From NCBI RefSeq assembly GCF_023218075.1, contig NZ_JALPTB010000059.1, forward strand, positions 1 through 40,981: a DNA stretch of 40,981 bases, written 5' to 3'. The translations under genes and the position numbers were made by a program. This DNA comes from Rhodococcus sp. HM1 (GTDB lineage: Bacteria; Actinomycetota; Actinomycetes; Mycobacteriales; Mycobacteriaceae). Below are positions 1 to 40,981 of this stretch, piece after piece (position 1 is the stretch's first letter; each line of letters opens with the position of its first letter). Under the pieces are notes generated by a model. It saw only the letters and a program-made list of their open reading frames with translations, was not told the origin of the DNA and ran no database searches.

Positions 1-96
1 GGGTTAACCGAAGGGTTGGCGTAGGGGTTGGGCCAAGGGTTAGCGGAGGGGTTAGCAATGGGGTTGGAGCTGGGGTTACCGGCCGGGGTGAACGGC
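1..96. repeat. 12-bp tandem repeat coding for NPxA units
   Basis: Seven 12-base units starting with GGGTT lie at 1-84, with a degenerate eighth to 96 (examples: GGGTTAGCGGAG, GGGTTGGGCCAA). Read on the minus strand each unit encodes Asn-Pro plus two variable residues. The array lies wholly inside the phage helix-turn-helix gene and may continue beyond the window. The strict 12-base period points to growth by slippage under selection for an Asn-Pro linker. Confidence 0.85.
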
Positions 97-581
97 TCCA
101 GAGACGCCGGATCCACTGCCTTCTGCTCCAGCATCGACGCAACCGCCTCACGCTTCCACGACGACGACTCCGAATGCGCATCCCGCACCCGCAGCACCTC
201 GTGCACCACCACTCCACGCAGCGCCCGAGAGGCCAACTCCGCGCGTGCATTTGCCATCGACACAGCCATGTTCGGGACCTTCCACAGGCCGTCGTGCTTG
301 ATCCACGACCGCAACAGGAACTCCCCTGTCGTCTCGTCGATGAGCAGGAACAGATCCCGCGACAACTCGGCCGCGGCGGCCTCGACAGCTGCCACGGTCC
401 AGCCCTGAGCACGGGCCGCAATCTTCCCCGCATGCCACTCCCCCGCACCGCAGTACGACAGGCCCGGAGACGTCCACAGCACGAGATACAGGTGCTGCGC
501 ACGGGGGCTGCAGTCGAGCCAGTCGTCGTCACCCCAGATGTCGAGATTGATGCGTGCGTGGTCTTTCCCGGTGGACGCCAT
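1..581 (-). CDS. Phage helix-turn-helix replication-type protein (3' end cut by window)
   Basis: The frame is open from an ATG at 581 to the left edge (193 codons, no stop seen). The N-terminal part (RINLDIWGDDDWLD, then LSYCGAGEWHAGKIAARAQGW and LLRSWIKHDGLWKVPNM) resembles the winged-helix domain of actinophage proteins annotated as helix-turn-helix or replisome-organiser proteins. From about residue 165 it becomes a run of Asn-Pro units (NPxA), a likely flexible linker to a missing C-terminal domain. It is the last visible gene of the leftward early operon, separated from the gene before it by 152 bases. A replication-initiation role is inferred from the family and the operon; the sequence shows only a DNA-binding-like domain and the linker. 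Confidence 0.7.
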   Translation of the reverse strand, partial: MASTGKDHARINLDIWGDDDWLDCSPRAQHLYLVLWTSPGLSYCGAGEWHAGKIAARAQGWTVAAVEAAAAELSRDLFLLIDETTGEFLLRSWIKHDGLWKVPNMAVSMANARAELASRALRGVVVHEVLRVRDAHSESSSWKREAVASMLEQKAVDPASLEPFTPAGNPSSNPIANPSANPWPNPYANPSVN

Positions 582-733
582 CGGAATGGTCCTATCTGAA
601 GGTGGTCGCGGGGCGGCGAACACTCGGCCGCCACCCCGACGATAGTTGAGTCTGATTTTCCTAATTACGTTGGGTCACAGCATGTTTGATAAACCAGAAC
701 ACTGGTGTTCATGCAGCCGACACTCGAGATCGC
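582..733. other. Intergenic gap with an inverted repeat
   Basis: This is the only sizeable gap between the last two visible genes of the leftward operon. It is richer in A and T than its surroundings around 650-700 and contains the inverted repeat GAACAC-TG-GTGTTC at 697-710. A secondary promoter or regulator site for the helix-turn-helix gene is possible. The six-base spacing between GAAC and GTTC excludes a standard LexA box. No convincing -35/-10 pair was found. Confidence 0.4.
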
Positions 734-1141
734 TCACCACAGCGTCAACTCCTCCCCTTCGGCCACAGCAGGCGCGAAGAGCACGGTGGCGGCGATAGCC
801 TCGTCGGAGGCGTGGATCGACATGCGTGCATGGCGTGCCGCAGTTCGACGTTCCTCGGGCAAGCCGTCTGCCCAGGCGGTGATCTGCCGCCAGGTGAGGG
901 TCACAGCGTGTTCGGGTGCGGTGATGCCGCGTTCTTCCATGTAGTCGCCGGGTGTGGTGATGGCGATGCCCCACGTGTAGGTTTTGCGCCACAGGCCGGC
1001 GGCGTGCCATTCCGGGTCTGTGGGTGTTCCGCCGCCGCGGGTGTCGCGGATTTGGGGGCACCAGTAGTCGGGTGCGTCGGCGAGTCCGAGGATTTGGCGT
1101 GGGTGGAGTTCGGTGAGGAGTCGGAGCTGATCGGGGGTCAC
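734..1141 (-). CDS. Phage hypothetical protein (135 aa)
   Basis: Starts at a GTG that overlaps the stop of the preceding gene in a GTGA tetranucleotide (1138-1141), so translation is probably coupled. The product has no signal peptide or membrane segment and is rich in Trp and acidic residues (PDYWCPQIRDTRGGG near residue 25, WRQITAWADGLPEERR near 84). I do not recognise a domain. Its place between the DUF433 gene and the helix-turn-helix gene suggests an early-phage accessory function, nothing more specific. Confidence 0.7.
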   Translation of the reverse strand: MTPDQLRLLTELHPRQILGLADAPDYWCPQIRDTRGGGTPTDPEWHAAGLWRKTYTWGIAITTPGDYMEERGITAPEHAVTLTWRQITAWADGLPEERRTAARHARMSIHASDEAIAATVLFAPAVAEGEELTLW

Positions 1142-1656
1142 TGGTCACCGTCCAGGGCGCGGAGGATCGCCACCTGCCACACTTCGGGCGTCGGGTAGTA
1201 GCTGGAGATCTCCTCGTCACTGAAATCGTCCAGCAGCGCGGTGATCTGGTCGACGGGGGTGCGGGTGCCGCGCACGCATGGGGTGCCGCCGAGTCGCACC
1301 GGGTCGGACCACACCACCAACTCACGCACGCGGTCGAGTGCGGCCTCGGCGGCTTCGGCACGGTGCATGTGCCGGATCCCGGCACGCAAGTTCTCCTCGT
1401 GATCCCGCTGAGCCTTGTCGAGTGCGTCGAGCAGTGCCGGCAGTGCGTTCACCGCGGCCACGATCAGCTCGGCGTAACGGTTGCCCCAGATCGGCAGAGC
1501 ACCAACAAGTCCGTCCTCGTTACCGTCACTGTGGTCGACGTAGATCGTAGGGTGCGTGAGGTGCCGGGTAGCGAGCGTTTCCTTGCCGTGATCGGTCGCC
1601 AGCACGTGGAGTTCACGCAGTTCGGCGCGGCCTTCGGGTGTCGTCGGGTCGTTCAC
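1138..1656 (-). CDS. Phage protein with C-terminal DUF433-like domain
   Basis: 172 residues from a GTG at 1656 that overlaps the preceding stop (GTGA). The same frame stays open upstream to 2118, but that stretch is low-complexity Arg/Pro/Thr and antisense-like to two better genes, so the short start was chosen. Residues about 117-165 (PVRLGGTPCVRGTRTPVDQI, then LLDDFSDEEISSYYP) match DUF433, a small helix-turn-helix fold common in antitoxin-like proteins, with its xGTPxVRGTR core and the acidic DEEISxYYP segment. The N-terminal 110 residues are helical and unassigned. DUF433 proteins usually stand alone with a toxin partner; here the domain is fused in a phage early gene. Possible roles are DNA binding or antitoxin-like activity. 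Confidence 0.7.
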   Translation of the reverse strand: MNDPTTPEGRAELRELHVLATDHGKETLATRHLTHPTIYVDHSDGNEDGLVGALPIWGNRYAELIVAAVNALPALLDALDKAQRDHEENLRAGIRHMHRAEAAEAALDRVRELVVWSDPVRLGGTPCVRGTRTPVDQITALLDDFSDEEISSYYPTPEVWQVAILRALDGDQ

Positions 1657-1862
1657 GGCTTGTCTCCAATCTTGCGTTCGAGGGTTGTGGCGATGTCGTC
1701 GTAGACCCGGGCCTGGTAGACCGCATCGAGTTGCCGTACCTCGTCGGCCATCGCCCGCAGGAGCTGGGCGTAGTCGCGGATGCTGTCGATGATGTTGCGG
1801 AGTTCGTCGTTTTCGTGGATGGCGTGGTCGAGGGCGGTTTCGACGGTTTCGACGTGACTCAC
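1653..1862 (-). CDS. Small phage coiled-coil-like protein (69 aa)
   Basis: GTG start at 1862 overlapping the previous stop by four bases, and a GTGA overlap with the next gene. The sequence is almost entirely predicted helix with regularly spaced Leu, Ile and Val (ETVETALDHAIHENDELRNI, DYAQLLRAMADEVRQL), which fits a short coiled coil. No catalytic or metal-binding motif is visible. Function unknown; the size and coupling suggest a small accessory or adaptor protein of the early operon. Confidence 0.7.
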   Translation of the reverse strand: MSHVETVETALDHAIHENDELRNIIDSIRDYAQLLRAMADEVRQLDAVYQARVYDDIATTLERKIGDKP

Positions 1863-2122
1863 GACGCCTCCTCGGCGCAGCGGTCGGGCAGGTCGCCCAT
1901 GACGATGCTGGCGAGGATCGCCACCTTGAGGTCATCCATCGTGATGGGCCGCGGTGGCAGCCCCAGCATCTGCCGCTGCTGGTCGTAGCTGAGCTTGCCC
2001 CAGTCGGTGTGCCACATGTAGCCGCACAGGCACAGGTGCTCCCGGCGGTGGCCGGTGTCTTTGACGCACAGGCAGGCGTGTCCGGGTGTGTCGTCGTGGC
2101 GGGCAGGGCAGTAGTCACTCAC
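1859..2122 (-). CDS. Small cysteine-rich phage protein (87 aa)
   Basis: GTG start at 2122 with four-base overlaps on both sides. Cys and His pairs cluster in the N-terminal half (YCPARHDDTPGHACLC, then HRREHLCLCGYMWH), a likely zinc-binding module with two CxC motifs. The C-terminal half (MDDLKVAILASIVMGDLPDR) is helical. Resembles small uncharacterised zinc-ribbon-like proteins of actinophages. No catalytic residues were identified. Confidence 0.7.
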   Translation of the reverse strand: MSDYCPARHDDTPGHACLCVKDTGHRREHLCLCGYMWHTDWGKLSYDQQRQMLGLPPRPITMDDLKVAILASIVMGDLPDRCAEEAS

Positions 2123-2478
2123 CGTGGCTCCTCGAATAGTGATACGAGCCCGAGTGACGACTCTCGTGTCCTGCGGGCTGTCTCGGCGTGATGTTCACGG
2201 TCGTAGTGCAGGTGACATCCCTGGCACATCGCCCGCAGGTTCTCCGGGTCGCAGTCCTCGGGGGTGTGGTTCAGGTGGGCGGTCGTGAGGATCACGCGGG
2301 ATCCGGTGCCATATGCGGGTTCCCCGTGAAGGTTGGGGCAGCGGCCCGAGTGTGTGTGGCGTCCGCATTCGCCTTCGCATTCGCAACGCCCACCGGCGCG
2401 GTCGAACCGGATGCGCCTGCTGATATCGGGCCAGTCGCGTGGGTAGCGGTCCCGGTTCTCTGGTCGGATCGGCATCAT
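2119..2478 (-). CDS. Phage HNH-type endonuclease-like protein
   Basis: 119 residues from an ATG at 2478 overlapping the previous stop (ATGA) and preceded by a GAGGAG ribosome site; the frame is open further upstream but that part is antisense-like to the neighbour. Residues 12-24 (YPRDWPDISRRIR) and the Cys cluster CECEGECGRH lead into TTAHLNHTPEDCDPENLRAM-CQGCHLHYD, the HNH beta-beta-alpha core with its CxxC and trailing His. Such small HNH proteins in early operons nick or cleave DNA. The family match is clear; whether it acts in recombination, homing or defence cannot be told. Confidence 0.8.
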   Translation of the reverse strand: MMPIRPENRDRYPRDWPDISRRIRFDRAGGRCECEGECGRHTHSGRCPNLHGEPAYGTGSRVILTTAHLNHTPEDCDPENLRAMCQGCHLHYDREHHAETARRTRESSLGLVSLFEEPR

Positions 2479-2831
2479 CGCTCCTCGGGGGTGTAGAGGA
2501 CGACGATTCCGGGCTGCACTCGAGGAGATGAACCGAACTCGACAAGCTCGTATGGCTCGAATGAGATCGGCTCTGTCGGCGCCCACCATTCGCCGTCGAG
2601 CTTCTGGTAAGCGAGCCGTCGAATCTGGATGATCGATTCGTCCGGCAGCTCGTCGAGTTCTTCCACGGTGGTGATCTCGCGGGGCTTGAGCGTCTCGACT
2701 GCGATGCGGGCCGCACGTTCCACTCCGTCTCGAAAGTCATCACTGAGGAAGCAATCCGGGTATGCGTCCTTCATGCGTTCGGCGCAGGCCGCCTGCTCGA
2801 TTCTCGCTTCGAGGACAATGCGGTCACTCAT
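2475..2831 (-). CDS. Phage hypothetical protein (118 aa)
   Basis: Start chosen at the ATG at 2831 (MSDRIVLEARIEQAAC), which overlaps the end of the preceding gene by eight bases. The frame extends upstream but without phage-like composition. The protein is acidic and mixed helix/strand; DELPDESIIQIRRLAYQKLD and a WWAP segment lie in its second half. No known domain recognised. The TGA ends inside the ATG of the HNH gene, so the two are probably translated together. Confidence 0.65.
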   Translation of the reverse strand: MSDRIVLEARIEQAACAERMKDAYPDCFLSDDFRDGVERAARIAVETLKPREITTVEELDELPDESIIQIRRLAYQKLDGEWWAPTEPISFEPYELVEFGSSPRVQPGIVVLYTPEER

Positions 2832-3087
2832 GGTCGCTCCCGAGGTCGTAGCGCAGCAGTCCAGCGCACTCAAGCACCTCAACCGCGGTCGATGCGGGCA
2901 ACCACGGTTCTGCGAGGAAGAGGTGCCGGATCGTGTGGATCGTCTTGTCGTCGAATCCTCCGGTCGCGGCAATCTTGAGACCGATGTCGATGTAGTCCTT
3001 GACGACTTTCTCGATGCGTTCGTGGGCGGCTTCGCGGGCGGTCTTTGGGTGGCCGTCTGCGTCGAGGCCCCATGGTGCGGTGTTCAC
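2824..3087 (-). CDS. Phage hypothetical protein (87 aa)
   Basis: GTG start at 3087 in a GTGA overlap, with GGAG eight bases upstream. The sequence is helical and amphipathic (AAHERIEKVVKDYIDIGLKI) and ends in an acidic tail. No Cys, no membrane segment, no recognised motif. Its coupling to the neighbouring tiny membrane protein is positional only; function unknown. Confidence 0.65.
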   Translation of the reverse strand: MNTAPWGLDADGHPKTAREAAHERIEKVVKDYIDIGLKIAATGGFDDKTIHTIRHLFLAEPWLPASTAVEVLECAGLLRYDLGSDHE

Positions 3088-3203
3088 TGGTCGCTCCACT
3101 CGTAGAGGGCTTGTGAGGCTCGGTCGATGGTCCAGGCGGCGACGGTGAGCCACCCGGCGAGGCACAGGCCGGTGGTGCCGGCGATACGCACGACGGACTT
3201 CAC
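3084..3203 (-). CDS. 39-aa single-span membrane protein of the phage early operon
   Basis: A very short gene between two clear ones. It begins at a GTG at 3203 that overlaps the previous stop (GTGA) with a strong AGGAGGGGAA ribosome site just before it, and its stop overlaps the next GTG in the same way. The product starts MKSVVRIAGTTGLCLAGWLT and continues VAAWTID, one hydrophobic helix of about 20 residues with a positive N-terminus, followed by a polar tail. Perfect fit into the chain of overlaps supports it as real. Role unknown; small phage membrane peptides can affect superinfection or membrane state. Confidence 0.65.
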   Translation of the reverse strand: MKSVVRIAGTTGLCLAGWLTVAAWTIDRASQALYEWSDQ

Positions 3204-3523
3204 TTCCCCTCCTGGTACGTCAGAACGACACGAGCCCCATCGACCTCCGTGAACCGCACGACATAGCCGTCCAGGCTCTCAGCGACCGTCGCGACAGTCC
3301 CCGTCTCACGGAGGCGATCACACCGCCGCCGCACTGCATCGGCGACCGATCCGGACTGCACCACTGTCGATGACGTTGTGCGCGTGACCGTCAGCCGATG
3401 CGAACCGGAACCTTCACCAGGCGCATCCGCAGCGATCTCACTCGCCTGGGTGTGGTGCTTCCATTCGTGCGCCGGGTCCGCGCCCGGATCTCCCCCGGTG
3501 TACGCGCTGATGGGTTGGGTCAC
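3200..3523 (-). CDS. Phage hypothetical protein (107 aa)
   Basis: Starts at 3523 in a four-base overlap with the RusA-like gene and ends in a GTGA overlap. The first 40 residues are polar and probably disordered (TQPISAYTGGDPGADP); the rest forms likely beta strands (SHRLTVTRTTSSTVV, GYVVRFTEVDGARVVLTY) flanking a helix with RRRCDRLRE. No domain recognised. Position beside RusA hints at a DNA-metabolism accessory role, which is inference. Confidence 0.65.
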   Translation of the reverse strand: MTQPISAYTGGDPGADPAHEWKHHTQASEIAADAPGEGSGSHRLTVTRTTSSTVVQSGSVADAVRRRCDRLRETGTVATVAESLDGYVVRFTEVDGARVVLTYQEGK

Positions 3524-3894
3524 TGGGGATCTCCGATCGTGAGCCAGAGAGAGCCAGGACGGCCCTTCTCTGCTGCGTGGATTACGGGCATGAGCTTCTG
3601 CATCAGCTCAGGGGTGTCGTCGGCGGTGAGCCCGTAGTCGACGAGACCGTCGCATGCTGCTTTGAGCACCGGCATGAGGTTGTCGGCGTCGCGCCGACGG
3701 TTGTCGCGCGGCCGGTAGTGCAGGCACACCGTGACGCGGCCGCGGCCGGTCGGCACCTTCGCCTGCCTGGCGAGCGTGTGTGTGACCTCGCGGATCGACG
3801 CGGTGATCGCGGCCTTCTTTCGCCAGTGCAGCCGGTCGTTCATCGACAGCGGAGGCTTCTCGTACGGCAACTCGAGCACGATGTCGACGCTCAC
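3520..3894 (-). CDS. RusA-like Holliday junction resolvase
   Basis: 124 residues from a GTG at 3894 overlapping the previous stop. Resembles phage RusA family endodeoxyribonucleases: an early PPLSMNDRLHWRKK segment, a basic strand RVTVCLHYRPRDNRRR, then the signature DADNLMPVLKAACDGL with paired Asp and Asn, and DYGLTADDTPEL supplying further acidic residues. RusA resolves four-way junctions in phage recombination and replication using acidic residues that bind magnesium. The length matches the family (about 120 aa). It lies downstream of the Sak4-like ATPase, a normal recombination-module pairing. Confidence 0.85.
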   Translation of the reverse strand: MSVDIVLELPYEKPPLSMNDRLHWRKKAAITASIREVTHTLARQAKVPTGRGRVTVCLHYRPRDNRRRDADNLMPVLKAACDGLVDYGLTADDTPELMQKLMPVIHAAEKGRPGSLWLTIGDPQ

Positions 3895-4232
3895 CAGACG
3901 AACCCCGTCGCCTGGTGTACCTCGGCACGCTCCGCCAGCACCAGACGGCGAGCAGCCAGCAGCGCAGCAGCGGTCTCCTGCAGCTCGTCGGGCGACAGGA
4001 TCTCCCCAGCCACCCAAGCCTCGGGACCGGCGACCGTCGCGAGCTGGAAACCGCCGGACGAGTCGGACCAGGTGACGCCGTGCTCATCCTCGAACGACGA
4101 AGCGGGAAGCTCGACCACCTCGTGCCGCTCGAGGATTGTGCGCGCGAGGTTCGCGGCGGTGTCGGCAACCAGCTCCGGCGCGCCGGGCATCAGCGCCGCG
4201 GCGATCAGCCCCTTCAGTTCAGATTGGTTCAT
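3891..4232 (-). CDS. Phage hypothetical protein (113 aa)
   Basis: Start chosen at the ATG at 4232 (MNQSELKGLIAAALMPGAPE), which has a GGAGG site seven bases upstream. The acidic protein carries a central VTWSDSSGGFQLATVAGPEA segment and ends in alanine-rich helices (ELQETAAALLAARRLVLAER). No motif recognised. The stop overlaps the GTG of the RusA-like gene. Confidence 0.65.
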   Translation of the reverse strand: MNQSELKGLIAAALMPGAPELVADTAANLARTILERHEVVELPASSFEDEHGVTWSDSSGGFQLATVAGPEAWVAGEILSPDELQETAAALLAARRLVLAERAEVHQATGFVW

Positions 4233-4315
4233 TCCTTGCCTCCAAAGGGATGCCGGGGGCGATGTGGTGCGCACATCTGGTGCGCCGGATCAGGACTCCG
4301 TCGGCACACCGCCAC
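4229..4315 (-). CDS. Possible 28-aa phage peptide
   Basis: A short frame fills the only gap near the recombination genes. From a GTG at 4315 it reads VAVCRRSPDPAHQMCAPHRP and RHPFGGKE, ending in a TGA that overlaps the next ATG (ATGA). Cys/His spacing (C-x10-C-x2-H) could bind zinc. In its favour are the overlap and the composition; against it are the tiny size and the lack of a clear ribosome site. Confidence 0.3.
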   Translation of the reverse strand: MAVCRRSPDPAHQMCAPHRPRHPFGGKE

Positions 4316-4332
4316 CCGGCAAGATCAGGTGT

Positions 4333-5235
4333 TCAGTCGTTCGGCACCGCGGCGAGCTTCGCGGCAGCCTGTGAACCCAGGTAGGTGATCAGATCGCCGA
4401 GCACACCCGGCCGGCCTTCGGCGTCGGTCGTCGGAGAACCGAGCATCCGATGCCCCTTCACCTCCGCGTACAGCGCGAGCAGACCAGCCTTGTTCCCGGT
4501 GAGATCCAGAGCGCGCTTGCGGAACTCGGCCGCCGTCGGTACCTGCACACCATCCGACAGCCAAGCGTCGATCTGGTGGGCAAGCTCCTCACCGGGCAGA
4601 GGGATGACCACGTTGGTGAGTGTGTGAATGCGGGACTTCGTCACTCGCATCGTGTTCTGCACATCCAACTCACCGATCAGGTCGAACTCGTACTCGATGC
4701 CGTCCCGCTGGATCGGCTTCAAACCGACCTTCTGCGGCTCCTTCTTGCCCTTCTCGTTCTCGACGATCACGTACTCCGTCTTCGTGCGGAGCGTGACGAT
4801 CACGTGCCCAGGGAAGGAGATGATGGCGTCGATCATGCGACGCTCCTCAGGTCGCATGTCCTTCCATCCCGACGTGAACTTGTTGGCACCAGACTTGCGG
4901 TCGACCTGCTCGAGCATCCCGTCCGTGCCCTCCCAGTAGTGCGAGAGCGAATCGATGATGACGACGCCGTACCCGCCGCCGGCCGCCAAGCCGAGCAGGT
5001 CCACCAGCGACCGCGGGCTGTACGAGTCCGGCTGAACGGTGTCGAACGTCCAGCCGTTGAGCCCGACGTACTTCGAGGCGGAACCTCGCTCGGTGTCGAT
5101 CACCGCGACGCGATCCGACAGTGCGGTCGCGAGCGCAAGGGCGGTGTACGTCTTGCCGGAACCCGACGGACCGCAGAGGGCGATCCTGGCCTTGCTGGCC
5201 TCCTTGGTGGCTGGCGCGAAGCTGAGCGCGGTCAC
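4333..5235 (-). CDS. Sak4/RecA-like phage recombination ATPase
   Basis: 300 residues from a GTG at 5235 overlapping the previous stop. A P-loop ATPase: Walker A GPSGSGKT at residues 22-29, a Walker B-like strand GYGVVIIDSLSHYWEG near 88-103, and an arginine-rich KDMRPEERRMIDAI segment. The N-terminus (LSFAPATKEASKARIALCGP) and the conserved AVIDTERGSASKY are typical of prophage AAA proteins grouped with Sak4 single-strand annealing or RecA-like recombinases. Predicted role: ATP-dependent handling of single-stranded DNA in phage recombination. The C-terminal third (after about 225) is helical and less conserved. The P-loop family is certain, the Sak4 label less so. Confidence 0.8.
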   Translation of the reverse strand: MTALSFAPATKEASKARIALCGPSGSGKTYTALALATALSDRVAVIDTERGSASKYVGLNGWTFDTVQPDSYSPRSLVDLLGLAAGGGYGVVIIDSLSHYWEGTDGMLEQVDRKSGANKFTSGWKDMRPEERRMIDAIISFPGHVIVTLRTKTEYVIVENEKGKKEPQKVGLKPIQRDGIEYEFDLIGELDVQNTMRVTKSRIHTLTNVVIPLPGEELAHQIDAWLSDGVQVPTAAEFRKRALDLTGNKAGLLALYAEVKGHRMLGSPTTDAEGRPGVLGDLITYLGSQAAAKLAAVPND

Positions 5236-5741
5236 TGCGCACCACCTTCGAGCGCGAGCACCTCGCCGAGGTTCAACTCGCCGGCGGCGGCCATGCCACG
5301 CACAAGCTCCACGACGTTCTTCGCGGGCGTGAACCGCGGTGTCGGGGCCTTCGCGGGCGGCACCGACACCGAGACGCCCGGCAGGTCGAAGTAGTCCTCC
5401 GACCCGGCGGCCTTGTGCGCCTCGAGGACGTACGCCTCAAGCGAGGCGCGCCCCTGGTCGGTGAGCACCACACGCTCCTCGATCACGTCCGGCCCGAACG
5501 CCTCCACCAGCCACGGGAACACCTGCGCCTCATCGGTGATCGTCACGACCGGCTTCGGCTGCGTCGGCTTCGGCACCGTCGCGTACCCGAGCTCCTCCCC
5601 TGCCAGCGTGTACGCGTAGTTCGTGCCGCGGGTGACCTGCGATGCCAGCGCGGCCTTCTCGCGGTCCTCCGCCTCGGCCAGCAACTTCTTCGCGGCGGCG
5701 ATCGCGGCGAGGTTGCGGACGGTGGTCTCGATGGCGCTCAT
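5232..5741 (-). CDS. Phage hypothetical protein beside the Sak4-like ATPase
   Basis: 169 residues from an ATG at 5741 (MSAIETTVRNLAAIAAAKK) in an ATGA overlap with the previous gene. The helical N-terminus LLAEAEDREKAALASQVTRG is followed by a proline-rich strand (YATVPKPTQPKPVVTITDE) and a C-terminal helical part ending in GELNLGEVLALEGG. Proteins of this kind commonly precede recombination ATPases in actinophage operons. I know of no assigned function; a partner of the ATPase is inferred from coupling only. Confidence 0.65.
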   Translation of the reverse strand: MSAIETTVRNLAAIAAAKKLLAEAEDREKAALASQVTRGTNYAYTLAGEELGYATVPKPTQPKPVVTITDEAQVFPWLVEAFGPDVIEERVVLTDQGRASLEAYVLEAHKAAGSEDYFDLPGVSVSVPPAKAPTPRFTPAKNVVELVRGMAAAGELNLGEVLALEGGAQ

Positions 5742-5977
5742 CGGATGGACTCCAGTTCGGCGAGTCGGCCGAGTGCGAACTCGACGGCGTCGGCGTGGGT
5801 GGGGAACGAGGCGGCCAGGGCTTCGCGGGAGATGACGTCGCGGAAGGCGATGTGCACGGCCCACGGGCGGCCCGGGGGCAGCGCCTCGGAGATGTGCTCG
5901 CCGCGGCGGATGCGCAGGAAGCAGCGTCGAGCGCGGGCGGTTTCGATGGTCCGAACACGGCTCGTGACTACGGCCAC
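5738..5977 (-). CDS. Phage hypothetical protein (79 aa)
   Basis: GTG start at 5977 (VAVVTSRVRTIETARARR) with AGAGGAA upstream. Small and basic at the N-terminus (RARRCFLRIRRGEH), then WAVHIAFRDVISREALAASF and an acidic helical end. The fold looks alpha/beta. No motif recognised. It overlaps the preceding Cys-rich mini-gene by ten bases. Confidence 0.6.
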   Translation of the reverse strand: MAVVTSRVRTIETARARRCFLRIRRGEHISEALPPGRPWAVHIAFRDVISREALAASFPTHADAVEFALGRLAELESIR

Positions 5978-6102
5978 GTCAGTTCCTCTCGGTCGGTGTC
6001 GAGCAGCAGCTCGAGGTGGTTGTCGATGTCGATGTCCTGCCTGGAGGCGCATCCGGGCTCATGCCCGAACCCAGCTGCGCCGCAGGTGCACTCACGACGC
6101 AT
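5968..6102 (-). CDS. 44-aa Cys-rich phage mini-protein
   Basis: Starts at an ATG at 6102 inside the end of the previous gene and ends at a TAG at 5968-5970. The product begins MRRECTCGAAGFGHEPGC and ends in an acidic helix (DNHLELLLDTDREELTWP). The motif CxC-x4-GFxHExGC recurs in the product of 6436-6633, which supports it as a real coding sequence and suggests a shared small zinc-binding module. Function unknown. Confidence 0.6.
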   Translation of the reverse strand: MRRECTCGAAGFGHEPGCASRQDIDIDNHLELLLDTDREELTWP

Positions 6103-6436
6103 TGCGTGCCCGCAGGTCGCGGTCGTAGCAGGGACCGCACATGCCCTTGGCGCGGATGGCGACCGTGCCGGGCCACATGCCCGGGTCCTCCCCCTGGTTC
6201 CGCATCGGCCTCCCGCACTGCTCGCAACGGCGCTGGCACTTCACCGGCGCCGCGGCACCCGCGGGGTCTATGCAAGGATCGATGAGGCCGAGCATCTCCA
6301 GGAGCTGACGTGCGTCCTCGGCATCGTGGGCGTGGGAGGCGACGGTGCGGCGTGCTGGTTCGATGACGTACTCCGGCATCGTGGTGTCCCCGAACTGCGC
6401 GGACTCGAGGATGTGAACGCTCTGGCGCTTCGTCAT
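6092..6436 (-). CDS. Phage zinc-ribbon-like protein (114 aa)
   Basis: ATG start at 6436 overlapping the previous TGA by one base (TGATG). The second half carries KCQRRCEQCGRPM and later GMCGPCYDRDLRAR, four Cys pairs that fit a treble-clef or zinc-ribbon fold. The first half contains YVIEPARRTVASHAHDAEDA and a Leu-rich helix. Resembles WhiB-like or regulator-type small actinophage proteins only in its Cys content; the WhiB Cys spacing is absent. A DNA- or RNA-binding role is plausible but unproven. Confidence 0.65.
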   Translation of the reverse strand: MTKRQSVHILESAQFGDTTMPEYVIEPARRTVASHAHDAEDARQLLEMLGLIDPCIDPAGAAAPVKCQRRCEQCGRPMRNQGEDPGMWPGTVAIRAKGMCGPCYDRDLRARNAS

Positions 6437-6633
6437 CACGCCACCACCTTCCGGCCTGGGCAGCCGTCGCAGATGCCGTCTGCCCAGCCACAGCACCGCG
6501 TCGCGGCAGGCTCGAAGGCCGCGGTGCCGCAACCGATCTCGTGCTGAGGGAAGCCCGGGACCGCACCTGCGCAGGTGCACGTGCGGCGCTCGCGGTTCGT
6601 CGACCGAACCGGGCTGTCGACGAAGATGGTCAC
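6436..6633 (-). CDS. 65-aa Cys-rich phage protein
   Basis: GTG start at 6633 in a GTGA overlap. The sequence has RTCTCAGAVPGFPQHEIGCG near residues 18-36 and ATRCCGWADGICDGCPG near 45-60, seven Cys in all. The first motif parallels the one in the 44-aa protein encoded at 5968-6102 (CTC, GF, HE, GC). A small double zinc-binding protein is likely. No known family. Confidence 0.65.
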   Translation of the reverse strand: MTIFVDSPVRSTNRERRTCTCAGAVPGFPQHEIGCGTAAFEPAATRCCGWADGICDGCPGRKVVA

Positions 6634-6896
6634 GACGACACCTCCGCGGCGTAGACCAGTGCGCCGACTGCGCCACCGAAGGTGATCGCCCAGGCCCACA
6701 CGGCGAGACCGATGCGGGTCGGCGGGGGCGGGGTCTCGTCGTCCTCGACAACCTCATCGGTGGCCTGGTCGACGATCTCGAGTTCCCCATCGTGGACAGC
6801 GAACACCTGCGTGAAGGTCTCGTGCGCGATCGGAGCGGGCTCGATGCCGGCGGACTTGAGTTCGGCGTCGGTGAGAGGCCGGGTGAGGATCGACAT
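6630..6896 (-). CDS. Small phage tail-anchored membrane protein (88 aa)
   Basis: ATG at 6896 with an AAGGGGG site nearby. The cytoplasmic N-terminal 60 residues are acidic (ELEIVDQATDEVVEDDETPP) with a proline run, followed by one transmembrane helix near residues 62-84 (IGLAVWAWAITFGGAVGALV) and a very short tail. The layout fits a C-terminally anchored single-span protein. Function unknown; early membrane proteins of temperate phages often act in exclusion. Confidence 0.65.
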   Translation of the reverse strand: MSILTRPLTDAELKSAGIEPAPIAHETFTQVFAVHDGELEIVDQATDEVVEDDETPPPPTRIGLAVWAWAITFGGAVGALVYAAEVSS

Positions 6897-6897
6897 G

Positions 6898-7209
6898 TCA
6901 GGCCCCCTTCGCCATCTCGACCGGGGCTGACTCGACGAAACGATTGCGGGCGTTCAGCAACGCAGTCGCCAGCTCAGGGCCATCGGCGTTGATCGCATGC
7001 CAGGCGCGCCCGTCGGCGTCGATCCAGATGTCGACGTGCTCGCCCGTGAAGCGGCCGTCGACGAGCATGCGCACCGACCAGCTGCCGTTGCAGGTGAATC
7101 GCTGGATGGAGAGAACTCCGAAGTTGGTGCTGCGGGCGTCCACTCGGAAGTGGTCAATCAGCTCGCCGATCTCGATTTCGAGGTCGTCTGAGGTAAGGTT
7201 GTAAGGCAT
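6898..7209 (-). CDS. Phage hypothetical protein (103 aa)
   Basis: Start set at the ATG at 7209 because GGAAGGA lies six to seven bases before it. An in-frame ATG at 7302 overlaps the previous stop (ATGA) and would add 31 residues, so both forms are possible. The protein has IEIGELIDHFRVDA, then strands GVLSIQRFTCNGSWSVRMLV and a GEHVDIWIDADGRAW segment, which look like an alpha/beta fold. No known domain recognised. Confidence 0.6.
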   Translation of the reverse strand: MPYNLTSDDLEIEIGELIDHFRVDARSTNFGVLSIQRFTCNGSWSVRMLVDGRFTGEHVDIWIDADGRAWHAINADGPELATALLNARNRFVESAPVEMAKGA

Positions 7210-7237
7210 CTGATTTCCTTCCAGGGTTTCGATGTCA

Positions 7238-7268
7238 GGCCGTCCCGCCGCGAACGGGGCGGCCTTTT
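7238..7268 (+). terminator. Hairpin with U-run, antisense to the early operon
   Basis: GGCCGTCCCG and CGGGGCGGCC (one G-U pair) flank a seven-base loop and are followed by TTTT at 7265-7268. Read rightward this is a good intrinsic terminator; read leftward it has no U-run and would sit in the leader just upstream of the 7209 start. It may block antisense transcription or shape that leader. The same bases are coding if the ATG at 7302 is used. Confidence 0.45.
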
Positions 7269-7298
7269 CGTTTGCTGGGTGCTTGTCGGTCGAGGTGC

Positions 7299-7553
7299 TC
7301 ATCGGAGCGATTTCGTGCGGGCGTGCAGCTTGCCGCTGCGCCATGCGATGGCATCGGAGGGCAGGATCATCCAGCGGCACTTGCGCTTTCCGTTCGGCCC
7401 GTCCGCCTGATGGGCGGGCAGGTCGCCGCGCTGGCAGGCCTTGAGGACGGTGTTGTAGGAGGGTGAGGTGTGGGTGCCGGGGCCCTGCCAGCCGAGCATC
7501 CGCGCAGTGCCCTCGATCGACAGCGGGATCTCGCGGGTAAGAGTCGACGTCAC
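7299..7553 (-). CDS. Excisionase-like DNA-binding protein
   Basis: 84 residues from a GTG at 7553 with a strong AAAGGAG site. The N-terminus IPLSIEGTARMLGWQGPG followed by SYNTVLKACQRGDLPAHQAD and KCRWMILPSDAIAWRSG matches the MerR-like winged helix of small phage excisionases and AlpA-type regulators. It directs directionality of integrase-mediated excision or acts as an early regulator. Its place right after the XRE regulator and in the same element as a tyrosine integrase supports excisionase. Confidence 0.7.
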   Translation of the reverse strand: MTSTLTREIPLSIEGTARMLGWQGPGTHTSPSYNTVLKACQRGDLPAHQADGPNGKRKCRWMILPSDAIAWRSGKLHARTKSLR

Positions 7554-7579
7554 GTACTGCTCCTTTCAGCGAGTGGAAG

Positions 7580-7849
7580 TCAGGCCGAGATCCGGCGACT
7601 ATCGGATTGCATGTCATTAGTCACAATGGCCACGACAGTTGACTCATGGGCAACGAAGAGGTCCTCCCAGGGGCAGTCGACATGCCTGGCAATCGCCAGG
7701 GCGAGATCTTCACTGAGAGTCGACATCTTCCCCGTCTCAATAAGGCTGATGGTCTGCTGCGTGCAATCGGTCAGATATGCGAGCTGGTCCTGCGTGAGCC
7801 CCCGACGCTTCCGCCAGCGCTGCACCTGTTCTGGGCTCTTCACCTTCAT
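7580..7849 (-). CDS. XRE-family phage regulator (Cro/repressor-like)
   Basis: Start chosen at the ATG at 7849 (MKVKSPEQVQRWRKRRGLTQ), which has AAGGGA upstream; the frame is open to 7930 but that part overlaps the promoter. A helix-turn-helix covers residues about 9-62 (LTQDQLAYLTDCTQQTISLI, then ETGK), followed by a short tail. It is the first gene of the leftward transcript from the promoter at 7935-7963 and divergent from the second regulator at 8072. Either gene may be the lysogeny repressor; first-gene position in the early operon makes a Cro-like role likely here. Confidence 0.75.
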   Translation of the reverse strand: MKVKSPEQVQRWRKRRGLTQDQLAYLTDCTQQTISLIETGKMSTLSEDLALAIARHVDCPWEDLFVAHESTVVAIVTNDMQSDSRRISA

Positions 7850-7930
7850 CCAGACATCCCTTCTGTAGGTCCGCGATCGTCTGGTTCGTCTTGCGAGCTT
7901 CATTCTGCCCCTCCCTTGTCCGGAATACAA

Positions 7931-7946
7931 ATGGATTACAATCCAT
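7931..7946. promoter_or_regulatory. Inverted repeat on the leftward -10 box (operator candidate)
   Basis: ATGGAT-TACA-ATCCAT is a perfect 6+4+6 inverted repeat that covers the -10 element of the leftward early promoter. A regulator bound here would block leftward transcription, as a lysogeny repressor should. Which of the two helix-turn-helix proteins binds is not known. Confidence 0.55.
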
Positions 7947-7963
7947 TAGTCACTACTTGTCAA
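7935..7963 (-). promoter_or_regulatory. Leftward early promoter of the prophage
   Basis: On the minus strand TTGACA (7963-7958) is followed after exactly 17 bases by TGTAAT (7940-7935), a near-consensus sigma-70-type promoter. Predicted transcription start is near 7928, giving a leader of about 80 bases before the XRE gene at 7849. It probably drives the whole leftward early operon. Confidence 0.7.
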
Positions 7964-8046
7964 CTGCACAAGCGGATTTGCCGTCGTACGCTGCGGATAT
8001 GATCGCGCTACTTGTAATGATCTTCGCGAACGGTTGGAACAAGTAG
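7952..8046. promoter_or_regulatory. Divergent control region with repeated CTACTTGT half-sites
   Basis: CTACTTGT occurs at 7953-7960 and 8008-8015, and its reverse ACAAGTAG at 8039-8046. CTTGT-N7-ACAAG forms an inverted repeat at 7956-7972. A possible rightward -10 (TATGAT) lies at 7998-8003 with only a weak -35. Repeated sites on both sides of divergent promoters are typical of phage immunity regions. The region holds no gene. Confidence 0.45.
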
Positions 8047-8071
8047 ACACCCGGAGGGGACCTTTAGCGGC

Positions 8072-8641
8072 ATGCCGAGACAGCACAAACACCCGTCCCT
8101 TCAGGACCTGGTCAACAAGGCCGCCGAGGATCGCTCCATGGCCGGTCGGGCGCTAGCCGACCTCGCCAGAAAGAACGGCTTCGAGATCACTCACGGAACC
8201 GTAAACAGCATCAGATCGGGCGCCTATAAGTCACGCCCCAGCGACGGCACCATCAGGGCGATCGCATGGCTTGCTGGCGTAGGCGAGGAGACAGCCTTCC
8301 GAGCGGCGGGCCGGACTCCACCTGGACGCCCCTTTGCGGACGATCTTCCGCCAGGCGTTGACGAGCTGGAGCCGCGGCAGCGCAAAGCGGCCGTCGAGAT
8401 GCTCCGAGCGATGGTGGCTCAACATCAGGAGATTCTTCAGCTCCGAGGCGACAGGGGTGAGGACTCGCCTGCCGACGATCCAGGCCTGCGCCTTGTCCAC
8501 GACGAGCCTGAGGACGTCGAGGAGCCCGAAGGTTACGAGCTGGCGGCGCGCAAGGGCGAGACGCGGGAACGGAAGCGCCGGCGACTGGAAGGCGAACCGT
8601 GGGATCACCCCGACCCGGACGGACCGGAGGATGGCGCTTAA
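8072..8641 (+). CDS. Putative prophage immunity repressor
   Basis: 189 residues; a GGAGGGG site lies 13 bases before the ATG. Residues about 8-70 (LVNKAAEDRSMAGRALADLA, RKNGFEITHGTVNSIRSG, then GTIRAIAWLAGV) fit a helix-turn-helix domain of the type found in actinobacterial prophage repressors. After a PGVDELEPRQRKAAVEMLRA helix comes an acidic region rich in Asp, Glu and Pro, then a basic segment (KGETRERKRRRLEGE). It precedes an ImmA/IrrE-type protease, the usual repressor-antirepressor pairing, and diverges from the XRE gene. Repressor identity is inferred from domain and context. Confidence 0.65.
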   Translation: MPRQHKHPSLQDLVNKAAEDRSMAGRALADLARKNGFEITHGTVNSIRSGAYKSRPSDGTIRAIAWLAGVGEETAFRAAGRTPPGRPFADDLPPGVDELEPRQRKAAVEMLRAMVAQHQEILQLRGDRGEDSPADDPGLRLVHDEPEDVEEPEGYELAARKGETRERKRRRLEGEPWDHPDPDGPEDGA

Positions 8642-8657
8642 TCACCGCCATCTCCCG

Positions 8658-8674
8658 TGTAGCAACCTGCTACA
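8658..8674. promoter_or_regulatory. Inverted repeat upstream of the metallopeptidase gene
   Basis: TGTAGCA-ACC-TGCTACA is a perfect 7+3+7 inverted repeat about 15 bases after the regulator stop and 40 bases before the predicted -10 at 8714. It could be a regulator-binding site or a small transcript hairpin. There is no U-run. Confidence 0.4.
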
Positions 8675-8701
8675 AGATCAGCGTGTTACGTGGAAGTTAC
8701 T

Positions 8702-8719
8702 TCGAACAAGTGTTCTAAT
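8702..8719 (+). promoter_or_regulatory. SOS (LexA) box overlapping a leaderless promoter
   Basis: TCGAAC-AAGT-GTTCTA at 8702-8717 matches the actinobacterial SOS-box consensus TCGAAC-N4-GTTCGA at 11 of 12 fixed bases. It overlaps a -10 candidate TCTAAT (8714-8719) placed six bases before the ATG at 8726, so transcription would begin at the start codon itself. There is no ribosome site, which fits a leaderless mRNA. Predicted: LexA represses the metallopeptidase until DNA damage. Confidence 0.6.
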
Positions 8720-8725
8720 CCCTCC

Positions 8726-9163
8726 ATGTCCCGCCGCAAGTGGAATCCATGGAGGCATCTGCACCAACACTTTCCGCACGTTGACGTCCACTTCGTCGAC
8801 CGCCCCACCCACGGAAATCTCGGCCGTCTCACCCGAGGCGGCATCGAGATCGACAAGACCAGCTCGCAGACAGAACGGCGCTCCACCCTCACACACGAGA
8901 TAAACCACCTCGAACGCGGACCCGTACCCCCGCACCCGTTCTTCGCAGCCCGCGAGGAACACGTCGTCGAGGAGCTCACCGCCCGCCGGATGATCCGCCT
9001 ACCCGAGCTCGTCGACGCGATCCTGTGGTGCCAAGGACGCGCCGACGACGAGACCGCCGAGGAACTGTGGGTCGACCATGACATCCTCCTGACCCGAATA
9101 CGCACCCTGACCGCCGGCGAACGGAAGTGGGTCGAACGCCAGATCGCTCGCCGGACCAACTGA
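8726..9163 (+). CDS. ImmA/IrrE-type metallopeptidase of the prophage
   Basis: 145 residues from the ATG at 8726. The zinc-protease motif HExxH is present (STLTHEINHLERG, near residues 56-68), followed by a long helix with EEHVVEELTARRMI that supplies a candidate third ligand Glu. ImmA/IrrE family proteins cleave or inactivate phage and ICE repressors, as ImmA does for the ImmR repressor of ICEBs1. It lies directly after the putative repressor and before the lipoprotein and integrase. The upstream SOS box suggests damage-induced synthesis leading to repressor loss. The substrate is inferred from this context. Confidence 0.8.
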   Translation: MSRRKWNPWRHLHQHFPHVDVHFVDRPTHGNLGRLTRGGIEIDKTSSQTERRSTLTHEINHLERGPVPPHPFFAAREEHVVEELTARRMIRLPELVDAILWCQGRADDETAEELWVDHDILLTRIRTLTAGERKWVERQIARRTN

Positions 9164-9188
9164 ATGATCGACCCCTGGAAGGAAGACC

Positions 9189-10067
9189 ATGCGTAGATAC
9201 GCGCTCGCCACCACACTCGCTGGGGCGCTCACGCTTACAGCTTGCTCGTCCGATGCCGAGCCCACTGCCACTCCTGCCAGCACCACAGCCACCACCGTTG
9301 CGTCCGAGGCGGCCAATCCCAGCACGACTTCCGAACGTCCATCAACGACAGCCGTCAATACTGACGTCGCCGAATACTGGCTGCGCGAGGAGCGCGAGGG
9401 CTACCTCGTAATGATCGTCGCCCAGGACTACACAGATCAGCAGCTGCGCAACGCCTTTCAAGAAGTGCGACGTCTGTACAAGAGTTCTGACGTGGGCGGA
9501 TGGCACGTCCAGGTCGACTGTGGGGACAGCCAGAAAGCAGAGGGCGGCGCGCGCCAAGCCAACGGCAAATTCGCCCTGGACTCACTGGGAGCAGCCCGCA
9601 CTGGATTAACCGTCGGCGGATATGAATTCGAACCACTTCCCAATCGCGCTTCGTGCTCGCCGGCGCCGATCGCAGCATCCTCCATCGACATGAGCAATTG
9701 CAGCGACTACGCCGGGACCCCGGTTCCGGAACTCGAAGCTGTCACCTCGACCTTCCCGTCGCGAGAACATGTCAAGTTCGTCACCACCCAGACCCTCGAA
9801 TGGAAAGAGGATCCGAGCATGGTGTCGGCCATCTTCTACATCTGCGCGCCCGAGCTGGACAGCGACGAGCTCAAAGACTTCGCGACGGAACTGGCAACCG
9901 CACTCCGGGTCACGCCGTACGCAGAGGCGGTGGGATCGATGTCGGTCTGGAACTTCTACGGCAAAGAGACTCTGGGAAAGATTCGCGTCGACCGGTACCA
10001 GGATTACAAGTTCGACGGCACGGGAGATCCTGCTGCTGTTCGGAGCGCTTGGCGAGAGCAGCCCTAA
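9189..10067 (+). CDS. Prophage-encoded lipoprotein
   Basis: 292 residues with a GGAAGGA site before the ATG. The N-terminus MRRYALATTLAGALTLTACS is a lipoprotein signal peptide with lipobox LTAC (lipidated Cys19). A Ser/Thr/Ala-rich linker runs to about residue 57, then a globular domain with four or more Cys and Trp-rich strands (VGGWHVQVDCGDSQ; FYICAPELDSDELKDF). It sits four bases upstream of the integrase gene and would be made in the lysogen. Phage lipoproteins in this position often act in superinfection exclusion or lysogenic conversion; no specific family recognised. Confidence 0.75.
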   Translation: MRRYALATTLAGALTLTACSSDAEPTATPASTTATTVASEAANPSTTSERPSTTAVNTDVAEYWLREEREGYLVMIVAQDYTDQQLRNAFQEVRRLYKSSDVGGWHVQVDCGDSQKAEGGARQANGKFALDSLGAARTGLTVGGYEFEPLPNRASCSPAPIAASSIDMSNCSDYAGTPVPELEAVTSTFPSREHVKFVTTQTLEWKEDPSMVSAIFYICAPELDSDELKDFATELATALRVTPYAEAVGSMSVWNFYGKETLGKIRVDRYQDYKFDGTGDPAAVRSAWREQP

Positions 10068-10070
10068 CCG

Positions 10071-11195
10071 ATGGCCACCGTCAAGTCGTACAGCACCACG
10101 AAAGGCACCCGCTACAAGGTCCGGTACATGAAACCGGACGGCAGCCAAGGCAGCAAGTCCGGATTCACCAACGCCGAGGCCGCCCGAGACTTCGCCTCCC
10201 GCATCGAGGTCCGCAAAGCCGACGGCGAGTACGTCGACCCCAGGGACGGACGCACGCTCGTCGCCGAGCTCGCGCCAGCCTGGCTTGCCGCCAAGAAGTC
10301 ACGCCTAAAGCCATCGGCGTACGTCGGCCTCGATTCCGCCTGGCGCACACACGTCGAACCGCGGTGGGGAAACAAGCCGATCGCATCTATCGAGATCAGC
10401 GACGTCGAAGAGTGGATCGCCGACCTGGTCACCGAGATCCGCGACCCCAACGACCCCGACGTCGTCATCAAGAAGGCAGCCTCGGCCACCACCACGATCC
10501 GCGCCCACGCCGTGCTCGCAGGCATCCTCGACCGCGCAGTGCGGGACCGGAAGCTGGTGACGAACAAGGCCCGGAAGATCGAGAACCTGCCGCGCAAGCG
10601 CCCCAAGCGGAAGATCTATCTCACCCACGAACAGGTGGCGAAAATGGCGGGTGCCGCCGGGGGCAAGTCGGCGTTGGTGCTGACGCTGGCGTACTGCGGA
10701 CTGAGGTGGGGTGAGGCGATCGGACTTCGCGTCTGCGACCTCGACTTGCTGCGGCGCCGGCTGATCGTCTCCCGCAACGCGGTGGAGGTCGGGGCGAATG
10801 TGATGGTCGGGACGACGAAGTCGATGAAGGAACGGTCGATCCCAGTACCGAGGTTCCTCGTCGAGGACCTGGCGGCGCTGTGTGAGGGGAAGGACCGCCA
10901 CGATCTCGTGTTCCCGGGAACCGACGGCGGGTTCATGCGCCGGCCGCGGCAACGGTCGTGGTTCCGGACCGCCGCGAAGGCCGCCGGGGTTCCCGAGCTG
11001 ACCCCGCACGATCTACGTCACACAGCGGCATCGCTCGCGGTGTCGGCCGGCGCTCACGTCAAGGCGGTGCAGCGGATGCTCGGACACGCGTCCGCGGCCA
11101 TGACACTCGACGTGTATGCCGACCTGTTCGACGACGATCTCGACCTCGTGGCGGACGCGTTGGACCGTGCGCGACGGGGTGCGATTTCGGCTTGA
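10071..11195 (+). CDS. int: Tyrosine integrase of the prophage
   Basis: 374 residues: an N-terminal AP2-like arm-binding domain (residues 1-55, KVRYMKPDGSQGSKSGF), a SAM-like core-binding domain (about 65-165) and a C-terminal catalytic domain. The catalytic set is complete: Arg212 (GLRWGEA), Lys250 (TTKSMK), His313 and Arg316 (HDLRHT), His339 (LGHAS) and Tyr349 (TLDVYAD). It mediates site-specific recombination between phage and host att sites. It ends 88 bases from the 3' end of tRNA-Val, the usual arrangement for integration at that tRNA. Confidence 0.95.
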   Translation: MATVKSYSTTKGTRYKVRYMKPDGSQGSKSGFTNAEAARDFASRIEVRKADGEYVDPRDGRTLVAELAPAWLAAKKSRLKPSAYVGLDSAWRTHVEPRWGNKPIASIEISDVEEWIADLVTEIRDPNDPDVVIKKAASATTTIRAHAVLAGILDRAVRDRKLVTNKARKIENLPRKRPKRKIYLTHEQVAKMAGAAGGKSALVLTLAYCGLRWGEAIGLRVCDLDLLRRRLIVSRNAVEVGANVMVGTTKSMKERSIPVPRFLVEDLAALCEGKDRHDLVFPGTDGGFMRRPRQRSWFRTAAKAAGVPELTPHDLRHTAASLAVSAGAHVKAVQRMLGHASAAMTLDVYADLFDDDLDLVADALDRARRGAISA

Positions 11196-11242
11196 CTGTC
11201 CGAAAACTGTCCGCCGCCGTTTGAGCGGTTCTGTCTGGAAGT

Positions 11243-11281
11243 AGAAAAATCGCCCCTCACCTGCGTAAACACGCAAGGGGC
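11243..11281 (-). terminator. Intrinsic terminator downstream of tRNA-Val
   Basis: On the minus strand GCCCCT and AGGGGC (11276-11281 and 11252-11257) enclose an inner stem TGCGT/ACGCA with an AAAC loop and a four-base bulge, followed by GATTTTTC. It lies just past the tRNA 3' end and ends the tRNA transcript. Because it is on the element side of the presumed crossover, it is probably supplied by the integrated element. Confidence 0.6.
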
Positions 11282-11283
11282 AA

Positions 11284-11330
11284 TGGTGGGCGCGGAGGGT
11301 TTCGAACCCCCGACCGCTGGTGTGTAAAAC
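11284..11330. other. Presumed attachment-site core (3' part of tRNA-Val)
   Basis: Tyrosine integrases of actinophages usually recombine within the 3' half of a tRNA, leaving an identical copy at each end. This end lies next to int. The second copy must be left of the window, so the core length cannot be measured and 11330 is only a guide. Confidence 0.5.
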
Positions 11331-11358
11331 CAGAGCTCTACCACTGAGCTACACGCCC
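11284..11358 (-). tRNA. tRNA-Val (anticodon UAC)
   Basis: 75 bases including an encoded CCA. The acceptor stem GGGCGTG pairs with CGCGCCC; T8-A9, a D arm with AGCTCAGTGGTAGAGCT, anticodon stem CTGGT/ACCAG with loop TTTACAC (anticodon TAC), and T arm GGGGGTTCGAAACCCTC are all present. The 3' end faces the integrase gene, so it is the likely integration target and its 3' half is kept intact by the element's att sequence. Confidence 0.95.
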
Positions 11359-11362
11359 CGAC

Positions 11363-11384
11363 CTCCGGCGGAGTTCCGCCGGAG
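11363..11384. terminator. Perfect hairpin between ahpE and tRNA-Val
   Basis: CTCCGGCGGA and TCCGCCGGAG form a 10-bp perfect stem with a two-base spacer, between the ahpE stop (11390) and the tRNA 5' end (11358). There is no U-run; such I-shaped hairpins are often proposed as actinobacterial terminators. It probably separates ahpE transcription from the tRNA. Confidence 0.55.
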
Positions 11385-11389
11385 TCGAC

Positions 11390-11854
11390 TCAGGACTCTA
11401 GCGCGGCGAGCGCCCTGGCCCAAGCTCCCTGGTCACGGGGCTCGCCGGGCTGGTTCTCCTCGGCGAAACGCACGATGCCGGCCTTGTCGATGACGAAGGT
11501 GCCGCGGTTCGCGAAGCCGAGCTTCTCGTTGAACACGCCGTATGCCTGCGCGACCTCACCGTGCGGCCAGAAGTCGGACAGCAGCGGGAACGTGTAGCCC
11601 TGCTCGGCGGACCAGATCTTGTGGGTGGGCGACGCACCGACCGAGACCGCGAGGATCGCGGTGTTGTCGTTCTCGAAGGTGGGCAGGTCGTCGCGCACCG
11701 CGCACAGCTCGCCCTGGCACACACCGGTGAACGCGAGCGGGTAGAACACCAGCAGCACGTTCTTCTTGCCGCGGAAGCTCGACAGCGACACTTCCTGGTT
11801 GTTCTGGTCCTTCAGGGTGAAATCGGGCGCCTCGGCGCCCACCTCGATAGCCAT
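11390..11854 (-). CDS. ahpE: Peroxiredoxin AhpE
   Basis: 154 residues, the usual length. It reduces hydrogen and organic peroxides through the peroxidatic Cys46 in the PLAFTGVCQGE motif (Pro39, Thr43, Cys46), with the downstream FPLLSDFWPHGEVAQAYGVF segment nearly identical to M. tuberculosis AhpE (Rv2238c). A second Cys51 (GELC) is present that the mycobacterial protein, as I recall it, lacks at this site; it could act as a resolving Cys. Reduction in this group uses mycothiol/mycoredoxin. It follows the DUF3052 gene on the same strand, as in Mycobacterium, but the two are separated here by a 22-bp tandem array. Confidence 0.93.
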   Translation of the reverse strand: MAIEVGAEAPDFTLKDQNNQEVSLSSFRGKKNVLLVFYPLAFTGVCQGELCAVRDDLPTFENDNTAILAVSVGASPTHKIWSAEQGYTFPLLSDFWPHGEVAQAYGVFNEKLGFANRGTFVIDKAGIVRFAEENQPGEPRDQGAWARALAALES

Positions 11855-11892
11855 CGGGCAGTTCGATCCTTCGCTGTAGTGGAACTACTGGA

Positions 11893-12024
11893 GAGCGGAA
11901 CTCAGCGTCGATGTGAGCGGAGCTCAGCGTCGATGTGAGCGGAACTCAGCGTCGATGTGAGCGGAACTCAGCGTCGATGTGAGCGGAGCTCAGCGTCGAT
12001 GTGAGCGGAGCTCAGCGCTTCTGA
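11893..12024. repeat. 22-bp tandem array between DUF3052 gene and ahpE
   Basis: Five full 22-base units begin at 11893, 11915, 11937, 11959 and 11981; a sixth, at 12003, diverges after 15 bases. Units start GAGCGGA(A/G)CTCAGCG and end TCGATGT, differing only by A or G at position 8. The sixth copy contains the last codons and stop of the DUF3052 gene, so the array seems to have grown from that stop region. There are no unique spacers. It lies in the possible ahpE leader and could vary in copy number between strains. Confidence 0.95.
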
Positions 12025-12434
12025 CGGGTAGCCTTCGGCTGCACCAGCCGGCTACCGGTCCAGTCGCCGAGGTTGGTGGCCGACGTCTGGGTCAGACCGG
12101 CGGTGGTCGCCGACTCGGCGATCTCGCTGGGCTCGACGTGGTCGGGGCGGCCGGTCTTCGGCGTCAGCACCCAGACGACCCCGTCGTCCGACAGCGGGCC
12201 GATCACGTCCATCAGGGTGTCGACGAGATCACCGTCGCTTTCCCGCCACCACAACAGGACCACGTCGACGACCTCGTCGGAGTCCTCGTCGAGCAGTTCG
12301 GAACCGGTGATGTCCTCGATGGCGACGCGGATCTCGTCGTCCACGTCCTCGTCCCAGCCGAGTTCCTGAACCACGTGGTCGTGGGTGATACCGAGCTTCT
12401 GAACGTAGTTCTTGGCGTCCGCCGCGGCGACCAC
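12012..12434 (-). CDS. DUF3052 family protein
   Basis: 140 residues from a GTG at 12434 with AAGGAGGG eight bases upstream. Matches the conserved actinobacterial DUF3052 family (M. tuberculosis Rv2239c): N-terminal VQKLGITHDHVVQELGWDED, acidic DEDSDEVVDVVLLWWRESDG, and GVVWVLTPKTGRPDHVEPSE followed by a Ser/Thr-rich TAGLTQTSATN segment. Cytoplasmic, no catalytic motif seen, function unknown. Conserved synteny with ahpE on one side and aceE on the other, divergent from aceE. Confidence 0.85.
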   Translation of the reverse strand: MVAAADAKNYVQKLGITHDHVVQELGWDEDVDDEIRVAIEDITGSELLDEDSDEVVDVVLLWWRESDGDLVDTLMDVIGPLSDDGVVWVLTPKTGRPDHVEPSEIAESATTAGLTQTSATNLGDWTGSRLVQPKATRQKR

Positions 12435-12793
12435 GGTGGTTCCCTCCTTCTGGGTTGCCGGCGCCCGGTTGCCCGGAACGCCGGTGTGACGACGATTGCA
12501 TCGATTGGTCAAAGCGAACATCGTTCGACCGCTCAGCGCAAGCCGAATCGCAACGAAAGACCTGAGTTTCTTTCCCCACGCTACTCCGCACGGACACCGC
12601 CCGTCCGGTTCGGGTGATTCGCCCTTCTCGTCCGCCCTGGGAGGAATAGGCCTACCGGCCGCTGCCCCGCGCGCTCGAATGGGGGAAGATGAGGGGTGCA
12701 TCATGTTCAGATGTCGATGAGTCGGCTCCCACAAGAGCCGATCAACGGAGTGGGCGCCACACCTGCGCGCCCCACCACGATGAGGAGCAGACG
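12435..12793. promoter_or_regulatory. Divergent intergenic region between DUF3052 and aceE
   Basis: About 360 bases without a convincing gene; it must hold the promoters of both flanking genes. The near-palindrome CGAAC-ATC-GTTCG at 12515-12527 resembles a LexA site but has three instead of four central bases. No clean -35/-10 pair could be fixed on either strand. Confidence 0.45.
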
Positions 12794-15649
12794 TTGACAG
12801 ACCTGATCCACGGACCTCAATCCCTAGACGGCGCCGACACACCGGGTGCCAAGGGATCGGGGCCCTCGCCGAGTTCGACAGGGCCGGCCACCGAGAGCCG
12901 CGTTCGCGTCATTCGCGAGGGTGTGGCCTCCTACCTCCCGGATATCGATCCGGCCGAGACCGCCGAGTGGCTCGAATCGTTCGACGGCATGCTCGACGCC
13001 GCCGGCCCCAGCCGCGCCCGCTACCTGATGCTGCGCATGCTCGAGCGCGCCGGTGAGCGCCACGTATCGATCCCCGCGCTGACCTCCACCGACTACGTCA
13101 ACACCATTCCCACCGAGAGCGAACCGTGGTTCCCCGGTGACGAAGAAGTCGAGCGCCGTTTCCGCGCATACATCCGCTGGAACGCCGCGATCATGGTCAC
13201 CCGCGCGCAGCGGCCGGGCATCGGCGTCGGCGGTCACATCTCCACCTACGCGTCCTCCGCCGCGCTCTACGAGGTCGGTTTCAACCACTTCTTCCGCGGC
13301 AAGGACCATCCGGGCGGCGGCGACCAGGTGTTCATCCAGGGCCACGCCTCCCCCGGCATCTACGCCCGCGCCTTCCTCGAGGGCCGCATCTCCACGGAGC
13401 GGATGGACGGATTCCGCCAGGAACACAGCCACGCGTCGCTGGGCGGCGGCCTGCCGTCGTACCCGCACCCGCGGCTGTTCCCGGAGTTCTGGGAGTTCCC
13501 GACGGTGTCGATGGGCCTCGGCCCGATGAACGCGATCTACCAGGCGCGGTTCAACCACTACCTGCACGACCGCGGTATCAAGGACACCTCCGACCAGCAC
13601 GTGTGGGCGTTCCTCGGCGACGGCGAGATGGACGAGCCGGAATCGCGCGGCCTCGCGCACGTCGCCGCGACCGAGGGCCTGGACAACCTGACCTTCGTCG
13701 TCAACTGCAACCTGCAGCGCCTGGACGGCCCGGTGCGCGGCAACGGCAAGATCATCCAGGAGCTGGAGTCGTTCTTCCGCGGCGCCGGCTGGAACGTCAT
13801 CAAGGTCGTGTGGGGTCGCGAGTGGGACGCACTGCTCCACGCCGACAAGGACGGCGCGCTGGTCAACCTGATGAACGTCACCCCGGACGGCGACTACCAG
13901 ACGTACAAGGCCAACGACGGCGCCTTCGTCCGTGAGCACTTCTTCGGCCGCGACCCGCGCACGAAGGAGCTGGTCAAGGACCTGACGGACCAGGAGATCT
14001 GGAACCTCAAGCGCGGCGGCCACGACTACCGCAAGATCTACGCCGCCTACAAGATGGCGATGGAGCACAAGGGTCAGCCGACGGTGATCCTCGCGCACAC
14101 CATCAAGGGCTACACCCTCGGCAAGCACTTCGAGGGCCGCAACGCCACGCACCAGATGAAGAAGCTGACGCTCGAGGACCTCAAGTACTTCCGGGACCTG
14201 CAGCGCATCCCGATCTCGGACGCCGAACTCGAGGCGAACCCGAAGATGCCGCCGTACTACCACCCCGGCTTCGAGTCCCCCGAGATCCAGTACATGCTGG
14301 ACCGGCGCCGTCAGCTGGGCGGGTTCCTGCCCGAGCGCCGCACCACCGCGGCACCGCTGAAGCTACCCGAGGCCAAGACCTACGACGTGGTGCGCAAGGG
14401 CTCGGGCAAGCAGCAGGTCGCCACCACCATGGCGCTCGTGCGCGTGCTCAAGGAACTGTTGCGCGACAAGGAGATCGGTCCGCGCATCGTGCCGATCATC
14501 CCCGACGAGGCCCGCACGTTCGGTATGGACTCGTGGTTCCCGTCGCTGAAGATCTACAACCGCAACGGCCAGCTGTACACGTCGGTGGATGCCGAACTCA
14601 TGCTCGCCTACAAGGAGAGCGCGGTCGGCCAGATCCTGCACGAGGGCATCAACGAGGCCGGCTCGACCGCCTCGTTCACCGCGGTGGGCACGTCGTACGC
14701 CACCCACGGCGAACCGATGATCCCGGTGTACATCTTCTACTCGATGTTCGGGTTCCAGCGCACCGGCGACGGCCTCTGGGCCGCGGCCGACCAGATGGCC
14801 CGCGGCTTCGTGCTCGGCGCGACCGCCGGCCGGACGACGCTGACCGGTGAGGGTCTGCAGCACGCCGACGGCCACTCGCTGCTGCTCGCGTCCACCAACC
14901 CGGCGGCGGTCACCTACGATCCGGCGTTCTCCTACGAGATCGCCCACATCGTGCGCGACGGTCTGCGCCGCATGTACGGCGGAACCCCCGGCGTCGACGG
15001 GTTCGGCGGCGAGGACGTCTTCTACTACATCACCCTCTACAACGAGCCGTACGTACAGCCGGCCGAGCCCGCGAACCTCGACGTCGACGGGCTGCTCAAG
15101 GGCATGTACCTGTACCGGACCGGTGCGGCGTCCGGCCCGAAGGCGCAGATCCTCGCGTCGGGTGTGATCATGCCGGAGGCGCTGCGCGCCCAGGAGATGC
15201 TCGCCGAGGAGTGGGGCGTGTCCGCGGACGTGTGGTCGGTGACGTCGTGGGGCGAGCTGCGTCGCGACGGCATCGAGTGCGACCGCAAGGCGCTGCTCGA
15301 TCCGGGCGCGGAGGCTCCGGTCCCCTACGTCGCGCGGGTGCTGTCCGACGCGGCCGGCCCGTTCGTCGCGGTGTCCGACTGGATGCGCGCGGTTCCGGAC
15401 CAGATCCGGCAGTGGGTGCCCGGTGACTACACAGTGCTCGGCGCCGACGGCTTCGGATTCTCCGACACCCGTCCCGCCGCGCGCCGCGTGTTCAACATCG
15501 ACGCCGAATCGACCGTCGTCGCGGTGCTCGCCGCGCTCGGCCGCGAGGGTGCCGTCGATCGGGCCCGGGCCGTCGAGGCCGCCGCGAAGTACAAGATCGA
15601 CGACGTCACGGCCGCGCCGGAACAGACGTCGGATCCGGGCGTGGCCTGA
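12794..15649 (+). CDS. aceE: Pyruvate dehydrogenase E1 component AceE
   Basis: 951 residues from a TTG at 12794 preceded by GAGGAG; the frame is open upstream, but family N-termini ([18 protein letters not shown] soon after the start) favour this start. The homodimeric E1 decarboxylates pyruvate with thiamine diphosphate and acetylates the lipoyl E2. The ThDP motif [13 protein letters not shown]...NLTFVVNCN is intact, as are [20 protein letters not shown] and the C-terminal transketolase-like [19 protein letters not shown]. Close to M. tuberculosis Rv2241 over the whole length. It stands before mabR and the FAS-II operon, linking acetyl-CoA supply to lipid synthesis. Confidence 0.97.
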
Positions 15650-15653
15650 TCCG

Positions 15654-15671
15654 GCCCGTCCTGCAACGGGC
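15654..15671. terminator. Small hairpin after aceE
   Basis: GCCCGT-CCTGCA-ACGGGC forms a six-base stem five bases after the aceE stop, without a U-run, 27 bases before mabR. At best a weak terminator or processing signal. Confidence 0.3.
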
Positions 15672-15698
15672 GATCGGCCGCGGGCGTAGTTTCGTCCC

Positions 15699-17012
15699 AT
15701 GGTCGAGGATTCCGCGTCACCGCGGTTGACACGTGCACCGGGCGCTCCCACAGGGCGCCCGGTGCCGCCCGCGCGTCCGGAACGCGCCCCGTTGCCCGAC
15801 GCGCTGCTGCGGCGCGTCAAGCAGTTCTCCGGCCGGCTCTCCACCGAGGCCGTGCACGTGATGCAGGAACAGCTGCCGTTCTTCGCCGACCTCGACGCCT
15901 CGCAGCGGGCGACGGTGCAGCTGGTCATCCAGTCGTCGGTCGTCGATTTCATCGAGTGGGTGCGCGACCCGGAGAGCGACATCCGATTCAGCACCGACGC
16001 CTACCAGGTGATCCCGCAGGACCTGGCGCGGCGGCTGACGTTGCGGCAGACCGTCGACATGGTGCGGGCCGCGATGGAGTTCTTCGAGCAGTGGCTGCCG
16101 GCGCTCGCCCGCAACGAGCAGCAGCTCGTGGCCCTGACCGAGGCGATACTGCGGTACGGCCGCGAGCTGGGGTTCGCGGCCGCGTCGGTGTACGCGAGTG
16201 CCGCCGAATCGCGCGGCGCGTGGGACACCCGGCTCGAGGCGCTGGTCGTCGACGCCGTGGTGCGCGGCGACACCGGTGCGGACATGCAGTCGCGCGCGGC
16301 GACCCTGAACTGGGACGCGACCGCCCCCGCGACGGTGATCGTGGGAACTCCCCCGCCGGACGAGAACGTGTCGGTGGTGACGACGGTGCACACCATCGCG
16401 CAGCAGCACGGTCGCGCGGCCCTGGCGGTCGTGCAGGGTGAGCGGCTCGTGATGGTGGTCAGCGGGATCCTGCACGGCACGCCGGAGGCGGCGGCGTTCC
16501 GTGACGAATTGATGCGCGCGTTCTCGGACGACGCGGTCGTCATCGGTCCGACCACCCCGACGCTGGGATCGGCGCACGTCTCGGCGGTCGAGGCGATGGC
16601 CGCGATGGAGGCGGTGGCCGGATGGCCCGGCGCTCCACGCCCGGTGCACGCGGCGGAGTTGCTGCCCGAGCGTGCCCTGCTGGGCGACGCGGCGGCGATC
16701 GAGGCGCTCGAGGACTACATCGTCGGGCCCCTGGCGGCGGCCGGTCCGGCGCTGTCGAACACGCTCGACGCATATCTCGACAGTGGGGGTGCTGTCGAGA
16801 CCTGCGCACGAAAGCTGTTTGTTCATCCAAATACTGTCCGGTACCGGTTGAAGCGAATCACAGAAGTGACCGGCCGGGACCCCACGAATCCCCGTGATGC
16901 GTACGTTCTCCGAATCGCCGCAACAGTGGGTCGTTTGGCTCGAAGCCATAACAAACTCCGAACTCAGTCACCACCGGTCACACGATTCACATTTCGCGAT
17001 TCGGGCACGTAA
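15699..17012 (+). CDS. mabR: PucR-family regulator MabR of the FAS-II operon
   Basis: 437 residues from an ATG at 15699 with no strong ribosome site. The C-terminal helix-turn-helix (about 360-418: CARKLFVHPNTVRYRLKRIT) is the PucR type; the N-terminal half contains RVKQFSGRLSTEAVHVMQEQ and a GGDEF-like middle region. It is the positional and sequence counterpart of M. tuberculosis Rv2242 (MabR), which regulates the fabD-acpM-kasA operon, and of Streptomyces FasR. The adjacent inverted repeat at 17055-17073 is a candidate binding site. Acyl-CoA or acyl-ACP sensing is proposed for the family, not visible here. Confidence 0.85.
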   Translation: MVEDSASPRLTRAPGAPTGRPVPPARPERAPLPDALLRRVKQFSGRLSTEAVHVMQEQLPFFADLDASQRATVQLVIQSSVVDFIEWVRDPESDIRFSTDAYQVIPQDLARRLTLRQTVDMVRAAMEFFEQWLPALARNEQQLVALTEAILRYGRELGFAAASVYASAAESRGAWDTRLEALVVDAVVRGDTGADMQSRAATLNWDATAPATVIVGTPPPDENVSVVTTVHTIAQQHGRAALAVVQGERLVMVVSGILHGTPEAAAFRDELMRAFSDDAVVIGPTTPTLGSAHVSAVEAMAAMEAVAGWPGAPRPVHAAELLPERALLGDAAAIEALEDYIVGPLAAAGPALSNTLDAYLDSGGAVETCARKLFVHPNTVRYRLKRITEVTGRDPTNPRDAYVLRIAATVGRLARSHNKLRTQSPPVTRFTFRDSGT

Positions 17013-17054
17013 CACACGCAGCCGGTCGATCGATAGTCACGGTCGACATGGGCT

Positions 17055-17073
17055 TTTGTAGAGATCCTACAAA
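17055..17073. promoter_or_regulatory. Inverted repeat upstream of fabD (MabR operator candidate)
   Basis: TTTGTAG-AGATC-CTACAAA is a perfect 7+5+7 inverted repeat in the 128-base gap between mabR and fabD. MabR-type regulators bind the promoter of the FAS-II operon in relatives, so this is the natural candidate site. Binding and the exact promoter are inferred. Confidence 0.6.
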
Positions 17074-17140
17074 TCCCTGCTCGAGACTTCATTCCAGCCG
17101 ACATCTCGAGGAGGCCTTTGCAGGGTGTTCCCTGATCTTC

Positions 17141-18058
17141 GTGATTTCGCTGCTCGCCCCCGGTCAGGGCTCCCAGACACCCGGCATGCTCGCCCCATGG
17201 TTGGAGCAGCCCGGCGCCCGCGATCGCATCCAGGTCTGGTCGAAGGCGGCCGGGCTCGACCTCGAACGTCTCGGCACCACCGCCACCGCCGAGGAGATCA
17301 CCGACACGGCGGTCACCCAGCCCCTCGTCGTCGCCACGGCGCTGCTCGCCTTCGAGGAACTCGACGCCCGCGGCCTCATCCCGGCCGGCGTGGTCGTCGC
17401 AGGGCACTCGGTCGGTGAACTCGCTGCGGCCGCGATCGCCGGCGTCATCACCGCCGACGAAGCCGTCTCGCTCGCCGCGATCCGCGGCGCCGAAATGGCC
17501 CAGGCCTGCGCCGTCGAGCCGACCGGCATGTCCGCGGTCCTCGGTGGCGCGGAGGACGAGGTCCTCGCCCGGCTCGCCGAGCTGGACCTGGCCCCGGCCA
17601 ACGTGAACGCCGCCGGACAGATCGTCGCCGCCGGCCGCATCTCGGCGCTCGAGGAACTGGCCGCGAACCCGCCCGAGAAGGCACGGATCCGGCAGCTGCC
17701 GGTCGCCGGCGCCTTCCACACCCGATTCATGGCGCCCGCCCAGGAGGCGGTCGCCGACGCCGCGGCGAAGATCGTTCCCAGCGAACCGACCCGCACCCTG
17801 CTGTCCAACTTCGACGGCGCACCCGTTGTGTCCGGAGCGGACGCACTCTCCAAGCTGGCCGCACAGGTGACCCGGCCTGTGCGGTGGGACCTGTGCACCG
17901 CGCATCTGCGCACCGCCCAGGTCTCGGCCGTCGTGGAACTCCCCCCGGCGGGCACCCTGGTGGGTATTGCCAAGCGCGAGATGCGCGGCACCCCCACCCT
18001 GGCGCTCAAGTCCGCGGACGATTTCACGGCACTGGCCGAATTGCCCGGACTCGGTTAG
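17141..18058 (+). CDS. fabD: Malonyl-CoA:ACP transacylase FabD
   Basis: 305 residues from a GTG at 17141 (ISLLAPGQGSQTPGMLAPW), chosen by matching the mycobacterial N-terminus; the AGGAGG at 17109 is too far away to decide the start. Moves malonyl groups from CoA to AcpM. The active-site GHSVG (Ser90) and the later GAFHTRFM (His193) are present with QPLVVATALLAFEEL and AGQIVAAGR. Length and sequence match M. tuberculosis Rv2243. First gene of the operon fabD-acpM-kasA-accD6. Confidence 0.95.
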   Translation: MISLLAPGQGSQTPGMLAPWLEQPGARDRIQVWSKAAGLDLERLGTTATAEEITDTAVTQPLVVATALLAFEELDARGLIPAGVVVAGHSVGELAAAAIAGVITADEAVSLAAIRGAEMAQACAVEPTGMSAVLGGAEDEVLARLAELDLAPANVNAAGQIVAAGRISALEELAANPPEKARIRQLPVAGAFHTRFMAPAQEAVADAAAKIVPSEPTRTLLSNFDGAPVVSGADALSKLAAQVTRPVRWDLCTAHLRTAQVSAVVELPPAGTLVGIAKREMRGTPTLALKSADDFTALAELPGLG

Positions 18059-18059
18059 T

Positions 18060-18136
18060 TTGCTGCGCGCGCATCGCGCAGCAACACGGGTACGCCCGAT
18101 CCGGGCACCCGGGCCCGGCCGGAAACATCCGGCCGG
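18060..18136 (+). other. Two stem-loops between fabD and acpM
   Basis: Immediately after the fabD stop, TTGCTGCGCG-CGCAT-CGCGCAGCAA (18060-18084) forms a perfect 10-bp stem, and CCGGCCGG-AAACAT-CCGGCCGG (18115-18136) an 8-bp stem. Neither has a U-run. They may stabilise or process the mRNA so that acpM, needed in larger amounts, is expressed above fabD. There is no gene in the gap. Confidence 0.6.
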
Positions 18137-18179
18137 AAGTTCAGACCCCATCACTGAAACACACGAAGGGAGCCACGAC

Positions 18180-18458
18180 GTGGCCACCAGCCAGGAAGAA
18201 ATCATCGCCGGTCTCGCGGAGATCATCGAAGAGGTCACCGGTATTGAGCCCTCCGAGGTGACCATCGAGAAGTCCTTCGTCGACGATCTCGACATCGACT
18301 CCCTCTCCATGGTCGAGATCGCCGTCCAGACCGAGGACAAGTACGGCGTCAAGGTTCCGGACGAGGACCTCGCGAACCTCCGCACCGTGGGTGACATCGT
18401 CGCCTACATCCAGAAGCTCGAGGCCGAGGGCGTTCAGATCTCGAACGACAACGAGTGA
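18180..18458 (+). CDS. acpM: Meromycolate-extension acyl carrier protein AcpM
   Basis: 92 residues from a GTG at 18180 with AAGGGAG upstream. Carries growing acyl chains on a phosphopantetheine attached to Ser41 in [16 protein letters not shown]. Nearly identical to the core of M. tuberculosis AcpM ([20 protein letters not shown]) but ends after [14 protein letters not shown], lacking the roughly 23-residue C-terminal extension of the 115-residue mycobacterial protein. Stop overlaps the kasA GTG in a GTGA tetranucleotide, so the two are coupled. Confidence 0.96.
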
Positions 18459-19708
18459 GCCCGACCGTGACTTCCGCCTCTCCTACGTTGCGCAACGTCG
18501 TCGTCACCAGCCTTGCGGCCACGACGTCGATCGCCGGTGATGTGGATGCCACGTGGAAGGGACTCCTCGCCGGGGAAAGCGGCATCGGCACACTCACCGG
18601 CGGCTTCGTCGAAGAGTTCGACCTCCCGGTCCGCATCGGCGGAACCCTGAAGGTCAGCCCCGACGAAGGACTCTCCCGCGTCGAGATCCGCCGCATGAGC
18701 TACGTCGAGCGGCTCGCGCTGACCCTCGCGCGCACGGTGTGGACGAACGCCGGCAGCCCGGAGGTCGACCACGAGCGGCTCGGTGTCGTCATCGGTACCG
18801 GTCTCGGCGGTGGGGAAACCCTCATCGACGCCGTCGACAAGCTGCGCGCAGGCGGATACCGCAAGGTGTCGCCGTTCGCGGTGCAGATGGTCATGCCGAA
18901 CGGCCCGTCGGCCACCGTCGGTCTCGAACTCGGCGCCCGCGCCGGGGTCATCACGCCGGTCTCGGCGTGCTCGTCGGGCTCCGAAGCGATCGCCCACGCG
19001 TACCGGATGATCGCGCTCGGTGACGCCGACATCATCGTCACGGGTGGTGTCGAGGGTCAGCTCGATGCGGTTGCCACCGCCAGCTTCGCCATGATGCGCG
19101 CGCTGAGCACCCGCAACGACGACCCGAAGGGTGCGTCCCGCCCCTTCGACAAGGACCGCGACGGTTTCGTCTTCGGCGAGGCGGGCGCAATGCTCGTCCT
19201 CGAATCGGAGGAACACGCCAAGGCCCGCGGCGCGACGATCCACGCCCGCGTCCTCGGCGCAGGAATCACCTCGGACGGGTACCACATCGTGGCCCCCGAT
19301 CCCGAGGGAACGGGTGCTGCCCGTGCCATGACCCGGGCGATCCAGACCGCCGGACTCACCAAGTCCGACATCGCCCATGTCAACGCACACGCAACGGCCA
19401 CCCCGATCGGTGACATCGCCGAAGCGAAGGCCATCGGTGCGGCCGTGGGCAAGCACGCCGCGATCTACGCACCGAAGTCCGCGCTCGGACATTCGATCGG
19501 CGCGGTCGGTGCCCTCGAGGCGGTACTGACGGTCCTGAGCCTGCGGGACGGAGTCATTCCGCCCACGCTCAACCTCGAGAATCAGGATCCAGAAATCGAT
19601 CTCGACGTGGTCAAGGGCGAACCGCGCTACGGCAACTTCGATTTCGCGCTGAACAACTCGTTCGGATTCGGTGGGCACAACGTGGCGCTCGCGTTCGGCC
19701 GGGCCTGA
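18455..19708 (+). CDS. kasA: Beta-ketoacyl-ACP synthase KasA
   Basis: 417 residues from a GTG overlapping the acpM stop. Condenses malonyl-AcpM with acyl-AcpM in FAS-II chain elongation for mycolic acids. The Cys-His-His triad is complete: Cys172 ([12 protein letters not shown]), His312 ([12 protein letters not shown]) and His346 ([12 protein letters not shown]), with Lys341. Length and sequence match KasA; no second copy (kasB) follows, unlike M. tuberculosis. A long stem-loop and accD6 come next. Confidence 0.96.
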
Positions 19709-19729
19709 CCCGTCCGACGCCCGCTCGAT

Positions 19730-19774
19730 GTTCGTGGTGGAGGTCCCATCCCCTTCGGCACCTCCACCACGAAC
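19730..19774 (+). other. 15-bp perfect stem-loop between kasA and accD6
   Basis: GTTCGTGGTGGAGGT (19730-19744) and its exact complement ACCTCCACCACGAAC (19760-19774) enclose a 15-base loop. It begins 22 bases after the kasA stop and ends 33 bases before accD6. No U-run follows. Possible roles are partial termination, mRNA processing or a regulator site; it occupies the position where kasB lies in mycobacteria. Confidence 0.75.
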
Positions 19775-19806
19775 ACCCCACCACCCCGCCTTCCCGAGGA
19801 GCACCG

Positions 19807-21240
19807 ATGACCATCCTGGATCCTGCCGACACTCGGAACACCGCGGTGGACCCTCGAGACCCGCTCGCGCGGCTAGAGAATCTGTTCGACGCCGGCACCA
19901 CCGAAACGCTGCATCCGCGTGACAAGTCGGGCGTCCTCGCCGCGATCGGCTACATCGACGGCATCCGCACCGTCGCCTACTGCTCCGACGCCACCGTCAT
20001 GGGTGGCGCCATGGGTGTCGAGGGCTGCAAGCACATCGTCGCCGCGATCGACACCGCCATCGAACGCGACCTGCCCGTCGTCGGCCTCTGGCACTCCGGG
20101 GGCGCTCGCCTCGCCGAGGGTGTCGAGGCCCTGCACGCCGTCGGCCTCGTGTTCGAGGCCATGGTCCGCGCGTCCGGCCGGGTGCCCCAGATCTCCGTCG
20201 TCCTCGGTTTCGCCGCCGGGGGCGCCGCCTACGGCCCCGCCCTCACCGACATCGTCATCATGGCGCCGGAGGCACGCGTCTTCGTGACCGGACCCGACGT
20301 GGTGCGCAGCGTCACCGGTGAACAGGTCGACATGGAATCGCTCGGTGGTCCGGACACGCACACCAAGAAGTCCGGTGTCGCGCACATCGCCGCCGAGGAC
20401 GAAGAGGACGCGCTCCACCGCGCGCGGCGCCTGGTGTCGATGCTCGCCGATCAGGCTGAGTTCGACATCGAGCTCGCCGCTCGGGGCGACACCGACCTGC
20501 GGGCGCTGCTCCCCGAATCCCCGCGGCGCGCCTACGACGTGCGGCCGATCGTCCACGAACTCCTCGACAACGTCGAGGGTGAATCGAGTTTCGAAGAGCT
20601 GCAAGGCAACTGGGCACGCAGCATCGTCACCGGATTCGGCCGCCTCGGCGGTCGTACGGTCGGGGTCATCGCCAACAACCCGCTACGGCTCGGCGGATGT
20701 CTCAACTCGGAGAGCGCCGAGAAGGCCGCGCGGTTCGTGCGCATGTGCAATGCGTTCGGTGTGCCCCTCGTCGTCGTCGTCGATGTCCCCGGCTACCTGC
20801 CGGGTGTCGGCCAGGAATGGGAGGGCGTCGTGCGCCGCGGCGCGAAGCTGCTGCACGCCTTCGCCGAAGCACGCGTGCCCCGGGTGACGCTGGTGACCCG
20901 GAAGATCTACGGCGGCGCGTACATCGCGATGAACTCGCGTGCGCTCGGCGCGACCGCCGTGTTCGCGTGGCCCGAGGCCGAGGTCGCCGTGATGGGCGCC
21001 AAGGCCGCCGTCGGCATCCTCCACAAGCGCGCTCTCGCTGCCGCGCCGGACGAGGAGCGCGAAGCGCTGCACGACCGTCTCGCCGCCGAACACGAGGCGA
21101 TCGCCGGTGGTGTCGGGCGGGCCATGTCCATCGGCGTCGTCGACGAACTGATCGATCCCGCCACCACCCGCAGCACCCTCACCGCGGCGCTCGCCGCCGC
21201 GGCTCCGGCGCGCGGGGAACACAAGAACATTCCCCTGTAG
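19807..21240 (+). CDS. accD6: Acyl-CoA carboxylase beta subunit AccD6
   Basis: 477 residues; CGAGGAGCACCG precedes the ATG. Carboxyltransferase subunit that makes malonyl-CoA (and often methylmalonyl-CoA) from biotin-bound carboxyl supplied by an AccA3-type alpha subunit, feeding FabD. Two crotonase-like halves are visible: GLWHSGGARLAEGVEALHAV with SVVLGFAAGGAAYGPALTD, and VDVPGYLPGVGQEWEGVVRR with KIYGGAYIAMNSRALGA. Synteny as in M. tuberculosis Rv2247. Last gene of the FAS-II operon, ended by the hairpin at 21254. Confidence 0.95.
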   Translation: MTILDPADTRNTAVDPRDPLARLENLFDAGTTETLHPRDKSGVLAAIGYIDGIRTVAYCSDATVMGGAMGVEGCKHIVAAIDTAIERDLPVVGLWHSGGARLAEGVEALHAVGLVFEAMVRASGRVPQISVVLGFAAGGAAYGPALTDIVIMAPEARVFVTGPDVVRSVTGEQVDMESLGGPDTHTKKSGVAHIAAEDEEDALHRARRLVSMLADQAEFDIELAARGDTDLRALLPESPRRAYDVRPIVHELLDNVEGESSFEELQGNWARSIVTGFGRLGGRTVGVIANNPLRLGGCLNSESAEKAARFVRMCNAFGVPLVVVVDVPGYLPGVGQEWEGVVRRGAKLLHAFAEARVPRVTLVTRKIYGGAYIAMNSRALGATAVFAWPEAEVAVMGAKAAVGILHKRALAAAPDEEREALHDRLAAEHEAIAGGVGRAMSIGVVDELIDPATTRSTLTAALAAAAPARGEHKNIPL

Positions 21241-21253
21241 GACGCAGACACGA

Positions 21254-21292
21254 CCGAAGCCCTTCCGGATCCGCGATCCGGAAGGGCTTCGG
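21254..21292. terminator. 18-bp perfect hairpin terminator between accD6 and DUF3145
   Basis: CCGAAGCCCTTCCGGATC and its exact complement flank a three-base loop (CGC), 13 bases after the accD6 stop and between converging genes. No U-run on either side. A very stable hairpin at a convergent junction is best read as a bidirectional terminator. Confidence 0.8.
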
Positions 21293-21335
21293 CGTATTCG
21301 TCTCGGGGAGGTTCGATCCTCGGAACCGTAGCGGG

Positions 21336-21842
21336 TCAGCCCACGTTGCGGCGCAGCCAGGTGACCTCGGCGCCGTCGCCGCCGCTGCGGTACGGCTCGA
21401 GCACTTCGTCCCACGCGGTCCCGAGGGCCCGATGCAGTTCGGCGGCCAGGTTGCCCGACGCCAGGAGGGCACGCAGACGGCCCTCACCGACCACCACATC
21501 CCCGTTGGCCGAGGTGTTGCCGCGCCACAATCCGAGGCCGGGAGCGTAGCTGTAGCGCTCGCCGTCGACACCTTCGCTGGGATCCTCGGTGACTTCGAAA
21601 CGCAGCATCTGCCACACCCGCAGGGCGTCGACGATCCTCGCGGCGGTGCCCACCGGGCCGGTCCAGTTGACGGTGGTGCGCAGCAGGCCCGGATCCGCGG
21701 GCTGGCCGATCCACGTCGGATCGGGCCGGCTGTCGAGGGTGGCAGCCAGCGCCCACTCGATATGTGGACACACAGCAGCGGGCGAGGAGTGGATGTAGAC
21801 CACTCCTGTTGTCGCATCCGCGAACTGGTTCGACGCGCGCAT
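21336..21842 (-). CDS. DUF3145 family protein
   Basis: 168 residues from the ATG at 21842 with GGAGG five bases upstream. Conserved actinobacterial family of unknown function: RASNQFADATTGVVYIHSSP, VCPHIEWAL, VNWTGPVGTAARIVDALRVW, RFEVTEDPSEGVDGERYSY and SANGDVVVGEGRLRALL all match the family pattern including M. tuberculosis. Cytoplasmic, no known active site. Its place next to accD6 is conserved in the group, which hints at lipid metabolism without proving it. Confidence 0.85.
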   Translation of the reverse strand: MRASNQFADATTGVVYIHSSPAAVCPHIEWALAATLDSRPDPTWIGQPADPGLLRTTVNWTGPVGTAARIVDALRVWQMLRFEVTEDPSEGVDGERYSYAPGLGLWRGNTSANGDVVVGEGRLRALLASGNLAAELHRALGTAWDEVLEPYRSGGDGAEVTWLRRNVG

Positions 21843-21946
21843 ACACACCTCCGTGTTCGACGAGAACGTCTTCCCCAACGCCCGTCGTCCACGGCGGTCG
21901 CACCCGGCGACACTCGAAACAGTTTGCCCCTGTGACCGGTGTTTCG

Positions 21947-22774
21947 CTAGCGAACCGGAGAGGTTTCTGTGATCTCACCCAAAACAGCGTCGGAAAACGC
22001 GGGCCACAGGGGTTTCGCCCAGTCTCCGAAGGCGCGGTTCGTCAGTACGACGGACGCGATGCCCGGTTCGGGATCGACCCAGAGGAACGTGCCGGACTGC
22101 CCGAAATGTCCGAAAGTGCGAGGCGAGTTGGCCGATCCGGTCCAATGCGGGCTCTTGTGCCCCCTGATCTCGAATCCGAGGCCCCAATCGTTGGGCTTGT
22201 GCATGCCGTAACCGGGCACGAGACCGTCGAGCCCGGGGAATTGGACGGAGGTCGCGGCCGCGAACGTCTCCTCCGAGATCAGTGTGGGGGCGAGCAGTTC
22301 GGCGGCGAACAGGGACAGGTCGGCGACCGACGAGTGACCGCCGTGCCCCGCGGGCCCGGGCAGCGTGGATTCGCGCATGCCCAGCGGTTCGAACACGGCC
22401 TCGGTCAGGTAGTCCGGAAACGCGATTCCGGTCTCGTCGGCGATCAGATCGGCGAGCACCTCGAATCCGGCGCTCGAGTAGATGCGCTTGCGGCCGGGTT
22501 CGGCCTGGACCTTCTGCTCCCCGAATGCGAGACCGGAGGCGTGGGCCAGCAGATGACGGACCGTGGATCCGGGAGGGCCCGCCGGCTGGTCGAGTTCGAT
22601 CGCCCCTTCCTCGACGGCGACGAGCACCGCGTACGCAACGAGCGGCTTGGTGACCGACGCCAGCGGATACACCTCGGCGGTCTCACCGACGGTGCCGACC
22701 ACGCCGCCGCGGGTCAGAACTGCGGCGGCGGCGTGGTCGACCGGCCATTGGGAAACGAGCTCCAGAGTGCGCAC
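21947..22774 (-). CDS. Serine beta-lactamase-like hydrolase
   Basis: 275 residues of the class C beta-lactamase/DD-peptidase-like family. SxxK motif SVTK (Ser40, Lys43), a YSS motif (KRIYSSAGFEVLADLIADET) at the YxN position and a GHFGQSG motif in place of KTG are seen, with TVRHLLAHASGLAFGE conserved. No signal peptide, so likely cytoplasmic; such proteins in actinobacteria are esterases or peptidases more often than true beta-lactamases. Thirty-five bases separate it from the end of the alcohol dehydrogenase gene, so the two may be co-transcribed. Confidence 0.85.
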   Translation of the reverse strand: MRTLELVSQWPVDHAAAAVLTRGGVVGTVGETAEVYPLASVTKPLVAYAVLVAVEEGAIELDQPAGPPGSTVRHLLAHASGLAFGEQKVQAEPGRKRIYSSAGFEVLADLIADETGIAFPDYLTEAVFEPLGMRESTLPGPAGHGGHSSVADLSLFAAELLAPTLISEETFAAATSVQFPGLDGLVPGYGMHKPNDWGLGFEIRGHKSPHWTGSANSPRTFGHFGQSGTFLWVDPEPGIASVVLTNRAFGDWAKPLWPAFSDAVLGEITETSPVR

Positions 22775-22809
22775 CGGTCCAGACTAGAAGACCGGCGCGA
22801 GTCCGGTTG

Positions 22810-23937
22810 TCACCAGTCTGCTTCGGTGTAGCGGATGACGCCGCGGATGTTCTTTCCGTCGAGCATGTCCTGGTAGCCCTCGTTGATCTGCTCGAGGCTG
22901 TAGGTGCGGGTGACCATGTCCGCGAGGTTGAGCTGCCCGGACTTGTAGAGATCCAGCAGGTTCGGGATGTCGACGCGAACGTTGCAGCCGCCGAAGATGT
23001 TGCCCTTCAGTTCCTTCTGCAGCATGGCGAACAGGTAGGAGTTCAGCTTGACGTCCATGTCGGACATGTAGCCCATCGCGGTGATGACGCACCGACCACC
23101 CTTGGCCGTGATGGTCAGCGCGGGGTCGACGATCTCGCCCGTCATCTCGCCGACGGTGATGATCGTCTTCTGGCACATCCTGCCCCAGGTGATCTCCATG
23201 ATCGGGACGATGGCCTCTTCGACCGAGGCGTAGGCGTGCGTGGCACCGAACTTCAGGGCCTGCTCCCGCTTCCAGGGCACCGGATCGATGGCGAAGACGT
23301 GGCGGGCACCCGACGCGACCGCACCCTGCAGCGCGCTCATGCCGACACCACCGACGCCGATGATCGCGATCGAGTCGCCGGCCTTGACGTCGGCGATGTG
23401 AGTGGCCGATCCCCATCCGGTGGGCACGCCGCAGCCGACCAGCGCGGCCAGCTCGAACGGGACATCCTTGTCGATCTTGACGACCTGGGTCTGGTTGACC
23501 GTCATGTACGGCGAGAACGTACCGAGCAGGCACATGGGGATGACGTTCTCCCCGCGAGCCTGGACGCGGTAGGTGCCGTCCGAGATGGCCTGGCCGCTGA
23601 GCAGGCCGGCGCCGAGGTCACACAGGTTGGAATGCCCGGTGACACACGACGGGCACCGCCCACACGAGGGGATGAACGAGAGCACGACGTGGTCGCCGAC
23701 CTCGAGCCCGACGACGCCCTCACCCACCTTGGTGATGACGCCGGAACCCTCGTGTCCGCCCATCGCCGGGTAGCTGGGCATCGGCGTGGCGCCGGTGACG
23801 ATGTGATGGTCGGAGTGGCACAGTCCGGCCGCTTCCATGCGGATCTGCACTTCGCCCGCAACGGGATCGCCGAGCTCGATCTCCTCGACCGACCACGGCT
23901 CGTTGATCCCCCAGAGCAGCGCACCCTTGGTCTTCAT
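22810..23937 (-). CDS. NDMA-dependent (mycofactocin-type) alcohol dehydrogenase
   Basis: 375 residues, a zinc-dependent medium-chain dehydrogenase. Catalytic zinc ligands Cys40 (GLCHSDHH), His62-Glu63 (GGHEGSG) and Cys169 (VGCGVPTGWG); structural zinc Cys92, 95, 98 and 106; Rossmann motif GVGGVG at 194-199. Family features such as GTFSPYMTVN and WGRMCQKTIITVGEMTGE match the NDMA-dependent type whose tightly held NAD is recycled through mycofactocin. Substrate not evident. GGAGGG lies upstream of the ATG. A mycofactocin locus elsewhere in the genome is predicted. Confidence 0.88.
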   Translation of the reverse strand: MKTKGALLWGINEPWSVEEIELGDPVAGEVQIRMEAAGLCHSDHHIVTGATPMPSYPAMGGHEGSGVITKVGEGVVGLEVGDHVVLSFIPSCGRCPSCVTGHSNLCDLGAGLLSGQAISDGTYRVQARGENVIPMCLLGTFSPYMTVNQTQVVKIDKDVPFELAALVGCGVPTGWGSATHIADVKAGDSIAIIGVGGVGMSALQGAVASGARHVFAIDPVPWKREQALKFGATHAYASVEEAIVPIMEITWGRMCQKTIITVGEMTGEIVDPALTITAKGGRCVITAMGYMSDMDVKLNSYLFAMLQKELKGNIFGGCNVRVDIPNLLDLYKSGQLNLADMVTRTYSLEQINEGYQDMLDGKNIRGVIRYTEADW

Positions 23938-24121
23938 CTGACATCACCCTCCATCACATTCGAACTTCCGCACGTGACGATAACCACATTCGGCTGGAAT
24001 TGGAACAGGTTCTCACTGAACGGTCGCGAGGTGTCGAAGGCCATCACCACCGGGTCGAGTCGCATCGGATAGCGTGGATCCACTCGCGATGCCTCGCGCA
24101 GCCCAGGCGGTGGAGGAACCC
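23938..24121. other. Divergent intergenic region
   Basis: 184 bases between the alcohol dehydrogenase and the beta-CASP gene. It should hold divergent promoters, but no clear -35/-10 pair or inverted repeat was found. GAACAGGTTC at 24005-24014 has only two central bases and is not an SOS box. Confidence 0.35.
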
Positions 24122-25792
24122 GTGACAGAATTTCCGGAGATCACCTTCCACGGTGCCGCCCGGACCGTGACCGGTTCGTGCATGGAAGTCACCTTCGACA
24201 GCCGACGGATCCTCGTCGACTGCGGTCTGTTCCAGGGCTCCCGGAGCCTCGAGAGACTCAACCTCGCGGAGTTCCCGTTCGATCCGGATTCGGTCGACGC
24301 CGTCATCCTCACGCACGCCCACATCGACCACTGCGGGCTCCTACCGAAACTGGTGGCCAAAGGTTTCGCAGGCCCGATCCATTGCACGGCCGCAACCGCC
24401 GACCTGCTCGAGTTCATGCTCGCCGACGCCGGCCGCATCCAGGAATTCGAGGCCGAACGCCGGAACCGGCGACGAGACCGCGCCGGCCACAAGCCGTTCG
24501 CACCGATATACACCGAGGCCGACGCGCTCGAAGCCTGGCGCCACACCCGGCCGGTGCCGCTCGACCAGTGGTTCGAACCGGTTCCCGGATTCCGCGCCCG
24601 CCTGTGGAACGCAGGCCACATCCTGGGTTCGGCGTCCGTCGAGCTCGAGGTGGGCGGTGTGCGGATGCTCTTCTCGGGGGATCTCGGGCCCGAACACAAA
24701 GCGTTCCAGGCCGATCCGGAGGGGCCGTCACATCTGGACTACGTGGTGTGCGAGTCGACGTACGGAGGTCGGACACGACCGCGGTGCACCATCGCGGAAC
24801 GCCGGGCGGTACTCGAGGACGAGATCAATCGTGCCCTCGGCCGCGGTGGCAATCTGGTGATTCCCTCGTTCGCTCTCGAACGGACCCAGGAACTGCTCCT
24901 CGACATCGCCCACCTCGTCGACGAGAACCGCATCGCCCAGGTACCGGTGTTCGTCGATTCACCGCTGGCGATTCGTGCCACCGACGTCTTCGCCCGGTAC
25001 GCCGGGGAACTCGAGGATCTCGACGGCCGAAACATCTTCCGCCACCCCGCTTTCGAGTACACGCAGGATGCCGAGGAGTCGATGCGCATCGACACCTTCT
25101 CGAGTGCGATCATCATCGCCGCGTCCGGCATGTGCGAGGCGGGACGGATCCGCCACCATCTCCGCAACAACCTCTGTCGCCACGACTCGACGGTGCTGTT
25201 CGTCGGCTACCAGGCGCAGGGCTCGCTCGGCCGCATCATCCTGGACGGCGCCGAGCGCGTGCGCATCTCCGGGTCCGACGTCGACGTGCGGGCACAGATC
25301 CGGCGTATCGACACCTACTCCGCGCACGCCGACCACGACGAGTTGATCGAGTGGCTGCGTGACCGCACACCCGTCTCCGGAGCGGTGTTCCTCGACCACG
25401 GCGAACCCGATGGGCTCGCAGCTCTCGCCGGCGCCGCACAGGAACTCGATCCGACACTCACCGTGGTCGCCCCGGACCTCGGAGCGCGGTACCGCCTGCA
25501 CGCCGGCGGACCGGCCGAACCGCTCGGCACCGCCGAGCCGCGCGCGGACATGACCGGCCGGGACTGGCAGAACGAATACGCCGCCTTCGCCGTGGATCTG
25601 CGCGAGAAGTTGTTGCGGATCGAGGACCGTCGCGCGAGGGAACAAGCGATCGCCGACATGAACGCCGTGCTCGAGAGCTACTACACCTCCGGAGCGCGGC
25701 CGAAGCGCGTGGCCGAGTCGCGACTCCGTGACGATCAGCCGCGACACAAGCGGCGCAAGCGGGCCCCGCGGCGGCGCCGCATGCGCTACTGA
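24122..25792 (+). CDS. Beta-CASP metallo-beta-lactamase protein with basic tail
   Basis: 556 residues from a GTG at 24122 with GGAGG five bases upstream. Metallo-beta-lactamase fold with HAHIDHCG (His65, His67, Asp69, His70) and FSGDLGPEH, then a beta-CASP domain (PVFVDSPLAIRATDVFARYA, IIIAASGMCEAGRIRHHL) and the RMMBL motif TYSAHADHDEL, as in RNA-processing CPSF-like nucleases. After about residue 480 there is a helical extension and a strongly basic end (RHKRRKRAPRRRRMRY) absent from typical members. RNA or nucleic-acid cleavage is predicted from the family; the basic tail could bind RNA. Confidence 0.85.
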   Translation: MTEFPEITFHGAARTVTGSCMEVTFDSRRILVDCGLFQGSRSLERLNLAEFPFDPDSVDAVILTHAHIDHCGLLPKLVAKGFAGPIHCTAATADLLEFMLADAGRIQEFEAERRNRRRDRAGHKPFAPIYTEADALEAWRHTRPVPLDQWFEPVPGFRARLWNAGHILGSASVELEVGGVRMLFSGDLGPEHKAFQADPEGPSHLDYVVCESTYGGRTRPRCTIAERRAVLEDEINRALGRGGNLVIPSFALERTQELLLDIAHLVDENRIAQVPVFVDSPLAIRATDVFARYAGELEDLDGRNIFRHPAFEYTQDAEESMRIDTFSSAIIIAASGMCEAGRIRHHLRNNLCRHDSTVLFVGYQAQGSLGRIILDGAERVRISGSDVDVRAQIRRIDTYSAHADHDELIEWLRDRTPVSGAVFLDHGEPDGLAALAGAAQELDPTLTVVAPDLGARYRLHAGGPAEPLGTAEPRADMTGRDWQNEYAAFAVDLREKLLRIEDRRAREQAIADMNAVLESYYTSGARPKRVAESRLRDDQPRHKRRKRAPRRRRMRY

Positions 25793-25996
25793 TTCCTCGA
25801 GTCTCCTCCTCGAGTCCCGCGACCGACCGGCCGCCATCCCCGGCCGTCATCCCCGGCCGACGACTCCTCCGACTGGCGCGACCGTGTGAATACAGCGCTC
25901 TCGTTGTAGAGAACGTCATTTCCGTCTAACGTGAGCAGCATGCCGGAATACGACGACAAGCGGTCGCGACGGCACCGGACAACGGAGGACGTGCTC
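25793..25996. other. Intergenic region with short direct repeats
   Basis: Two CCTCGAGTC copies (25796-25822) and two copies of CATCCCCGGCCG (25844 onward) lie between the beta-CASP gene and the DUF35 gene. Nothing more specific is seen; the region should carry the promoter of the DUF35-thiolase pair. Confidence 0.35.
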
Positions 25997-26416
25997 ATGA
26001 CAACGAAGGCGCTCGCGCCCGACGTTTCGACCTGGCCTGCGGAGGATCCGCAGCTCATCGGCAGCCGTTGCGACGACTGCTCCGCGACGACGTGGCCGCG
26101 GCAGCCGCGTTGCCCGCGCTGCAGCGGCGCGAACATCTCGGATCTGCTGCTCCCCCGGCGCGGCACGCTGGTGGCCTGGACGACGCAGGGATTCGTCCCG
26201 AAGCAGCCCTACGCGGGCAACGAAACCGCGGCCACCTTCAAGCCGTTCGTCTTCGGACTGATCCAGCTCGGCGATGTCGTGCGCGTCGAGGCGCGAGTGA
26301 CCGAGACCGACCCGGCCAAGCTGCAGCCCGGCATGGAGCTCGAGCTCACGTTCGTTCCGTTCTACACCGACGAGGACGGAACCGAGATCGTCACGTGGGC
26401 GTTCGCGCCGATCTGA
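25997..26416 (+). CDS. DUF35 zinc-ribbon/OB-fold acyl-CoA-binding protein
   Basis: 139 residues from the ATG at 25997 with GGAGG upstream; an earlier ATG (25931) is in frame but less likely. Rubredoxin-like zinc ribbon SRCDDCSATTWPRQPRCPRC (CxxC-x10-CxxC) and then an OB fold (RGTLVAWTTQGFVPKQPY; GLIQLGDVVRVEARVTE). Such proteins pair with thiolase-like lipid-transfer proteins; in steroid side-chain breakdown ChsH2-DUF35 with Ltp2 forms an aldolase. The next gene encodes just such a partner 34 bases on. Confidence 0.88.
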   Translation: MTTKALAPDVSTWPAEDPQLIGSRCDDCSATTWPRQPRCPRCSGANISDLLLPRRGTLVAWTTQGFVPKQPYAGNETAATFKPFVFGLIQLGDVVRVEARVTETDPAKLQPGMELELTFVPFYTDEDGTEIVTWAFAPI

Positions 26417-26450
26417 TCCGTACACACCTGATCGAGGAGTCCCTGAAACT

Positions 26451-27599
26451 ATGAACGACGTTGCCATCATCGGTGTGGGCCTTCACCCGTTCGGCAGATT
26501 CGGCACCAAGTCGGCCATCGAGATGGCGGCCGACGCAATCCAACTCGCACTCGAGGATTCGGGTGTCGCGTGGAAGGACATCCAGTTCGGCATCGGCGGC
26601 AGCTACGAGGTCGACAACACCGACTCGGTGACGCGGCTGGTGGGCCTGACCGGCATCCCCTTCACCAACGTGTTCAACGCCTGCGCCACGTCGGCCAGCG
26701 CGATCGAGCAGACCGCCGACGGTATCCGCTCCGGCAAGTACGACATCGGCATCGCCGTCGGCACCGACAAGCATCCGCGCGGCGCGTTCACCGCCGATCC
26801 CGCGATGCTCGGCCTGCCCGCCTGGTATGCCGAGAACGGCCAGTTCGTCACCACCAAGTTCTTCGGCATGAAGGCCAACCGGTACTGCATCGACCACAAC
26901 ATCTCGCACGAGACGCTGGCCCGGGTCGCGGCGAAGAACTACCGCAACGGTGGCCTCAATCCGAAGGCCTTCCGCCGCACCGAGTTCAGCCTCGAGGAGA
27001 TTCTCGAGTCGCCGATGCTGAACTACCCGCTGACCGCCAAGATGTTCTGCGCTCCCGACGAGGGTGCAGCTGCGGTCATCATGTGCCGCGGCGACCTGGT
27101 CTCGAAGTACACCTCGAACAAGCCGGTGTTCCTGCGCTCCACCGCCATTCGCACCCGCACGTACGGTGCCTACGAAGTGCACGCGACCTGGGCCGCTCTC
27201 GAGGAGGACGTCTCCCCGACCGTGTACGCGGCGAAGGCTGCGTACGAGGCCGCCGGCATCGGCCCCGAGGACGTCGACGTCGCGCAGCTCCAGGACACCG
27301 ATGCCGGCGCCGAGGTCATCCACATGGCCGAGACGGGGCTGTGCGCGGACGGTGACCAGGAGAAGCTGCTCGCCGAGGGTGCCACCGAGATCGGCGGGTC
27401 GATGCCCGTGAACACCGACGGAGGTCTCATCGCCAACGGCGAACCGATCGGTGCGTCCGGTATCCGCCAGGTCCACGAGCTCGTGCTGCAGTTGCGAGGA
27501 CAGGCCGGCGACCGTCAGGTGCCGAACAACCCGCGGGTCGGCCTCGCGCAGGTCTACGGCGCGCCGGGAACGGCGGCGGCGTCGATCCTGTCCCTCTGA
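26451..27599 (+). CDS. Thiolase-like lipid-transfer protein
   Basis: 382 residues of the thiolase superfamily (SCP2-thiolase/Ltp type). The nucleophile position Cys78 is kept (VFNACATSASAIEQ) and Cys298 lies in ETGLCADGD. The usual C-terminal GHPxGASG motif reads NGEPIGASG, with Glu331 in place of the catalytic His, and the usual HD segment reads LQDTDAG. This argues against ordinary thiolysis and for an acyl-CoA aldolase, binding or other role. Forms an operon with the DUF35 gene; the likely complex would act on CoA-linked steroid, terpene or branched acids. Confidence 0.85.
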   Translation: MNDVAIIGVGLHPFGRFGTKSAIEMAADAIQLALEDSGVAWKDIQFGIGGSYEVDNTDSVTRLVGLTGIPFTNVFNACATSASAIEQTADGIRSGKYDIGIAVGTDKHPRGAFTADPAMLGLPAWYAENGQFVTTKFFGMKANRYCIDHNISHETLARVAAKNYRNGGLNPKAFRRTEFSLEEILESPMLNYPLTAKMFCAPDEGAAAVIMCRGDLVSKYTSNKPVFLRSTAIRTRTYGAYEVHATWAALEEDVSPTVYAAKAAYEAAGIGPEDVDVAQLQDTDAGAEVIHMAETGLCADGDQEKLLAEGATEIGGSMPVNTDGGLIANGEPIGASGIRQVHELVLQLRGQAGDRQVPNNPRVGLAQVYGAPGTAAASILSL

Positions 27600-27619
27600 G
27601 CCACACGCCGGCCACGGTT

Positions 27620-27656
27620 CCCGGGTTCCCGTCTCGTTCGAGATGGAGAACCCGGG
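27620..27656. terminator. Bidirectional hairpin between converging genes
   Basis: CCCGGGTTC and GAACCCGGG form a nine-base stem with a nested TCTCG-TT-CGAGA stem in the loop, between the thiolase stop (27599) and the stop of the EEP gene (27678). No U-run. Confidence 0.6.
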
Positions 27657-27677
27657 GCCTGGGCGGCGTCGCCTGTT

Positions 27678-28640
27678 CTACGGCCGGTCGGCATCCAGAA
27701 CGATCCGGGCTACTACCGCACGGTGGTCCGCACCCGGAATGTCCACGGCCGTCACCTCTGTCGCCCGTCCCCCCGCGACGAGAATGTGGTCGATGCCGAC
27801 CACGGGTGGGAGCCGCTTGTCGGTCGGGTAGGTGACCAGATTCCCGGCACCCACCTGTTCGCCGGCATCACCGAAACGTCCGGACAGCAGCGCGCGGAAC
27901 TGCGCATGGTCGGAGGTGGCGTTGAAGTCGGCGCCCACGATCGCCGGCAGCGTCCCGGGGGTTCGCTCGAGAATGTCCTTCAGCCGGGACAGTTCGTCGG
28001 CCCACACGCGGGTACCGAAGACCGGCGGCACGGGATGGAAGGCGTACACCGCGACCGGTCCGACACCGGGAACTTCGGCGGTCGCCGAGAGCTGGCTCAT
28101 CACGAACCCGTCGTATTCGACGGTGCCGGACAGCGGGTAGGCACTCCAGATCCCGGTTCCGTTCGCACCGACGGCGGGCGAGACGTACCGGTGCGGCAGC
28201 AGCTCGTCGAGACCTTCCCGGCTCAACGCGTCGACGGCCTCCGGCGACAACTCGTCGACCGTGAGGATCCCGACGTTCCGCTCGCGGACCTCACCCACCA
28301 CGGCGCCAGCGTCGGCTCCCCCGAAGAGAATGTTCGTCTGCATCACCTGCACGTCGACGCCGTCGACCGCGGCCGCGCTCCCGACGTGCAGTGGCGCCTG
28401 GGTCACGACCGCACCGGCCACCACGAGCCCCGCGACCGCCCCGCCGATCCGGCGCCGGAGTGCCACGAAGGCGACCGCCCCGACGACCGCGCCGGCCATC
28501 AGGTACCGCGCCCCCGATGCGGCGAGCACGAGCACACGCGCCGACGACGGACTGAGATGCAGGGCCACCCCGATCGCTCCGATCGCCGTCGCGATCCACG
28601 CGAGAACCCCGATCGCCGGCCGCACCCACTTCGTCGTCAC
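27678..28640 (-). CDS. Membrane-anchored endonuclease/exonuclease/phosphatase-family hydrolase
   Basis: 320 residues. Three hydrophobic segments near 7-28, 35-60 and 65-83 place the C-terminal domain outside the membrane. The EEP fold residues are Asn103 (MQTNILFGG), Glu130 (LTVDEL), His202, Asp238 and Asn240 (GADFNAT), Asp284-His285 (GIDHILV) and Asp305-His306 (GADHRAVVA). Members cleave phosphodiesters in nucleic acids or lipids using magnesium. Extracytoplasmic phosphodiesterase or nuclease activity is predicted. No operon partner; it ends at the shared hairpin. Confidence 0.85.
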   Translation of the reverse strand: MTTKWVRPAIGVLAWIATAIGAIGVALHLSPSSARVLVLAASGARYLMAGAVVGAVAFVALRRRIGGAVAGLVVAGAVVTQAPLHVGSAAAVDGVDVQVMQTNILFGGADAGAVVGEVRERNVGILTVDELSPEAVDALSREGLDELLPHRYVSPAVGANGTGIWSAYPLSGTVEYDGFVMSQLSATAEVPGVGPVAVYAFHPVPPVFGTRVWADELSRLKDILERTPGTLPAIVGADFNATSDHAQFRALLSGRFGDAGEQVGAGNLVTYPTDKRLPPVVGIDHILVAGGRATEVTAVDIPGADHRAVVARIVLDADRP

Positions 28641-28694
28641 GCCGACCAGACAACCACGGCGGCACGATCACGGCGACGTGAGACCAGGCGACAC

Positions 28695-29147
28695 TCAGGA
28701 CTTTGCGCGCGCCGCCGCGACCCGCGGCGCGAGCCGCATGATGTCGACGACGAAGGTGCTCACCGAGTCGCTCACCTCCCGCCCCAGCGGAGTGAGCTCG
28801 TACTCCACGTGGGACGGGATGGTGCTCAGCACCCGCCGTTCCGTCAGCCCGTCGCGTACGAAGTCCCGCAGCGTGCCCGACAACCGGCGATCGCTGATTC
28901 CGCGGACGGCACGTTTGATCTCGCTGTATCGGCACGGTCCGCTGCGCAATGCGGTCAGGACCAGGATCGACCACGCTCCCCCGATGGTGTCCAGCGCCGA
29001 CCGAACCGACGACTCGCCGCACAGCACGTCGTCGACGGTCAGGCTGCGGGCCCCACCCGGACGACTCGCGACGGCCGCTGCCGCCGCTGCGGCGACGGCA
29101 GCGTATTCGGCGTCCGATCGCGGGACCTTGCCGCTCGTTGTGGCCAC
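28695..29147 (-). CDS. HxlR-family regulator
   Basis: 150 residues from a GTG at 29147. The alanine-rich N-terminus precedes an HxlR winged helix: SALDTIGGAWSILVLTALRS, GPCRYSEIKRAVRGISDRRL, GTLRDFVRDGLTERRV and VEYELTPLGREV. HxlR proteins often sense redox or electrophile stress through a Cys; one Cys is in GPCRYSE at the usual position. Divergent from the pirin gene with an inverted repeat between, so it probably controls that gene and itself. Confidence 0.85.
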   Translation of the reverse strand: MATTSGKVPRSDAEYAAVAAAAAAAVASRPGGARSLTVDDVLCGESSVRSALDTIGGAWSILVLTALRSGPCRYSEIKRAVRGISDRRLSGTLRDFVRDGLTERRVLSTIPSHVEYELTPLGREVSDSVSTFVVDIMRLAPRVAAARAKS

Positions 29148-29174
29148 GACTCCACTATAACCGCAGTACAATCC

Positions 29175-29191
29175 ACTTTCGGAATGAAAGT
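29175..29191. promoter_or_regulatory. Inverted repeat between HxlR and pirin genes
   Basis: ACTTTC-GGAAT-GAAAGT is a perfect 6+5+6 inverted repeat in the 101-base divergent gap. Natural operator candidate for the HxlR regulator. Confidence 0.55.
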
Positions 29192-29248
29192 ACCTTCGGT
29201 TCGGTTGTAGTGGGCACAAGCTCGGCACCACATGGACGGAGTGTTCTC

Positions 29249-30319
29249 ATGACCACGCAGCGCTCTCACGGCTCCCACACCGGCAGCGTCTTCCGCCTCG
29301 GCCGCCCCTGGCAGGCGCTCGATCCCTTCCTGTTCGCGATGCACCACGTCGACCGCTACCCTGCCGGAACCGCGAACCTCGGCCCGGCGTCGGTGGACGG
29401 CCACGATCTCGGCAGCGACTTCGACAACCCAGCGGGTTGGAGCATGTATCACGGACGGACGGTGCCCGGTTTTCCCGCGCATCCGCACCGTGGCTTCGAG
29501 ACGATCACCATCGTCGAACGCGGCTACGTCGACCACGCCGACTCGACCGGCGCGACCGCGCGCTACGGGCAGGGTGACGTGCAGTGGCTGACCGCGGGCA
29601 CCGGCGTCTCGCATTCGGAGATGTTCCCGTTGCTCGAACAGAACGCCGACAATCCGTTCGAACTGTTCCAGATCTGGCTGAATCTGCCCGCCACCGGCAA
29701 GGCCGCGTCACCCGAGTTCACGATGCAGTGGAACGAGGACATCCCCGTCGTGGCGGTCCGCGGCCCGGACGGCGGCACGGCCACGATCAAGGTGATCGCG
29801 GGACGCTACGGCGATGCCGAACCCGTTGCCCCGCCGGTCAATTCGTGGGCATCGGATCCGCGGTCGGACATCGCGGTGTGGCTGATCGACCTGGAACCGC
29901 ACGCGCGGGTGGAACTTCCGGCGCCCGCGACCGCCGACACCCGCCGGGTGCTCTACGTCTACGGCGACGCCTCACGTGCGGTCGTCGAAGGCTTCGACGT
30001 GACCGCGGGTGACGGCTTCGCCCAGTCCGCCCTCCGGGCGACCGTGGTGGAGACCGGCGACGAACCCGCGAAGATCCTCCTGCTGCAGGGGGTTCCGATC
30101 GGCGAACCCGTCGCCCAGCACGGTCCGTTCGTGATGAACACGACCGCCGAACTCCAGCAGGCGTACGACGACTATCGCCGCACCGAGTTCGGTGGATGGC
30201 CGTGGGATCGCGTGGACGTCGTACACGATCGCGAAACCGGGCGGTTCGCACGGCATTCCGACGGCACGGTGAACACCCCTGCCGGCAACCCGCCGAGCCG
30301 TCATCCGAACTGCTCGTAG
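29249..30319 (+). CDS. Pirin-family protein
   Basis: 356 residues with two cupin-like halves. The metal-binding set is present: His78 and His80 (PAHPHRGFETITIVERG), His122 and Glu124 (TGVSHSEMF). Pirins bind iron; some act as quercetinases, others in stress responses. The C-terminal half (PFVMNTTAELQQAYDDYRRT) matches the family. Longer than the usual 290 residues through a C-terminal tail (RHSDGTVNTPAGNPP). Divergent from the HxlR regulator; the end overlaps the converging secreted-protein gene by 19 bases. Confidence 0.88.
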   Translation: MTTQRSHGSHTGSVFRLGRPWQALDPFLFAMHHVDRYPAGTANLGPASVDGHDLGSDFDNPAGWSMYHGRTVPGFPAHPHRGFETITIVERGYVDHADSTGATARYGQGDVQWLTAGTGVSHSEMFPLLEQNADNPFELFQIWLNLPATGKAASPEFTMQWNEDIPVVAVRGPDGGTATIKVIAGRYGDAEPVAPPVNSWASDPRSDIAVWLIDLEPHARVELPAPATADTRRVLYVYGDASRAVVEGFDVTAGDGFAQSALRATVVETGDEPAKILLLQGVPIGEPVAQHGPFVMNTTAELQQAYDDYRRTEFGGWPWDRVDVVHDRETGRFARHSDGTVNTPAGNPPSRHPNCS

Positions 30320-30639
30320 CAACTCATGTACACACCGTTCGGGTCGTAGTAGACCCGTCCCCCGCAGGAGAATCCGTAGTCGTTGTATGCGAGCGCTTCG
30401 GGCGCGTTCGAGAACTTGGTCTGATCGGCAAGAGAGTCACATGATCTCATCGCGCCCGTGTAGCAATTCTGCGCGAGAGACTGCCACTCGGCGTTGCCGC
30501 CGGTCGGTGGCAGAGTCGGTGTGGGAATCGCCTGCGCGACGGTGGCTCCGAGGAGGCCGAAAGCGCCGAAGGCGGCGCATGCGACCACAGCAATTCGCAT
30601 CGAAAGGCGAGCTGTCGGGGTGGGGACGATTGGGGACAT
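30301..30639 (-). CDS. Small secreted Cys-containing protein
   Basis: 112 residues. A signal peptide is clear: basic MRIAVVACAAFGAFGLLGAT then VAQA with cleavage before IPTPT; an in-frame ATG at 30600 would give the same mature protein. The mature part has four Cys (NCYTGAMRSCDSL; GFSCGGRV; YMSCYEQFG), probably two disulfides. Resembles small secreted proteins of mycobacteria and rhodococci with an NCY..SCD..L pattern; function unknown. Confidence 0.75.
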   Translation of the reverse strand: MSPIVPTPTARLSMRIAVVACAAFGAFGLLGATVAQAIPTPTLPPTGGNAEWQSLAQNCYTGAMRSCDSLADQTKFSNAPEALAYNDYGFSCGGRVYYDPNGVYMSCYEQFG

Positions 30640-31002
30640 GGCCGAGTGCTCCCTCGAGGAGTCACGGAATGCACCGTCGTCGGTCGAAAGTCACGCGAAT
30701 GCTGCTGGGACACGGCCGCGATCGACCGCCGGAACCGGACTGCCCCCTGCTGCGCAGTTCAACCGACGTAGACGTGTATTCCGGAAAAATGGCCACCGAT
30801 CCGGGGCATCGAGATCGGCACGCTGGTGTGAACGGATGCGCGACACCCGAATACGAATTCCGTTCACACCAGTTGATGTATTACCCATTACACCCAGCGG
30901 CGGCAAGGACAATCTTAGGACGGCCGAAATGCGCATCACAAGATGTTGCAGGGCAGATGCAGGAAGTCGTTCACCGAGTCGCAGGCCTTACGGGAGCGTC
31001 GA
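30640..31002. other. Intergenic region with a 14-bp inverted repeat
   Basis: About 360 bases with no convincing gene, more A/T-rich than the rest near 30870-30920. CTGGTGTGAACGGA (30823-30836) and its exact complement at 30859-30872 enclose 22 bases. It lies between the promoter side of one secreted-protein gene and the end of the other and could be a terminator, a regulator site or the remnant of a mobile element end. Confidence 0.5.
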
Positions 31003-31566
31003 TCAGGAGCCCGGGCAGTGGACGGTGTAGTCCCAGGCGGTATCGGCGGGACCGGTTACACGCACCACCACCGACGTCGCAGCGCCGGCGGGGATAGTGA
31101 CGAGCACGGAGCCGGTCCCCTCGTTGAGGTTGTCGCCGATGAAGCCGGTGCTGTGGACCCGTGCACCCTCGTAGAACACCTCGATCAGGTCCGGGATGTT
31201 CAAGGTCTCGTGCTCGAGAACGAATGCGGTCGGACCGGTTCGGCCGATCTGGTGGATCGTCTCGGTGACTCCCGCACCGCCCGACCGGGTCGACTCGTTG
31301 CACTGCTGCGTCTGCGGCACGATGCCACCCCCACCCGGGCTACTGCCCAGGATGCTGCTGCCGAAGTCGATGACACTGCTGCCGAAGTTCACGACACTGC
31401 TGCCGAAGTCGATGATGCCGTCGCCGAGCTCGCTGCTGCCGGCGCTTCCCGTGAGCGGCGCCGCGGACGCGACCGCCGGTCCCGCGACGACCACGGCAAC
31501 CGCAGTTCCGGCAACAGCAATCACGCTGCGCGCCCTGAAGTTCGGTCGGATCGATTTCCCTGACAC
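31003..31566 (-). CDS. Secreted protein with FGSS repeats
   Basis: 187 residues from a GTG at 31566 with GGAGG four bases upstream (an ATG at 31581 is also in frame). Signal peptide RARSVIAVAGTAVAVVVAGP then AVASA and cleavage before APL. The mature start carries heptads IDFGSSV-VNFGSSV-IDFGSSI then a glycine-rich turn; the C-terminal domain is beta-rich with two Cys (TQQCNESTRSG; YTVHCPG). It looks like a surface or secreted beta-sandwich protein. No family recognised with confidence. Confidence 0.75.
   Translation of the reverse strand: MSGKSIRPNFRARSVIAVAGTAVAVVVAGPAVASAAPLTGSAGSSELGDGIIDFGSSVVNFGSSVIDFGSSILGSSPGGGGIVPQTQQCNESTRSGGAGVTETIHQIGRTGPTAFVLEHETLNIPDLIEVFYEGARVHSTGFIGDNLNEGTGSVLVTIPAGAATSVVVRVTGPADTAWDYTVHCPGS
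31351..31413. repeat. Three 21-bp direct repeats coding for FGSS heptads
   Basis: Units at 31351, 31372 and 31393 share a core CTGCTGCCGAAGT and each codes for seven residues with FGSS on the minus strand. A degenerate fourth copy follows. Copy number may vary between strains. Confidence 0.8.
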
Positions 31567-31690
31567 GTGGCCTCCGTACATTCGCAGGTGAGATTTCGGC
31601 CCGATGTTTCCAGCGTCGCCACACGCTGCATATCGCCCGTTCGACGGACACCCCACAGTCGAGGACCGCATCTTCTGGATCGATCAGTAT

Positions 31691-31708
31691 TGACAATGGG
31701 AGTTGTCA
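31691..31708. promoter_or_regulatory. Inverted repeat just upstream of the DUF2236 gene
   Basis: TGACAA-TGGGAG-TTGTCA, 17 bases before the GTG at 31725. Likely a regulator site; it overlaps a TTGACA at 31690-31695 that could be part of a promoter. The cognate regulator is not adjacent. Confidence 0.5.
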
Positions 31709-31724
31709 GTCGGAAGGTGGTGTC

Positions 31725-32933
31725 GTGACGATCCCGGCATACGCACCGACCCGCTACATGCGCGACCGTGAGCGCACCGCGCGCGTCACCGCGCCCCTGC
31801 GCCCGTTCGCGTGGCCGAATCCCGATGCCGACCCCGAGGAGGCCGACCGACTCCGACGGGCACTGCTCGAGCGGGACGAACCGAGCGCGGCACTGGTCCG
31901 CGCGATGCGGGAGGACCGCACCGTCACGATGGCCCAGTTCCGGCAGGCGCTCCACCACGGCATCGACTCCGTGCCCGACGCCCCGCAGCCCCTGCGCGAC
32001 TACTTCGCACTCCTCGAGGACACACCGGGCTGGGTCGACCGCGACAAGATCGCCCTCGGCGCCCGGATCCTGCGCCGTGTCGGCACCGACGCCGCAGACG
32101 TCCTCGCCTACGGTTCCCTGCTGGGCGGGTACAACAATTCCGGACCGCTGCCGATCCTCACCGGCTCGGGCAAGCTCACCGGCGACCGGACCCTGCGGCG
32201 CATCGCCGAGACCGGTGCGTGGTGGTACGGCTGCACCGAGGAGGGCGGGCTCGAGCGCTTCGGCGACGGGTTCATCCTGTCCGTCCACGTCCGGCTCATG
32301 CACGCCTTCGTGAACTACCACCACGAACACGAAACGGATTGGGACACGGCCGAACGCGGTCTCCCCATCAATCAGTTCGACCAGGCCGGCACCCTGGGCC
32401 TGTTCTCCATCACGTTCCTGCTCCACACGCGCGTACTCGGTGTGCGCTACACCCGCCGGGAGGCCGAGGCCGTCCTGCACCTGTGGTGTTACGTCGGCTG
32501 GCTGATGGGTGTCGACGAGCACTGGCTGCAGTTCGACCTGCGCAAGGGACTGCGGATGATGTATCACATCGGCTCGGCGTCACCGGCCGCGGACGAGCAC
32601 AGCCTCCTGCTCGCGAAGTCGCTGGTCGATCTGCCTCTCACCTCCAGCGAAAGCGGGTTCGGCCCGCTGCGCCGACGCTACGAGTACGAGCGCGGGCTCT
32701 CCCTCGCGACCACCCTGCTCGGTCCCGCCGCGGTCCGGGCGCTGAATGTTCCGGTGCGTCCGCCGTGGTACCCGGCTGCCCGAATCGCGGTGAATGTGGC
32801 CAAGCACCAGGTGATCGGTCGCGTACCGGCCGGGAAGCGCTGGTTGCAGCGCCTGGGCGAGCGTCGACTCGCCGAGAATCGGCAGCGGATCCTCGGCGGC
32901 GAGATCACCACCGTCGCGCCGATCCCCGCATGA
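31725..32933 (+). CDS. DUF2236 (MpaB/rubber-oxygenase type) protein
   Basis: 402 residues from a GTG at 31725 with GGAAGG upstream. The DUF2236 family includes latex-clearing protein Lcp and fungal MpaB oxygenase; members bind heme or metal through conserved His and Arg. The family core is seen in GAWWYGCTEEGGLERFGDGF-ILSVHVRLMHAFVNYHH (His188, Arg190, His193). No signal peptide or Tat motif, unlike secreted Lcp, so probably cytoplasmic. Many Rhodococcus genomes carry several uncharacterised copies. Substrate unknown. Confidence 0.8.
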   Translation: MTIPAYAPTRYMRDRERTARVTAPLRPFAWPNPDADPEEADRLRRALLERDEPSAALVRAMREDRTVTMAQFRQALHHGIDSVPDAPQPLRDYFALLEDTPGWVDRDKIALGARILRRVGTDAADVLAYGSLLGGYNNSGPLPILTGSGKLTGDRTLRRIAETGAWWYGCTEEGGLERFGDGFILSVHVRLMHAFVNYHHEHETDWDTAERGLPINQFDQAGTLGLFSITFLLHTRVLGVRYTRREAEAVLHLWCYVGWLMGVDEHWLQFDLRKGLRMMYHIGSASPAADEHSLLLAKSLVDLPLTSSESGFGPLRRRYEYERGLSLATTLLGPAAVRALNVPVRPPWYPAARIAVNVAKHQVIGRVPAGKRWLQRLGERRLAENRQRILGGEITTVAPIPA

Positions 32934-33008
32934 TTCTTGCGCCACCGGTGATTTCGTGCCATCCTCGACAACCATGACAACAGGAAAGGCGGCCTCCGCC
33001 CCCATCGC

Positions 33009-34110
33009 ATGATCGCCGCCGTCCGAGAACTGCGCGATCAGTGGCTCGCGCACGGACTGAGCACTCGACCCGCCGATCGTTCTGTCGCGGAAAACGCAGT
33101 TGCGGAACTCTATCGGCGTTCCGGTTTCGATCCACCCGAATTCGTGTGGGTGCCGTCACCCGCAGCTGCATCGACATTCATTGCGCATCAATCGATCCCG
33201 GGACCGTTCTCGGCGCTCGACGACACCCATCCGTCCGTGCGGATCGCGTCGCTGTTGTCGGCCACGCGCAGTCGGATGGACGAGCGGATCCGGCGGCGCT
33301 ATCCGTCGTCGCGGTTCGGGACGTCTCCGAATCCGGAGCAGCTCATCCGGAGGATGGTCTGGAACTCGTTGCGTACCACCCTTTTCGACGCGGTGGCCCC
33401 CGCGATCCGGCGAACACTTCCCCGACCTGTCGGCACCGTGAGCTGGTACGGGCAGCAGGAAGCGCACCGGGTCGGATACTACGACACGATCCGGCGATGC
33501 GGTCTCGTCGGTTTCGGAGCACTCGACAGAGAGCTTCTCGACGCACAGGCCGCACTGGTCGGCGCCACCGGATGGTGGTGGGCGTTCGAGCGGGTGTGCG
33601 TGATGGCCGAACGCCCCCGCGAACTGCACACCGAGCCGTCACTCGGGCGGCGCCGAGGGTGAACGACGCCTCCACCACCCGAACCGGGCAGCACTCGAAT
33701 ATCCCGATGGAACACGGTCTTTCGTCCATCACGGCACCATCGTCCCGGACTGGGTGGTGCTCGATCCGACCGCCGAGCGCATCGGACGCGAACGCAACGT
33801 CGAGATCCGGCGGTGCGCGATCGAGCGCATCGGGTGGGACACCTACATCGAGAAGGCAGCGCTCACCCTCGTCGACCGCACCGAGGATCCCGGTAATCCC
33901 GGCTGCCTGCTCGAGTTGTACGACAGTCCCGGCGGCTGGGGCTCGCCGGGGCGGATCCTGCTCGCCGTCAACGGATCTCTCGAACGCGACGGCACCCGTC
34001 GACGCTACGGACTGCCCGTCCCCGCGTGGGCTCCGTCCGCCCTCGACGCCGCCGGATGGACCTACGGCATCAGCGGCTCCGACTATTCCCGGCTCGTGCG
34101 CCGGACCTGA
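33009..34110 (+). pseudogene. DUF6745-like protein gene split by a one-base frameshift
   Basis: The first part (33009-33662) encodes 217 residues ending at a TGA; it includes GTVSWYGQQEAHRVGYYDTI and the family-like GWWWAFERVCVMAERPRELH. The sequence then continues in the +1 frame: from 33646 GAEGERRLHHPNRAALEYPD, VHHGTIVPDWVVLDPTAER and RNVEIRRCAIERIGWDTYIE to a stop at 34108-34110. Together they match the layout of DUF6745 proteins (WWW-FE, LH-PDGPA-like, HG-VP, ERIG). Total length is 3n+1, so one base appears inserted near the GGG at 33645-33647. Function of the family unknown. It may be a true mutation or an assembly error. Confidence 0.65.
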
Positions 34111-34129
34111 ACTCCCCGAGGTGATTCCC

Positions 34130-34582
34130 ATGAATGCTCTTCGAACCCTGTCCGACATCACCACCTGGAGCGGCATCGACGTGTTCGACCACCTCGATCG
34201 CGAGGTGTCCGTGCCGGTCGTCGACGGACCGCAGGCCCAGGGCGATCTCATCGTCGTCCCGCACACGATGCTCGCCGGCGTGGTGACACGCCATCCGTGG
34301 ACCCGTACCGTTCCGGTTCCCGCGTCCGGGATCGAGTTGCTGCGCAGCGCCGCCGGGGGCAATCCGCATTCGCTTGTCGCCGACGAGGACGCGTGCACGT
34401 GGACCGCGCCGGTTACCGATCCGCGGGGTCTCGCGCTCGGGATCGTCGAGGTGACCGGTGTCGCCTACCTCGTCCACCCCGAGCACGGCGCCACGGGCAT
34501 CGCACCGGGCCGCTACGTCATCGGCCGGCAACGTGAGCGCGGTACCGGCCTCTACGGTGCGGCGCGGCTCGTCGCGGACTGA
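34130..34582 (+). CDS. Conserved-looking hypothetical protein next to DUF6745
   Basis: 150 residues from the ATG at 34130, preceded by CCGAGGTGATTCCC. Beta-rich, no signal peptide: DLIVVPHTMLAGVVTRHPWT, ALGIVEVTGVAYLVHPEHGA and GIAPGRYVIGRQRERG. Lies 20 bases after the DUF6745-like gene on the same strand, so the two probably form a unit. No family recognised. A paired-function module is suggested by spacing alone. Confidence 0.65.
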   Translation: MNALRTLSDITTWSGIDVFDHLDREVSVPVVDGPQAQGDLIVVPHTMLAGVVTRHPWTRTVPVPASGIELLRSAAGGNPHSLVADEDACTWTAPVTDPRGLALGIVEVTGVAYLVHPEHGATGIAPGRYVIGRQRERGTGLYGAARLVAD

Positions 34583-34611
34583 CGCGGTCAACGCAACCCG
34601 GAGAAGCCCCG

Positions 34612-35784
34612 TTACGCGAATACCCCGCCGCCCGCGAAGGCACGCTCGGCGAACCGTTCCGCGATGAGCCGGTGCGTTTCGGCGTCGGGGTGCAGCCGAT
34701 CCGGCAGCGGCAGCACCGCATGATCGGCTTCCCCGTAGAGATCGGTCCCGTCCAGGTAGTAGAGGTTCGGGTCGTCCTCTGCACGCTGCGCGACGATGCG
34801 CGCCAGATCCTCGCGGATCGTCGTGAGCGTCAGCTTCCCGGCTGCACGCTCGGCCGGATCCCCTGTCGCGACGAACGCGAGCGTCCCGGCGGCGAGGGCC
34901 GCGGTGTCGAATGCTCCGGGCCCGGGAGTGTCCTCGTGGATCGGGCAGTGGATCGGCGAGACGACGAGCAGCGGTGCGGTCGGGTGCCCGTCCCGGATGG
35001 TGTCGAGGAAGCCGTGCACGGCCGGGCCGAACGCGCGGCGTCGCATCACGTCGGAGTTGACGACGTTGATGCCGATCTTGACGCTGATCAGGTCCGCCGG
35101 GGTATCACGCATCGTGCGCGCGGTGAACGGGTCGAGCAGGGCGCTGCCGGCGAGCCCGACGTTGATCAGCTCCACTCCCCCGCGCGCAGCGGCGAGGGCA
35201 GGCCAGATTCCGGAGGGAGTAGCGGCGTTGGACCCGTGGCTGATCGAGCTGCCGTGATGCAGCCACACCGGGCGACCCGCGTCCTCCACCGGCTCGACGG
35301 GTGCGTCGGTGCGCAGCGCGACCAGCTCGGTGGTTTCGTTGTGCGGCAACCAGATCTCGACCGTCTTCGGCGCGGCAGGCAGGTCGGCGAAACGCACGGT
35401 ACCGACGTTCCCCGGGCGGTGTTCGACGCTGCCGGTCGCCAGATCGAGGACGATGACGTTTCCGCCTTCCGCACCGGCCTGTCCGGCGAGTCGTCCGTCG
35501 ACGATCAGGTCGTAGACGCCGGTCGGACGTGGCGGCGCTCCGATGTACGTCCGCCTTGTGGGAAGTGTGTCCAGCTCGACGACGGTCGCGCGGGTACGGA
35601 AGACCAGCCGCACACCGGACGGCTGGGATTCGGCCATGAGCAGCTGCGGGTCGTCGCACTGACGGCGGGCCCAGGCGGGCAGCCGATGTGGGAGGAGGCC
35701 GTGTTCGGTGCGCTCGAGTTCGGCGGCCCCGCGAACGATGTTCTGCGTGATCTCGGTCGCGGTCAGGTCGGTCGAGCGAGTCAT
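34612..35784 (-). CDS. SGNH/GDSL-family esterase
   Basis: 390 residues with GAGGTGA before the ATG. An N-terminal beta-sandwich (about 1-170) precedes an SGNH hydrolase domain: block I GSSISHGS (Ser180), block II NVGLAGSA (Gly213), block III KIGINVVN (Asn240) and block V PDRLHPD (Asp362, His365). It hydrolyses ester bonds of an unknown substrate in the cytoplasm (no signal peptide). Same strand as the TetR gene, divergent from the Rieske-oxidoreductase pair, so it may belong to one pathway. Confidence 0.85.
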   Translation of the reverse strand: MTRSTDLTATEITQNIVRGAAELERTEHGLLPHRLPAWARRQCDDPQLLMAESQPSGVRLVFRTRATVVELDTLPTRRTYIGAPPRPTGVYDLIVDGRLAGQAGAEGGNVIVLDLATGSVEHRPGNVGTVRFADLPAAPKTVEIWLPHNETTELVALRTDAPVEPVEDAGRPVWLHHGSSISHGSNAATPSGIWPALAAARGGVELINVGLAGSALLDPFTARTMRDTPADLISVKIGINVVNSDVMRRRAFGPAVHGFLDTIRDGHPTAPLLVVSPIHCPIHEDTPGPGAFDTAALAAGTLAFVATGDPAERAAGKLTLTTIREDLARIVAQRAEDDPNLYYLDGTDLYGEADHAVLPLPDRLHPDAETHRLIAERFAERAFAGGGVFA

Positions 35785-35835
35785 GTATTCACCTCGGGAT
35801 GGAAGGTCGGATGTCGTGGGTTGCGGTGGGTCACG

Positions 35836-36438
35836 TCACGCCTGGAGATACGCGACTATCCCGCCGATCAGCCCGGCAAGGGCATCGTCGAGATTCCCGT
35901 AGGTACCCAAGGTCCGCTCCGAGGTGATTCCGCGCATCGCTGCCGGAATGAGCGCCGCCACCTGCCTCAGCTTGACGGGATCGAGGCCGAGGTCGGCGAA
36001 GGATCGCTCGACAGCCTTGTCCCAGTTGGGTTTCCATGAAGCCAGTTCCGCTGCGGTACGCGGGTAGTCCCGCTCGAGTTCCGCATGGTCACGCGGTAGC
36101 GCAGCACGGAGAGTTTCGATCGCCAGTGATTCCGGCGTACGCAAGCCCACCGCCATGGCCTCGATCAGAGCGGTCACCCGTTCGTGCAGCGTGCCGTACG
36201 GCTTGATTCCCGCCGGCAGATCGCCGCGCTTATCGGCGGTGTAGCGGAGAACGGCGGCCCACAAGCCGTCGATATCCCCGAATTGATACTTCACCACACC
36301 CCAGGTCGCGCCGATGTCCCGGGCGATCCGGTTGCCGGACACGGCCGCGGGATCGCCTGTGGCCAAGGAAGCGATGGCTGCCTTGATCATGCTGTCCCGC
36401 GTCTCTATGCCGCGCTTGTTCGCACGTCGCCCGCTCAC
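35836..36438 (-). CDS. TetR-family regulator of the Rieske cluster
   Basis: 200 residues from a GTG at 36438 chosen because GGAGG lies five bases upstream; the frame stays open to 36540 but would cover the promoter. N-terminal TetR helix-turn-helix: RDSMIKAAIASLATGDPAAV, GNRIARDIGATWGVVKYQFG, DIDGLWAAVLRY. The C-terminal ligand domain is unassigned. Divergent from the Rieske gene with an interrupted palindrome between, so it likely represses that operon and perhaps itself and the esterase gene. Confidence 0.85.
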   Translation of the reverse strand: MSGRRANKRGIETRDSMIKAAIASLATGDPAAVSGNRIARDIGATWGVVKYQFGDIDGLWAAVLRYTADKRGDLPAGIKPYGTLHERVTALIEAMAVGLRTPESLAIETLRAALPRDHAELERDYPRTAAELASWKPNWDKAVERSFADLGLDPVKLRQVAALIPAAMRGITSERTLGTYGNLDDALAGLIGGIVAYLQA

Positions 36439-36495
36439 CGCCGCCTCCACCACGAACGGCGAGTCTACAGCGCTGACCAGCGGGACCACTTTCAC

Positions 36496-36528
36496 AGAAC
36501 CCTCTTGCATATTTTCGAAGACGGTTCT
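36496..36528. promoter_or_regulatory. Interrupted palindrome between TetR and Rieske genes
   Basis: AGAACC-N2-CTT-N11-AAG-N2-GGTTCT is symmetric over 33 bases in the 173-base divergent gap. A TetR dimer or pair of dimers could bind it. Promoter elements were not fixed. Confidence 0.5.
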
Positions 36529-36611
36529 ACGATCGCTCACGTCTCGTGGCAGAGATCACAGCTCTTCCGATGTCCCGTCCACCGTTTCGTTTCGAGTGCT
36601 GGAGGACCGAG

Positions 36612-37592
36612 TTGGCGAAGCCACCCTTGTGTATGGAGCCGACAGGCTGGTTCCAAGTGGCCTGGAGCGCCGAGATCGGAACCGGCGCCGTTCACAGGAT
36701 GAAGTACTTCGGCCGCGACATGGTGGCGTGGCGATCGGCTTCCGGGCATATCGCGGTCTTCGACGCCTACTGCGAGCATCTCGGCGCCCACCTCGGCTAC
36801 GGAGGCCACGTCGAGGGCGAGAATCTCGTGTGCCCGTTCCACGGGTGGGAATGGGACCGGGCGGGCCGCAACGTCTGCATTCCCTACGAAAACCGCCCGA
36901 ACAAAGGTCGCCGGATCCGCAGCTATCCCGTCGTCGAGCGGAACGAAGCAGTATGGATCTGGTACGACACCGAAGGGCGCGAGCCCTACTTCGAGGTCCC
37001 GGACATGTTCGAGGCGTTCGGGGACGGCAGGACCGCCGCCGACTACTACCCACCGGTGCCCGCGGCGACGTTGTACCGACAAGGGCTGGAACTACATCCG
37101 CAGTACACCCTGGAGAACGGGGTCGATTTCGCCCATTTCAAGTTCGTCCACAAGACACCCTTCGTCCCCGAATTCACCCGCCACGACTTCTCCGGACCCG
37201 TCTCCTACGTCGACTTCACCGTCTCGTTCGACGAGAACGTGGCCGAGGGCCAGATCGCCAGCGGGGTGGAATCGATCAATGCCGGCTTGGGCTGCTCGAT
37301 CACCAAGAGTTGGGGAATGATCGACAACCGCACGATGCCCGCGGTCACACCCGTCGACGAATCCACCTCCGACGTCCGCTTCACGGTGTGGATCGGACGC
37401 AAACCCGGCGACGATGGCCCGGAGATGACCCGGTACGGAAAGACGATGGCGGACTTCGTCATCGGGCAGTTCGAAGCCGACATCCACATCTGGGCGCATC
37501 AGCGCTATTCCGATCCTCCCGCGTTGACCCGTAAGGAATTCGACGGCTTCCGGGCCCTGCGCGAATGGGCGGCGCAGTTCTACCCGGCCTGA
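36612..37592 (+). CDS. Rieske non-heme iron oxygenase (KshA-like)
   Basis: 326 residues from a TTG at 36612 with GGAGG six bases upstream, giving the family-like start AKPPLCMEPTGWFQVAWSAE; a GTG at 36546 in the same frame lacks such a site. The [2Fe-2S] ligands are Cys54 and His56 (YCEHLGAHLGYGG) with Cys74 and His77 (VCPFHGWEWD). The mononuclear iron segment is NGVDFAHFKFVH (Asn169, Asp172, His175, His180). Closest in style to the oxygenase of 3-ketosteroid 9-alpha-hydroxylase. No ferredoxin reductase gene adjoins it, so KshB-like reductase must come from elsewhere. Substrate unknown, probably a steroid- or terpenoid-like compound. Confidence 0.87.
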   Translation: MAKPPLCMEPTGWFQVAWSAEIGTGAVHRMKYFGRDMVAWRSASGHIAVFDAYCEHLGAHLGYGGHVEGENLVCPFHGWEWDRAGRNVCIPYENRPNKGRRIRSYPVVERNEAVWIWYDTEGREPYFEVPDMFEAFGDGRTAADYYPPVPAATLYRQGLELHPQYTLENGVDFAHFKFVHKTPFVPEFTRHDFSGPVSYVDFTVSFDENVAEGQIASGVESINAGLGCSITKSWGMIDNRTMPAVTPVDESTSDVRFTVWIGRKPGDDGPEMTRYGKTMADFVIGQFEADIHIWAHQRYSDPPALTRKEFDGFRALREWAAQFYPA

Positions 37593-37615
37593 ATTCCCGG
37601 CCTGAATTCCCGGCC
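37583..37615. repeat. 13-bp direct repeat at the Rieske stop
   Basis: CCCGGCCTGAATT occurs twice in tandem at 37583-37608 followed by a partial third copy CCCGGCC. The first copy contains the TGA stop. Probably a slippage duplication in the gap before the next gene. Confidence 0.8.
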
Positions 37616-37657
37616 GACGGAAAGGCTTCACCCACCCGACAGAAAGGTCCACGAGAA

Positions 37658-38743
37658 ATGAGCACCTCCGACAAGGTCCGGGTGTTCCAGGTTGCGACCG
37701 GCAACCTCGGCACGGAGATGATCGGCCGGATCCGCAACCATCCCGACCTCGAACTCGTCGGGCTGCACTGCTACACCCCCGACAAGCTCGGCCGGGACGC
37801 CGGCGAGATCGCGGGTATCGGTCCCATCGGCGTGACGGCCACCGGATCGGTCGAGGAGATCCTCGCCGCCGAACCCGACGTCCTCACATTCCACGGGGTG
37901 TTCCCCGACGAAGATCTCTACGAGAGGGTTCTCGAGGCCGGCATCGATGTGGTGACGACGGCGGACTGGATCACCGGCTACCACCGCAACAAGAACCATC
38001 CGCATCCCTCGGGCCGGAAGGTCAGCGAGGTCATCCAGGCAGCGTGCGAACGCGGCAACTCCACCTTCTACGGCACGGGAATGAATCCGGGACTGTGCCA
38101 GATCCTCGGAATCGTCAACTCCGCCGATGTCTCCGAGATCGAGAACGTCACCGTTACCGAATCGGTCGACGTCTCGTGCCACCATTCCGTCGATACGTGG
38201 AAGGCCGTCGGATACGGGCGTCCGATCGACGACCCCACCATCCCGGACTCGCTCTACAAGTACACCGCCGTGTTCGCCGACTCGGTCTACCTGATGGCCG
38301 ACGCCTTCGACCTCGAACTCGACGAGGTGACCTTCGGCTACGAACTCGGAGCGTGCACGAAGGACGTCGACCTCGGCTGGTACTTCTTGCCGGAAGGTTC
38401 CCTCGGCGCGAGCTACATCAAATACCAGGGGCTGGTCGACGGTGTGCCGCGGGTGGAAACCCACCTCGAATGGCAGATGACTCCGCACACCGATCCCGCG
38501 TGGAAGATCCAGGGCTGCTACATCACCCAGATCACCGGGGATCCGAACATCTACAACAAGCACATGATCTTCCCCCGCAAGGGTTTCGACCTGTCCGATC
38601 CGGCGAACTTCGCGTCCATCGGCATGACCGTCACCGGACTACCGGTGTTGAACTCGATCAAGTCCGTGGTCGCCGCACCTCCCGGCATCATTACGAGTGC
38701 GGACCTGCCGCTGCGCGGATTCGCAGGGCGCTTCAAGAAATAG
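37658..38743 (+). CDS. Dihydrodipicolinate-reductase-like NAD(P) oxidoreductase
   Basis: 361 residues from an ATG at 37658; an in-frame upstream ATG (37565) lies in the Rieske gene. N-terminal Rossmann motif VFQVATGNLGTEMIGRIRNH, then VGLHCYTPDKLGRDAGEIAG and the pattern of the 2,4-diaminopentanoate dehydrogenase/DapB-like group (GTGMNPGLCQILGIVNSADV, VTVTESVDVSCHHSV). Such genes occur beside Rieske oxygenases in actinobacterial steroid and terpene gene sets. Predicted NAD(P)-dependent oxidation or reduction step in the same pathway. Spaced 65 bases after the Rieske gene, probably co-transcribed. Confidence 0.8.
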   Translation: MSTSDKVRVFQVATGNLGTEMIGRIRNHPDLELVGLHCYTPDKLGRDAGEIAGIGPIGVTATGSVEEILAAEPDVLTFHGVFPDEDLYERVLEAGIDVVTTADWITGYHRNKNHPHPSGRKVSEVIQAACERGNSTFYGTGMNPGLCQILGIVNSADVSEIENVTVTESVDVSCHHSVDTWKAVGYGRPIDDPTIPDSLYKYTAVFADSVYLMADAFDLELDEVTFGYELGACTKDVDLGWYFLPEGSLGASYIKYQGLVDGVPRVETHLEWQMTPHTDPAWKIQGCYITQITGDPNIYNKHMIFPRKGFDLSDPANFASIGMTVTGLPVLNSIKSVVAAPPGIITSADLPLRGFAGRFKK

Positions 38744-38756
38744 AACCGCAACGGCA

Positions 38757-40265
38757 CTACGGCGCGTCGCCGTTCGCGTCCCCGGAGGGTTCCCGCATCC
38801 ACCGCCTGCGATGCTCGCGCAGCTCGGTTTCGCGGCGGGCGCGGTAGTGCGCCAACGCCGCCGACAGCAGATCACCGAGGTGATGCCGGTGATTGACCCG
38901 AGGTCTCTGCTCGGGGTCGATGTGCGGTGGCGGGATCCACTCCGTGCGACCCGGATACTCCGAACCTGCCGACGCAACGCGCGTTTCCCAACCACCGTGC
39001 CCGTCGTGCACCAACGCATGACACGCATCGCACGCCAGATCCTCGTTGGTGATGTCGGTGAGCCCGCCGTCCTTCCACTCTCTGATGTGATGCACCGCCG
39101 TGAGTGTCGCCGGAGCATCGCAGCCCGGCCGGGTGCAACCGCCCGACGCGGCGATCAACGCCAGCCGCTGATCGACCGACGCCAAGCGCTTGGCGCGGCC
39201 GAGATGCAGCGGCCGGCCATGATGATCGAAGACCGCCAGCACCGGATGGGCGTTCTCGGCCATGCGCAGCGCGTCCCGGATCGGCACCAGCCCACCGGAC
39301 GCGGTGGTCACGATGCCGGTCGCTTCCTCGAGTTGCGTGACGGTCATGGTCAGGATCGCGGTCACCGGAAGTCCCCGATGGCTGCCGAGCACACCCGACG
39401 ACAGCAGTTGCCGCAGGGCGACTTTCAACGCGTCGTGGTTGCGCTGCACCGCGGTGCGGGTGTCGCGGGCCGCGGCCTTCGCCAGCGCATCGCGGTCGAG
39501 GGTCTCGGATTCGACATCACCGGAGGGCGATTCGGGATCGTCCGGATTGTTCATGCCCGGCCGGGCGAGTTTCGCCAGCACCGGTTCGAGCAGCGCCCGG
39601 GTCTCGGGATCGATCAGCCCCGAGATCGGCGTCATGAGATCCGTTCCCTGCTTGCCGATCCGCAGACCACGCCGCCGCTTGCGTTCCTTCTCGTCGGGCA
39701 CGTCCCCGTCCGGATTCAGATACGCGAGCAGATGCGCCCCGATCTTGGCGACTTCTTCGGGGGTGACCGAACGCGCGGCATCCGCCAGGATCTGCTCGGC
39801 AACGGTGATCTCGTCGAACCCGACCGTGCGCGGCACCTTCCGCATGGTCTTCGCGACGGCCGCGACATGGTCGGGTCCGATCGCACCGTCCCGCACCGCC
39901 GCCGCGGTGGCGGGCAGGTCCGGCTCGAGGCCGCCGCCGTCGACGGCGTGCCACACCCCCACCTTCCTCGCACCCTTGACGCGGCGCGCTGCGTCGGCGC
40001 CGGAGACCCGCAGCGTGCCGACCAGGAAGTCGTTGATCGAGCGGCACCCGAGGTCTTCCGGGACCCGCCGTTCGACGGCCTCGACGATCGCCCGGTGCCC
40101 GACGGCAGTGGCCTTGCGCAGGACGGTTTCGAAGCGCTGGAAGAACTCGACCAGGTCGTCGTTCGACAGGCCGGTCAGATCGTCTTCGAGCAGGCCGTCG
40201 ACAGCGGTGTCGAGGGCAGCAAGCCGCGCCCCGACCTCGTCCCCTCGTACCCCCATCGAAAGCAT
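38757..40265 (-). CDS. DUF222 (13E12-type) HNH endonuclease
   Basis: 502 residues. DUF222 domain over about 20-330 (DDLVEFFQRFETVLRKATAV; PISGLIDPETRALLEPVL) and a C-terminal HNH with zinc Cys: CTRPGCDAPATLTAVHHIRE, then NEDLACDACHALVHDG. The 13E12-type family is multi-copy in mycobacteria and relatives, and several members there are SOS-regulated. Here a -10 (TATAGT, 40272-40277) lies six bases before the ATG, so the mRNA would be leaderless, and an SOS-like box covers the start. Nuclease action inferred from the intact HNH. Confidence 0.9.
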   Translation of the reverse strand: MLSMGVRGDEVGARLAALDTAVDGLLEDDLTGLSNDDLVEFFQRFETVLRKATAVGHRAIVEAVERRVPEDLGCRSINDFLVGTLRVSGADAARRVKGARKVGVWHAVDGGGLEPDLPATAAAVRDGAIGPDHVAAVAKTMRKVPRTVGFDEITVAEQILADAARSVTPEEVAKIGAHLLAYLNPDGDVPDEKERKRRRGLRIGKQGTDLMTPISGLIDPETRALLEPVLAKLARPGMNNPDDPESPSGDVESETLDRDALAKAAARDTRTAVQRNHDALKVALRQLLSSGVLGSHRGLPVTAILTMTVTQLEEATGIVTTASGGLVPIRDALRMAENAHPVLAVFDHHGRPLHLGRAKRLASVDQRLALIAASGGCTRPGCDAPATLTAVHHIREWKDGGLTDITNEDLACDACHALVHDGHGGWETRVASAGSEYPGRTEWIPPPHIDPEQRPRVNHRHHLGDLLSAALAHYRARRETELREHRRRWMREPSGDANGDAP

Positions 40266-40277
40266 GTTCGAACTATA
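40256..40277 (-). promoter_or_regulatory. SOS box and leaderless promoter of the DUF222/HNH gene
   Basis: On the minus strand TCGAAC-ATGC-TTTCGA (40271-40256) matches TCGAAC-N4-GTTCGA at 11 of 12 fixed bases and spans the start codon at 40265-40263. TATAGT (40277-40272) sits just upstream as -10, placing transcription start at the A of the ATG. The -35 is poor. LexA would cover the start site. Confidence 0.55.
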
Positions 40278-40297
40278 TCGAGGGGGTCCGACAAGTT

Positions 40298-40849
40298 TCA
40301 GTCTGCGACGTAGCGCAGCATCACCACGGTCGCGAAATGCCTCGTCTCTGCTAGCCGGAGCTGGATGCGCTTGTCCAGCGGCGGGAAGAGCGGTGTGCCA
40401 CCGCCGAGCACCACGGGCGAGACGAACAGCTGGTACTCGTCGATGAGCCCGTGCGGGATCAGCGAGGCCGCGAGGTTCGCCCCACCGACCTCCATGACAC
40501 CGTCACCTTCGGATTTGAGCCTGCGGACCTCCTCGACCGCGTTCTCACCGACCAGAGTGCTGTTCCAATGAACCTCGGTGAGCGTCCGGGAGAAGACGAC
40601 CTTGCGCTTTTCCGTCCAGAGTCCGGCGAACTCACGCTCGATGGGCGACGCATCCTCAGGGATGTGGGGCCAGTACTCGGCCATCAACTCGTACATTCGG
40701 CGGCCGTGCAGCGAGATCTCTAGCTCGCGGAACCTGTCGTTGTGGAACTGGTGCAGCTCCTCGTCCGGGTCCGTCCAGTCGATGTTGCCGTCGCGGTCGT
40801 TGACGTAGCCGTCCAGGGAGACGCCGTAGGGATAGATCAGCTTTCTCAT
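40298..40849 (-). CDS. Dihydrofolate reductase/RibD C-terminal-type protein
   Basis: 183 residues with AGGAGG ahead of the ATG. Matches the RibD C-terminal domain family: RKLIYPYGVSLDGYVNDRDG, WTDPDEELHQFHNDRFRELE, VFSRTLTEVHWNSTLV, MEVGGANLAASLIPHGLIDE and VSPVVLGGGTPLFPPLD. Likely an NADPH-dependent reductase of unknown substrate. The family is widespread in soil actinobacteria as stand-alone genes. Thirty-two bases upstream of the DUF222/HNH start on the same strand; that gene has its own promoter. Confidence 0.85.
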   Translation of the reverse strand: MRKLIYPYGVSLDGYVNDRDGNIDWTDPDEELHQFHNDRFRELEISLHGRRMYELMAEYWPHIPEDASPIEREFAGLWTEKRKVVFSRTLTEVHWNSTLVGENAVEEVRRLKSEGDGVMEVGGANLAASLIPHGLIDEYQLFVSPVVLGGGTPLFPPLDKRIQLRLAETRHFATVVMLRYVAD

Positions 40850-40945
40850 GATCGGGTAGACCTCCTGGGCGCCCGAGACTCATCGAGGCGTGCCGCCTGC
40901 TCATCAGGATGCCGTTTCTACCGCCGAGTCGTGGAGGTTTCCGTG

Positions 40946-40981
40946 ATGCACGATCGCGACCTGCATCGATGGGTGGGGCGG
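40946..40981 (+). CDS. Possible start of a rightward gene (cut by window)
   Basis: GGAGG lies eight bases before an ATG at 40946 (also a GTG at 40943), followed by an open frame MHDRDLHRWVGR to the window end. Only 12 codons are visible. The His/Asp-rich start recalls the beginning of some cation-efflux proteins, but that is too little to name it. Confidence 0.3.
   Translation, partial: MHDRDLHRWVGR

Follow-up and report, generated by a model that had tools for sequence, protein, structure and literature searches.

The window, meaning the whole 40,981-nucleotide stretch analyzed here, is one contig of the 6.93-Mb genome of a Rhodococcus-like host, and the named genome loci nearest to it come from Rhodococcus sp. 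SMB37 and R. phenolicus. The first ~11 kb resemble a prophage end that closes with an integrase gene and a tRNA-Val. The gene order begins with a divergent, Cro-like helix-turn-helix (HTH) gene on the minus strand (7580 to 7930, given as ORF limits; HTH_31, 7e-10; HTH_3, 3.4e-9; phrog_3, transcriptional repressor, 2.9e-12) and continues on the plus strand. There, a phage repressor gene (8072 to 8641; phrog_12831, transcriptional repressor, 4.5e-21) encodes a 189-residue protein with an HTH N terminus and a largely disordered C-terminal tail. After an 84-nt gap comes an ImmA/IrrE-like metalloprotease gene (8726 to 9163; 145 aa; phrog_87, metallo-protease, 9.1e-12), followed 25 nt on by a putative lipoprotein gene (9189 to 10067; phrog_22081, unknown function, 4.2e-10, with weak, sub-cutoff NCBIfam lipoprotein matches) and, after another 3 nt, a tyrosine integrase gene (10071 to 11195; Phage_integrase, 3.2e-24; phrog_1, 1e-64). 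ARAGORN places the tRNA-Val on the minus strand at 11284 to 11358, and it is a probable attachment site. On the presumed host side of the window, a 22-nt unit is repeated in tandem (5.7 copies, 11893 to 12017).

Several smaller elements surround the regulatory genes. The palindrome ATGGATTACAATCCAT at 7931 to 7946 adjoins the Cro-like gene; 329 nt off, at 7604 to 7624, is a 21-nt repeat related to this palindrome, and both are candidate operators for the repressor or Cro. An inverted repeat with perfect arms, TGTAGCAACCTGCTACA, sits between the repressor gene and the SOS box (8658 to 8674; variants occur in loci L004, L005, and L034). It was considered as a repressor operator and rejected: in a scan allowing 3 mismatches, no further copy turned up near the Cro-repressor region, and the repeat is unchanged in a phage contig, L035, despite the different DNA-binding domain of the repressor encoded there (described below).

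The protease gene, 84 nt past the repressor gene, has promoter-like sequence of its own. As the original prediction stated, an SOS (LexA) box, TCGAAC-AAGT-GTTCTA, lies at 8702 to 8717 and agrees with TCGAAC-N4-GTTCGA at 11 of 12 fixed bases; the published Streptomyces LexA consensus is tCGAAC-N4-GNNCGa (PMC9380542). The sole mismatch, G to T in GTTCGA, falls on a base common to the box and the -10 hexamer TCTAAT. The predicted overlap of the two elements is likewise present, with TCTAAT at 8714 to 8719 inside TGTTCTAAT (8711 to 8719, plus strand), which covers the right half of the box and is kept in 14 distinct fused upstream regions. TCTAAT is without the A of a TANNNT -10, and the TG that precedes it makes an extended -10. 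The ImmA ATG, at 8726, begins 6 nt past the hexamer, and the leaderless geometry that had been proposed recurs in 14/14 fused promoters, where the ATG lies 6 to 7 nt past TAAT. Judging from this geometry, transcription would start at the ATG itself.

How much can be read into a single motif? A high motif score was discarded as proof of the box, as the genome contains 117 sites with no more than one mismatch, or ~1 per 59 kb, which makes the score weak by itself. The window holds three one-mismatch boxes, the other two SOS-like sites being at 24561 to 24576 and 40256 to 40271. The bare motif being too common, the box is credible because its position and conservation exclude chance. Within the genus, the ImmA gene is found in 6 of 18 genomes as 8 copies with 46 to 100% identity to the query, and all 8 copies have a 10-11/12 box, then TCTAAT, then an ATG 6 to 7 nt on. 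The host genome itself carries a second ImmA locus (L042, contig C198), 53% identical, with a fused 10/12 SOS box and an integrase gene 7 nt downstream of ImmA. Farther afield, 162 ImmA-family matches in the fetched loci (the best 30 per genome search and the best 80 of 173 viral matches, 4 of the phage records found being read as DNA) gave 125 distinct upstream regions, which fall into 68 clusters at 75% protein identity. A LexA box of at least 10/12 precedes ImmA in 10 clusters, and one of at least 11/12 does so in 9. In 200 dinucleotide shuffles, the corresponding means were 0.54 (maximum, 3) and 0.03 (maximum, 1), and among 617 upstream regions of other ORFs in the same loci, there were 13 and 1, respectively. 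The box is not always fused to the promoter: in a group related to phage Mbo4 (5 LexA-type upstream regions) and in L095, it lies 59 to 67 nt before the domain start.

The host has LexA and promoters of its own with SOS boxes. Its genome has LexA matches above the cutoff and SOS boxes upstream of lexA, and upstream of recA, an 11/12 SOS box is accompanied by a RecA-NDp motif, TGTCGGTACCGGGCTCTAACGT. A second LexA-family protein is also encoded (L002, contig C170; 201 bits, above the cutoff), with no SOS-like box of 10/12 within its 3.6-kb locus. An exact scan of the 18 genus genomes for GAACNNNTGTTCTAAT returned 9 sites; ImmA follows 6 of them, and genes alike in the N terminus follow the other 3. 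The reversed pattern returned none. One of those three genes, in L164, was scanned and is imuA' (NF058630; 182 bits; cutoff, 65), an accessory gene of DnaE2-dependent mutagenesis. Since the same fused string stands before host imuA', the prophage promoter is built like a host SOS promoter. The string does not mark ImmA genes alone. A slightly longer version, TCGAACNNNTGTTCTAAT, occurs in 58 of 401 family genomes, mostly before other genes, among them genes in other genera. A viral pattern scan gave at least 120 matches; among the matches listed, 18 lie in contigs of GC ≥0.58, and 8 of these have ImmA directly downstream. Two viral contigs (L178 and L179) carry the same fused SOS promoter directly before the ATG of a ~100-aa protein that starts MG.NRRY and has no ImmA match; this is possibly another SOS-controlled phage gene.

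The original prediction was right about the LexA box and missed that many ImmA relatives carry a different damage-type promoter instead, of the RecA-NDp class used by PafBC. The motif TGTCN4-N7-9-TANNNT precedes ImmA in 26 of the 68 clusters, versus a shuffled mean of 0.59 (maximum, 3 in 200 draws) and 3 of the 617 other upstream regions. The pattern was first spotted in these sequences and then counted, its consensus, tTGTCRgtg-8-TannnT, having been published before (PMC5656591). When the spacing in TGTCRGNN-Nn-TANNNT was freed from 3 to 15, it was exactly 8 in all matches (21/21 clusters, 51 upstream regions). The start codon follows the -10 by 6 to 8 nt in 25/26 PafBC-type clusters; with distances this short here and in the 14/14 LexA-type cases, both promoter classes look leaderless. 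Damage-type promoters of one class or the other thus recur in 36/68 clusters. The other 32 have neither motif in its strict form, 8 of them having a weaker PafBC form and 24 having neither motif even in weak form. The region upstream of the window's own ImmA (L003) has no match to TGTC-N4-N7-9-TANNNT. No upstream region among the 125, as cut for this set, carries both motifs; when the cut reaches 15 nt further, L059 combines a PafBC motif with an 11/12 box that overlies its start codon. A quick ImmA tree (SH-aLRT support only) requires four changes of the LexA label, and starred branches force three or more of these. Rewiring of the ImmA gene between the host's two damage responses, LexA and PafBC, has thus probably occurred several times.

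Are the two proteins what the circuit would require? For the protease, the expected ImmA/IrrE type is supported by an HExxH motif and a predicted IrrE-like fold. The zinc motif is HEINH, in which H57, E58, and H61 are invariant in alignments of 17 and 37 sequences. The structural model (pLDDT, 92.4) has as its best Foldseek matches 3dte, 8sln, 8slm, and 3dti, all IrrE/PprI, with probabilities of 0.98 to 0.99 and TMq of 0.53 to 0.60 at weak E values of 0.16 to 0.30; no match reached E ≤0.001. At 145 aa, the protein corresponds to approximately the peptidase plus helical part of PprI only (target lengths, 240 to 248). Pfam M78 scores 17.3 bits, under the cutoff of 22, and NCBIfam gives no match.

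By tblastn, the repressor has relatives among the annotated immunity repressors of phages of Gordonia and Mycobacterium. Its model (mean pLDDT, 69; 11 sequences) is strandless throughout: five helices at the N terminus are followed by a long helix and by a tail that is largely disordered from residue 129. Fold matches are to HTH domains; RGHR and cyanases head the list, DdrO and the N-terminal domains of CapH and TP901-1 CI come after them, and no match reaches E ≤0.001. That it would be unable to cleave itself had been suggested from the lack of an obvious autoprotease domain, and the lack is real as far as profiles and models go: there is no S24/LexA match in Pfam or NCBIfam, and the model is without a LexA-like protease fold.

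If the repressor does not cut itself, what might be recognized in it? The original prediction named the repressor as the protease target, which fits the evidence, and overlooked that its tail is the likely target. The conserved tail (residues 128 to 189; codons 8453 to 8638, with those for LAAR at 8540 to 8551) stands out in the comparison with L035. There, ImmA is 98% identical, the SOS box is the same, and the repressor tail is identical at 57 of 62 residues, while ahead of the tail just 25 of 93 aligned residues are identical, indicating a different DNA-binding domain. A profile built from 7 tails was searched over 9,673 ORF C termini. At E ≤0.01 it found 33 distinct tails, and 33/33 are encoded on the same strand as an ImmA gene and ≤2.6 kb upstream of it; 26 of the 33 were absent from training, some of these being close relatives of trained ones. 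As background, 977 of 4,879 distinct C termini in ImmA loci occupy that upstream position. At E ≤1, 42 of 46 matches lie upstream of ImmA, and two of the remaining four are genes downstream of ImmA whose products end in DPDGPEFGA, like repressors (L014 at ~2249 and L158 at ~2234). The core LAAR, LARR, or a close form is present in 40/42, one of them with H for R; in the second ImmA locus of the host genome, L042, the tail of the upstream ORF carries LAAH. Within the last 80 residues, LA[AR]R is present in the phiGD20-1 repressor (L040) and missing from the annotated Holliday repressor (L041), so not every repressor fits the tail model.

The profile search took the place of simpler tail patterns, which had been tried and set aside. 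LA[AR]R occurs in 11/66 upstream ORFs versus 8/262 other ORFs, which is significant but noisy because the ORF adjoining ImmA is often not a repressor. A looser pattern gave 76/125, chance matches included, and [LMIVWF]Ax[RH] is present in 1,033 of 7,299 unrelated C termini. From the profile results, the repressor tail is probably the target of ImmA, and by analogy with related proteases (described below), cleavage may occur at or next to LAA/R.

Putting these pieces together, we propose that a LexA-repressed, leaderless promoter drives the prophage's ImmA-type protease gene, such that DNA damage leads to cutting of the repressor and derepression; we put the probability of this reading at roughly three in four. 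In a healthy cell, LexA would sit on the box and thereby over the extended -10. Upon DNA damage, LexA would be cleaved, and its loss would allow an ImmA-lipoprotein-integrase transcript to be made. ImmA would then cut the tail-tagged product of the repressor gene immediately upstream, probably at LAA/R or beside it, derepressing the prophage, with integrase supplied for excision. Readable in the DNA itself or its predicted products are the conserved box, its fusion with the promoter, the order of the genes, the fold of the protease, the lack of an autoprotease fold in the repressor, and the association of the tail with ImmA; from them we infer LexA binding, induction, cotranscription, and repressor cleavage. 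The box, fold, and tail evidence thus supports the circuit and widens it to a damage-controlled protease with a tail-tagged, exchangeable repressor.

The circuit as first sketched agreed with every part that could be checked against sequence; it also left out the integrase downstream on the same strand. This arrangement is found for 17 of 20 LexA-type upstream regions (1 has an integrase on the opposite strand and 2 have too little flank) and for 26 of 56 PafBC-type regions (17 opposite, 5 with none found, 8 with too little flank). As gaps reach 2.5 kb, cotranscription is likely only in tight cases such as the window. Some findings count against the circuit. These include the 24 of 68 clusters without either motif even in weak form, the departure of TCTAAT from the canonical TANNNT, and the unfused boxes of the Mbo4-type group and L095. 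The occurrence of the fused string before other genes in other genera and in viral contigs without ImmA, the weak fold-match E values, and a Holliday repressor without LA[AR]R belong here as well. The "direct route" to lysis that had been envisaged also needs qualification even with the circuit supported, since excision of pneumococcal ImmAR prophages often stalls ahead of lysis (PMC12637031).

Could damage act on the protease rather than on its promoter? ImmA might be made constitutively and activated posttranslationally by a damage signal (single-stranded DNA [ssDNA] or RecA), as for PprI, with the box merely adjusting its level. PprI does sense ssDNA directly (PMC10904395), and in pneumococcus, ImmAR prophages are responsive to recombination proteins, RecA among them (PMC12637031). 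However, the window's short protein matches roughly the peptidase and helical part of PprI only, damage-type promoters recur before more than half of the clusters (36/68), and promoter control and posttranslational control may act jointly. We regard constitutive synthesis as an unlikely substitute for promoter control. A different objection concerns the box itself, which sits in the immunity region and could be bound by the repressor or Cro of the prophage itself, as their operator, rather than by LexA, with ImmA autoregulated together with the repressor. Repressor autoregulation of such pairs is known for Listeria mpaR and ICEBs1 (PMC6872733). Yet the box is unchanged in L035 although the repressor there has another DNA-binding domain, host imuA' is preceded by the same string, and a direct-repeat scan of 7560 to 8760 gives nothing beyond a half-site-like match close to the start of the repressor, all of which makes an operator of this kind quite improbable.

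It could also be asked whether the promoter exists for something other than induction through ImmA. The same-strand integrase downstream of 17/20 LexA-type regions would suit an SOS promoter serving mainly the integrase or lipoprotein gene, and the CapH N-terminal domain among the repressor's fold matches would suit a CapP/CapH-like defense pair in place of an induction switch. Of the PafBC-type regions, however, 17/56 have an opposite-strand integrase, yet the damage promoter stays at ImmA; the tail tracks ImmA; and the repressor's relatives are annotated immunity repressors. Both versions seem very improbable, and LexA-controlled synthesis of a repressor-cutting protease is the reading we retain.

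To our knowledge, how actinobacterial prophages with repressors that do not cut themselves sense DNA damage is poorly understood. The circuit offers a testable answer, namely that a host damage regulator makes the repressor-cutting enzyme. A broader generalization, toward which we lean by a little, is that phages of mycolic acid-containing actinobacteria share one transferable cassette, in which ImmA is wired to PafBC or LexA, with several switches, and cuts a portable C-terminal tag (~LAA-R/H) on varied DNA-binding domains. If this is true, the presence of the tag on different DNA-binding domains means that repressors can swap immunity specificity with inducibility kept, and one ImmA could induce several resident prophages. 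Changes of immunity that preserve inducibility would thereby be explained, the PafBC response would be tied to prophages, a cleavage site is predicted, and cross-induction is predicted among prophages with a common tail.

How does this compare with known systems? In this bacterial group, mitomycin C induces prophages (PMC4972346). In the open-licence literature searched, no report was found of an ImmA-type protease under LexA in actinobacteria or of PafBC promoters linked to prophage induction or used by phages. LexA-bound prophage genes are known in Streptomyces venezuelae, but the accessible parts of that paper name no ImmA-type gene as a LexA target (PMC9380542). Prophage CGP3 of C. glutamicum has a repressor-metallopeptidase pair, cg1988/cg1989, but SOS and LexA are not mentioned in the portions available of the CL31 paper (PMC8002715). 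For the RecA-NDp promoters of PafBC (PMC5656591, PMC6789036, and PMC8223512), the 8-nt-spaced motif is found in ImmA relatives of other phages and is absent from the window.

Among proteases, Deinococcus IrrE/PprI resembles the window's ImmA in its predicted fold, and its substrate DdrO, which it cleaves between Leu and Arg, is one of the fold matches of the repressor. PprI differs in its greater length, its chromosomal origin, and its GAF-like domain, and the text available describes no LexA control of it (PMC4374696). The ImmR-ImmA pair of ICEBs1 and the CI-like/MpaR pair of Listeria share the order of a repressor gene followed by a metalloprotease gene (PMC6872733). The MpaR cut in TIAAHID falls between A and H, within a region common to several repressors (PMC6872733), and TIAA before H is close to the LAA-R core of window-type tails. 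Unlike these pairs, which are transcribed under their own repressor, the window's ImmA has a LexA-type promoter of its own, and the presumed target in the window's system is a C-terminal tail. A parallel in control is provided by the LexA-controlled antirepressors Tum of coliphage 186, AntC of N15, and GfoA/GfhA of the Salmonella Gifsy prophages (PMC3121763; for 186, also PMC12637031), in which a phage gene under host LexA yields a product that inactivates a repressor unable to cut itself. The window's ImmA apparently works like them, but whereas their antirepressors bind the repressor, its product looks like an ImmA-type metalloprotease encoded beside the repressor that it would cut.
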